This document shows positions 1 through 36,457 of a stretch of 36,457 nucleotides of DNA, in pieces. The notes below the pieces were generated by a model that searched no databases, was not told the origin of the DNA, and saw nothing but the letters and a program-made list of their open reading frames with translations. Position 1 is the stretch's first letter. Every line of letters begins with the position of its first letter. This DNA is from a virus: positions 1 through 36,457 of IMG/VR virus record IMGVR_UViG_3300018429_000010; one strand, written 5' to 3'. The position numbers and the translations under genes are program-made.

Positions 1-81
1 CTCGTCGAACTGGACGAGGCCGGCGTCCTCGCCAGCAAAGCGGCCGGATGGTGCGCCGAGCACCGGCGGGCGGCGGCATGA
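1..81 (+). CDS. 3' end of an upstream gene, product unknown
   Basis: Only the last 26 codons are in the window, reading in frame 1 to a TGA at 79-81. The visible tail ends in WCAEHRRAAA. The stop overlaps the ATG of the exonuclease gene (78) by four bases, the same coupling used through the rest of the operon, which supports this as a real gene end. Nothing in 26 residues identifies the product. From position it should belong to the early or recombination block. Confidence 0.6.
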   Translation, partial: LVELDEAGVLASKAAGWCAEHRRAAA

Positions 82-962
82 CCGCCGCCGTCCTCGTCGG
101 CCACTACGTGCCCGGCACACCGCAGTGGCACACCGCCCGCCGTGACGGCCTCGGCGGCAGCGAAATCGCCGCCGTCATGGGCCTGTCGCCGTTCGAGTCC
201 CGCTTCTCGATCTGGCACCGCAAGCGCGGCCAGATCGGCCCGGTCGCCGACAACGACGTCATGTACTGGGGCCGCGCCCTCGAACACGTCATCGCCGAAG
301 AGTTCGGCCACCGCCACCCCGAGCTGACCCTCACCCCGTCCGGCATGTGGCGCAACCGCGAACGCCCCTACCAGCTCGGGCAGCCCGACCGGCTCGTCGG
401 CGACGACATCCTCGAGGTCAAGACCGCCCGGTACGACGACGAGTGGGGCGACCCCGGCACCGACGTCATCCCGGTCTACTACCGGGCGCAGTGCCTCTGG
501 TACCTCGACTGCCTCGCCGCCAAGCGCTGCCACGTCGCGGTCCTCATCACCGGCTCCGACTACCGCGAGTACCTCGTCGAGTACGACCAGGCCGACGCCC
601 TGGCCATGCGCGCGGCCGCGGCCGAGTTCATGGCCGACCTGCGCGCCGGCAGGCGGCCGGACATCGACGAGCACTCCGCCACCTACGAGGCCGTCCGCGA
701 GCTGCACCCCGACATCGAGCCCCGCTCGGTCGAACTGCCCGCGCCCGTCGCCCTGGCCTACCTCGACGCCCTCGCCACGGCGAAGGACGCCGCCGACGCC
801 AAACGCGCCGCCAGCGCCCGCGTCATCGACGCCATGGGCAACGCCCACAAGGCCACCCACCTCGGGGCCGTCATCGCCACCCGCGCTGTCCGTGGCGAAG
901 GGGCCCCCCACCTGCGCGCCGCCAACGGCGCAGCCGACCAGCAACGGAGTGCAGCCGCATGA
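78..962 (+). CDS. YqaJ-type viral recombinase exonuclease
   Basis: Probable 5'-3' double-strand DNA exonuclease of the YqaJ/lambda-Exo nuclease superfamily, about 294 residues. Family signs in order: GGSEIAAVMG near the N-terminus, followed by a LEHVIAEEF helix with an acidic residue, a QPDRL aspartate, the EVKT catalytic E-x-K, and a Y..Q segment (YYRAQCLWY). In the known two-component systems the enzyme resects ends and a RecT/Bet protein anneals the resulting strand; the next gene is a RecT, which supports the call. An in-frame ATG at 48 would add ten residues, but 78 is preferred because it overlaps the upstream stop as ATGA and the protein then starts like other family members. The C-terminal third is helical and alanine-rich. 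Confidence 0.9.
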   Translation: MTAAVLVGHYVPGTPQWHTARRDGLGGSEIAAVMGLSPFESRFSIWHRKRGQIGPVADNDVMYWGRALEHVIAEEFGHRHPELTLTPSGMWRNRERPYQLGQPDRLVGDDILEVKTARYDDEWGDPGTDVIPVYYRAQCLWYLDCLAAKRCHVAVLITGSDYREYLVEYDQADALAMRAAAAEFMADLRAGRRPDIDEHSATYEAVRELHPDIEPRSVELPAPVALAYLDALATAKDAADAKRAASARVIDAMGNAHKATHLGAVIATRAVRGEGAPHLRAANGAADQQRSAAA

Positions 963-2077
963 CCGCCCAGACCGTCAGCAGCGCGATCGCCACCCGGGAC
1001 GACTCCCCGCGCGGCCTGATCGCCCAGTACCGCGACAGCTTCGCCGCCGTCGTCCCCTCCCACGTCAAGGCCGACCAGTGGGTCCGGCTCGCCCAGGGCG
1101 CACTGAAGAAGGGGAAGGTCGTCGCCGTCGGCCGGCCCGGCAGCCCCGACCACTGGAAGGGCACCGAGCTGGAGCTCGCCGCCCGCAACAACCCCGGCGT
1201 GTTCCTCGCCCACCTCCTCGACGCCGCCCGACTCGGCCTCGAACCCGGCACCGAGCAGTACTACCTCACCCCGCGCAAGGTGAAGGGCCAGCTGGAGATC
1301 CTCGGGATCGTCGGCTACCAGGGCCACATCGAGCTGATGTACCGGGCCGGCGCCATCTCGTCGGTGATCGCCGAGTGCGTCTACCTCAACGACGTGTTCC
1401 GCTACCGGCCCGGCGTCGACGAGCGTCCGGTCCACGAGATCGACTGGGACTCCGAGGACCGCGGCCCGCTGCGGCTCTCCTACGCGTACGCGGTGATGAA
1501 GGACGGCGCCACCAGCAAGGTGGTGGTGCTCAACCGCGCTGCCATCGAGACGATCAAGAAGTCGTCCCAGGGTGCGAACACTGAGTACTCGCCGTGGGTG
1601 AAGCACGAGGCGGCGATGTGGCTCAAGAGCGCCGTGCGGCAGCTGGCGAAGTGGGTGCCGACGAGCGCGGAGTACCGCAACGCCCTCCAGCGCGCCGGGC
1701 AGGACGACCAGCCCACGGTCGGCGACGCCGCCACCTCGATCGGCACCCCCGACCCGATCGACGCCGTCGTGGCCGGCCAAGTCCTCGGGGACGACTACGT
1801 CGACGCCGAGGTGGTCGAGCCGGCGACGACCGACCAGGCCACCAGGGTGCTGACCTGGGTCGCCGAGCACGCCGTCGAGCTGGACTACGTGCCGACGATG
1901 CTGCGGGCGCTGGCTGGCCGCGAGGCCGCCACGGTCGAGGAGTTGACGCACGACGAGGCCGACGCCGTGCTCGCCCAACTGCGCCGCCTGGCTGGCCAGC
2001 ACACCGGCGACGACCTCGTGATGGCGCTGGACCACCTGGTCACCGAGCTGCTCGACCAGCAGGGAGCGAGCGCATGA
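959..2077 (+). CDS. recT: RecT-family single-strand annealing protein
   Basis: About 372 residues. RecT proteins bind single-stranded DNA and promote annealing and strand exchange with an exonuclease partner. The family core is visible from roughly residue 60 to 250: the LLDAARLGLEPG segment, the YYLTPRKV strand, GIVGYQGHIELMYRAG, and a late SPWVKHEAAMWLKSAVRQL helix typical of RecT. The C-terminal 120 residues are acidic and variable, as is common. The ATG at 959 overlaps the exonuclease stop (TGA 960-962), so the two are translationally coupled. A longer open frame upstream of 959 is the shadow of the exonuclease gene. The pair is likely used for phage recombination and replication-linked repair. 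Confidence 0.93.
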   Translation: MTAQTVSSAIATRDDSPRGLIAQYRDSFAAVVPSHVKADQWVRLAQGALKKGKVVAVGRPGSPDHWKGTELELAARNNPGVFLAHLLDAARLGLEPGTEQYYLTPRKVKGQLEILGIVGYQGHIELMYRAGAISSVIAECVYLNDVFRYRPGVDERPVHEIDWDSEDRGPLRLSYAYAVMKDGATSKVVVLNRAAIETIKKSSQGANTEYSPWVKHEAAMWLKSAVRQLAKWVPTSAEYRNALQRAGQDDQPTVGDAATSIGTPDPIDAVVAGQVLGDDYVDAEVVEPATTDQATRVLTWVAEHAVELDYVPTMLRALAGREAATVEELTHDEADAVLAQLRRLAGQHTGDDLVMALDHLVTELLDQQGASA

Positions 2078-2811
2078 CCTGGGCGGACGGTCCCTGGCTC
2101 GCGCTGGACACCGAGACAACCGGCGTCGTCACCGCCACCGACCGCGTCGTCACCGCCACAGTGCTGCTTATCAGCGAGGTCGACCCGGCCACCAGCCGGT
2201 CCACCATCGACGCCCACAACTGGCTGATCGACCCCGGCGTCGAGATCCCGGCCGCCGCCACCGCCGTGCACGGCATCACCACCGAGTACGCCCGCGAGCA
2301 CGGCCAGGCCCCGGGCGACGCGATCGCCGAGATCGTCGACGTGCTCGGCAAGTACTGGGCGCCGGACCTGCCGGCCGTGGCGTTCAACGCCTCGTTCGAC
2401 CTCGGCATCCTCGACGCCGAGGCGCATCGCCACCTGGGTCGCGGCCTCGCCCTCGGTGGTCCCGTGGTCGACCCCCTGGTCATGGACCGCGCGGTCGACC
2501 GCTACCGCAAGGGCGGCCACAAGCTCGACGCCTGCTGCCGCGTCTACGGCGTCCAGCTCGACAACGCGCACACCTCCAGCGACGACGCGCTCGCCGCGGC
2601 TCGCGTCGCCTGGCACATCGCCAACCGCTACCCCGAGATCGGCCGGCAGACCCTGCAGCAACTGCAGGTGTGGCAGGCGGAGCAGCACGCCGTGTGGGCC
2701 GCCGGGTTCGAGGACTGGCTGGTCAAGCAGAAGCGCCGCGCCAACGCCACCCCCGACGAGATCGAGGCCGTCCGCGTCGAGCGCGGGTGGCCGGTTCGGA
2801 GCACGTCATGA
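2074..2811 (+). CDS. DEDDh 3'-5' exonuclease (DnaQ/RNase T-like)
   Basis: About 245 residues. The three Exo motifs are easy to see: Exo I as LALDTETTGVV at the N-terminus (D-x-E), Exo II as NASFDLGILD, and Exo III as HTSSDDALAAARVA with the expected histidine five residues before the aspartate. The HGIT segment and KLDACCRVYGV are also typical of DnaQ-like exonucleases in actinophages. It should remove nucleotides from 3' ends of DNA or RNA; whether it serves proofreading, repair or RecT-linked recombination cannot be told. The ATG at 2074 overlaps the RecT stop by four bases. The C-terminal 50 residues after the nuclease core are charged and helical and probably not catalytic. Confidence 0.9.
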   Translation: MTWADGPWLALDTETTGVVTATDRVVTATVLLISEVDPATSRSTIDAHNWLIDPGVEIPAAATAVHGITTEYAREHGQAPGDAIAEIVDVLGKYWAPDLPAVAFNASFDLGILDAEAHRHLGRGLALGGPVVDPLVMDRAVDRYRKGGHKLDACCRVYGVQLDNAHTSSDDALAAARVAWHIANRYPEIGRQTLQQLQVWQAEQHAVWAAGFEDWLVKQKRRANATPDEIEAVRVERGWPVRSTS

Positions 2812-3236
2812 CCGCCCTCCTGCCCCCCACCTCCCTCGCGGTACTGCTCGTCCTGGCGAGCGTCGCGGGCGGCGTGGCCCTCGGCTTCCACCTCCGTGGC
2901 CTGGCCGACATCGCCTCGGTGGCCCGGGAGAACCGCGCACTCCGGGCGTTGCGTGCCCTGCCGCCGGCGGGTACGGCCCCGATGCCCGCGCTTCCGTCGG
3001 CCGACCTCCCCGACGTGGAGGAGTGGGTCAGGGCGGTCCGCGCTGCGGACGACATCCCGCTGCACCCCCAGTCGGTGACGGCGGCCGAGGTGTACCCGGC
3101 TCTGGCCCGGGACCGGGAGGCGCAGGCGGCGGCGGACCGGATCACCGGACCCGGCGACACCCGCCGCATCCTGGCTGGCCCTGAGCCGAAGGTCGGCAGG
3201 CACGCGGCGGCGCGCCGGATCGTGGGTGCGGTATGA
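2808..3236 (+). CDS. Small protein with one N-terminal membrane segment
   Basis: About 142 residues, not recognised. Residues about 8-28 form one strongly hydrophobic stretch (LAVLLVLASVAGGVALGF) that looks like an uncleaved signal anchor or single transmembrane helix. A short charged helical stretch (RENRALRALRAL) follows, then a hydrophilic acidic and proline-containing tail. ATG 2808 overlaps the exonuclease stop. A membrane protein directly after the recombination genes has no obvious partner here. No lipobox or cleavage site is clear. Confidence 0.7.
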   Translation: MTALLPPTSLAVLLVLASVAGGVALGFHLRGLADIASVARENRALRALRALPPAGTAPMPALPSADLPDVEEWVRAVRAADDIPLHPQSVTAAEVYPALARDREAQAAADRITGPGDTRRILAGPEPKVGRHAAARRIVGAV

Positions 3237-3583
3237 CCACCGAGGAGATCCTGTTCGAGGCCGCTCTCCGGTGTGAGCGGTACGGGCTGCACAAGGGCGA
3301 GCTGTGGCCGGGCGCAGCGTTGCTCGGCCAGGGCTACGTGCCGGACAGCCCATGCTGCGCGCTCGGGCACATTCGGGTCGCCGCTGGACTCACCGCGCCG
3401 GAGATCGGCGTTGGCGATTGGGACCGCTCCGGCGCCTCGAATGCCGAGGGGGAACTGGCCGACTACCTGGCCCGGGTGGCGAACGACGGCGACGTAGACG
3501 TTGCCGAGTGGTCCGACGCCCCCTCTCGCTCTGCCACTGATGTCGCTGCCGCTATGCGTGCCGCTGCGGGGAGGGCGGCATGA
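3233..3583 (+). CDS. Conserved phage protein, DUF6197-like
   Basis: About 116 residues. The layout of an N-terminal helix, then KGELWPG, then a CCALGHIRVAAG segment followed by a long helical tail resembles small phage proteins grouped as DUF6197, whose function is unknown. The resemblance is from memory of the pattern and is not certain. The paired cysteines (CCALG) may be structural. ATG 3233 overlaps the previous stop, and the gene's own stop overlaps the next start at 3580. No membrane segment or nucleic-acid-binding motif is seen. Confidence 0.7.
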   Translation: MTTEEILFEAALRCERYGLHKGELWPGAALLGQGYVPDSPCCALGHIRVAAGLTAPEIGVGDWDRSGASNAEGELADYLARVANDGDVDVAEWSDAPSRSATDVAAAMRAAAGRAA

Positions 3584-3909
3584 ACGGCGATGACCTCTGC
3601 CGCTGCGGTCACATCCGCTCGCAGCACGGCGACGACGGACAGTGCTCGGTCGATGATCCCTGGTACGGCGGCGTTCTGCCGTGCTGGTGCATCCGGTTCA
3701 CTGCCGACGCGGCGGCCGACGCGTGCGACTGCGACGCCGCCCTGGTCACCACCGCGCGGACCATCGGCGTGGAGATCACGGCCACGCCCGTGCGGCCCGA
3801 CCCGACGGGCTACGACGCAAACCCGATGACCTGCCCGCACGGCACGACCTGGTACCAGCAGCCGACTGCCGAGCAGGTCGAGGCCTGGCGTCGGGACGGT
3901 GTCGCGTGA
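3580..3909 (+). CDS. Cysteine-rich small protein, possible zinc binder
   Basis: About 109 residues. Cysteine and histidine pairs are spread through the first 60 residues (CRCGHIRSQH, CSVDDPW, CWC, CDCD), and a CPHG near the C-terminus is followed by TWYQQPT. The N-terminal CxCGH...H...C pattern recurs in actinophage proteins that probably bind zinc. No catalytic motif is seen. Coupled by ATGA overlaps on both sides. One of several Cys-rich small proteins in the left half of the window. Confidence 0.7.
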   Translation: MNGDDLCRCGHIRSQHGDDGQCSVDDPWYGGVLPCWCIRFTADAAADACDCDAALVTTARTIGVEITATPVRPDPTGYDANPMTCPHGTTWYQQPTAEQVEAWRRDGVA

Positions 3910-4103
3910 CCGCCCCCCAGTCCCCATCCGCCCGCCTGGAGGCGGCAGCGGGAGTGCTGGAGCGGCTGGCATCCAAGGCGACGCCTGGGCCGTGGCGGGC
4001 GGTGCGGCACGACCGCGAGGGCTTCGTCGGGTTCGGCTGGATGGCATCACCACTCGCCGACGACCTGCCCGCGGTCGCTGCCCAGATCGGCCTGTCCTCA
4101 TGA
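3906..4103 (+). CDS. Short ATPGPW-motif protein, possibly truncated
   Basis: About 65 residues from a GTG at 3906 that overlaps the previous stop. The N-terminal helix ending in KATPGPWRAVRH is a pattern shared by many actinophage proteins of unknown function, which as I recall are usually longer (over 100 residues). Here the frame ends soon after a short PLADDLPAVAAQIGL helix, so this may be a shortened copy. The stop TGA 4101-4103 overlaps the next ATG at 4100. No function is proposed. Confidence 0.6.
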   Translation: MTAPQSPSARLEAAAGVLERLASKATPGPWRAVRHDREGFVGFGWMASPLADDLPAVAAQIGLSS

Positions 4104-4358
4104 GCTTCGACGACCCCTACGCCGAGCCCCAGCCCCCACCCCCGGTGGTCCTCACCGACGCCCAGGTGGCCGACCTACTCGCGTTGGTGAGGGCGTCCAT
4201 CCCGGTCGAGGACAACGTCCGGGCCGACAACCGACTCCTGCCACGCCGAGCACGAGTCCTGGGTGTACCGGTCGACCGCTGTGTCCTCCCTGGCCCTTCT
4301 CACTCTCGCTGCCGCCCTCGCATGGGTGGGGCGACTGACCTACCGGAGGACCCGATGA
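4100..4358 (+). pseudogene. Small membrane protein gene with apparent +1 frameshift
   Basis: Starts at ATG 4100 (overlapping the previous stop) as a proline-rich, then helical, hydrophilic protein (LTDAQVADLLALV). In this frame the reading simply runs on into the next gene. In the frame one base later, open from 4191, the sequence gives SCHAEHESWVYRST, then an 18-residue hydrophobic stretch (SSLALLTLAAALAWVG), then a basic end (RLTYRRTR) and a TGA at 4356-4358. That TGA overlaps the ATG of the next gene at 4355, exactly like the other junctions. The natural product is therefore probably an approximately 85-residue single-pass membrane protein whose frame was broken by one extra base near 4190-4240. 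Programmed +1 shifting, a sequencing error, or a real 142-residue protein read through to 4528 are the alternatives. Confidence 0.5.
4345..4349 (+). promoter_or_regulatory. Ribosome binding site for the gene at 4355
   Basis: GGAGG lies five bases before ATG 4355. It separates the 57-residue gene from the frame that runs into it from 4100, and supports reading them as two genes. Confidence 0.6.
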
Positions 4359-4528
4359 CCTTGAGGCAGATACGGCTGCGGTTCAGGGCCGCCATCCACG
4401 AGATCGCCTGCGGCGAGTGCCGCGTCACGTGGCTGTCCTGGCTCCAGCGCCTCGCTGGCATCCAGCGCGGCTTCACGCCCACGGTGACCAACCCCCCGGT
4501 CGTGACCTACCGGAGGTGGCGCACGTGA
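4355..4528 (+). CDS. Small basic protein of unknown function
   Basis: About 57 residues starting MTLRQIRLRF. It is rich in arginine and tryptophan with two cysteines (CGEC) and ends VVTYRRWRT. The start is chosen because a GGAGG sits five bases upstream and because ATG 4355 overlaps a TGA in the neighbouring frame. The same frame is open back to 4100, so a single longer protein of 142 residues is possible but less likely. Its stop overlaps the GTG of the next gene at 4525. No function can be given. Confidence 0.5.
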   Translation: MTLRQIRLRFRAAIHEIACGECRVTWLSWLQRLAGIQRGFTPTVTNPPVVTYRRWRT

Positions 4529-6009
4529 GCGCCGACGACCAGAACTGCCGCCGATGCGCTGGCGAAGGCCCGGTGCACGAGTGTCCGGTCTGCGCCTTGG
4601 ACATGTTCGGGCAGTTGCAGGTTGAGCGGGAGCTGGAGGCGGCCTCTGCCCGACAGTTCGCCGCCCTGCTGGACACAGAGCGTGTGGCCCACCGGCACGC
4701 CGTGCTGCGCTGGATGGAGGCCGATGCTGACTGCGCCGATGCGTTGGCCGAGTTGCGGGGGATTGACGCCGCCATGGAGGCGGCGCCGATGCCGACTGAC
4801 CCCGTGACCGCCACCTCACCCACCCCCGACGGCACCCCCGGGGGCATGACAGCCGAGCGGCTGGCGGAGATCCGGCAGACCCACAACGACATGTACAGGT
4901 ACGCGCCGATCACCAGCCGCGTGTACACGCTCGACGTCCGCGACCTGCTCGCCGAGGTCGACCGGGTGCACACCTGGGCCGGGGTGATGTCCCTGCTCGA
5001 CGAGCACTACCCGGCGGCCGTCTTCCCCGGCGGTGGTGGAGCGGATCCCGGCCCCCGGATCATCGGGCTGATCCGCGAGGTCGACCGGCTCACCACCGAG
5101 CGGGACGCCTACGGCCGCCGCGCGCTGGCCGCCGAGAAGCAAACACTGCTGGACACGGTCATCAGGCACCGGCTCATGGAAGAGGTCAACGCGGCCGTAC
5201 GGGAGCGCGACTCCGCCCGTGCCGAGATTGACGCGGTGCACGCCGAACTCGTGGAGGCGTTCGACGGCCACGACTTCCCAACCACCGACGTCACCGACGG
5301 TGAGGCGGTCCGCATCCTGTCCGCCGCGCTGGGGTTTGAGCGCGAGAATCGCCGCCGGCTCGGGGCCGAGGTCGACCGGCTCACCACCGAGCGCGACGCC
5401 GCGCAGGCTGAGCGGACCCGCGTCCTGCGGGTGACCGACGGCGTGGTGGCCGATGCGTGGCGACCGCGCCCCGCTGCGGCGGCGAGCTGGCACGCCGACC
5501 ACCTCTGCGGCCACGGCGAGTTCGCGGACTGCCGGTCGACAGCCCCGGCCGCCCGAGTGGTCGTCTGCGGGTCGCTGTCGCAGCAGGCCGACCTCGACGG
5601 GGTGGCCGCCGTCTACCAGCACTACGGCCATGACGTGCTGTCCCCGCAGCCCTCCGACCGGCCCCGTACGGAGCTGGACGCCGAGTGGCTGCAGGCGATC
5701 GAGCGCGCCGACCTGGTGGTGGTGGTGCGCAAGCCGGACGGGTCCATCGGTGCGCAGACGACGGCCGAGGTGATCCACGCGCTGGCCTGGGACGTGCCGG
5801 TGCACTGGCTCATGCCGTCCGCCACCCCGGACGCCGTGACCACCGAACCGATGCCCTGCGGGTGCACCTCACACGATCCGGCCGATCACCAGGACACCTG
5901 CGGCCACTGCCACGCCGGTGTCGACGAGGCGTGCGGGCCCGACTGCCCGGTTGACGGCGACGGCGTCAACCCCGACTACGACCCCGACACGGAGGTGGCC
6001 GCGCCGTGA
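4525..6009 (+). CDS. Coiled-coil protein with nucleoside-deoxyribosyltransferase-like domain
   Basis: About 494 residues from GTG 4525, which overlaps the previous stop. Order of parts: an N-terminal zinc-ribbon-like stretch (CRRC...HECPVC, residues about 8-25); a long helical, charged region to about 330 with a repeated EVDRLTTERDA segment, probably coiled coil; then residues about 344-429 like nucleoside 2-deoxyribosyltransferases (VVVCGSL at the start, ERADLVVVV, and GAQTTAEVIHAL with Glu415 in the place of the catalytic glutamate); finally a Cys-rich tail (CGC, CGHCHAG, CGPDCP). Classical enzymes of the fold exchange or hydrolyse deoxynucleosides, but related domains bind other nucleotides. 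Domain identity is fairly clear; substrate is not. The length and the mix suggest fusion of two or three smaller phage genes. Confidence 0.75.
   Translation: MSADDQNCRRCAGEGPVHECPVCALDMFGQLQVERELEAASARQFAALLDTERVAHRHAVLRWMEADADCADALAELRGIDAAMEAAPMPTDPVTATSPTPDGTPGGMTAERLAEIRQTHNDMYRYAPITSRVYTLDVRDLLAEVDRVHTWAGVMSLLDEHYPAAVFPGGGGADPGPRIIGLIREVDRLTTERDAYGRRALAAEKQTLLDTVIRHRLMEEVNAAVRERDSARAEIDAVHAELVEAFDGHDFPTTDVTDGEAVRILSAALGFERENRRRLGAEVDRLTTERDAAQAERTRVLRVTDGVVADAWRPRPAAAASWHADHLCGHGEFADCRSTAPAARVVVCGSLSQQADLDGVAAVYQHYGHDVLSPQPSDRPRTELDAEWLQAIERADLVVVVRKPDGSIGAQTTAEVIHALAWDVPVHWLMPSATPDAVTTEPMPCGCTSHDPADHQDTCGHCHAGVDEACGPDCPVDGDGVNPDYDPDTEVAAP
5077..5393 (+). repeat. 26-bp direct repeat inside the coiled-coil gene
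   Basis: Exact 26-bp copies at 5077-5102 and 5368-5393 encode the shared EVDRLTTER segment and are read in the same frame. A partial third relative begins near 4955 (EVDRVHTW). They look like products of internal duplication within the coiled coil rather than a regulatory repeat. Confidence 0.75.
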
Positions 6010-6326
6010 CCGTCTACGTGGACCGCTTCATCGTCTCCGTCCCACCGCAGTGGGAGGGCGGCGGCCACCTGCTGACCTCCGACCTCGCGGAGCTGCACGC
6101 CTTCGCCGCGAACATCGGGCTGAAGCGGCGGTGGTTCCAGGACAAGACGTTCCCGCACTACGACCTGACGAAAAGCAGGCGAGCCGCCGCGTTGCGCACC
6201 GGCGCGACGTCAATCGAGCCGGGCGAGTTCCCCGACGACCTGCTGGTCCGATGCCCGGACGGTGGCCACGAGCCGTATGCGGCCCGCGTGGCCCGCCGTT
6301 CGACCACCGAGGGGGCGAGTACCTGA
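6006..6326 (+). CDS. DUF4031 domain protein
   Basis: About 106 residues from GTG 6006. The start MTVYVD, the central SDLAELHAFAANIGLKRRWFQ, then HYDLTKSRRAAALRTGA, match DUF4031, a small family common in actinobacteria and their phages with no assigned function. The N-terminal 75 residues cover the whole domain; the remaining tail is variable. It overlaps the gene before by four bases and its TGA shares one base with the next ATG (TGATG). It sits between two proteins with nucleotide- or RNA-related folds. Confidence 0.8.
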   Translation: MTVYVDRFIVSVPPQWEGGGHLLTSDLAELHAFAANIGLKRRWFQDKTFPHYDLTKSRRAAALRTGATSIEPGEFPDDLLVRCPDGGHEPYAARVARRSTTEGAST

Positions 6327-7093
6327 TGGACCTCGACATCGAGCGGGTGCTCGACGCGGCCGCGCGCACCGAATCGCACGTGCACCGGTGGTCGTACTAC
6401 GACGACAGCTGCGCCCGCGAGGACTGGGACAGCCCGGCGACGTTGGCGCTCCTGTCCCCGGCCATGTACGAGGACCCGGACCCGCGGGGTGCTCCGCACC
6501 GGCAGTGCGCGGACTGCCACGTCGTCGAGTGGGCGGTCCCGGCGATCACGGTGCAGCAGCCGTGGGCGTGGGCTATCGCGGTCGGCGCCAAGCCGGTGGA
6601 GCTGCGCAGCCGGCCGACCCGGTGGCGCGGTCCGCTGGCCATCCACGCCGGCACCCGGTGGTCGCTGCGCGGCGAGGCGGACGAGCGCGTGCGCACAACC
6701 GGCCCGCTGTATCCAGGCGGGGCGCTGTACGACCACCAGGAGAGCGACGACTCCGAGTGCACGCGCGGCGCCGTGATCGCCCTGACGACGCTCGCCGACT
6801 GCCACCCGGCGGCCGGGTGCTGCCCCCCGTGGGGTGACGACAGCTACGACGGCAAGCCCGTACACCACCTGGTGCTCAACGAGCTGCGGCCGGTCAACCA
6901 GCCGGTGCCGATGAAGGGTCGCCTCGGGGTGTGGGTGGCGTACCTGCCGTGGCCAGTTACAGAGCGGCACGAGTGCGACGACTGCGGCGAGGAGTACGCG
7001 GACGCACTGGACGGCGGCCTGTGTCGGCGCCTGCCGTGCCGGATCGAGGCCGACAACCGCGCCATCCGCGCTGCTGCGGAGGTGCGGTCATGA
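6326..7093 (+). CDS. ASCH domain protein with flanking Cys-rich segments
   Basis: About 255 residues. ASCH domains have a beta-barrel related to PUA and are thought to bind RNA or modified bases; some bacterial members are amidohydrolases acting on N4-acetylcytidine. The domain starts near residue 73 with ITVQQPWAWAIAVG and carries the family signature GxKxxExR exactly (GAKPVELR), then WRGPLAIHAG and a VIALTTLADCHP strand. An N-terminal H..H...C..C segment (HVHRW, QCADCH) and a C-terminal CDDCGEEY with further cysteines probably bind metal and are additions to the core. ATG 6326 is preferred: it touches the previous stop, while an upstream extension would only be the shadow of DUF4031. Activity is not proven by sequence. 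Confidence 0.85.
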   Translation: MDLDIERVLDAAARTESHVHRWSYYDDSCAREDWDSPATLALLSPAMYEDPDPRGAPHRQCADCHVVEWAVPAITVQQPWAWAIAVGAKPVELRSRPTRWRGPLAIHAGTRWSLRGEADERVRTTGPLYPGGALYDHQESDDSECTRGAVIALTTLADCHPAAGCCPPWGDDSYDGKPVHHLVLNELRPVNQPVPMKGRLGVWVAYLPWPVTERHECDDCGEEYADALDGGLCRRLPCRIEADNRAIRAAAEVRS

Positions 7094-7569
7094 ACGCTCC
7101 ACTGTTCAATTACGCGCCGCCGCCGGACGGGTTCGATGCCTCCCCGTATCCCCCGTCGGGGCAGTCGGACTCGCCGCGCCCGGTGTGGGCGCTGGGTGCT
7201 TGCGACGAGGTCACGGCGGTGATGGCGGCCGGGCACGACGCGGTGTCGGTGGCCGCGCTGCAGGCGTACCGCACGAGCCTGATCGGCGGCGCACCCACTG
7301 GCGAGTGGTGGGAGACCGCCGACGTCGAGCCCGTCTGGGTGGTGATCCACACCCAGTGCGGGTGCACCGAGGAGCAGCACGCCGCGCACCGGCGGCTCGA
7401 TGCGGCCGGCGGGGACACGCCCTGCCCCGATGGCTGTGCGCATCCCGGCCTGCCGCCGTGCATGGACCACGGCGACGTGTACGCGATCGAGTGGACCGCA
7501 GAGGACGCGACGGCTGAGACTCCCGGCGCGCTGGCTGTGGTGCGCACTGTCCGTGAGGTGCAGCGGTGA
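7090..7569 (+). CDS. Hypothetical protein with Cys/His-rich centre
   Basis: About 159 residues from ATG 7090 (ATGA overlap). The N-terminal 35 residues are proline-rich and probably disordered. A tryptophan-rich strand (EWWETADVEPVWVVI) leads to a Cys/His block, HTQCGCTEEQHAAH and CPDGCAHPGLPPCMDHGD, which looks metal-binding. The C-terminus is an ordinary alpha/beta stretch (VYAIEWTAED, ALAVVRTV). I do not recognise the family. Confidence 0.65.
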   Translation: MNAPLFNYAPPPDGFDASPYPPSGQSDSPRPVWALGACDEVTAVMAAGHDAVSVAALQAYRTSLIGGAPTGEWWETADVEPVWVVIHTQCGCTEEQHAAHRRLDAAGGDTPCPDGCAHPGLPPCMDHGDVYAIEWTAEDATAETPGALAVVRTVREVQR

Positions 7570-7796
7570 TGGCCATCGACTGCCCGTCGTGCGGACTACC
7601 CGACCCCCACCGGGGCCAGGGCGACGGCATCGGCTCCTGTGAGTGCACCCGCTGCCGATGCTGCGACGCCGGTCCGGACGACTGCGACTGCGCCCAGGAC
7701 TGGGACGGCGATCCGGACGACCCGGACGACGACCCGCTGTGCAACGACACGGCGTGCCAGACTCGGGCCGCGCGGAAGGCACCCCGCCGTGGCTGA
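7566..7796 (+). CDS. Cys-rich acidic small protein
   Basis: About 76 residues. It can start at GTG 7566 (overlapping the previous stop) or at ATG 7569; the two differ by one residue. Two cysteine clusters (CPSCGLPDPH and CECTRCRCCDAGPDDCDC) are followed by an acidic run rich in DPDD and a short basic end. A zinc- or other metal-binding role is likely, with the aspartate run as a possible nucleic-acid mimic; that last point is speculation. It ends eight bases inside the next gene. Confidence 0.6.
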   Translation: MMAIDCPSCGLPDPHRGQGDGIGSCECTRCRCCDAGPDDCDCAQDWDGDPDDPDDDPLCNDTACQTRAARKAPRRG

Positions 7797-8274
7797 CCCC
7801 GTGCGCGAGAGCGCCGCCCGTCCGCCCGTGAAGCAGGTGATCGCCCATGCGATCCACGCCGCGCTGTGCTCGGACTGCGACCCGTCGGCGGGGACCGGCC
7901 TGACGATCCGGGCAGCTGACGTCGACAAGGCAGTGCCCGCTGTCCTCGACGCCCTCACCGCCGCCGGTATCCGCCTGGCCATGCCGGGAGAGGTGGTGGT
8001 GCGGCTGCCGGAGGTGGAGGTGTCCCGCGCGGACGGCCACACCGCCGTGGTGGCGAAGGAGCTGGGCGGCTTCCCCGCCTACGTGCACGGGCGCGTCCTG
8101 CCACGCCAGTACGCGGACCACGCCGACTACGTGTCGATCTCGGCTGCGCCCATCGGCTGGCGCGGACTCGATGCTGCCCGGGCGCACGCCCTGCGGGTGC
8201 TCGCTGTCGTTGCAGCGATCGAGCGCGCCACCTCCCCGGCTGAGCCCACCGACCACCCGGGGGGTGAGCGATGA
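7789..8274 (+). CDS. Hypothetical phage protein
   Basis: About 161 residues from GTG 7789, eight bases before the stop of the previous gene. It begins with a helical stretch (VKQVIAHAIHAALCSDCD) and has a KAVPAVLDALTAAG helix next, a pattern seen in actinophage proteins of unknown function. A second half with GFPAYVHGRVLPRQYADHADYVSISA and a helix near the C-terminus follows. No catalytic motif or membrane segment is evident. The frame is open upstream to 7639, but that extension overlaps the Cys-rich gene and is not used. Confidence 0.65.
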   Translation: MADPVRESAARPPVKQVIAHAIHAALCSDCDPSAGTGLTIRAADVDKAVPAVLDALTAAGIRLAMPGEVVVRLPEVEVSRADGHTAVVAKELGGFPAYVHGRVLPRQYADHADYVSISAAPIGWRGLDAARAHALRVLAVVAAIERATSPAEPTDHPGGER

Positions 8275-8462
8275 GCGCGCCGATCACCACGCCCCGCACC
8301 GTCGAGGAATGGGCCATCGCGCGGCAACGCGCCCTCGACAACCTCGACTCGTACATCGCCGTCCTCAGCGGCTACGGCCGCCTGCACGGCATGACCGACG
8401 AGGCCATCGATGAGGCCATCCGCACCGGACAGGCCCACGCTGACGCTGCAGGTGCGACATGA
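8271..8462 (+). CDS. Small helical protein, unknown
   Basis: About 63 residues, ATG 8271 overlapping the previous stop. It reads as two helices (VEEWAIARQRALDNLDSYIAVL and MTDEAIDEAIRTGQAHADAAG) with a short turn, resembling small regulatory or partner proteins. No function is recognised. Confidence 0.6.
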   Translation: MSAPITTPRTVEEWAIARQRALDNLDSYIAVLSGYGRLHGMTDEAIDEAIRTGQAHADAAGAT

Positions 8463-8719
8463 CGCAGCGCGCCTGCTCGATCTGCCACCACGAGATCACT
8501 GTCCGGCTCGACGGCCAGCTCCAGCGACACCCGTACGGCTCGACCACGCCCTGCCCCGGTGGCGGCCGGTGGGTCAAGCCACCGACCGAGCGGCCGGACG
8601 CTCGGCCAGATACTCGGTTCGCCGCACCCGCCGACAACGACCTCGCATGGGCGGCGCTGCTGCTCGCCGGTTCGACCAGTCGCCCGTCCTCCCCACCCGT
8701 AGGAGGTGGGGACAGGTGA
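8459..8719 (+). CDS. Small zinc-ribbon-like protein
   Basis: About 86 residues. CSICHHEITVRLDGQLQRH followed by TTPCPGGGRW looks like a short zinc ribbon, then a disordered proline and arginine-rich tail. ATG 8459 and the terminal TGA 8717-8719 both overlap neighbours by four bases. It directly precedes the helicase-methyltransferase gene and could be a small accessory to it, but only position suggests that. Confidence 0.6.
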   Translation: MTQRACSICHHEITVRLDGQLQRHPYGSTTPCPGGGRWVKPPTERPDARPDTRFAAPADNDLAWAALLLAGSTSRPSSPPVGGGDR

Positions 8720-11226
8720 GCACCTACGCGGAGTTCCTGGCGGCGAAGGCGCCGCTGGCCCAGTCATCCGGATTCGACGTCGAGCTCGACGCGATCCACC
8801 CGCTGCTGAAGCCCCACCAGCGGGCCATCGTGCGATGGGCTGTCGCCGGCGGCCGGCGGGCCATCTTCGCCGCGTTCGGCCTCGGCAAGAGCGTCATGCA
8901 GCTCGAGGTGCTGCGCCTCATCCTGGCCCTCATCGGCGGCGGCCGGGCCCTGATCATCTGCCCGCTCGGCGTGCGGCAGGAGTTCGTCCGCGACGCCGCC
9001 ATGCTCGGCCTGACCATCACGTTCATCCGCACATCGGCCGAGGTCGACGGGCCGGGCCTGTACCTGACCAACTACGAGTCGGTCCGCGACGGCCGCCTGG
9101 ACCCGAACCTGTTCGACGCGGCCAGTCTCGACGAGGCGTCCGTGCTGCGGTCCTACGGATCCAAGACCTACCAGACGTTCCTCACCCTGTTCGACCGCGT
9201 GCGATACCGGTTCGTGGCTACCGCCACGCCGAGTCCGAACCGCTACAAGGAGCTGATCCACTACGCCGGGTTCCTCGGCGTGATGGACACCGGCCAGGCC
9301 CTCACCCGCTTCTTCCAACGCGACTCGACCAAGGCCAACCACCTCACCCTGTACCCGCACAAGGAACGCGAGTTCTGGCTGTGGCTCAACACCTGGGCGG
9401 TGTTCCTGCAGCGCCCCTCCGACCTCGGCTACGACGACACCGGCTACGACCTACCCGAACTGGAAGTCGTGTACCACGAGGTCGCGGTGGACCACTCCAC
9501 CGCGCCGGTCGACCGGGACGGGCAGGCGCCGCTGTTCCGCGGCGGCACCGCCCTCGGTGTCTCTGACGCCGCCCGGGAGAAACGCGACACCCTGGCCGCC
9601 CGGGTCGCCACGATGGTCGAGATCGTCACCGCCGCACCCGAGGACCACTTCATCCTGTGGCACGACCTCGAGGACGAACGCCGCGCCATCAAGCAGGCCC
9701 TGCCCGACGCCGTCGAGGTGTACGGGGCACTCGACCTCGACACCCGCGAACAGCGCATCATCGACTTCAGTGACGGCCGCATTCGGCTGCTGGCCACCAA
9801 GCCGGAACTGTCCGGGTCGGGCTGCAATTTCCAGCGGCATTGCCACCGCGCGGTGTTCGTCGGGGTCGGGTTCAAATTCAACGACTTCTATCAGGCCATT
9901 CACCGACTCCACCGCTTCCTGCAGACGAGCCGCGTCCGGATCGACATCATTCACGCGGAGTCCGAACGCGAAGTGGTGCGCACCCTGCGGGAGAAGTGGG
10001 CCCAGCACGAGGAGCTGACCGCCACCATGACCGACGTCATCCGAACACACGGTCTGGACCAGGCCAGCATCAGCAGCGCGCTGACCAGGTCCCTGGGTGT
10101 CGACCGCATCGAGGCCGCCAGCGACGGGTGGCTGGTTGCGAACAACGACTGCGTGCCCGAGACCGAATCGATGGCCGATGAGTCGGTCGACCTCATCGTC
10201 ACCTCCATCCCGTTCGCGAACCATTACGAATACACGCCGTCGTTCAACGACTTCGGCCACACCGACGACAACGGCCATTTCTGGGAGCAGATGGACTTCC
10301 TCACCCCGCAACTATTGCGAGTGCTGCGCCCCGGCCGGGTCTACGCCTGTCACGTCAAGGACCGGATCCTGTTCGGCAGCGTCACCGGCGCCGGCGCACC
10401 CACGGTGTCCCCGTTCCACGCCGAGGCGCTGATGCACGGCCGCCGCCACGGCTTCGACTACCTCGGCATGATCACCGTCGTCACCGATGTGGTCCGGGAG
10501 AACAACCAGACCTACCGACTCGGCTGGACCGAGCAGTGCAAGGACGGCACCAAGATGGGCGCCGGATCCCCCGAGTACATCCTGCTGTTCCGCCGACCCC
10601 AGACCGACCGCACCCGCGGCTACGCCGACGTGCCGGTCACCAAGGACAAGGCCGACTACACCCGCGCCCGCTGGCAGGTCGACGCGCACGCCTTCTGGCG
10701 CTCCTCCGGCGACCGCCACCTCACCCCGGCTGAGCTCGCCGCGCTGCCGCCGGACCAGATGTCGCGGCTGTTCACCGAACACACCCTCACCGAGGTCTAC
10801 GACTACGAGAGCCACGTCCAGATCGGCGAGGCCCTCGACGGCCAGGGCACGCTCCCGGCCACGTTCATGTCCCTGGCTCCCGGGTCGCACCACCCCGATG
10901 TGTGGCACGACGTCAACCGCATGATCACCCTCAACACCGAGCAGTCCCGCCGGGCCCAGGCCATGCACGTCTGCCCGCTGCAGTTCGACATCGTCGACCG
11001 TCTCATCACCCGCTACAGCAACCCCGGCGACCTCGTGTACGACCCGTTCGGCGGCCTGTTCACCGTGCCGGTCCGCGCCCTGCGTCTCGGCCGCCGCGGC
11101 CGCGGCGTCGAGCTGAACCCCGGCTACTTCCTCGACGGCGTCAAGTACCTGCAGGCCGAGGAACGCGCCGTCACGATGCCGTCGCTGTTCGACTCGCTCG
11201 GCGACCTGGTCGGCGGCGCCGCATGA
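8716..11226 (+). CDS. Superfamily 2 helicase fused to a DNA methyltransferase
   Basis: About 836 residues from GTG 8716. The N-terminal half is an SF2 ATPase: HQRAIVRWAV (Q-like region), Walker A FGLGKS with Lys58, LDEAS (Asp139-Glu140) for Walker B, TATPS at 169-173 for motif III, and QAIHRLHR at 393-400 for motif VI. The C-terminal half, from about 460, is an amino-methyltransferase of the N4-cytosine/N6-adenine type: TSIPF (496-500) stands for the catalytic TSPPY/F motif, LLRVLRPGRVYACHVKD follows, and the cofactor motif DPFGG lies at 776-780. Motif order, catalytic before cofactor, is that of beta-class enzymes. No nuclease motif is apparent, so it is not a complete restriction enzyme. 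It probably modifies phage DNA while translocating, but the target is unknown. Position 498 is Ile where Pro is usual. Confidence 0.87.
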   Translation: MSTYAEFLAAKAPLAQSSGFDVELDAIHPLLKPHQRAIVRWAVAGGRRAIFAAFGLGKSVMQLEVLRLILALIGGGRALIICPLGVRQEFVRDAAMLGLTITFIRTSAEVDGPGLYLTNYESVRDGRLDPNLFDAASLDEASVLRSYGSKTYQTFLTLFDRVRYRFVATATPSPNRYKELIHYAGFLGVMDTGQALTRFFQRDSTKANHLTLYPHKEREFWLWLNTWAVFLQRPSDLGYDDTGYDLPELEVVYHEVAVDHSTAPVDRDGQAPLFRGGTALGVSDAAREKRDTLAARVATMVEIVTAAPEDHFILWHDLEDERRAIKQALPDAVEVYGALDLDTREQRIIDFSDGRIRLLATKPELSGSGCNFQRHCHRAVFVGVGFKFNDFYQAIHRLHRFLQTSRVRIDIIHAESEREVVRTLREKWAQHEELTATMTDVIRTHGLDQASISSALTRSLGVDRIEAASDGWLVANNDCVPETESMADESVDLIVTSIPFANHYEYTPSFNDFGHTDDNGHFWEQMDFLTPQLLRVLRPGRVYACHVKDRILFGSVTGAGAPTVSPFHAEALMHGRRHGFDYLGMITVVTDVVRENNQTYRLGWTEQCKDGTKMGAGSPEYILLFRRPQTDRTRGYADVPVTKDKADYTRARWQVDAHAFWRSSGDRHLTPAELAALPPDQMSRLFTEHTLTEVYDYESHVQIGEALDGQGTLPATFMSLAPGSHHPDVWHDVNRMITLNTEQSRRAQAMHVCPLQFDIVDRLITRYSNPGDLVYDPFGGLFTVPVRALRLGRRGRGVELNPGYFLDGVKYLQAEERAVTMPSLFDSLGDLVGGAA

Positions 11227-11486
11227 CCGCGCCCACTCCCGTCGGCAGCGTCCACGCCCTGCCACCAGAACCGCCCCCCGGCGCCGTGGTCGAGATCATC
11301 GGGGGCACCTGGACCGGCGTCCAATACCGCCGCGACAACCAGCTCTGGAAGGGCATGTGGTTCAAGGTCGGCCACTGGGAGTCCCACACCTGGCCGCTCG
11401 TCCTGGCCCTGGCCAAGGACGACGGGGTACGCGTCATCGAGGACGGCACCACCCCGCCGGGAGACGACGGCGGTGATACCGGGTGA
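11223..11486 (+). CDS. Small hypothetical protein
   Basis: About 87 residues, ATG 11223 overlapping the methyltransferase stop. A proline-rich start is followed by VVEIIGGTWTGVQYRRDNQLWKG and WPLVLALAKDDGVRVIEDG, suggesting a small beta-rich fold. The acidic, glycine-rich end is probably disordered. Function unknown. Confidence 0.6.
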   Translation: MTAPTPVGSVHALPPEPPPGAVVEIIGGTWTGVQYRRDNQLWKGMWFKVGHWESHTWPLVLALAKDDGVRVIEDGTTPPGDDGGDTG

Positions 11487-12085
11487 CCGCCATGACCACC
11501 ACCCCGGCACCCCTGGACCGGGTGGCCTCCGCGGTGGCCGCCGTCCTCGCGCTCCTGGCCGACCCCGACGACCAGGTGGCCGCCCAGCGTCTCCTCGACG
11601 CCGTGCCGGCACTCAAGCGGTCACCGGTCAGCGTGCCGGACCCACCGGCGGCCGTGACCCTCGCGCTGAGCCAGACCCACCGGCAGGTGCTGGCGATGGC
11701 CGCCCAGGGCGACACCACCCGGGCCATCGCCCGCCGACTCACCTGTTCCCAGGCCACCGTGCACCGGCGGCTACGGGAGATCCGCAATGCCCTCGGCGCC
11801 GACTCCCGCACCCACGCCATCACCCTCGCCCAGGCCGCCGGGCTCGTCTCCACCACCCACCTACCACCGGTGCGGGTCACCATCGCAGCCGTCCCACCGG
11901 TCGGCACCGGCGGCGCACCACGCGGCCGGATCGCCCTCGCCCAGGCCGTCCTCAACGACCACGGCCACACCGCCACTGCCGCCGCGCTGGTCGCTCGGGT
12001 CCTCGCCGGCGACCACATCCCACACCTCGTGGAGAACCGGCCGGACCCGATCGGGGCACCCGCCCTCCCACTACCTTCCCGCTGA
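11483..12085 (+). CDS. LuxR-type helix-turn-helix regulator
   Basis: About 200 residues from GTG 11483, which overlaps the previous stop; ATG 11492 is an alternative start three codons in. Residues about 62-118 are a GerE/LuxR DNA-binding domain: LSQTHRQVLAMAAQGDT, IARRLTCSQATVHRRL as the helix-turn-helix, and IRNALGADSRTHAITLA after it. No receiver or autoinducer-binding domain precedes it, so how it is controlled is unclear. The C-terminal 40 residues (GRIALAQAVLNDHGHT...) resemble the central part of the small protein at 12625. It should bind DNA and set phage gene expression. It lies just before the small gap at 12086 where a new ribosome binding site starts. Confidence 0.85.
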   Translation: MTAMTTTPAPLDRVASAVAAVLALLADPDDQVAAQRLLDAVPALKRSPVSVPDPPAAVTLALSQTHRQVLAMAAQGDTTRAIARRLTCSQATVHRRLREIRNALGADSRTHAITLAQAAGLVSTTHLPPVRVTIAAVPPVGTGGAPRGRIALAQAVLNDHGHTATAAALVARVLAGDHIPHLVENRPDPIGAPALPLPSR

Positions 12086-12092
12086 TTGCAAT

Positions 12093-12098
12093 AAGGAG
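12093..12098 (+). promoter_or_regulatory. Strong ribosome binding site for the gene at 12103
   Basis: AAGGAG four bases before GTG 12103, in one of the few places where genes do not overlap. It fixes the start and implies independent translation initiation here. Confidence 0.7.
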
Positions 12099-12102
12099 CC
12101 AC

Positions 12103-12618
12103 GTGACCACGCTCAAGATCGACGGCAAACCCACCGCCACCGCCCGCGACGGCATCGACGCCTACATCCCCGGCCTCTACGCCACCCCCGGGAAACGCCT
12201 CGTCGGCGTCATCGAACTCGAACACGTCGAACGCGTCGAACCCGCCCCCGGCGCCGACCGCGAAGCCTCCGTCCGCGTCCGCATCTCCGCCCTCGAGATC
12301 GCCAACCCCGACCAGGAAGACCAACTCCGCCAGGCCCAGCAGGCCCTCTACCTCCACCGCACCGCCATGGGCACCCTCGGCGAAGACGGCGACTGGCAAC
12401 TCGCCAAAGACACCCTCGACCGGTGCGCCGGCATGCTCCACGCCCTCGAAGCCGCCCGCCTCCGCGCCGCCACCAACCACGCCCGCAACCAGGCGAGGCG
12501 CGTCCTCGCCGTCCCCGAGATCACGGTCGCCGAGATGCGCCACGAACTCGACCAGCTCGCCGACATGCTCGACGCCACCCTCCGCGCCACCGCCTTCGAC
12601 GACCAGGGCGAGGACTGA
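12103..12618 (+). CDS. Conserved actinophage protein, unknown function
   Basis: About 171 residues. The N-terminal half is beta-rich (TLKIDGKPTATARDGIDAY, GVIELEHVERVEPAPG, VRVRISALEIANPDQ); the second half is helical (QLRQAQQALYLHRTAMG and a long alanine/arginine helix). The pattern is familiar from actinophages close to replication genes, but has no known role. The GTG start has an AAGGAG four bases upstream. The frame is open far upstream, which is a shadow of the LuxR gene. Confidence 0.75.
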   Translation: MTTLKIDGKPTATARDGIDAYIPGLYATPGKRLVGVIELEHVERVEPAPGADREASVRVRISALEIANPDQEDQLRQAQQALYLHRTAMGTLGEDGDWQLAKDTLDRCAGMLHALEAARLRAATNHARNQARRVLAVPEITVAEMRHELDQLADMLDATLRATAFDDQGED

Positions 12619-12624
12619 CCCCTC

Positions 12625-12864
12625 ATGCACCGCACCACCGACGACCCGACCGGCCGGCCACCCACGCCGACCGGCGGGGTCGTCGTGCCCATCGAGACGG
12701 CCGCCGAGCTCCGCGGCCGGATACGGCTCGCGCTCGCGCTGTTCGACCACCGCGGCCACACCGCCGACACCGCACGCCTCGCCGACCGGGCACTCCGCGG
12801 GGACTCCATCGCACACCTGGCCGCCGGCGACACCGCCGGACGGCGCACCACGAAGGGGGCATGA
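12625..12864 (+). CDS. Small protein sharing a module with the LuxR regulator
   Basis: About 79 residues. A proline/threonine-rich N-terminus is followed by GRIRLALALFDHRGHTAD and ADRALRGDSIAHLAAGD, which match the C-terminal part of the LuxR-type regulator (GRIALAQAVLNDHGHTAT...ARVLAGDHIPHLVEN) at many positions. This shared helical module may mediate pairing or a common partner. Its stop overlaps the next gene's ATG at 12861. Function unknown. Confidence 0.6.
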   Translation: MHRTTDDPTGRPPTPTGGVVVPIETAAELRGRIRLALALFDHRGHTADTARLADRALRGDSIAHLAAGDTAGRRTTKGA

Positions 12865-13946
12865 GGATGGCGCGCGCCACCGGCGACGGCGAACCCGACG
12901 GATTCTGGATCAAGGTCCACGAACGGATGCCAGAACACCCCAAAATCGCGGGCCTGTCCGACAGGGCCTTCCGGCTACTCATCGAGACCTGGTGCTGGTC
13001 GCGACGCAACAAGACCGACGGTCACGTCAAGGCCGCCGTGTGGGCCAAACGCGGCACCCCGGCGGCGCGGCGCGAGCTGGTCACCGCAGGCCTCGTCGAC
13101 CCCGCCGCGGGCGGCGTCGAGATGCACAACTGGACATTCCGGCAGACCCCCGATGCCGAGCTGACCTCAGGCAGCGCGGATCTGTCGGCCAAGCGCGCCG
13201 AGGCCGGCGCCAAGGGAGGCCGAGCAACCGCAGCAAACCGGGCAGCAAGTGCCGCAGCAATTGGTGCAGCAAACGGACAGCAAACCACCGAGGCAAGCCA
13301 GCAATTGGTGCAGCAAACGGACAGCAAAAGTGCAGCCAGAACTAGAACCAGAACTCCTGTAGTCTCGTCTGGGGTAAAACCCCAGACCGCGCGTACACAC
13401 GTCCAGGCGAGCGCACGCGATAGCGACCCAACCCCCAGCCCGTCAACCCCCGGCCGCCAGCGCGCCGCCGACCTCAACGCCACCGCCCGACGCCCCGACA
13501 CCCAGCGCATCCTCAGCCAGTTCGAAACCGCCCGCGGAACCCAGCTGCTCAGCGACGTGCGACGCACCTACGTCCGGATCGTCGACCAACTCCTCGACGA
13601 GGGCGTCCCCGAACACGAGATCATCGGCGCCCTGCCCGACCTCGCCACCCGCGGCGCCGGCCCCGCCGTCCTGCCGCACCTCATCGAGGAACGCCGCGCC
13701 AAGCAGGCCAGCCGGCCGGTCCACGAACGCCGCCCCGACGAGGTCGCCGACGCCGACCTCACCCCGGCCGTCCTCGACGACCTCCTCGGCCCCGACTCCT
13801 GGATGGGCGACCCACCCCCCGACGCGATCGAACTCGGACCCGCCGAACCGCGCCGCGCCTGGTACGCCGCCCGCCGCGACGAACGCCTCACCGAACGCCG
13901 TACCGAGGCCCGCGCGGTCCTCGCCCGCCGCCAGGTCCCGGCATGA
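12861..13946 (+). CDS. Probable replication initiator or helicase loader
   Basis: About 361 residues. Residues 10-110 look like the winged-helix domain of phage replication proteins: DGFWIKVHERMPEHPKIAGLSDRAF, an ETWCWSRRNKTDGHV segment and an ARRELVTAGLV helix. A basic linker (SAKRAEAGAKGGRA) and a low-complexity Ala/Gln/Thr stretch follow, encoded by an iterated CAGCAA DNA array. The C-terminal part (residues about 205-361) is helical, with VRRTYVRIVDQLLDEGVPEHEII. The stop overlaps the DnaB start, and initiator-then-helicase is a classic order (lambda O-P, DnaD-type loaders). Start is ATG 12861 (ATGA overlap); ATG 12867 is possible. A role in origin recognition is inferred from position and architecture. 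Confidence 0.72.
   Translation: MRMARATGDGEPDGFWIKVHERMPEHPKIAGLSDRAFRLLIETWCWSRRNKTDGHVKAAVWAKRGTPAARRELVTAGLVDPAAGGVEMHNWTFRQTPDAELTSGSADLSAKRAEAGAKGGRATAANRAASAAAIGAANGQQTTEASQQLVQQTDSKSAARTRTRTPVVSSGVKPQTARTHVQASARDSDPTPSPSTPGRQRAADLNATARRPDTQRILSQFETARGTQLLSDVRRTYVRIVDQLLDEGVPEHEIIGALPDLATRGAGPAVLPHLIEERRAKQASRPVHERRPDEVADADLTPAVLDDLLGPDSWMGDPPPDAIELGPAEPRRAWYAARRDERLTERRTEARAVLARRQVPA
13231..13328 (+). repeat. Iteron-like CAGCAA array, candidate replication origin
   Basis: CAGCAA begins at 13231, 13243, 13255, 13267, 13278, 13299, 13311 and 13322, giving steps of 12, 12, 12, 11, 21, 12 and 11 bases, near the DNA helical repeat. Within it a 30-bp sequence occurs exactly twice, at 13255-13284 and 13299-13328. 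The copies are 44 bases apart and so are read in different frames. The region is visibly A-richer than its surroundings and lies in the linker of the initiator gene, as the lambda origin lies inside gene O. Confidence 0.55.
13367..13387. repeat. Perfect inverted repeat inside the initiator gene
   Basis: Nine-base arms (GTCTGGGGT and ACCCCAGAC) separated by AAA, just downstream of the CAGCAA array. It could be a hairpin or a dyad site in the origin. As RNA it would be a strong stem inside the coding region; no T tract follows, so a terminator is unlikely. Confidence 0.6.
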
Positions 13947-16309
13947 CCGCCGTGGCCGACCCCACCGTCGACGACCTCGACGCCGCCCGCGACGGTGTCG
14001 GTGTCGACGCCGAACGCGCCTGCCTCGGCGGCGCCCTGTGGTCCCCGACCGCCATCACCGAGATCGTCGAGATCGTCGACCCCGAGGACTGGTCCCAGCC
14101 CAAACACGCCACCATCGCCGCCGCCATCGCCGCGCTCGCCGACACCGGGCAGGTCATCGAACCCACCTCCGTGCTGGCCGAGCTCGAGCGCCGCGGCGAG
14201 ATGCTCCGCGTCGGCGGCGCCCCCTACCTGCACACCCTCCTCGCGGCGGGCAGCCCCGCGTACCTGCACTACGCCCGGCTCGTCGCCAACCGCGCGCACC
14301 TGCGGCGCATCGCCCAGACCGGGCAGCGCCTGCAGCAGCTCGCCCTCGTCGGCGACATCGACGCCCCCGACGAGGTCCTCGACCGGGCCCGCGCCGACCT
14401 CGACGCCGTCGCCGAACGCCGCCGCGGCCGCGAGCTGTATGCGTTCGCCGACCTGCTCAACGCGGCCGTCGACGGCTACGGCGACCCGATCCCGCCGGGG
14501 CTGGCCACCCCGTGGCCGGACCTCGACGAGATCCTCGGCGGCGGCGGGCTCCGCGCCGGCGCCCTCACCATCGTCGGGGCGAGGCCGGGCGTCGGGAAAG
14601 CGCTCGCGCTGGATACGCCGCTGCCGACGCCCACCGGCTGGACGACCATGGGTGAGGTCCGCGTCGGCGAGCGGGTCCTCGGCGCCGATGGCCGACCCAC
14701 CACGGTGCGTGCCGCCACCGACGTCATGCACGAGCGACCCTGCTACGAGGTGCACTTCTCCGACGGCACGGTGATCGTCGCCGACGCCGACCACCAATGG
14801 CTCACCGAGACCCGGGCCGCTCGTCGCGCTGCAGCCGACGACGCCGCGCCCCGCACGTCGCCCCTGGCCCGCGACCAACGCCACAAGCGCGCCACCCCCG
14901 CCGTGGTCACGACCGAGCACATCGGTGCGACCCTGCGCTGCCCGACGGCGGACGCCCGACTCAATCACGCTGTCGCGGTCACGGAGCCACTGCAACTGAG
15001 CGACGTCGCCCTGCCGATTCACCCCTACGTCCTCGGCGTGTGGCTCGGCGACGGATCGTCCTGGCACGCCAGCCTCACGTGCGCCGACGGCGAGATCCTC
15101 CTCGCCCTCCACGCGGCCGGTCAGCCCACGACCCGCCGCGCCAGCCGGTATTCCTACGGCCTGGCCGGGCTGAACAAGCCGCTCCGCCTCGCCGGGCTGC
15201 TCCAGAACAAGCACATCCCAGCCGCCTACCTCCGCGCCTCCGAAAGCCAACGGCGCGAACTCCTCGCCGGCCTGCTCGACACCGACGGCACCGTCACCAC
15301 GGGCGGCGGTGTCCAGCTCGCGGTCACCAACCAGCGCCTCGCTGAAGGCGCGCTCGAGCTCGTCCTCAGCCTCGGCTACCGGGCGACCATGCGCACCAAG
15401 CGGGTACGCGGCCGCCACGAACACACGTCCACCTGCTACATGCTCAACTTCACCCCCGGCGACAAGGTGTTCAAGCTCAGCCGCAAGACGGCACGGCAGA
15501 CCACCCGGGCACCCGGCGCCCGCAACCGGCGCTACATCACCGACGTCCGTCCCGTCCCGTCCGTGCCGGTCCGGTGCATCGAGGTCGACAACGCCGACCA
15601 CCTGTACCTGGCCAGCCGCGCCATGATCCCCACCCACAACTCCGTGATCGCGGTGAACCTCGCCCGGTACGCCGCGGCCGGTGGCGCCGGCGTGCTGGTC
15701 GCGTCGCTGGAGATGCCGCAGGCCGAGCTCATGGACCGGCTCGTCGCCGCCGAAGGACCCGTCGACTACGGCCGGCTCCGCGACCACAAGCTGACCGAGG
15801 CCGACTGGCAGGCCGTCGACCGCGCCGCCGCCGCCCTGCGCCACCATCCGATCCGGATCGACGACAACCCGAACGCCACCCTGGCGAGCATCCGCGCCGC
15901 CGGCCGCGACATGACCCGCACCCCGACCGGTCTCGGCCTGCTGGTGATCGACTACCTGCAGCTGATCAAGCCGGCCGACTCGCGGCAGCCCCGGCAGGAG
16001 CAGGTCGCGGCCGTGGCGCGCGGCTGCAAGCTGCTGGCCCGCGAGCTGGCGGTCCCGGTCGTGGCGCTGTCCGGCATCAACCGCGGCCCCACCGCCCGCG
16101 CCTCGGCCCGGCCCACGATGGCCGACCTGCGTGAGTCCGGGGAGATCGAGAACTCCGCCGACCAGATCATCCTGCTGCACCGCGACGACGAGAAACGCGG
16201 CGAGATCGAACTCGCAGTCGTGAAGAACCGCGCCGGCCGCACCGGGTCGGTGTCCCTGTCCTGGGCCGGGCACTACCAGCGTGCCGCGTCCCTCTCCCGC
16301 TACGCCTGA
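13943..16309 (+). CDS. dnaB: DnaB-type replicative helicase containing an intein
   Basis: Precursor of 788 residues; after removal of a 347-residue intein the helicase is 441 residues, a normal DnaB length. The N-terminal DnaB domain (residues about 20-125) has ERACLGGALW and HATIAAAIAALADTG; the C-terminal RecA-like motor has Walker A GARPGVGK|S, split by the intein after Lys219, then VASLEMPQAELMDRL, Walker B LLVIDYLQLI, and a late LRESGEIENSADQIILLHR arm. DnaB is the ring helicase that unwinds the fork 5'-3'. The intein sits at the lysine-serine junction of the P-loop, so the helicase cannot work before splicing. ATG 13943 overlaps the initiator stop. A RusA gene follows two genes later. 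Confidence 0.95.
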   Translation: MTAVADPTVDDLDAARDGVGVDAERACLGGALWSPTAITEIVEIVDPEDWSQPKHATIAAAIAALADTGQVIEPTSVLAELERRGEMLRVGGAPYLHTLLAAGSPAYLHYARLVANRAHLRRIAQTGQRLQQLALVGDIDAPDEVLDRARADLDAVAERRRGRELYAFADLLNAAVDGYGDPIPPGLATPWPDLDEILGGGGLRAGALTIVGARPGVGKALALDTPLPTPTGWTTMGEVRVGERVLGADGRPTTVRAATDVMHERPCYEVHFSDGTVIVADADHQWLTETRAARRAAADDAAPRTSPLARDQRHKRATPAVVTTEHIGATLRCPTADARLNHAVAVTEPLQLSDVALPIHPYVLGVWLGDGSSWHASLTCADGEILLALHAAGQPTTRRASRYSYGLAGLNKPLRLAGLLQNKHIPAAYLRASESQRRELLAGLLDTDGTVTTGGGVQLAVTNQRLAEGALELVLSLGYRATMRTKRVRGRHEHTSTCYMLNFTPGDKVFKLSRKTARQTTRAPGARNRRYITDVRPVPSVPVRCIEVDNADHLYLASRAMIPTHNSVIAVNLARYAAAGGAGVLVASLEMPQAELMDRLVAAEGPVDYGRLRDHKLTEADWQAVDRAAAALRHHPIRIDDNPNATLASIRAAGRDMTRTPTGLGLLVIDYLQLIKPADSRQPRQEQVAAVARGCKLLARELAVPVVALSGINRGPTARASARPTMADLRESGEIENSADQIILLHRDDEKRGEIELAVVKNRAGRTGSVSLSWAGHYQRAASLSRYA
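14600..15640 (+). mobile_element. DnaB intein with class 3 features and LAGLIDADG endonuclease
   Basis: The intein covers residues 220-566 of the precursor, from Ala after Walker A lysine to Asn before Ser. Its first residue is alanine, not the usual cysteine or serine. The class 3 triad is present: Trp67 in DHQWLTE (block B), Cys326 in VRCIEVDNADHLYLA (block F) and Thr345 in IPTHN (block G). A homing endonuclease sits between, with both LAGLIDADG motifs: LGVWLGDGS (Asp151) and LLAGLLDTDG. Both motif aspartates are present and the frame is open, so the nuclease may be active. Known class 3 inteins are found in mycobacteriophage DnaB at this P-loop site. Confidence 0.9.
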
Positions 16310-16319
16310 ACGGAGCACC

Positions 16320-16670
16320 ATGCCCAACAACCAGTGGTCCAACCCACCCGTCGACACCCCGCACGACGTCCGACCCGTCGAGCGGGCGCAGGCAACGGCC
16401 GCCCAGCCGACGCGGCCACTGCCGGTGACCATCGACCTCATGCCCAACGGTCAGGGCATCGTCCGCGTCGGCGGCGTCGACATCGGCCCAGCCGTCACGG
16501 GCCTCACGGTCACCAGCCATGGCGGCGGCCGTGGCACCACCGCCACCCTCGACCTGCGGGTCGAACTGCACGCCGCAGTGGATCACTCGCGAATCGCTAT
16601 CCCGGACCACACCCACGCCGCCCTGCTCGAGCTCGGCTGGACGCCGCCCGGCAGTGAGGCCAGCCGATGA
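16320..16670 (+). CDS. Hypothetical protein after DnaB
   Basis: About 116 residues. The start at ATG 16320 has GGAG four bases upstream and lies ten bases after the helicase stop; an earlier in-frame ATG (16281) overlaps DnaB and is not used. The N-terminus is hydrophilic and proline-rich, followed by a beta-rich centre (PVTIDLMPNGQGIVRVGGVDIGP, GLTVTSHGG, ATLDLRVELHA). Function unknown. Confidence 0.65.
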   Translation: MPNNQWSNPPVDTPHDVRPVERAQATAAQPTRPLPVTIDLMPNGQGIVRVGGVDIGPAVTGLTVTSHGGGRGTTATLDLRVELHAAVDHSRIAIPDHTHAALLELGWTPPGSEASR

Positions 16671-17140
16671 CCGCCGCCCTGTTCGACACCCCAGCCGACC
16701 CAGCGCCGCGACCCGAACCCCGTATCGAGCACGTGCTCACCACGTTCGTCGCCGGGAAGCCCGCACCCCAGGGCTCCAAGCGGTACCTCGGCGCCGGGCG
16801 GCCGATGATCGAGTCGTCCAAGGCCGTCGCACCGTGGCGCGCCGACATCCGAACCCACCTGCTCATCGCCCACGACGGGCCACCCCTCGCCGGCGCCGTC
16901 CACCTGGTGCTGGAGTTCGTCCTCCCGCGCCCGACCAGCACACCGAAGCGACGAACCCCGGCCGCGGTGAAGCGCCCCGACCTCGACAAGCTCATCCGGG
17001 CGGTGCTCGACGCCGTCACGTCGGCCGGGGTGTGGCGCGACGACTCGCAGGTCGTGCAGCTCGATGTGCGGAAGCGGATCGCCGAGGCGGACGAGACCAC
17101 CGGGTGCCGCATCGTGATCGCCCAGGAGATCCCGTCGTGA
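16667..17140 (+). CDS. rusA: RusA-family Holliday junction resolvase
   Basis: About 157 residues. RusA enzymes cut four-way DNA junctions as dimers with metal ions and aspartate ligands. The signature is complete: KRPDLDKLIRAVLDAVTSAGV with Asp105 and Asp107 and then WRDDSQV with Asp125-Asp126. The N-terminal GKPAPQGSKRY motif is also typical. It lies after DnaB, fitting a role in resolving replication or recombination intermediates before packaging, together with the RecT system. ATG 16667 overlaps the previous stop. A few extra residues precede the usual N-terminus. Confidence 0.93.
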   Translation: MTAALFDTPADPAPRPEPRIEHVLTTFVAGKPAPQGSKRYLGAGRPMIESSKAVAPWRADIRTHLLIAHDGPPLAGAVHLVLEFVLPRPTSTPKRRTPAAVKRPDLDKLIRAVLDAVTSAGVWRDDSQVVQLDVRKRIAEADETTGCRIVIAQEIPS

Positions 17141-17328
17141 CCACCACGGCCCACGAGTTCACACCCGACCAGATCGAGGCCAGCATCGCGCGGGCCATCC
17201 ACGACCGGGAGCTCGCCGTGGTGCCGAGCCTGATCCGGCTGCTCGCCGTGCAGGCGCCCGACCGCGCGCAGCTGATCATGGACACCATGAAGGTCGGCAT
17301 CGCCATCAACCGGGAGCGGACACCGTGA
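17137..17328 (+). CDS. Small helical protein, unknown
   Basis: About 63 residues from GTG 17137, overlapping the RusA stop. It is mostly helical: FTPDQIEASIARAIHDRELAVVPSLIRLLAVQAPDRAQLIMDTMKVG in outline, ending in a basic INRERTP. The family is common near RusA in actinophages but has no known role. Confidence 0.65.
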   Translation: MTTTAHEFTPDQIEASIARAIHDRELAVVPSLIRLLAVQAPDRAQLIMDTMKVGIAINRERTP

Positions 17329-17504
17329 GCAACGGCAGCCAGCTGGCCGAGTCCGGGCAGGCGTTCACCCGGGACCGCCACACCAACCACCGCATCCGCG
17401 CGTCGGCCACCCGGTACGTCCTACGCCGCGCACAGTCACCGAAGGACGCGCTGGTCCTGCTCGACGCGCTCGGGCTCCGACTCGACGGAAGGGGCACACC
17501 ATGA
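17325..17504 (+). CDS. Very small basic protein, unknown
   Basis: About 59 residues, GTG 17325 overlapping the previous stop and TGA 17502-17504 overlapping the next ATG. It is arginine-rich (RDRHTNHRIRASATRYVLRR) with a short leucine-rich C-terminal helix (ALVLLDALGLRLD). The coupled overlaps at both ends and GC-rich third positions support it as a real gene. It may bind nucleic acid, but this rests on charge only. Confidence 0.6.
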   Translation: MSNGSQLAESGQAFTRDRHTNHRIRASATRYVLRRAQSPKDALVLLDALGLRLDGRGTP

Positions 17505-18025
17505 CCGTGACCACCACTGACGGGGACCTACCGGCGCGTGACGGCAAGGGTCGGTTCGTCGCCGGTGTCGACTCGATCGAGCGGGACGCGGAGGCCATGC
17601 GGCTGCGGTCGCGGGGCTGGTCGCTGGCGGCGATCTCCGACGAGCTGGGCTACGGCGACACGTCGAACGTTCGGCGGGCGTTGGCGAAGCACACCGAGCG
17701 GGTCACGGGTGAGGCGGCTGCGGAGTTGCGGCAGGCGCAGCTGGAGGAGTTGGACCGGCTCACCTCGGCGGCGACGGCGGTGTTGGAGGCGAAGCACGTG
17801 ACGATCTCCAACGGTCGGGTGGTGACTCTGCCGGGGCCGGATGGTGCTGGGTCGGTGCCGGTGGAGGATGACGCGCCGGTGCTGCGTGCGGCGGAGACGT
17901 TGCTGCGGATCCAGGAGCGGCGGTCGAAGCTGCTCGGGTTGGATGCGCCGACGCGGCAGGACATCAACCAGTCGGCGGTCGTGCGGTACACGGTCGAGGG
18001 CGTAGCGATGGAGCGGCTGACGTGA
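17501..18025 (+). CDS. HTH protein, probable terminase small subunit
   Basis: About 174 residues. An N-terminal DGKGRFVAG leads into a helix-turn-helix (RDAEAMRLRSRGWSLAAISDELGYGDTSNVRRAL), then a long helix (AAAELRQAQLEELDRLTSAATAVLEAKHV), a short loop and a second helical stretch with LRIQERRSKLLGLDAPT. This pattern of HTH plus central helix and the RRSKLLGLDAP ending is seen in small terminase-like proteins of actinophages. It would recognise phage DNA for packaging with TerL, yet TerL starts about 3.5 kb downstream, so the assignment is probable only. A DNA-binding regulator is the alternative. Confidence 0.65.
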   Translation: MTVTTTDGDLPARDGKGRFVAGVDSIERDAEAMRLRSRGWSLAAISDELGYGDTSNVRRALAKHTERVTGEAAAELRQAQLEELDRLTSAATAVLEAKHVTISNGRVVTLPGPDGAGSVPVEDDAPVLRAAETLLRIQERRSKLLGLDAPTRQDINQSAVVRYTVEGVAMERLT

Positions 18026-18381
18026 CTGCCGCCCAGCCGATCGAGCCGCGCCTGACGGTCACGAAGCTGACGCAGTACGTACCCATCTCGACCGAGCTCC
18101 TGCGCGAGCCGACGGACGCCGAGCGCGCGGAGTGGGCGGCGCAGCGTGCCGCCGAGCAGGTGCGCGAGTTGGCCCAGCGCGAGGCCTACGCCGCGGTGAT
18201 CGACCAGACCGTCGGCCTGCTGCTGCGCGAGGTGCTTGCGCTGCACCGGCCGGTCGAGGACCACGGCCGCTGGGTGTGCACCGGCTGCGACTGGGACGGC
18301 GTCGACGGTGAGCCGGCGATGTGGCCGTGCCGCACCGCTCGGCTCGTCGGCCTGCCCACCACTGAACGGAGCGGCACGTGA
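18022..18381 (+). CDS. Hypothetical protein with Cys-containing C-terminal motif
   Basis: About 119 residues from GTG 18022. A charged helical N-terminal half (AEWAAQRAAEQVRELAQREAY) precedes HRPVEDHGRWVCTGCDWDG and WPCRTARLV. The CxGCD...PxWPCRT pattern recurs in actinobacterial and actinophage proteins and probably binds zinc with the histidine before it. Function unknown. Coupled by GTGA overlaps on both sides. Confidence 0.7.
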   Translation: MTAAQPIEPRLTVTKLTQYVPISTELLREPTDAERAEWAAQRAAEQVRELAQREAYAAVIDQTVGLLLREVLALHRPVEDHGRWVCTGCDWDGVDGEPAMWPCRTARLVGLPTTERSGT

Positions 18382-18671
18382 CCGACCAGCCAGCCGCGGC
18401 CGTGGCCCACGTGGTCGTCGGGTTCGCCTCCGACGTGCAGCCAGAGACGGGCCTGTTCGGCAGCCCCGTGCGGATGATCCCCATGCCGGACCTGCCGGGC
18501 ACGGAGCAGGTGTTCCTGACCCTGGCCGTCGCTCGGGATGTGTTCGACGAGGTGGATCGGACGTGGTTCGCCGCCCACCTGGGCAGCGAGATCGCCGACA
18601 AGGTCCGCGAGCTGATCATGCGCGGGCCGCAGCCGATGACCGCCGATGACGCGGACGGGAGCACCACGTGA
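18378..18671 (+). CDS. Hypothetical protein
   Basis: About 97 residues from GTG 18378 (overlap). It begins with a hydrophobic beta-strand (VAHVVVGFASDV) and continues with a DVFDEVDRTWFAAHLGSEIADKVRELI helix. No motif is recognised. The adjacent gene's GTG overlaps its stop at 18668. Confidence 0.6.
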   Translation: MTDQPAAAVAHVVVGFASDVQPETGLFGSPVRMIPMPDLPGTEQVFLTLAVARDVFDEVDRTWFAAHLGSEIADKVRELIMRGPQPMTADDADGSTT

Positions 18672-19663
18672 CGCCGCGATGGTGGACGCGACTCCACGCC
18701 TCGCGCCTCATTCGGAGGGCCGAAACGAGAAGCGCCTCGGCATCCACGCAGGTCGGGGCGCCGCTCCCGCTCGACTGGCTCCGCACGCCGGTCCCGTTGT
18801 CCGTCGCCGACGTCAAGCAGCTGGAGGCGCGGTGGCGGGAGGCACTGGCCAAGCCAGTCAAGATCACCGCGCTGCACCTCCCGGCCGTGTCCACGCCAGC
18901 GCTCACCGAGGACGTAGCGGTCGACAGCGACGGCGAACCGTTCGCCCACCGGGTCACCGTCGGCCCGACCAGCATCACGCTCACCCTCGCCGACGCGGCC
19001 GCGCTGGACGGCGACCCCGAGCGGGAGGCGAAGCTGCGGGCCATGGTGCGGGCATCCGAGGACTGGGTGCGGTACGGGCCGCCACCGCTCCGCGTCGAGG
19101 TGGCCGACCTGATCGAGCAGGCGCGCGACGCCATCGTGGCCAACCCGCCGGACTGGCCACGGCTCGGCATCCAGCCCGCCAACGGCTGGCCGACCACCAC
19201 AGGCAGCATCGCCGTCCCGCTCGACCTGGACGCGGTGATCCGCGAGATGACCGGCGTCGTCCACACCGCCCGTCGACCACGCGCCGCACGCATCGAACTC
19301 GGCGACCACGCCGAGCGGATGCTCCGTAGCGCCGCCCGCATCGAGCCGGACGACGCACCCCGCTGGGCCGCCGACAACGTCGTAATCCGCATGTACGGCG
19401 TGCCCGTCGTGGTCGACGACCGGCTGAACCCCGGCCGGTGGCGCATCCTCGACCACGACGGGCACGTCATCTCGGAGGGTGACGTCGGGCCGCCGGTCAT
19501 CGACTGGGAAGCGACGCTCGCCGCAGGGGACCTGGCGCACGCCGACGCCCACGACCCGGCGACCTGCCCGCACAACCTCTGGCTCGACGTCACCGGCCTC
19601 GACACGGCCGACCGCACCGAGATGTGCCGCGACTGCGGCACCCACCGAGACGTGCCCCGGTGA
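18668..19663 (+). CDS. Hypothetical protein, 331 residues
   Basis: Starts at GTG 18668 on the previous stop. The N-terminal 30 residues are basic (TRLHASRLIRRAETRS). A mixed alpha/beta middle (VSTPALTEDVAVDSDGEPF, VTVGPTSITLTLADAAAL) includes two long helices and DLDAVIREMTGVVHTAR. Near the C-terminus WRILDHDGHVISEGDVG and CPHNLW...CRDCGTH suggest a small metal-binding end. Sequence composition matches its neighbours. It shows no membrane segment or known enzyme motif. Confidence 0.6.
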   Translation: MTPRWWTRLHASRLIRRAETRSASASTQVGAPLPLDWLRTPVPLSVADVKQLEARWREALAKPVKITALHLPAVSTPALTEDVAVDSDGEPFAHRVTVGPTSITLTLADAAALDGDPEREAKLRAMVRASEDWVRYGPPPLRVEVADLIEQARDAIVANPPDWPRLGIQPANGWPTTTGSIAVPLDLDAVIREMTGVVHTARRPRAARIELGDHAERMLRSAARIEPDDAPRWAADNVVIRMYGVPVVVDDRLNPGRWRILDHDGHVISEGDVGPPVIDWEATLAAGDLAHADAHDPATCPHNLWLDVTGLDTADRTEMCRDCGTHRDVPR

Positions 19664-19838
19664 CGGCCGTCCCGGTCGAACTGGTCGGCGGCCGGTTCGA
19701 CGGCCAGCGGTTCGCTGTGCCAGGCGACGAGTCCGCCGTCTTGACGTCACGGTGGCCAGCGCTTGCCACGACACCGCCATCTACCACCGCCGCGACTGCG
19801 CCAGCGACGACCAGACGTGGCGGTACGACCACCGATGA
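19660..19838 (+). pseudogene. Small protein gene with apparent -1 frameshift
   Basis: GTG 19660 overlaps the previous stop and opens a normal start, VELVGGRFDGQRFAVPGDE, of a type common in actinophages. In the start frame the rest becomes low-complexity threonine and proline to 19881, running into the next gene. In the frame one base earlier, from about 19728, it reads VRRLDVTVASACHDTAIYHRRDC and then DDQTWRYDHR with a TGA at 19836-19838, which looks like the true end. A single missing base near GACGAGTCC (about 19728) would explain it. A sequencing error, an inactivated gene or a programmed -1 shift are all possible. Confidence 0.5.
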
Positions 19839-19855
19839 TCGGGGAGTGAGCAACC

Positions 19856-20821
19856 GTGACGCTGCATCTACGGCCGGTTGACCTGCCGCTGCTCCGGCAG
19901 GAGGTGCTCGACCGAGTGACGGCAGAAGGCCCCGAAGTCTATGAGGCGGCCATCCGGTCGGGCAATCAGCGGGCTCGGCCGCTCCTGCCTCCGCCGGATG
20001 CTGCTGGGGTGCTCACTCGCGAAGAATGCGGGCGCCTCAGATCGGCCGAACTCTTCTACGTCGCGGCCCCGATGCTGGCGCTGGCCACCGCCGCGGCCGA
20101 GTCGCTGCCAACCTTCACGCTGACACCCCAGGATTTACCCGCCCCGACGGGGTTCCTTGTTTTCGAGACACCTGTCCTGCGGCACCGTCGTACGGCCATC
20201 GCCGCGCCGGTGGACCTGGCGGCCCTCGCCGCCGAGGGTGGCAATGAGGTCAATGCCGACGAAGCAGTGCTGATCTCGGCTATCTGCTGGGGATCATGGG
20301 CGGGCAACTGGTCCGGGGGTGGAGTCTGGATCACTTGGTACGCGGAGGTCGGCTCTGATCAGCCCGCCGTCGCGGCCGAAATGCGCCGGAAGTACGGCCG
20401 AGTCTTCATCGACCAGGAGACGCAGATCCCATTCACCGAGGACCAGCCCCTGCACGTGGGGCCGGATGCCTTTGCCAGAGCAACCGCAATCGTCAAGACC
20501 ATCTGGCTCCTGATGCAACAGGCCGTGGGAGAGGTCGCTAGTGCTCCGTTCGACAGGGCCACACGCCGACGCATGGACCGCCAGAAGGTCGAGCAATCGG
20601 GGGTCCGCGTCATCAGCCTGCGCCGCCCGGTCGGCGCGCCCAGCGATGGTCAAGGCGACCACCGCGAGTGGCACCACCAGTGGGTCGTACGCGGCCACTG
20701 GCGGCGGCAGTGGCATCCGAGAGTGGGCCTGCACCGCCCAACCTGGATAGCACCGCACATCAAAGGCCCCGAGGGTGCGCCGATGCTCGGCGGCGAGAAG
20801 GTCTACAACCTTCAGCGTTGA
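19856..20821 (+). CDS. Conserved actinobacterial protein, unknown function
   Basis: About 321 residues from GTG 19856. It is helical in its first half with several conserved-looking tryptophans (GSWAGNWSGGGVWITWY). The C-terminal 60 residues follow a strongly conserved pattern seen in many actinobacterial proteins: WHHQWVVRGHWRRQWHPRVGLHR, then PTWIAPHIKGPEGAP and a GGEKV end. No biochemical role is known to me. Third-position GC is lower than in the genes around. Its stop overlaps the end of the - strand HTH gene by ten bases. With that gene it may form a moron, a small acquired unit inside the late block. Confidence 0.75.
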   Translation: MTLHLRPVDLPLLRQEVLDRVTAEGPEVYEAAIRSGNQRARPLLPPPDAAGVLTREECGRLRSAELFYVAAPMLALATAAAESLPTFTLTPQDLPAPTGFLVFETPVLRHRRTAIAAPVDLAALAAEGGNEVNADEAVLISAICWGSWAGNWSGGGVWITWYAEVGSDQPAVAAEMRRKYGRVFIDQETQIPFTEDQPLHVGPDAFARATAIVKTIWLLMQQAVGEVASAPFDRATRRRMDRQKVEQSGVRVISLRRPVGAPSDGQGDHREWHHQWVVRGHWRRQWHPRVGLHRPTWIAPHIKGPEGAPMLGGEKVYNLQR

Positions 20822-21009
20822 CCGTCCTCTGCGCCCAGCAGTCGCAGCAAGGCGGGTACCGGGATCAACGTCCGGACGCCGACCTTCACGCCCGGCACCT
20901 GTCCGTCGGCGATCGCACGCCGCAGCGTGCGCTCATCCACCTCGAACACATGCCGCGCCGCCTCCGGCACCCCGATGAACAGTCGGCCACGCAGATGGTC
21001 AAGATCCAT
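20812..21009 (-). CDS. Excisionase/MerR-like small HTH protein
   Basis: About 65 residues on the - strand from ATG 21009. The family pattern is plain: LFIGVPEAARHVFEVDERTLRRAIADGQVPG then KVGVRTLIPVPALLRLL, the winged-helix shape of excisionase-like HTH_17 proteins. Such proteins act as directionality factors for recombinases or as small transcription regulators. No integrase is in the window. The frame is open upstream to a TTG at 21060, which would add 17 residues; ATG is preferred because the extra segment does not look like the family. It is convergent with, and overlaps, the preceding + strand gene. Confidence 0.75.
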   Translation of the reverse strand: MDLDHLRGRLFIGVPEAARHVFEVDERTLRRAIADGQVPGVKVGVRTLIPVPALLRLLGAEDGQR

Positions 21010-21059
21010 CGAGCCATCCAAGCTGGGGCCGACCCGGCGCACCGCACGCGGCGGCAGCA

Positions 21060-21359
21060 ATGAGCGATGATGACCACATGACGGACCAGCACGGCGGCTA
21101 CCTCACCGCCAGCGACGTACGGGCCGCGATGGACGCGCGTAAGCCCGTCTACGTGCAGCTGCCCGACCTCGGCCCATGCAGGTACGACCGGAGCCACGAC
21201 CTGTGGCGCAACACCGACGGACAGCCGGTCATCACCGCCGAGCTGCTCGCCCACCTGCACCCCGAGCTGGTGCCACCAGACCCGGACATCCTCGCCCGTC
21301 ACCTCCCGCCGGGCGAGGCGCTGCGCATCGTCCGCGACCCGTGGCCGGCGATGCCGTGA
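21060..21359 (+). CDS. Hypothetical protein
   Basis: About 99 residues from ATG 21060; an in-frame ATG at 21078 (MTDQHGG) is an equally plausible start. It has a helical N-terminus (TASDVRAAMDARKPVYVQLPD) followed by a short beta pattern (CRYDRSHDLW) and an acidic or proline-rich C-terminal half. Not recognised. Its stop overlaps the next GTG at 21356. Confidence 0.6.
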   Translation: MSDDDHMTDQHGGYLTASDVRAAMDARKPVYVQLPDLGPCRYDRSHDLWRNTDGQPVITAELLAHLHPELVPPDPDILARHLPPGEALRIVRDPWPAMP

Positions 21360-21505
21360 CCGAGGCCCTCGGCGACCTCACCGCCCACACCTGCGCGTCC
21401 TGCGGCGAGCAACCCGTCGGCCCCGGCGGCATCCTCTGCCCCGACTGCAAGACCCGCATCGAGGCCGGACTGCCCGGTGAACCCGCGTCAGACCCACCCG
21501 ACTGA
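21356..21505 (+). CDS. Tiny zinc-ribbon protein before terminase
   Basis: About 49 residues from GTG 21356, overlapping the previous stop. HTCASCGEQPVGPGGILCPDC has two CxxC pairs 12 residues apart, a minimal zinc ribbon. It is two bases from the terminase ATG. Small zinc ribbons recur in this genome; whether this one aids terminase is unknown. Confidence 0.6.
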   Translation: MTEALGDLTAHTCASCGEQPVGPGGILCPDCKTRIEAGLPGEPASDPPD

Positions 21506-21507
21506 CC

Positions 21508-22920
21508 ATGACCGCCACCGTCCTGGAGCACGTGTACCGGCCACGCGGCTCAGCCAAGGCGCTGCTCGAATGCCGAGCCCCGCAGGTAGTCGTATCCGGG
21601 CCAGCAGGCACGGGTAAATCGAGGGCAGCACTGGAGAAAATCCACCTGCTGTGCCTGTTGAATCCGGGAATGCGTGCGCTAATTGTGCGCAAAACATCGG
21701 TGTCGCTCACCTCAACGGCATTAGTGACATACCGAGAGCACGTCGCAGTCGAAGCACCGGCCGCCGGCATCGTCGTATTCTACGGCGGCAGCAAGTCCGA
21801 GGCCGCGCAATACCGTTTCACCAATGGTGCCACCATCACCATTGGCGGTCTCGACAATCCCACAAAGATCATGTCATCGGAATACGACGTGGCGTTCGTT
21901 CAGGAAGCCACGGAACTCACCGAGGACGACTGGGAAAAGATCACCACGAGGTTGCGCAACGGCGTGCTCTCCTTCCAGCAGGTCATCGCCGACTGCAACC
22001 CCGACATCCCAACCCATTGGCTCAAGATCCGCTGCGACCGTGGCCAGACCACCGTGCTGGAGTCGAGGCACTGGGAGAACCCGCGCCTGTACGACGAGCA
22101 CCTCGCGGACGACGGCGCGACCAGCTACACGCTCACCGAGTCCGGCACCGCCTACATGGCCATCCTCGACGCGCTCACCGGTGTCCGCCGGGCCCGACTC
22201 CGCGACGGCCTGTGGGTGGCCGCCGAAGGCATGATCTACGCCGGTGAGTGGGACCCCGCGATCCACCACATCCCGCGGTTCCCCATTCCCGACGACTGGC
22301 CCCGCTACTGGGTGGTCGACTTCGGCTACAACCACCCGTTCGTCTGCCAACGCTGGGCCGAGGACCCCGACGGCCGGCTGTACATGTACGGCGAGCGGTA
22401 CCGCACCGGGCAGACCGTCGACGTGCACGCGGTAGGCATCATGGCCGCCGTCTCGAAGGCCGACCCGGACTACGTGCATCCCGAGGGCGAGGAACGCCTG
22501 GCGCACCACGGCCGGATCTGGACGGAGCCGCGGCCGCGTGCGCTGATCTGCGACCACGACGCCGAGGGCCGGGCGCAGCTGCGCAAGCAACTCGGCATGG
22601 CCACAACGCCCGCGATCAAGAAGGTGCTCGCCGGCATCCAGGCTGTGCAGAAGCGGCTCAGGCCAGCCGGCGACGGTCGGCCGCGGCTGGCGCTGCTGCG
22701 CGACTCGCTGGATCACGCGCCGGACGCGGCGCAGGCCACGGCGAAGCTGCCGACGTCCACGGCCGAGGAGCTGCCGGGCTACGTGTGGGCGATCAAGCCG
22801 GGCGGCACGCTCAAGGAAGAGCCGCACAAGGTCGGCGATGACGGGGTGGACGACATCCGCTATCTCGTCGCGTACAAGGACCTGAAGGGCCGGCTCCGCG
22901 CCGACCGCTCCCTGGGGTAG
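21508..22920 (+). CDS. terL: Terminase large subunit
   Basis: About 470 residues. TerL drives DNA into the prohead and cuts the concatemer. The ATPase part has Walker A SGPAGTGKS (Lys37) and Walker B VAFVQEA with Glu133; the nuclease part has VVDFGY (Asp271), CDHDAEG (Asp349) and a late GDDGVDDIRY acidic cluster, as in RNase H-like terminase nucleases. The length is usual. The ATG is two bases after the previous stop. Codons in about the first 140 residues use more A/T in third position (aaa, tta, att) than the rest, as if the ATPase segment came from another source. Portal and capsid genes follow in standard order. Confidence 0.95.
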   Translation: MTATVLEHVYRPRGSAKALLECRAPQVVVSGPAGTGKSRAALEKIHLLCLLNPGMRALIVRKTSVSLTSTALVTYREHVAVEAPAAGIVVFYGGSKSEAAQYRFTNGATITIGGLDNPTKIMSSEYDVAFVQEATELTEDDWEKITTRLRNGVLSFQQVIADCNPDIPTHWLKIRCDRGQTTVLESRHWENPRLYDEHLADDGATSYTLTESGTAYMAILDALTGVRRARLRDGLWVAAEGMIYAGEWDPAIHHIPRFPIPDDWPRYWVVDFGYNHPFVCQRWAEDPDGRLYMYGERYRTGQTVDVHAVGIMAAVSKADPDYVHPEGEERLAHHGRIWTEPRPRALICDHDAEGRAQLRKQLGMATTPAIKKVLAGIQAVQKRLRPAGDGRPRLALLRDSLDHAPDAAQATAKLPTSTAEELPGYVWAIKPGGTLKEEPHKVGDDGVDDIRYLVAYKDLKGRLRADRSLG

Positions 22921-23045
22921 ACACCGGCTTGGACCCCCCCGGAGCCGCAAGATTTCCTGTTAGGAGTGCGCTACAACGCGCCACGCAGGAGAATCTCCGG
23001 CAGCGCTGTTCGATAATCGGACACTTCTGTGCGACCATCGGCCAC
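22921..23045 (+). other. Intergenic gap between terminase and membrane protein gene
   Basis: The largest gene-free stretch in the window, 125 bases. It holds a weak stem (CGGCT/AGCCG at 22925-22947), a short dyad GGAGAATCTCC and a GATAAT hexamer at 23012 that resembles a -10 box. No -35 hexamer is placed correctly, so a promoter here is only a possibility. Confidence 0.3.
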
Positions 23046-23255
23046 GTGACGGGCCGCGGTGTCTCCCTGCTCGGCCTCCTCCTGGGCAAGATCGCCAACC
23101 TCACCGCCGTCAGCCTGCTGCTGTGCATCGCCGGCCTCGTGTTCCTCAGCGTCGCCGCGTTCCGCTGGGACGAGACCGCCGGCTGGGCCACCATCGGTGC
23201 GTCGCTGCTGCTGCTTGAGATCCGCATCAACGCCCCCGCCCCGGCCGCGCCATGA
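23046..23255 (+). CDS. Small two-helix membrane protein
   Basis: About 69 residues from GTG 23046. Two hydrophobic helices are seen: GKIANLTAVSLLLCIAGLVFL and, after RWDETAGW, ATIGASLLLLEIRI. The RWDETAGW loop pattern is shared by small membrane proteins found between terminase and portal in actinophages. Holin is a tempting guess for a two-helix protein, but the position argues for something else. The same frame is open to ATG 22929; the shorter start is preferred since the extra residues (many Cys/Arg/Gln) do not fit. Confidence 0.7.
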   Translation: MTGRGVSLLGLLLGKIANLTAVSLLLCIAGLVFLSVAAFRWDETAGWATIGASLLLLEIRINAPAPAAP

Positions 23256-25294
23256 CGTCGCTGCTCGGCGCGATCGCCACCGCCGCCCGCCCACCGGCCC
23301 TCACCCAGCCGCGCAACGCCTCCCCGGTGCCGCTCACGACCAGCTTCGCCGGCGGCTTCGGCCGCATGATGGGCAGCTCAGGCACCGAGTCCCAGCTCCG
23401 CGCCATGGGCGGGGTCGGCACCCTCTACTCGGTCGTCAACCGCATCACCACCGCCACCGCCGCGGTCGACTGGCACCTGTACCGCAAGGCCAAGTCCGGC
23501 CTCGACGAGGACCGCGAAGAGGTCACGAGCCACGCGTGCAAGGACCTCGTCGAACAGCCCAACCCGCACACGAACCGGGCCGAGCTGATGGAGGCCAGCG
23601 GCCAGCACTTCGAGCTCACCGGCGAGGCACCGATCGTCATCGGCCGCCACGAACGGTTCCGCGCGCTGCCACTGGAGCTGTGGTCGGTTCGGCCCGACCG
23701 GATCGAGCCGGTGCCGGACCCCTACGAGTTCATCTCCGGCTACCTGTACCGCTCCCCGGACGGCCAGCGGCTACCGCTGGAGCTGGACGAGGTGCTGCGG
23801 CTGCTGACCCCGTGCCCGTGGGACCCGTACCGCGGCCTCGGGGTGGTGCAGACGATCCTGGTCGAGCTCGACTCGGCGCGCGCCACCGCCGAGTGGAACC
23901 GCAACTTCTTCCTCAACAGCGCCGAGCCCGGCGGCGTCATCGAGTACTCCGAAGTCCTCGAAGACGAGGACTTCAATCGGGCGACGAGGCGCTGGGCCGA
24001 CCAGCACAAGGGCGTCCGCAACGCCCACCGCGTCGCCATCATCGAGGGCGGCAAGTGGGTCGACCGCAAGTACACCCAACGCGACATGCAGTTCGTCGAG
24101 CTCCGCCGCGCAGGCCGCGACACCATCCTCGAAGGCTGGGGCCTGGCCAAGGCCAGCCTCGGCATCACCGACGACGTCAACCGGGCGGCGTCGCTGGCCG
24201 CCAAGGCGCTGTTCGCCGAGGACATCGTCGTCCCCCGGCTGAAGCGGTGGCGGGCGCTGTTCAACCGGCTGCTCGCCATGTACGGCTCGACCGCGCGCGG
24301 CCTGGAGTGGGACTTCGAGAACCCGGTCCCGCCGGACGCCGAGGCGGTCGACCGCGAGCGCGACTCCAAGGCCACGGCGTGGGCCGCACTGGTCGCCCAG
24401 GGCGCCGACCCGAACGAGGCCGCCGACGCCGTGGGGCTGCCGCGCGGGCTGGTCATCGTCACGGCCGCGCCCCCCGCGCCCGTCCCGCCACCGGCCGCCC
24501 GCACCCGCGTCCACCGCGTGCGTGCTGCCGCGGCCGAGGCGGACGACCCCGACGCCGTCGACGAGATCGACCTGTCCCCGGTGCAGGCAGCCTGGGAGAC
24601 GGCGGTTGCCGCGCTCCTCGCCTCGTTCGTCGGCGGCGCCCTCGTCGACTGGATCGACGCCCTCGTCGACCAGGTGCGGGACTGGGTCCGCAGCGGCGGC
24701 CGACTGGCCGACCTCCAGGTCGACCCCGACGACGCGGTCGACCTCGTCACCGACGCCCTCACCGACCTCGCGGACATCGCCGCCGGGCACGTCGTCGCCG
24801 AGGCCGCCGACCAGGACGTCGACCTCGACCCGGCCACCCCGACCCGGACCGTACTGAAGGAGCAGGCGCTCACCACAGTCGAACTACTCGGGCAGGTGTA
24901 CGAGCTGTCCGCCGCCCGCGAGGCCCAGCGGGTGGCCGGCCCGGACCCGGACGCCGACGAGGTCGCCGACTTGGTGCGCACCCACCTCGAGGCCCTCACC
25001 ACCGCGCAACCGGAGCAGCAGCTCGGTGCCGCCCTCACGTCGGCCCAGAACCAGGCGCGCGCGGCGACCCTCACCACCGGGCCGGTCGGCGCGATCTACG
25101 CCAGCGAGCAGATGGATCTCCGCACGTGCGGCCCGTGCCGGGAGATCCACGGCCGGTGGATCACCAACACCGACGACCTCGCGCCGCTGTGGCGGCTGTA
25201 CCCCGGTCCCGGCTACGTCGACTGCAAGGGCCGCAGCTATTGCCGCGGCTCTTTTGTTGGCGTGTGGCGCAAGGGCAGAGAGGACGCCGCATGA
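23252..25294 (+). CDS. Portal protein fused to MuF-like head morphogenesis domain
   Basis: About 680 residues. The portal is the twelve-fold ring at one capsid vertex through which DNA passes. Residues about 50-420 are HK97-type portal: VGTLYSVVNRITTATAAVDWHLYR, LVEQPNPHTNRAELMEAS, PLELWSVRPDRIEPV, ATAEWNRNFFLNSAEPGG and TRRWADQHKG. From about 440 the protein changes: a proline-rich link (APPAPVPPPAAR), an acidic helical region, then a C-terminal segment LRTCGPCREIHGRWI and YPGPGYVDCKGRSYCRG that matches the Cys pattern of MuF-type head proteins. In many phages these are separate genes. ATG 23252 overlaps the membrane protein stop. Confidence 0.9.
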   Translation: MTSLLGAIATAARPPALTQPRNASPVPLTTSFAGGFGRMMGSSGTESQLRAMGGVGTLYSVVNRITTATAAVDWHLYRKAKSGLDEDREEVTSHACKDLVEQPNPHTNRAELMEASGQHFELTGEAPIVIGRHERFRALPLELWSVRPDRIEPVPDPYEFISGYLYRSPDGQRLPLELDEVLRLLTPCPWDPYRGLGVVQTILVELDSARATAEWNRNFFLNSAEPGGVIEYSEVLEDEDFNRATRRWADQHKGVRNAHRVAIIEGGKWVDRKYTQRDMQFVELRRAGRDTILEGWGLAKASLGITDDVNRAASLAAKALFAEDIVVPRLKRWRALFNRLLAMYGSTARGLEWDFENPVPPDAEAVDRERDSKATAWAALVAQGADPNEAADAVGLPRGLVIVTAAPPAPVPPPAARTRVHRVRAAAAEADDPDAVDEIDLSPVQAAWETAVAALLASFVGGALVDWIDALVDQVRDWVRSGGRLADLQVDPDDAVDLVTDALTDLADIAAGHVVAEAADQDVDLDPATPTRTVLKEQALTTVELLGQVYELSAAREAQRVAGPDPDADEVADLVRTHLEALTTAQPEQQLGAALTSAQNQARAATLTTGPVGAIYASEQMDLRTCGPCREIHGRWITNTDDLAPLWRLYPGPGYVDCKGRSYCRGSFVGVWRKGREDAA

Positions 25295-25548
25295 CCGACG
25301 AGAAGCACACCGCCGGCCCCGTCGATAGCCCGCCCACCTTCCCTGGCGAGCTGCGCGGTGGCGCCTTCGTCCGCCGCCCCGGCCACCCCGCGGTCCGGTC
25401 CGTTCCGGTCTGCCGGCCCGGCGACGAGAGCCCCGCCCCGTACTCGCCCGGCGAGGCCGGACCCGAGCTGTTCACCACCTGCTCCGTCGACGACTGCGGG
25501 CGCACCACCGTGCCGTGGGGCGACGGCACCTGCGGAGGCCACCCGTGA
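25291..25548 (+). CDS. Small Cys-containing protein between portal and protease
   Basis: About 85 residues from ATG 25291 (overlap). The N-terminus is proline-rich and disordered. The C-terminal half has SPGEAGPELFTTCSVDDCGRTTVPWGDGTCGGH, with three cysteines and a final histidine that may bind zinc. The GEAGPELF segment resembles the GESGPELV seen in the SAP-domain gene at 28851. Function unknown. Confidence 0.6.
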   Translation: MTDEKHTAGPVDSPPTFPGELRGGAFVRRPGHPAVRSVPVCRPGDESPAPYSPGEAGPELFTTCSVDDCGRTTVPWGDGTCGGHP

Positions 25549-26519
25549 ACCGACCACCGACGCCCGCCATTGACCGCGCCCTCATGGCGTCGGTGTGGCA
25601 GCACCTGCGCAACCGCGACCAGCGCCCCAAGGCCGACCTCCCCGAAGGCCGCGGCCAGCTCCGCGTCACCGACGAAGCCGGTGTCGTCGAGATCTACCTG
25701 TACGACGAGATCGGCTACTGGGGCGTCACCGCCACCGACTTCGTCCAGACCCTGCTCAACATCCAGGCCGTCAAGATCGTGCTGCACATCAACTCGCCGG
25801 GTGGCGAGGTGTGGGACGGGCTCGCGATCTACAACGCCCTGTGCGACCACCCCGCGGCGATCGAGGTCAAGGTCGACGGCATCGCCGCCAGCGCCGCGAG
25901 CTTCATCGCCCAGTGCGGCGACACGGTGGCGATGAACCGCGGCGCCACGATGATGGTCCACGACGCGTCCGGGTACTGCTTCGGCAACGCCGCCGACATG
26001 ACCGAGCACGCGGTGCTCCTCGACCGCACCAGCGACACCATCGCCGGCATCTACGCCGCCCGCGCCGGCGGCACCGTCGACGCCTGGCGCGAGGCCATGC
26101 GCATCGAGTCCTGGTACTCGGCCGCCGAGGCCGTGACGGCCGGTCTGGCCGACACGGCGGTGCCGGAGAAGACGACCGCCCCGGCCGGCGCCCCGGCGGC
26201 CCGGTTCGACCTCGCCCTGACCAGCTTCCACTTCGCCGGCCGGGCCCAAGCGCCGCGGCCGCCGATGCCCGGCCGCGCACCGGCCAACCAGCTACCCGTT
26301 GCGCCCACCGAGGACGGCCCCGGGCCGGCGGCTGGCGCCGAGCCCATCGCCATCCCAGACCCGACGCCGGTAGCACCGGCACCCGCAGACCCGACCCCGG
26401 AACCCACCCCGCCCGCCGCTGCCGCCGGCGACAGCGACCACGAGTTCCAGGTCGACGCATTCCGCGCGGCCCTCAGCACCGCGTTCGCACTCACCACCCA
26501 GAAGGAGGCGGCACTGTGA
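25545..26519 (+). CDS. ClpP-like head maturation protease with scaffold-like tail
   Basis: About 324 residues from GTG 25545. The N-terminal 210 residues are a ClpP/S14-type serine protease: INSPGGEVWDGLAIYNAL, the catalytic serine in GIAASAASFIA (Ser116) and histidine in MMVHDAS (His139). It should cleave scaffold and capsid N-termini inside the prohead. Residues about 215-324 are different, being proline, alanine and acid-rich with a final helix (QVDAFRAALSTAFAL), as in protease-scaffold fusions where the tail acts as internal scaffold. No separate scaffold gene is visible, which supports this. Major capsid protein follows with a four-base overlap. Confidence 0.92.
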   Translation: MNRPPTPAIDRALMASVWQHLRNRDQRPKADLPEGRGQLRVTDEAGVVEIYLYDEIGYWGVTATDFVQTLLNIQAVKIVLHINSPGGEVWDGLAIYNALCDHPAAIEVKVDGIAASAASFIAQCGDTVAMNRGATMMVHDASGYCFGNAADMTEHAVLLDRTSDTIAGIYAARAGGTVDAWREAMRIESWYSAAEAVTAGLADTAVPEKTTAPAGAPAARFDLALTSFHFAGRAQAPRPPMPGRAPANQLPVAPTEDGPGPAAGAEPIAIPDPTPVAPAPADPTPEPTPPAAAAGDSDHEFQVDAFRAALSTAFALTTQKEAAL

Positions 26520-27859
26520 CCGCAACCGATGTCATCCCGACCAGTGCCGCCGAGCTCGAGGAGATGCTCCTCGACAAGGACCGGATGAAGCCCATCGCCA
26601 AGGACCCGGCGCTCTACACCGAGTTCATAAAGGCGTACGCCAACGCGCAGCAGTCCCTGTCCGCGCTCGCCGAGGCCAAGGTCGAGTTCCAGCGGTTCCA
26701 GGCCGAGTGGCTCCGCGACCACGGCCAGACCGACGAGGTGAAGCGCCTCAACCTGGCCGCCACCGTCGACCGCACGGCCGGCCGGGGCAAGCACTACAAC
26801 CCCGAAGCCCCGGGTGCCGCGATCGACGGCAAGTTCAAGAACCTCGGCGACCTCACCGCGGCCCTGTACCGGGAACGCAACGGCGTCCAGGAGGCGCAGC
26901 AGCGCCTCGGGCAGATCCGCAACGACTTCTCCTCGGTGGTCCCGTCGGACGGCGGGTTCCTCGTGCCGGAGGAGTTCCGGGCGCAGCTCATGGAGATGGC
27001 GCTGGAGACGGCGATCGTGCGGCCCCGGGCGCAGGTCATCCCGATGGCGGTGCCGCGGGTCAAGATCCCGTTCGTCTACGCCACCTCGAACGCCTCTTCG
27101 GTGTTCGGCGGGTTCGTGGGTTACTGGACGGAGGAGGCGGCCGAGCTCGTTGCCTCGTCGATGAAGTTCGGGTCGATCACCCTCGACGCGAACAAGATCA
27201 CGCTCTACACCGAGGTCCCGAACGAGCTGCTGCGCGACTCGCCGATCTCGGTCGACGCGATGCTGCGCAAGAACATGCCCGGTGCACTGTCCTGGTTCGA
27301 GGACGTGGCGTTCCACCGTGGTACCGGCGTCGGTGAGCCGCTCGGGTACCTGACCGCCGGCAACACCGCACGGGTGACGGTGGCGAAGGAGACTGGGCAG
27401 GCGGCGAACACCATCGTGTTCGAGAACGTCGTGAAGATGTTCGCGCGGATGCTGCCGTCGAGCCTGTCCCGCGCGGTGTGGATCGCCAACATCAACACGA
27501 TCCCGGAGCTGGCCACCATGGCCCTGTCCGTGGGTACCGGCGGCGGCCCGATCTGGGTGCAGACCGCCAAGGACGGCCTCCCGTTGACGCTGATGGGCCG
27601 TCCGATCGTGTTCACCGAGAAGGCGGACACGCTCGGCACCGCCGGCGACCTGAACTTCGTCGACCTCGGCTACTACCTGATCGGCGACCGGCAGCAGATC
27701 GAGCTCGCCACCAGCGAGCACATCAAGTTCAACCACGACACCACGGCCTACCGGGCGATCGAGCGCATCGACGGCCGCCCCGGCATGAAGACCGCGATCA
27801 CCCCGCACAAGGGCGCCGACGCGCTGTCCCCGTTCGTCAGCCTCGCGCCGCGGGCCTGA
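26516..27859 (+). CDS. Major capsid protein, HK97 fold
   Basis: About 447 residues from GTG 26516, with GGAGG nine bases upstream. The first 150 residues are helical and charged (delta-domain-like, EAKVEFQRFQAEWLRD), likely removed by the protease upstream. The shell part begins near VVPSDGGFLVPEEFRAQLMEM and shows the HK97-type elements ASNASSVFGGFVGYWTEEAA, LDANKITLYTEVPNELLRDS, GVGEPLGYLTAG and LMGRPIVFTEKA with FVDLGYYLIGDR. Monomers assemble as hexons and pentons. Tandem stem-loops lie directly after the gene, where a high-yield transcript could be trimmed or attenuated. Confidence 0.96.
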   Translation: MTATDVIPTSAAELEEMLLDKDRMKPIAKDPALYTEFIKAYANAQQSLSALAEAKVEFQRFQAEWLRDHGQTDEVKRLNLAATVDRTAGRGKHYNPEAPGAAIDGKFKNLGDLTAALYRERNGVQEAQQRLGQIRNDFSSVVPSDGGFLVPEEFRAQLMEMALETAIVRPRAQVIPMAVPRVKIPFVYATSNASSVFGGFVGYWTEEAAELVASSMKFGSITLDANKITLYTEVPNELLRDSPISVDAMLRKNMPGALSWFEDVAFHRGTGVGEPLGYLTAGNTARVTVAKETGQAANTIVFENVVKMFARMLPSSLSRAVWIANINTIPELATMALSVGTGGGPIWVQTAKDGLPLTLMGRPIVFTEKADTLGTAGDLNFVDLGYYLIGDRQQIELATSEHIKFNHDTTAYRAIERIDGRPGMKTAITPHKGADALSPFVSLAPRA

Positions 27860-27866
27860 TCCACCA

Positions 27867-27930
27867 GCGCGGGGTCGGCACTGAACCCCCGGTCCCGCGC
27901 CATCCCGCTCGGCAGTGAAGCCCCGAGCGG
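27867..27930 (+). promoter_or_regulatory. Two tandem stem-loops after the capsid gene
   Basis: Stem 1 pairs GCGCGGG (27867-27873) with CCCGCGC (27894-27900). Stem 2 pairs CCGCTCGG (27905-27912) with CCGAGCGG (27923-27930). The loop-side sequences are near copies of each other (GGCACTGAACCCC and GGCAGTGAAGCCCC). No T run follows either, so they are likely attenuators, RNA stabilisers or processing sites rather than a simple terminator. Confidence 0.55.
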
Positions 27931-27948
27931 AGAAACGGAGTACCGATC

Positions 27949-28371
27949 ATGGGAATGGAAGCGCTCGGGCGCCTCTTCAACCTGTGCCACACGGCCGACA
28001 ACGTCTACGTCAACCTCGTTGACGCCGGCGCGGTGTCCTTCATCTGTCAGTTGGACGCCGGCGACACGTTCACGGTCACCGAGGCGACTGCGCTGGGCGG
28101 CACCGGCGCGCAGGTGCTGACCACGGTCACCCAGTTCTACAAGGCGTCGAAGGCCGGTACCGGCACCTGGACCAAGGTCACCCAGGCCGCGGCGTCCACG
28201 GTGGTCACGTCCGACGCCGTCGTCGCGGTCTTCACGATCCGCGGTGAGGAGCTGTCCGACGGCTACAGCTTCGTCAAGGTCGCCAGCACCAGCACCGGCA
28301 CCGTCATGGCGGTGCTGCACGACCTGAAGACGCAGCGGACCCCCGCGAACCTGCCGGCGGTGTCGGCATGA
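27949..28371 (+). CDS. Small structural protein after capsid
   Basis: About 140 residues; ATG 27949 has GGAG eight bases upstream, and ATG 27955 is an alternative. It is beta-rich and threonine/alanine-rich: LDAGDTFTVTEATALGGTGAQVL, TWTKVTQAAASTVVTSDAVVAVF, SDGYSFVKVASTSTG. Composition and position suggest a head decoration or head-completion protein. The family is not firmly recognised. Confidence 0.7.
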   Translation: MGMEALGRLFNLCHTADNVYVNLVDAGAVSFICQLDAGDTFTVTEATALGGTGAQVLTTVTQFYKASKAGTGTWTKVTQAAASTVVTSDAVVAVFTIRGEELSDGYSFVKVASTSTGTVMAVLHDLKTQRTPANLPAVSA

Positions 28372-28847
28372 GCGTCATCATCCAGGGCGACCAGGTCCGC
28401 ACGATCCTGCTCGGCGTCCGCGTGCACCGGCCCACCGAGGCGCTGCCGGCCGACGCCGCCACCGACGCGCTGTTCACCATCGCCGGCGGCCGGGTCATCC
28501 TCACGTCGCTCGTGGGCCGGGTCACCACGGCGCTGCAGGCGCAGGCCAACGCGGTCAAGCTCAGCTACGACCCCACCGCCGCGGGCACCACGTTCGACCT
28601 GTGCACCGCGGTGGAGACCAACGGCGACGCGGTCGGCCAGACGTACTACATCGCCGGCGACGTCGGCACCCCCGGTGGCCTGCTCGTCGGCGGCGCCGTG
28701 GGCCAGGCCAACCCGGTGTTCCCCAAGCCGCTGCTGCTCGACGCGGGCTCGATCCTCGTCGACTGCGCGGACGGCGGCACCGGCTCCGTCGAGTGGACCG
28801 TGACGTACATCCCGTACGACAACGGCGCGTCGCTCGCGGCGGCCTGA
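28368..28847 (+). CDS. Probable head decoration protein
   Basis: About 159 residues, ATG 28368 overlapping the previous stop. It is beta-rich with frequent glycine, valine and threonine (FTIAGGRVILTSLVGRVTTALQAQ, AAGTTFDLCTAVETNGDA, GSVEWTVTYIPYDNG), resembling small proteins on the outside of actinophage capsids. Assignment is by position and composition. Confidence 0.65.
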   Translation: MSVIIQGDQVRTILLGVRVHRPTEALPADAATDALFTIAGGRVILTSLVGRVTTALQAQANAVKLSYDPTAAGTTFDLCTAVETNGDAVGQTYYIAGDVGTPGGLLVGGAVGQANPVFPKPLLLDAGSILVDCADGGTGSVEWTVTYIPYDNGASLAAA

Positions 28848-28850
28848 CCC

Positions 28851-29534
28851 GTGTTGTGGATCTGCCGCGGGTGCACCGCGGCCTACTCGGTGGGGGCGCC
28901 GCGCTGTCCGCAGTGCGGCAGCTCCGACCACTACGAGCAGGGAAGCGAGGACGAGGCAATGCCGAAGATCTCGAGGGAGAACGGGCCGAGCGACGCAACC
29001 ACGTATCCGCCGGCCGACCTCGAAGAGGACACCAGCGGGGCGTACGAGGCGGCGCGTCAGCGGCACGCCGCTGGCCACGCGTCACCTGCCGACCACGCGT
29101 TCCTCCTGTCCCACAAGCCGGCCGTCGAGGACGTCGGCGACGCGGACGTGCCGCTCGGTGTGGTCGGTGAGTCCGGCCCGGAGCTGGTCGACCTGCCGGG
29201 CGGCGCGCGGGCCCTGCCGCCCATCGAGGACGGCCACCCGGAGCGCGTGCTCGAGGGCGACGGCGAGCCGAGCGAGGGCGTGGAGCTGCCGGCGGACGGT
29301 GTCGAGCGCGAGGTGACGCTGGACGGACCGGAGACGGTCACCGCGGGCGTGTCGATGGTCGACGAGTTCGACTACGACGGCCAGACGGTGGACTGGCTGC
29401 GGTCCCACCTGAAGGACCGGGGCCTGTCGACGTCCGGGAACAAGGCCGAGCTCGTGTTGCGCCTGCAGGCCGACGACCGGGAGAACGCCCGCCCGGCCGA
29501 CGCCGAGGGTGTGGACGGGACCGAGCGCTCGTGA
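28851..29534 (+). CDS. Zinc-ribbon and SAP-domain protein in the head region
   Basis: About 227 residues from GTG 28851. Residues 1-25 have CRGC and CPQCGSSDH, a zinc ribbon. A disordered acidic middle includes VVGESGPELVDLPGGARALP, a segment type often found in phage tail or capsid proteins. Residues about 173-206 are a SAP motif (VDWLRSHLKDRGLSTSGNKAELVLRLQ), a helix pair that binds DNA. It may tie DNA to the head or aid connector assembly, but this is inference. An internal ATG at 28960 (MPKISREN) would remove the zinc ribbon and is an alternative start. Confidence 0.7.
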   Translation: MLWICRGCTAAYSVGAPRCPQCGSSDHYEQGSEDEAMPKISRENGPSDATTYPPADLEEDTSGAYEAARQRHAAGHASPADHAFLLSHKPAVEDVGDADVPLGVVGESGPELVDLPGGARALPPIEDGHPERVLEGDGEPSEGVELPADGVEREVTLDGPETVTAGVSMVDEFDYDGQTVDWLRSHLKDRGLSTSGNKAELVLRLQADDRENARPADAEGVDGTERS

Positions 29535-29755
29535 CCCGCGCGAAGTTCTACTGCGGATCGAGTGAGAACGTCGGGCAGCCGACGGACACGACTCGGAAGT
29601 ACGTCTTCACGGCCGTCACCGGCGACGGCGTGCCGGAGGACGAGAGCTACCACCGGTACACGCCGAACGGCCGGTTGGAGTTGTGCGTGGACAACCCGGC
29701 TGTCGAGTTCGAGGTCGGCGCCAGCTACTACCTCGACTTCACCAAGGCCGACTGA
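29531..29755 (+). CDS. Small conserved structural-region protein
   Basis: About 74 residues from GTG 29531 (overlap). Beta-rich (RAKFYCGSSENVG, KYVFTAVTGDGVPEDESYHRYTPNGRLELCVDN, YYLDFTKAD); the Y.PNGRLEL..DNP pattern is common in small actinophage proteins between capsid and connector. Role unknown. Confidence 0.7.
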   Translation: MTRAKFYCGSSENVGQPTDTTRKYVFTAVTGDGVPEDESYHRYTPNGRLELCVDNPAVEFEVGASYYLDFTKAD

Positions 29756-29758
29756 CCA

Positions 29759-29920
29759 ATGTCGTGGGAGCAGCTGCGGGACATCTACCGGGAGGCCGCC
29801 GACCTGGCGACAGAAGCGGCGGCCTCCCCGCCCGTGGCCTGCCCCAACGACGGCGAGCCGCTGCGGACCGGCCCGGACGGGCGGCTGTTCTGCCCGTTCG
29901 ACGGATGGAGACCCGACTAG
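29759..29920 (+). CDS. Tiny zinc-ribbon protein of the head-tail region
   Basis: About 53 residues. An N-terminal helix (SWEQLRDIYREAADLATEA) is followed by ACPNDGEPLRTGPDGRLFCPFDG, a two-knuckle zinc ribbon of the CPxDGxPL type common in actinophages at this place. ATG 29759 is three bases after the previous stop. TAG end. Confidence 0.75.
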   Translation: MSWEQLRDIYREAADLATEAAASPPVACPNDGEPLRTGPDGRLFCPFDGWRPD

Positions 29921-29995
29921 CTATTCGCATTACCGACAACTGAATGCAATTCCCGATCCCGGCCATTCATCGGCCTAGGACAGAAAGCGAGTCGA

Positions 29996-30000
29996 GGGAG
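29996..30000 (+). promoter_or_regulatory. Ribosome binding site deciding the HNH start
   Basis: GGGAG five bases before GTG 30006. It makes 30006 a better start than the GTG at 30000, which overlaps the site itself. Confidence 0.55.
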
Positions 30001-30005
30001 TGGGT

Positions 30006-30491
30006 GTGCGTACTTATCCGAAGCAGCGGCGCAGCGCGCCCTGCCCTGAGGGTTGCGCGTGTGGCAAGCATCGCTCGCGACCACATAGTGCCGAGACGCG
30101 GCAGAAGCTCAGCGAGGCGGCCAAGGCGCGCGGGTACAACCACCGCGCCAACTGCGCCTGCGTCTGGTGCGGACCCAACCCTGCAACCACGCGGCACGGC
30201 GATACCTCGCGCGTCCGCAGCACCCCCGAATACTTGGCATGGCAGAACCTCCGAGCCCGTTGCACGAACCCCAATCACCCCGGATGGAAGAACTACGGCG
30301 GCCGGGGTATCACGGTGTGCGAGCCGTGGGCATCGTTCGCGTCCTTCCTCGCTGACATGGGTCGACGGCCCGGCCCCGAGTACTCCATCGACCGGATCGA
30401 CAACGACGGCAACTACGAGCCGGGTAACTGTCGGTGGACGACGCGAGACGTGCAGGCGGCAAACAAGCGCCCTCGGAGGGCGGCAGCATGA
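30006..30491 (+). CDS. HNH-type endonuclease with NUMOD-like motif (+ strand copy)
   Basis: About 161 residues. The N-terminus has HSAETRQKLSEAAKARG, a NUMOD3-like DNA-binding motif found in homing endonucleases, and a Cys block (CPEGCACG, CACVWC). The C-terminal half, LAWQNLRARCTNPNHPGWKNYGGRGI to DRIDNDGNYEPGNCRW, is the HNH-like core of a widespread phage group. It is closely like the - strand gene at 34646. Such genes are usually selfish mobile genes cutting DNA that lacks them. The stop overlaps the next gene's ATG, so it is now part of the operon. GTG 30000 is a possible start two codons earlier. Confidence 0.82.
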   Translation: MRTYPKQRRSAPCPEGCACGKHRSRPHSAETRQKLSEAAKARGYNHRANCACVWCGPNPATTRHGDTSRVRSTPEYLAWQNLRARCTNPNHPGWKNYGGRGITVCEPWASFASFLADMGRRPGPEYSIDRIDNDGNYEPGNCRWTTRDVQAANKRPRRAAA

Positions 30492-31528
30492 GGGCTCCGT
30501 CCTACACGAGCCGCGAGCAGGTGAAGGCCGCCACCGATCAGGCGGAAACCGCTCGCTCGAACACGCGGGTCGACGCCGCCATCGAGTCCGCCTCACGGAC
30601 GATCGAGCGCAAGATGCACCGCCGGTTCTATCCGTGGACCGGCACCCGCACCCTCGACTGGCCCCCGGACCAGCGGTCCCGTTCGCACGTGCTGTGGCTC
30701 GGCGAGGACGAACTGCTGTCCGTGAGCGCGCTGACCGCCGGTGGCGTGACCATCCCGCCCGGCGACTTCTTCCCGCGGCCGGACAACGCCACCCCGTACG
30801 ACCGGCTGGAGATCAACCTCGCGGGCGGGTCGGCGTTCGGCGCGGGCGACACCTCGCAGCGGGCGGTGTCCATCGCGGGCGTCTTCGGCTACTGCGACGA
30901 CACCGTGGCCGCCGGCGCCCTGGCCGAGGGACTGGACGTGTCGGAGACCGCGGTCGACGTGACCGACAGCGCGGCGCTCGGTGTCGGTGACCTGCTGATG
31001 GTGGGCGCCGAGCGGCTGCTCGTCACCGGCAAGACCATGCTGTCGACCGGGCAGACGCTGCAAGCGCCGCTCACCGCGAGCGTGGCCGCCCAGACGGTGG
31101 CCGTCACCACCGGCTCGGCCTACGCCGCCGGGGAGACGCTCCTCCTCGACGCCGAGCGGATGCTCGTCGTCGACATCGCCGGCAACAACCTGATCGTCCA
31201 GCGCGCCCACGACGGCAGCACGCTGGCCGTGCACACCGGCTCCACCATCTACGCCCCCCGCACCCTCACCGTCGAGCGCGGCGCGGTGGGCACCACCGCG
31301 GCGGCGCACGACACCGCGACCGCGGTGCGTCGGCACCTGCCGCCCGGCCCGATCAGCACGCTGGCGCTGGCGATCGCGGTGTGCGACCTGCAGCAGCAGG
31401 CCGCCGGCTACGCCCGCTCCGCCGGGTCCGGCGACAACGAGAGGGAGACCGCCGCACGCGGGCTGAAGCAGGCGTGGCTCGACGCCGACCCCTACCGCCG
31501 CAAGGCGAGAGGGCCGTGGGTCATATGA
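30488..31528 (+). CDS. Head-tail connector protein (enlarged)
   Basis: About 346 residues from ATG 30488, with GGAGG eight bases upstream. The N-terminal 60 residues (VDAAIESASRTIERKMHRRF) and the C-terminal 50 (ISTLALAIAVCDLQQQAAGYARS...KQAWLDADPYRRK) are like gp6-type head-tail adaptors that bind the portal. Between them is a large beta-rich insertion with two or three related modules (GVGDLLMVGAERLLVTG, AGETLLLDAERMLVVD, then LTVERGAVGTTAAAHDT). Usual adaptors are about 100-200 residues, so this one is enlarged. The added part may face outside the neck. Confidence 0.75.
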   Translation: MRAPSYTSREQVKAATDQAETARSNTRVDAAIESASRTIERKMHRRFYPWTGTRTLDWPPDQRSRSHVLWLGEDELLSVSALTAGGVTIPPGDFFPRPDNATPYDRLEINLAGGSAFGAGDTSQRAVSIAGVFGYCDDTVAAGALAEGLDVSETAVDVTDSAALGVGDLLMVGAERLLVTGKTMLSTGQTLQAPLTASVAAQTVAVTTGSAYAAGETLLLDAERMLVVDIAGNNLIVQRAHDGSTLAVHTGSTIYAPRTLTVERGAVGTTAAAHDTATAVRRHLPPGPISTLALAIAVCDLQQQAAGYARSAGSGDNERETAARGLKQAWLDADPYRRKARGPWVI

Positions 31529-31914
31529 GCGTCATCGAGATCGACATGGACGGGCCCCTGTTCGACGGCCGCGCCCTGATCGCCGTCGAGGACTTCCTCG
31601 ACGAGGCCAAGGACGAGGTCGCCGCGCAGGGCCTGGCCGAGGTGCACCTCATCCTCGACCGCTCCATCCGGAACCCGACCCCGTACTACGAGACCCAGGT
31701 CAACGTCAGCAACGTGGGCACCGACCGGGTCATCAACGACCGGGATGTGATTTACGGGAATTGGCTGGAAGGAACAGGGTCACGGAACGCGACCACTCGG
31801 TTCAAGGGGTACTTCGCGTTCCGGATCGCCCACCAGCAGTTGGAGCAGCAGGCCGGTCCGCTCGCCGAGCGGGTGCTGCCGCCTTACCTGCGGCGCATGG
31901 GTGGTGACGGCTAG
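31525..31914 (+). CDS. Head-tail joining protein
   Basis: About 129 residues from ATG 31525 (overlap). A helical first half (FLDEAKDEVAAQGLAEVHLILDRSI) is followed by PTPYYETQVNVSNVG and IYGNWLEGTGSRN...RFKGYFAFRIA, a pattern typical for proteins between connector and tail terminator. HK97 gp10-like assignment is likely but based on order. Some codons in the centre are A/T-richer than nearby. Confidence 0.7.
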   Translation: MSVIEIDMDGPLFDGRALIAVEDFLDEAKDEVAAQGLAEVHLILDRSIRNPTPYYETQVNVSNVGTDRVINDRDVIYGNWLEGTGSRNATTRFKGYFAFRIAHQQLEQQAGPLAERVLPPYLRRMGGDG

Positions 31915-33144
31915 ATGGCCACCGCATGGACCGGCCCCGACCCGTCCGAAGCCGCCGACGGCTCCGACTACGAACTCGGCGTCGAGTACCTGGCCAACGA
32001 CGACATCACGATCACCCACGTCCGGGCGTGGACCGGCGCCGGCGAGGTGGGCGTTGGCAACCGCCGCGGGCGGATCTGGTCCACAGCCGGTGCACAACTG
32101 GGGATAGCCACCCTCCCGGATGATCTGCCGACCGGATGGTCCGAGCACGCCCTCGACGCGGCGGTGGTGCGCACCGCCGGGCAGCGGTTCGTCGTGTCGT
32201 ACTCGACGGGCGGCAACTACGGGGCGCTCGCGAACGCCCTCGACACGGCGGTCGACTCTGCCGACGGGGCCGTCACCGCGGTCGCCGGCCCGGACGGGAC
32301 GCACGGCAACGGCTCGTTCAACGGCACCCCTGGCCAGTTCCCGACCAACGGGTCCGGCAACAACGCGTTCTACGGCGTCGACGTCGTCTACGACCTGGGC
32401 ATCGAGGGCAACACCGCGCCGACGATCACCCAGCTGACCGCCACCGCAGCGGGGGCGGTGGTCACCGCAGTGGTGGTGGCCACCGACGACCAGACCCTCG
32501 TCGGCGCGTCGTACCGGTACGAGTGGGGCGACGGCACCGACAGCACGTCCGCGTCGACCACCGCGCAGCACACCTACGCCGCGTCGGGGACGTACGCGGT
32601 GATGGTGTCGGTGACCGACGCCGGCGGCCTGTCCGACCACGCCGCCGTGCCGGTGCAGATTGTGGTGCCGGCCGGCGACCTCGGCGCGCTGGACTCCGGC
32701 GCGATCATTGAGGCAGTCCGATCACACGCGCTCGCGTCGGGAGAGTTCGAGCAGGCGCCGGGGTACGAGCCCAAGTCGAAGCCAGGCCGCGGCCTGACCT
32801 GTGCGGTGTGGGTGCAGCGCGGCCCGGCTCCGACAGCGCGGACGTCCGGTGCGGCAGCGACCAGCGCACGCCTGATTCTGAACGTGCGGGTCTACACGAA
32901 CATGATCTCCGACCCGCAGGACGAGATCGACCCGCGCGTCGTCGCCGCCGTCGACACGCTGATGACCGCCTACAACGGCGACTTCACCCTCGGCGGCCTC
33001 GTGTCCTATGTGGACATTCTCGGCATGCACGGCGTGCTGCTCGACGCGGTGGCCGGCTACCTCCAGCAGGACGGCGCGATCTTCCGCGTCATGACCATCA
33101 CCCTGCCCGTGATCATCGAGAACGCCTGGGAGCAGGTCGCATGA
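31915..33144 (+). CDS. DUF4082-PKD-tail terminator fusion protein
   Basis: About 409 residues from ATG 31915, adjacent to the previous TAG. Residues about 10-165 look like DUF4082 (YELGVEYLANDDITITHVRAWTG, GRIWSTAGAQLGIATL, GQRFVVSYSTGGNY), a domain of secreted and surface proteins. Residues about 175-255 are a PKD-type beta-sandwich (YEWGDGTDST, HTYAASGTYAVMVSVTDAGG). From about 262 it is a tail-terminator-like protein: IIEAVRSHALASGEFEQAPGYEP, AVWVQRGPAP, LNVRVYTNMISDPQDEIDP and a C-terminal FRVMTITLPVIIENAW. Tail terminators cap the tube and join it to the head; usually they are about 140 residues. The added sugar- or surface-type domains would then decorate the neck. Confidence 0.82.
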   Translation: MATAWTGPDPSEAADGSDYELGVEYLANDDITITHVRAWTGAGEVGVGNRRGRIWSTAGAQLGIATLPDDLPTGWSEHALDAAVVRTAGQRFVVSYSTGGNYGALANALDTAVDSADGAVTAVAGPDGTHGNGSFNGTPGQFPTNGSGNNAFYGVDVVYDLGIEGNTAPTITQLTATAAGAVVTAVVVATDDQTLVGASYRYEWGDGTDSTSASTTAQHTYAASGTYAVMVSVTDAGGLSDHAAVPVQIVVPAGDLGALDSGAIIEAVRSHALASGEFEQAPGYEPKSKPGRGLTCAVWVQRGPAPTARTSGAAATSARLILNVRVYTNMISDPQDEIDPRVVAAVDTLMTAYNGDFTLGGLVSYVDILGMHGVLLDAVAGYLQQDGAIFRVMTITLPVIIENAWEQVA

Positions 33145-33455
33145 GCACCAACGAACCAGTGGTCACGGTGACGCCGACTCTCGCGGACGGCACCGTCGTC
33201 CGCTGGCACCTCAGTGTCCGGGCCGCCACGAACATGAGCGCGGTGGTCAGCGCCTCCCGCCGCGGGGTGGCGGTGCACACCACCTACCTGCAGGAGGTGC
33301 CGGCCGACTGGCTCGCCGCGGCGACCGCGGCGTACGAGCAGCTGGTCAGGGATCCGGGCGCGGGCCTCGGTCACCTGGCGACGCACCGGAACAGCGTCGT
33401 CAGCAACGGGCCGCTCGTACCGGTCGAGCGGGAGGCCGACCGTGGCGAAAAGTAG
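33141..33455 (+). CDS. Hypothetical tail-region protein
   Basis: About 104 residues from ATG 33141. Beta-rich start (PVVTVTPTLADGTVVRWHLSVRAATN) then a helix (DWLAAATAAYEQLVRDPGAGLGHLATHR). It overlaps the next gene by 14 bases. Position suggests a small tail component. No firm family. Confidence 0.6.
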   Translation: MSTNEPVVTVTPTLADGTVVRWHLSVRAATNMSAVVSASRRGVAVHTTYLQEVPADWLAAATAAYEQLVRDPGAGLGHLATHRNSVVSNGPLVPVEREADRGEK

Positions 33456-34200
33456 TGGCCTCGGTGACCGCCTCTTCTACGCCGGGTACGACGTGTCCGG
33501 CGACATCGGTTCGCTGTCGCGGATCGGCGGCGGCCCGGCCGCGATGGACGTCACCGACATCACCCAGTCCGGGTTCGGCCGCATCGGCGGCAAGTTCGAC
33601 GCCGCGATCGAGTTCAGCGCCTACTTCAACCCGGACGCCGACCGCGCGCACGACCGGTTCTCCCCACTCCCCACCGGGCACCAGGCCCTGACGTACTGCC
33701 GCGGCACCACGCTGGGCGGCTCCGGTGCTGGGCTGCGCGCCAAGCAACTCGGCTACGACCCCACCCGCGCGCAAGACGGCGGGTTCACCTTCAACATCGC
33801 CGCCGCGGCATCCGACGGCACCGGCCTGGAATGGGGCCGGCAGCTCACCGCCGGGACCCGCACCGACACCGGCGCCACCACGGGCAGCAGCGTCGACCTC
33901 GGGTCAGCCTCACCGGGCGCGTTCGGCCTGGTCGCCTACCTGCAGGTGTTCGCGTTCACCGGCACCGACGCCACCATCAAGATCCAGGCGTCGTCCGACA
34001 ACGCGGTCGGCGACCCGTTCGCCGACGTGGTCGGCGGAGGGTTCACGGCGCTGGCCGCCGGCCGCACCGCCCAGCGCATCCAGACCGCAGCCATCGACGT
34101 CGAGCGGTACCTGCGGGTCGTCACCATCACCACCGGCGGGTTCTCGTCGCTGGCGTTCTCGGTGGTGGCCATCCGGTACGACACCGAGATGGAGTTCTGA
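33442..34200 (+). CDS. Major tail protein (tail tube), first of two
   Basis: About 252 residues from GTG 33442, with GGAGG upstream. It starts like actinophage tail-tube proteins: SSGLGDRLFYAGYDVSGDIGSLSRI, PAAMDVTDITQSGFGRIGGKFDAAIEFSAYFNPD. The C-terminal half repeats beta strands (LVAYLQVFAFTGTDATIKIQASSD, ERYLRVVTITTGGFSSLAF) like a discoidin-like or tail-surface domain. Tail-tube subunits stack as rings. The later, shorter protein at 35247 has the same role by appearance. Confidence 0.8.
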   Translation: MAKSSGLGDRLFYAGYDVSGDIGSLSRIGGGPAAMDVTDITQSGFGRIGGKFDAAIEFSAYFNPDADRAHDRFSPLPTGHQALTYCRGTTLGGSGAGLRAKQLGYDPTRAQDGGFTFNIAAAASDGTGLEWGRQLTAGTRTDTGATTGSSVDLGSASPGAFGLVAYLQVFAFTGTDATIKIQASSDNAVGDPFADVVGGGFTALAAGRTAQRIQTAAIDVERYLRVVTITTGGFSSLAFSVVAIRYDTEMEF

Positions 34201-34649
34201 TGCGGCCCCTGACGCGGGCCGACCGGCTGTTGCTGCCCGCGGCGGCGTACCGGACGTACGGCATCGCGGCGCCGGCCGAAACCCACCACCGCCCAGCGAC
34301 GTGCGCCGAAGTGGACTGCGCGGCGCACCTGCACGGGTGGGTGACCACGGTCGACGAGGCGACCGACCTGGGGCAGCGGCAGGCGCATCACATTCGGTCG
34401 GCCGCCGGGCGGGGCTACCGCGAGGATCGGACAGCGGCGGGCCTGACCGCGTTCACGTTCCCGCCCGGTCAGCGGTGCTTCCGCCAGCACCGGACCCGGG
34501 TCGATCGGCCGGAGCTGTTCTACGTCCGCGGCGGCGACTGGCGCGGCAACCCGACCGGCGAGACGTACCAGCACACCCGACCGGCTGACTGGGTCGACGA
34601 CTTCGCGCACAACCTCGACCGAGTGCGCACCGCACAGGAGCGTGGCTAA
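34200..34649 (+). CDS. Conserved actinophage protein between tail genes
   Basis: About 149 residues, ATG 34200 sharing one base with the previous TGA. RPLTRADRLLLPAAAYRTYGIAAP, HRPATCAEVDCAAHLHGWV and LFYVRGGDWRGNPTGE are conserved in many actinophages at this place. Two cysteines and several histidines (HIRSAAG, QRCFRQH) could bind metal. Function unknown. Its TAA overlaps the end of the - strand HNH gene by three bases. Confidence 0.75.
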   Translation: MRPLTRADRLLLPAAAYRTYGIAAPAETHHRPATCAEVDCAAHLHGWVTTVDEATDLGQRQAHHIRSAAGRGYREDRTAAGLTAFTFPPGQRCFRQHRTRVDRPELFYVRGGDWRGNPTGETYQHTRPADWVDDFAHNLDRVRTAQERG

Positions 34650-35212
34650 TGCCGGCGTTGTCTCGGCCGCCGGTTGGCGGTCTGTTCTTTCGGTGTCGCC
34701 CACCGGCAGTTGCCCGGCTCGTAGTTGCCGTCGTTGTCGATGCGGTCAAGGGTTCGGCCCTCGGGACGTGGCCCCATATCGTCCAGGAACGCTTCGAAAC
34801 TGCGCCACCGCCCGCACACGGTGATGCCGCGGCCGCCGTAGTTCGGGTAGCTAGCACAGCGGGAGTCATCGACCCGCCAGAGCATCGACATCCACGAACG
34901 CCACGTGCTGTAGTTCGACCGCTCCCGAGGTGTCCGCACCGACCGCGTCGGAGCCTGGACGGCCCGCTTGGCCTTGATCTTGGATCGGGCCTCGTCGGTG
35001 TGGGTGCGGCCTGCCATCCCATGAGCGACGCGGCCGTTGTGCCCGGTCACGAACTTGCTGACCCGGTTGCGGCGCTCGTCGACGGCGGCGTACTCGCCGC
35101 ACCCGCAGGCGCAGAGCAGAGGCTGGAGGGGAGCCCGGTTCTTCTCACGTCGCTTCGCCTCGGAGATGCGCTGCCTGGTCTCTTCGGTGTGACGAAACCC
35201 CTTGTCAGGCAT
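34646..35212 (-). CDS. HNH-type endonuclease with NUMOD-like motifs (- strand copy)
   Basis: About 188 residues on the - strand, ATG at 35212. Two NUMOD3-like pieces (HTEETRQRISEAKR and HTDEARSKIKAKRA), a CACGCGEY zinc knuckle and the conserved core NYGGRGITVCGRWRSFEAFLDDMGPRP then DRIDNDGNYEPGNCRWATPKEQ are present. The core is nearly the same as in the gene at 30006. It is antisense to the late operon and needs its own promoter; a TATACT lies seven bases upstream. The ends fit tightly between two tail genes, as expected for insertion of a selfish gene at an intergenic point. Confidence 0.85.
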   Translation of the reverse strand: MPDKGFRHTEETRQRISEAKRREKNRAPLQPLLCACGCGEYAAVDERRNRVSKFVTGHNGRVAHGMAGRTHTDEARSKIKAKRAVQAPTRSVRTPRERSNYSTWRSWMSMLWRVDDSRCASYPNYGGRGITVCGRWRSFEAFLDDMGPRPEGRTLDRIDNDGNYEPGNCRWATPKEQTANRRPRQRRH

Positions 35213-35219
35213 GACGCCA

Positions 35220-35225
35220 AGTATA
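35220..35225 (-). promoter_or_regulatory. Possible -10 box of the antisense HNH gene
   Basis: Read on the - strand this is TATACT, seven bases before ATG 35212. It fits the TANNNT pattern of actinobacterial leaderless promoters, where the transcript starts at the start codon. No good -35 is seen. Confidence 0.35.
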
Positions 35226-35246
35226 CCAACCTAGGGAGATGACGCC

Positions 35247-35654
35247 ATGAGTAAGGAGTCGGGGCTTGGCTGGGCCACATTCTCTGTGGACACCAGTGCC
35301 GGTGCAGCGAAGGCGATCAAGAACGACATCACGAACTTCCAGTTCGCGACACCACGGGCGGTTCAGGACGTCACCGGTGTGGACAAGTCGGCGATGGAGC
35401 GGCTGCTCCTGCTGGCCGACTTCTCCGTCACCCCGAACGGGGTGTTCAACGACGAGACCGACTTCAGCCACGACGTGTTCAAGACCGTCCCGTCGACGTC
35501 CGTGGCGCGGACCGTGACCCTCACCGTGTCCGGGCAGACTCTCGCGAACGAGTGCCTGTTCACGGACTACGCGCTCACCCGCGCTCAGGACGGGTCCCTC
35601 ACCTGGACCGCCCCGGGTGTGCTCGCCAGCGGCGTCGTGCCCACGTGGGCGTGA
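35247..35654 (+). CDS. Tail tube protein, second of two
   Basis: About 135 residues from ATG 35247, with GGGAG (35234-35238) eight bases upstream. SKESGLGWATFSVDTSAGAAKAIKNDI, VQDVTGVDKSAMERLLLLADFSVTPNGVFND and DYALTRAQDGSLTWTAPG are familiar from small actinophage tail-tube proteins. Its start (S.ESGLG) and TRAQDG segment echo the protein at 33442. It may be the main tube subunit and the larger one a variant with an extra domain, or the reverse. Confidence 0.78.
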   Translation: MSKESGLGWATFSVDTSAGAAKAIKNDITNFQFATPRAVQDVTGVDKSAMERLLLLADFSVTPNGVFNDETDFSHDVFKTVPSTSVARTVTLTVSGQTLANECLFTDYALTRAQDGSLTWTAPGVLASGVVPTWA

Positions 35655-36091
35655 CCGACGACGCCCCGGCCGGGGTTCGACTGCCGCGCACGGTGTTCGT
35701 GCTGCGGTTCGACGACGGCGACCTCGCCGGGCAGGTCGTGCGGGCCCGGTCGACGAGCGCCGGCGGCGAGGTGGACATCGCGATGGCGGGGGAACGGCCG
35801 CCCACCGACGTGGTGCTGACCGGCAGTGAGCAGGCGGACCGGGTGTACCGGCTGTTCCGGGCGTTCGCCCGGTCGCTGCTGTCGTGGACCCTGCTCGATG
35901 ACGAGACCGGCGACCCGGTGCCGGCCACCTTCGAGGGTCTGCTGTCGCTGGACTTCGGCCACGCCACCCACATCACGTACGCCTGGCTCGACGCGGTCGG
36001 CGCCGCAGCACAGGCCGACGAGGACCGGGCCGCCGCCGAGGCCGACCTGCAGCTGCCTGTCGAGGCCCTCACCGGCGTGGCGCTGGGCTGA
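35651..36091 (+). CDS. Probable tail assembly protein before the tape measure
   Basis: About 146 residues from GTG 35651 (overlap). Beta-rich first part (TVFVLRFDDGDLAGQVVRARS), a helix with DRVYRLFRAFARSLLSW, a middle domain with TFEGLLSLDFGHATHITYAW, and a helical, alanine-rich end. The slot between tube and tape measure is where tail assembly chaperones lie. The frameshifted longer form common in chaperones is not seen: no slippery heptamer near the end and only three bases to the next gene. Confidence 0.6.
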   Translation: MTDDAPAGVRLPRTVFVLRFDDGDLAGQVVRARSTSAGGEVDIAMAGERPPTDVVLTGSEQADRVYRLFRAFARSLLSWTLLDDETGDPVPATFEGLLSLDFGHATHITYAWLDAVGAAAQADEDRAAAEADLQLPVEALTGVALG

Positions 36092-36094
36092 CCC

Positions 36095-36457
36095 ATGGCC
36101 AATGTCGTCGAGATCGTCGTCAAGTCCAAGGACCAGTCCGGTCCTGGGCTGGCTTCTGGCGAGCGGAATCTCGACGCATTCGCGAAGACCGGGGTCAAGG
36201 CCGGTGACGCGGTCGCCGGGTCGATGGAGAAGATGGCCGACAAGGTCGGCGTCGCGCAGAAGCGGGTGTCTGCGGCGCTCGACGCGGAGGCGGAGTCGCT
36301 GGCCGAGGTGATGCGCGCGTCGGACCAGCTCGATTTCGAGCGGATCGGCGGTGACACCGACAAGCTGACTGCCGCGCAGAAGCGCCTCGACGAGGCGTTG
36401 CGGAAGCAGGCCAAGGCCAGCAAGGACGCGGAGAGCGCCGCGGCGTCACTCGGCCAG
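36095..36457 (+). CDS. Tape measure protein, N-terminal part only
   Basis: The first 121 residues are in the window and the frame is open at the edge. ANVVEIVVKSKDQSGPG is followed by a helical, charged, alanine- and lysine-rich stretch with heptad-like spacing (KLTAAQKRLDEALRKQAKASKDAE), as at the start of tape measure proteins. In siphoviruses this protein sets tail length, and it would be the longest gene of the module. ATG 36095 is three bases after the previous stop. Confidence 0.8.
   Translation, partial: MANVVEIVVKSKDQSGPGLASGERNLDAFAKTGVKAGDAVAGSMEKMADKVGVAQKRVSAALDAEAESLAEVMRASDQLDFERIGGDTDKLTAAQKRLDEALRKQAKASKDAESAAASLGQ

Follow-up and report, generated by a model that had tools for sequence, protein, structure and literature searches.

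What does a dense run of short direct repeats do in the middle of a phage gene for replication initiation? The question is raised by a viral sequence of 36,457 nucleotides (IMG/VR record IMGVR_UViG_3300018429_000010), the whole of which is called the window here. A preliminary description had likened the repeats to the origin of phage lambda, and a lambda-type origin inside the initiator gene, in a phage apparently of actinobacterial type, is the best-supported reading that sequence comparison suggests. The linker of the phage's own initiator gene very probably holds an origin of theta replication, with iteron binding, unwinding, and DnaB loading taken together as one joint reading. The likeness to lambda is supported by the PHROG matches of the initiator, a winged-helix model, helical phasing of the repeats, a weak duplex beside them, the changes seen in the closest relative, and recurrence in other initiator genes.

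The gene (12867-13946, plus strand) was recognized as a replication initiator gene from its PHROG matches and its translation of 359 aa. At an E-value of 0.001 the protein (P0001) matches PHROGs 1882, 3926, 2447, 22834, and 27344, of which 3926 and 2447 are annotated as replication initiation protein; it does not match the O-like PHROGs 345 and 678, in a search that remote homology to lambda O could escape. AlphaFold2 models predict an N-terminal winged-helix domain (aa 14-93; 12906-13145, plus strand), with a core whose pLDDT is mostly above 90 and whose elements follow the order helix-strand-helix-helix-strand-strand. The structural matches of this N-domain are weak and generic for a winged helix, and they include the N-terminal domain of DnaD and RepA-type plasmid initiators (4pta/4pt7). 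Judging from the modelled fold, the N-domain is likely the iteron-binding part of the protein. It is followed by an interdomain linker with pLDDT below 50 over aa 158-200, and then by a helical C-terminal part (13434-13943, plus strand), which probably contacts the helicase. Directly downstream on the same strand is a gene for a DnaB-type replicative helicase with an intein (13943-16309; PF03796, PF00772, and PHROG 19, with LAGLIDADG and Hom_end matches in the insert), whose start codon at 13943 overlaps the end of the initiator gene. The repeats had been placed just before DnaB, which is correct at the level of genes, although the array stops some 600 bp short of dnaB.

By exact motif positions, the iteron array (13220-13328, plus strand) contains ten GCAA units spaced 8-13 bp apart, eight of which read CAGCAA. 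All eight CAGCAA units reported earlier are exact, at 13231, 13243, 13255, 13267, 13278, 13299, 13311, and 13322, and two additional GCAA units, one at the 5' end (13224) and one filling a gap (13293), complete a series from 13224 to 13327 with spacings of 9, 12, 12, 12, 11, 13, 8, 12, and 11. In the DNA for the linker of this winged-helix initiator an AGCAA core recurs at 11-12 bp, and the repeats are part of the phage's own initiator ORF. Counting both strands, the window holds 22 copies of CAGCAA, compared with 6.95 ± 2.85 in shuffled sequences, and ten GCAA in about 110 bp stand against an expectation of 0.33 and a maximum of three in the other non-overlapping 110-bp bins of the window. 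The helical phasing is non-random as well: hexamers repeated at lags of 10-12 and 21-24 bp reach their maximum for the window at the array, with 26 per 150 bp (mean 1.1, next best 17). In the hexamer repeat test of initiator loci lambda O passes as a positive control, and TP901-1 rep, whose repeats look longer, failed. Moreover, the array includes the longest exact repeat of the window, 30 bp in length (the runner-up has 27 bp), with copies at 13255-13284 and 13299-13328 on the plus strand, 44 bases from start to start as had been described. The offsets of the two copies from the start codon are 388 and 432, which places them in frames 1 and 0 and agrees with the claim that they are read differently, and the GCAA units occupy all three reading frames both in the window and in its closest relative, L004.

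The DNA on the 3' side of the array is of low stability. A nearest-neighbour scan has its global maximum there. Across all 36 kb, no 60-bp segment is less stable than 13320-13379, a candidate unwinding element, and no 40-bp segment is less stable than 13340-13379; this easily melted DNA adjoining the iterons is AT-rich in relative terms only, with 48-56% GC. Direct reading reveals three tandem AGAACY hexamers at 13338-13355 (plus strand), where relatives carry a second element in the form of a short tandem array. With ten matches at lag 6, a value equalled by 3 of 118 control windows, the AGAACY run is weak on its own, and L004 has no second element of this form. The inverted repeat with 9-base arms noted previously is indeed perfect, with a 3-base loop, and lies at 13367-13387 (GTCTGGGGT-AAA-ACCCCAGAC); as to chance, even with three mismatches allowed it occurs in 4 of 100 whole-window shuffles. 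It is identical in L004, yet it lies inside a stretch of 98% identity, and because a scan of IMG/VR for the inverted repeat matched the L004 contig alone, the palindrome is not a general part of such loci. Read by eye, a GCGCGC stretch often lies some tens of bases past the tandem array (L012, L016, L021, and L027), and one is present near 13388 in the window.

A turn of the cumulative GC skew at the array had been suggested as a check, and no such turn was found, the curve going from -744 at 13300 to -1222 at 17300. The skew has little power as a test at this locus, since the neighbouring genes share one strand and coding skew prevails. The missing turn would suit an array that acts as an operator for the replication operon, bound by the initiator or by another phage regulator, with the origin elsewhere; a winged-helix domain could be a repressor, and iteron binding commonly autoregulates too. 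Nevertheless, this role is very unlikely for an array that lies mid-gene, so far ahead of dnaB and beside the weakest duplex of the window. The lambda origin shows the same pairing of an array with an element of low stability or tandem repeats, and this pairing recurs in initiator genes.

A nucleotide search against phage records gave no match, and two scans of genome collections with the initiator or its N-domain as query found no relatives. The closest relative, L004, comes from a 54-kb IMG/VR contig. Its identity to the window is mostly 97-100% up to about 12870, where the initiator gene starts, then 72-92% over most of the N-domain and 48-73% over the linker and iterons, and again mostly 95-100% from 13360 to about 14560, including the DNA for the C-terminal part of the initiator. 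The L004 array has eight GCAA units with spacings of 12, 12, 12, 12, 11, 12, and 11, set in a different context, GGCAARTGCC-like in place of CAGCAA. Domain and array have changed jointly. They have diverged or been swapped together between near-identical flanks, and in this one genome pair the pattern is what an exchanged specificity cassette, consisting of a binding domain and its sites, would look like.

The spacing of repeats was followed further in 72 non-redundant relatives picked by the N-domain protein alone, using a motif-independent spectrum of the lags between 5-mer repeats after the N-domain. The excess over control is 5.5-fold at lag 11, 5.1-fold at lag 12, 3.1-fold at lag 24, 2.4-fold at lags 22-23, and 1.9-fold at lags 35-36, and lags 9, 15, 18, 21, 27, and 30 are under the control level. 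Repeat spacing follows the turns of the DNA helix and not the codons, with peaks at 11-12 and 22-24 bp. In addition, L013, L015, L021, L025, L026, and L079 have a short initiator ORF, and their repeats or tandem array reach non-coding DNA; in one of them, Propionibacterium phage B3 (L015), AAGCAA iterons lie across the stop codon, with a CCCGTA array after them. The earlier suggestion that selection acts on the DNA more than on the peptide is favoured by these repeats beyond the stop codon, by the non-codon lags of the 72 relatives, and by the joint change in L004.

Across the N-domain family, 100 loci were screened without de-duplication for tandem arrays, defined as 4-7-bp units that give a lag-match run of 14 or more within 300 nt downstream of the N-domain. 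They occur in 58 of the 100 loci, mostly as (CCCGA)n or (CCCGT)n, and in none of 784 control segments of the same loci. The window has no array of this (CCCGA/T)n type, just the weak AGAACY run. Pentamer arrays of (CCCGA)n, (CCCGT)n, (CCCAA)n, and (CCATT)n abound in the initiator linkers of actinophages (L005, L009, L016, L017, L020, L027, and L028-L107). The iteron words of the family vary by lineage and include TGAC, CGATCG, CGAATC, CGAAGC, and AGCAAA, among others. Gp80 of mycobacteriophage Rakim (L008, 2492-3142) is a distant homologue with a related N-domain and a C-terminal part resembling that of the window's initiator, the two being fused with no linker and no repeats. Thus, not every relative keeps an origin at the linker.

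Sequence matches also indicate that the CAGCAA repeat recurs in initiator genes of phages with very different hosts. A scan of IMG/VR with the pattern CAGCAA-N5-CAGCAA-N5/6-CAGCAA, which selects on the motif, found CAGCAA at 11-12 bp spacing in at least 120 contigs (kinship is ignored in all scan and locus counts). Among the matches listed, in 70 of 120 contigs an ORF of 170-340 aa carries the motif on its coding strand, at residue 80-175; this class of length and position was fixed after the first scan had been seen. A control scan with 14-bp spacing, the sole valid control for the iteron scans, gave 36 contigs and three ORFs in the same class. ACAAGC at 11 bp was tried as a shuffled-motif control and rejected as invalid: it gave 114 contigs, 68 with the motif in an ORF of the class used for CAGCAA, and most of the 114 carry the same iteron written AC-AAGCAA, as roughly three quarters of units have A at each of the two unfixed bases after ACAAGC. 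The hits at 11-bp spacing lie mainly in replication-initiator genes: at least 55 of the 91 proteins scanned match a DnaD-like helicase-loader PHROG and 26 an O-like one, and the 11 control proteins matched two replication-initiator families with one member each. In 55% of 131 such loci a short tandem array, mostly of A-rich 9-bp units, lies no more than 100 nt downstream (controls, 0.45%), and the DNA after the iterons is more AT-rich than the gene average in 94%.

Phages with AGCAA iterons range from 28 to 68% GC, and the AGCAA core is common to initiators with N-domains of different Pfam families. The shared core might point to an origin element bound by a host protein or by a second phage protein in place of the initiator N-domain. 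This would also fit the weak tracking of N-domain sequence by iteron type (88 loci; Mantel r 0.147, significant though small). A comparison of the predicted recognition helix with iteron type gave no helix-specific signal of covariation. However, one common binder would be needed across hosts of 28-68% GC, and from the window to L004 the N-domain and the array have changed as a unit, so that a binder of this kind is highly improbable. Very improbable, too, is that the repeats are a low-complexity A/Q/S-rich peptide linker grown by slippage, in DNA without a role of its own: they do lie in the low-pLDDT interdomain linker (aa 158-200) and a recent 30-bp duplication is visible, but the units of the window, like those of L004, occupy every reading frame, the lags of 11-12 and 22-24 bp are not codon multiples, repeats or arrays pass the stop codon in several relatives, and motif and spacing recur in other initiator families at 28 to 68% GC.

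For an origin in the linker of the initiator gene, we infer binding, unwinding, and helicase loading as follows. The winged-helix N-domain would bind the GCAA iterons, which, at about one helical turn apart, would set the bound initiators on one face of the DNA in an O-some-like complex. This complex would destabilise the weak stretch of duplex (13320-13379), whereupon the C-terminal domain would pass the adjacent phage-encoded DnaB to the opened strand. On the broader proposal that winged-helix phage initiators of widely different hosts share one embedded origin code, iteron plus tandem array, we see the chances as about even. Such a code would have an iteron core of (A/C)AGCAA every 11 bp, in a linker whose peptide rotates through the frames (QQT-SK-PAN, NKQLTSNQQAT), and after the iterons a strand-asymmetric short tandem array, made of A-rich 9-mers in AT-rich phages and of CCCGA/T pentamers in actinophages. 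The tandem array would be an unwinding or single-strand recognition element, with a role like that of DnaA-trios or the DnaD recognition element, the latter being a possible parallel by analogy (PMC10201434). The DnaD-type TnnT single-strand motif (PMC10201434) fits the complementary strand of the window (TTCT three times) and not the CCCGA/T arrays, and it is kept as an idea. A G-quadruplex as the common sense of the tandem arrays was rejected, as (AGAGAC)n, (CCATT)n, and the A-rich 9-mers do not fit.

A theta origin embedded in an initiator gene is an already known kind. Lambda and the Stx phages P27 and 933W have one, with iterons and a melting region (PMC7466680). The lambda origin in gene O resembles the present locus in having iterons between the N- and C-parts of the initiator, then weak duplex, and a helicase-loading gene next (PMC7466680). 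In contrast, lambda iterons are 18 bp long, spaced about 20-24 bp, and accompanied by a truly AT-rich tract, whereas the window has units about 11-12 bp apart and 48-56% GC; moreover, the downstream gene encodes a P-type loader in lambda but DnaB itself in the window. The oriL of Bacillus phage SPP1, in gene 38, likewise has direct repeats inside the initiator gene, bound by gp38, plus an unwinding element (PMC6316719). SPP1 differs in its separate loader, gp39, and its second origin, oriR, and its likeness to the window is one of layout. In mycobacteriophage prophages that persist extrachromosomally, the origin has been suggested to lie within repA or upstream of it, and no repeats were found (PMC7157519). 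The N-domain family of Gordonia, Microbacterium, Streptomyces, Propionibacterium, and mycobacteriophage initiators shares with the window a winged helix and repeats directly after the N-domain, but these actinophage initiators use other iteron words and most have a clear (CCCGA)n or (CCCGT)n, which the window lacks. Iteron plasmids with a winged-helix RepA are similar in their winged-helix domain and helically spaced direct repeats, with the weak fold match to 4pta/4pt7. Plasmid iterons, unlike those of the window, usually lie outside coding sequence and are about 20 bp long.

Our search of the open-access literature turned up no account of either the 11-bp AGCAA iteron class or the CCCGA/T arrays, part of which may be covered by subscription reviews. 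To our knowledge, most sequenced phages lack a mapped origin. With a recognisable iteron and spacing in initiator genes, origins could be predicted from sequence in many phages, and odd repetitive linkers would be explained as origin DNA read in rotating frames. Origin specificity would also become testable by a block swap of N-domain and iterons.

Some other features of the window were observed in passing. The dnaB intein corresponds to 14599-15637 and has LAGLIDADG endonuclease motifs, and the dnaB of L004 is without an intein, the positions equivalent to 14598 and 15638 being contiguous there. An ORF at 16667-17140 resembles by eye a RusA-type Holliday junction resolvase, with AGKPAPQGSKRY near its start. 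The top-scoring tandem repeat of the window is at 26344-26416, outside the replication region, and consists of 2.5 copies of a 30-bp unit.
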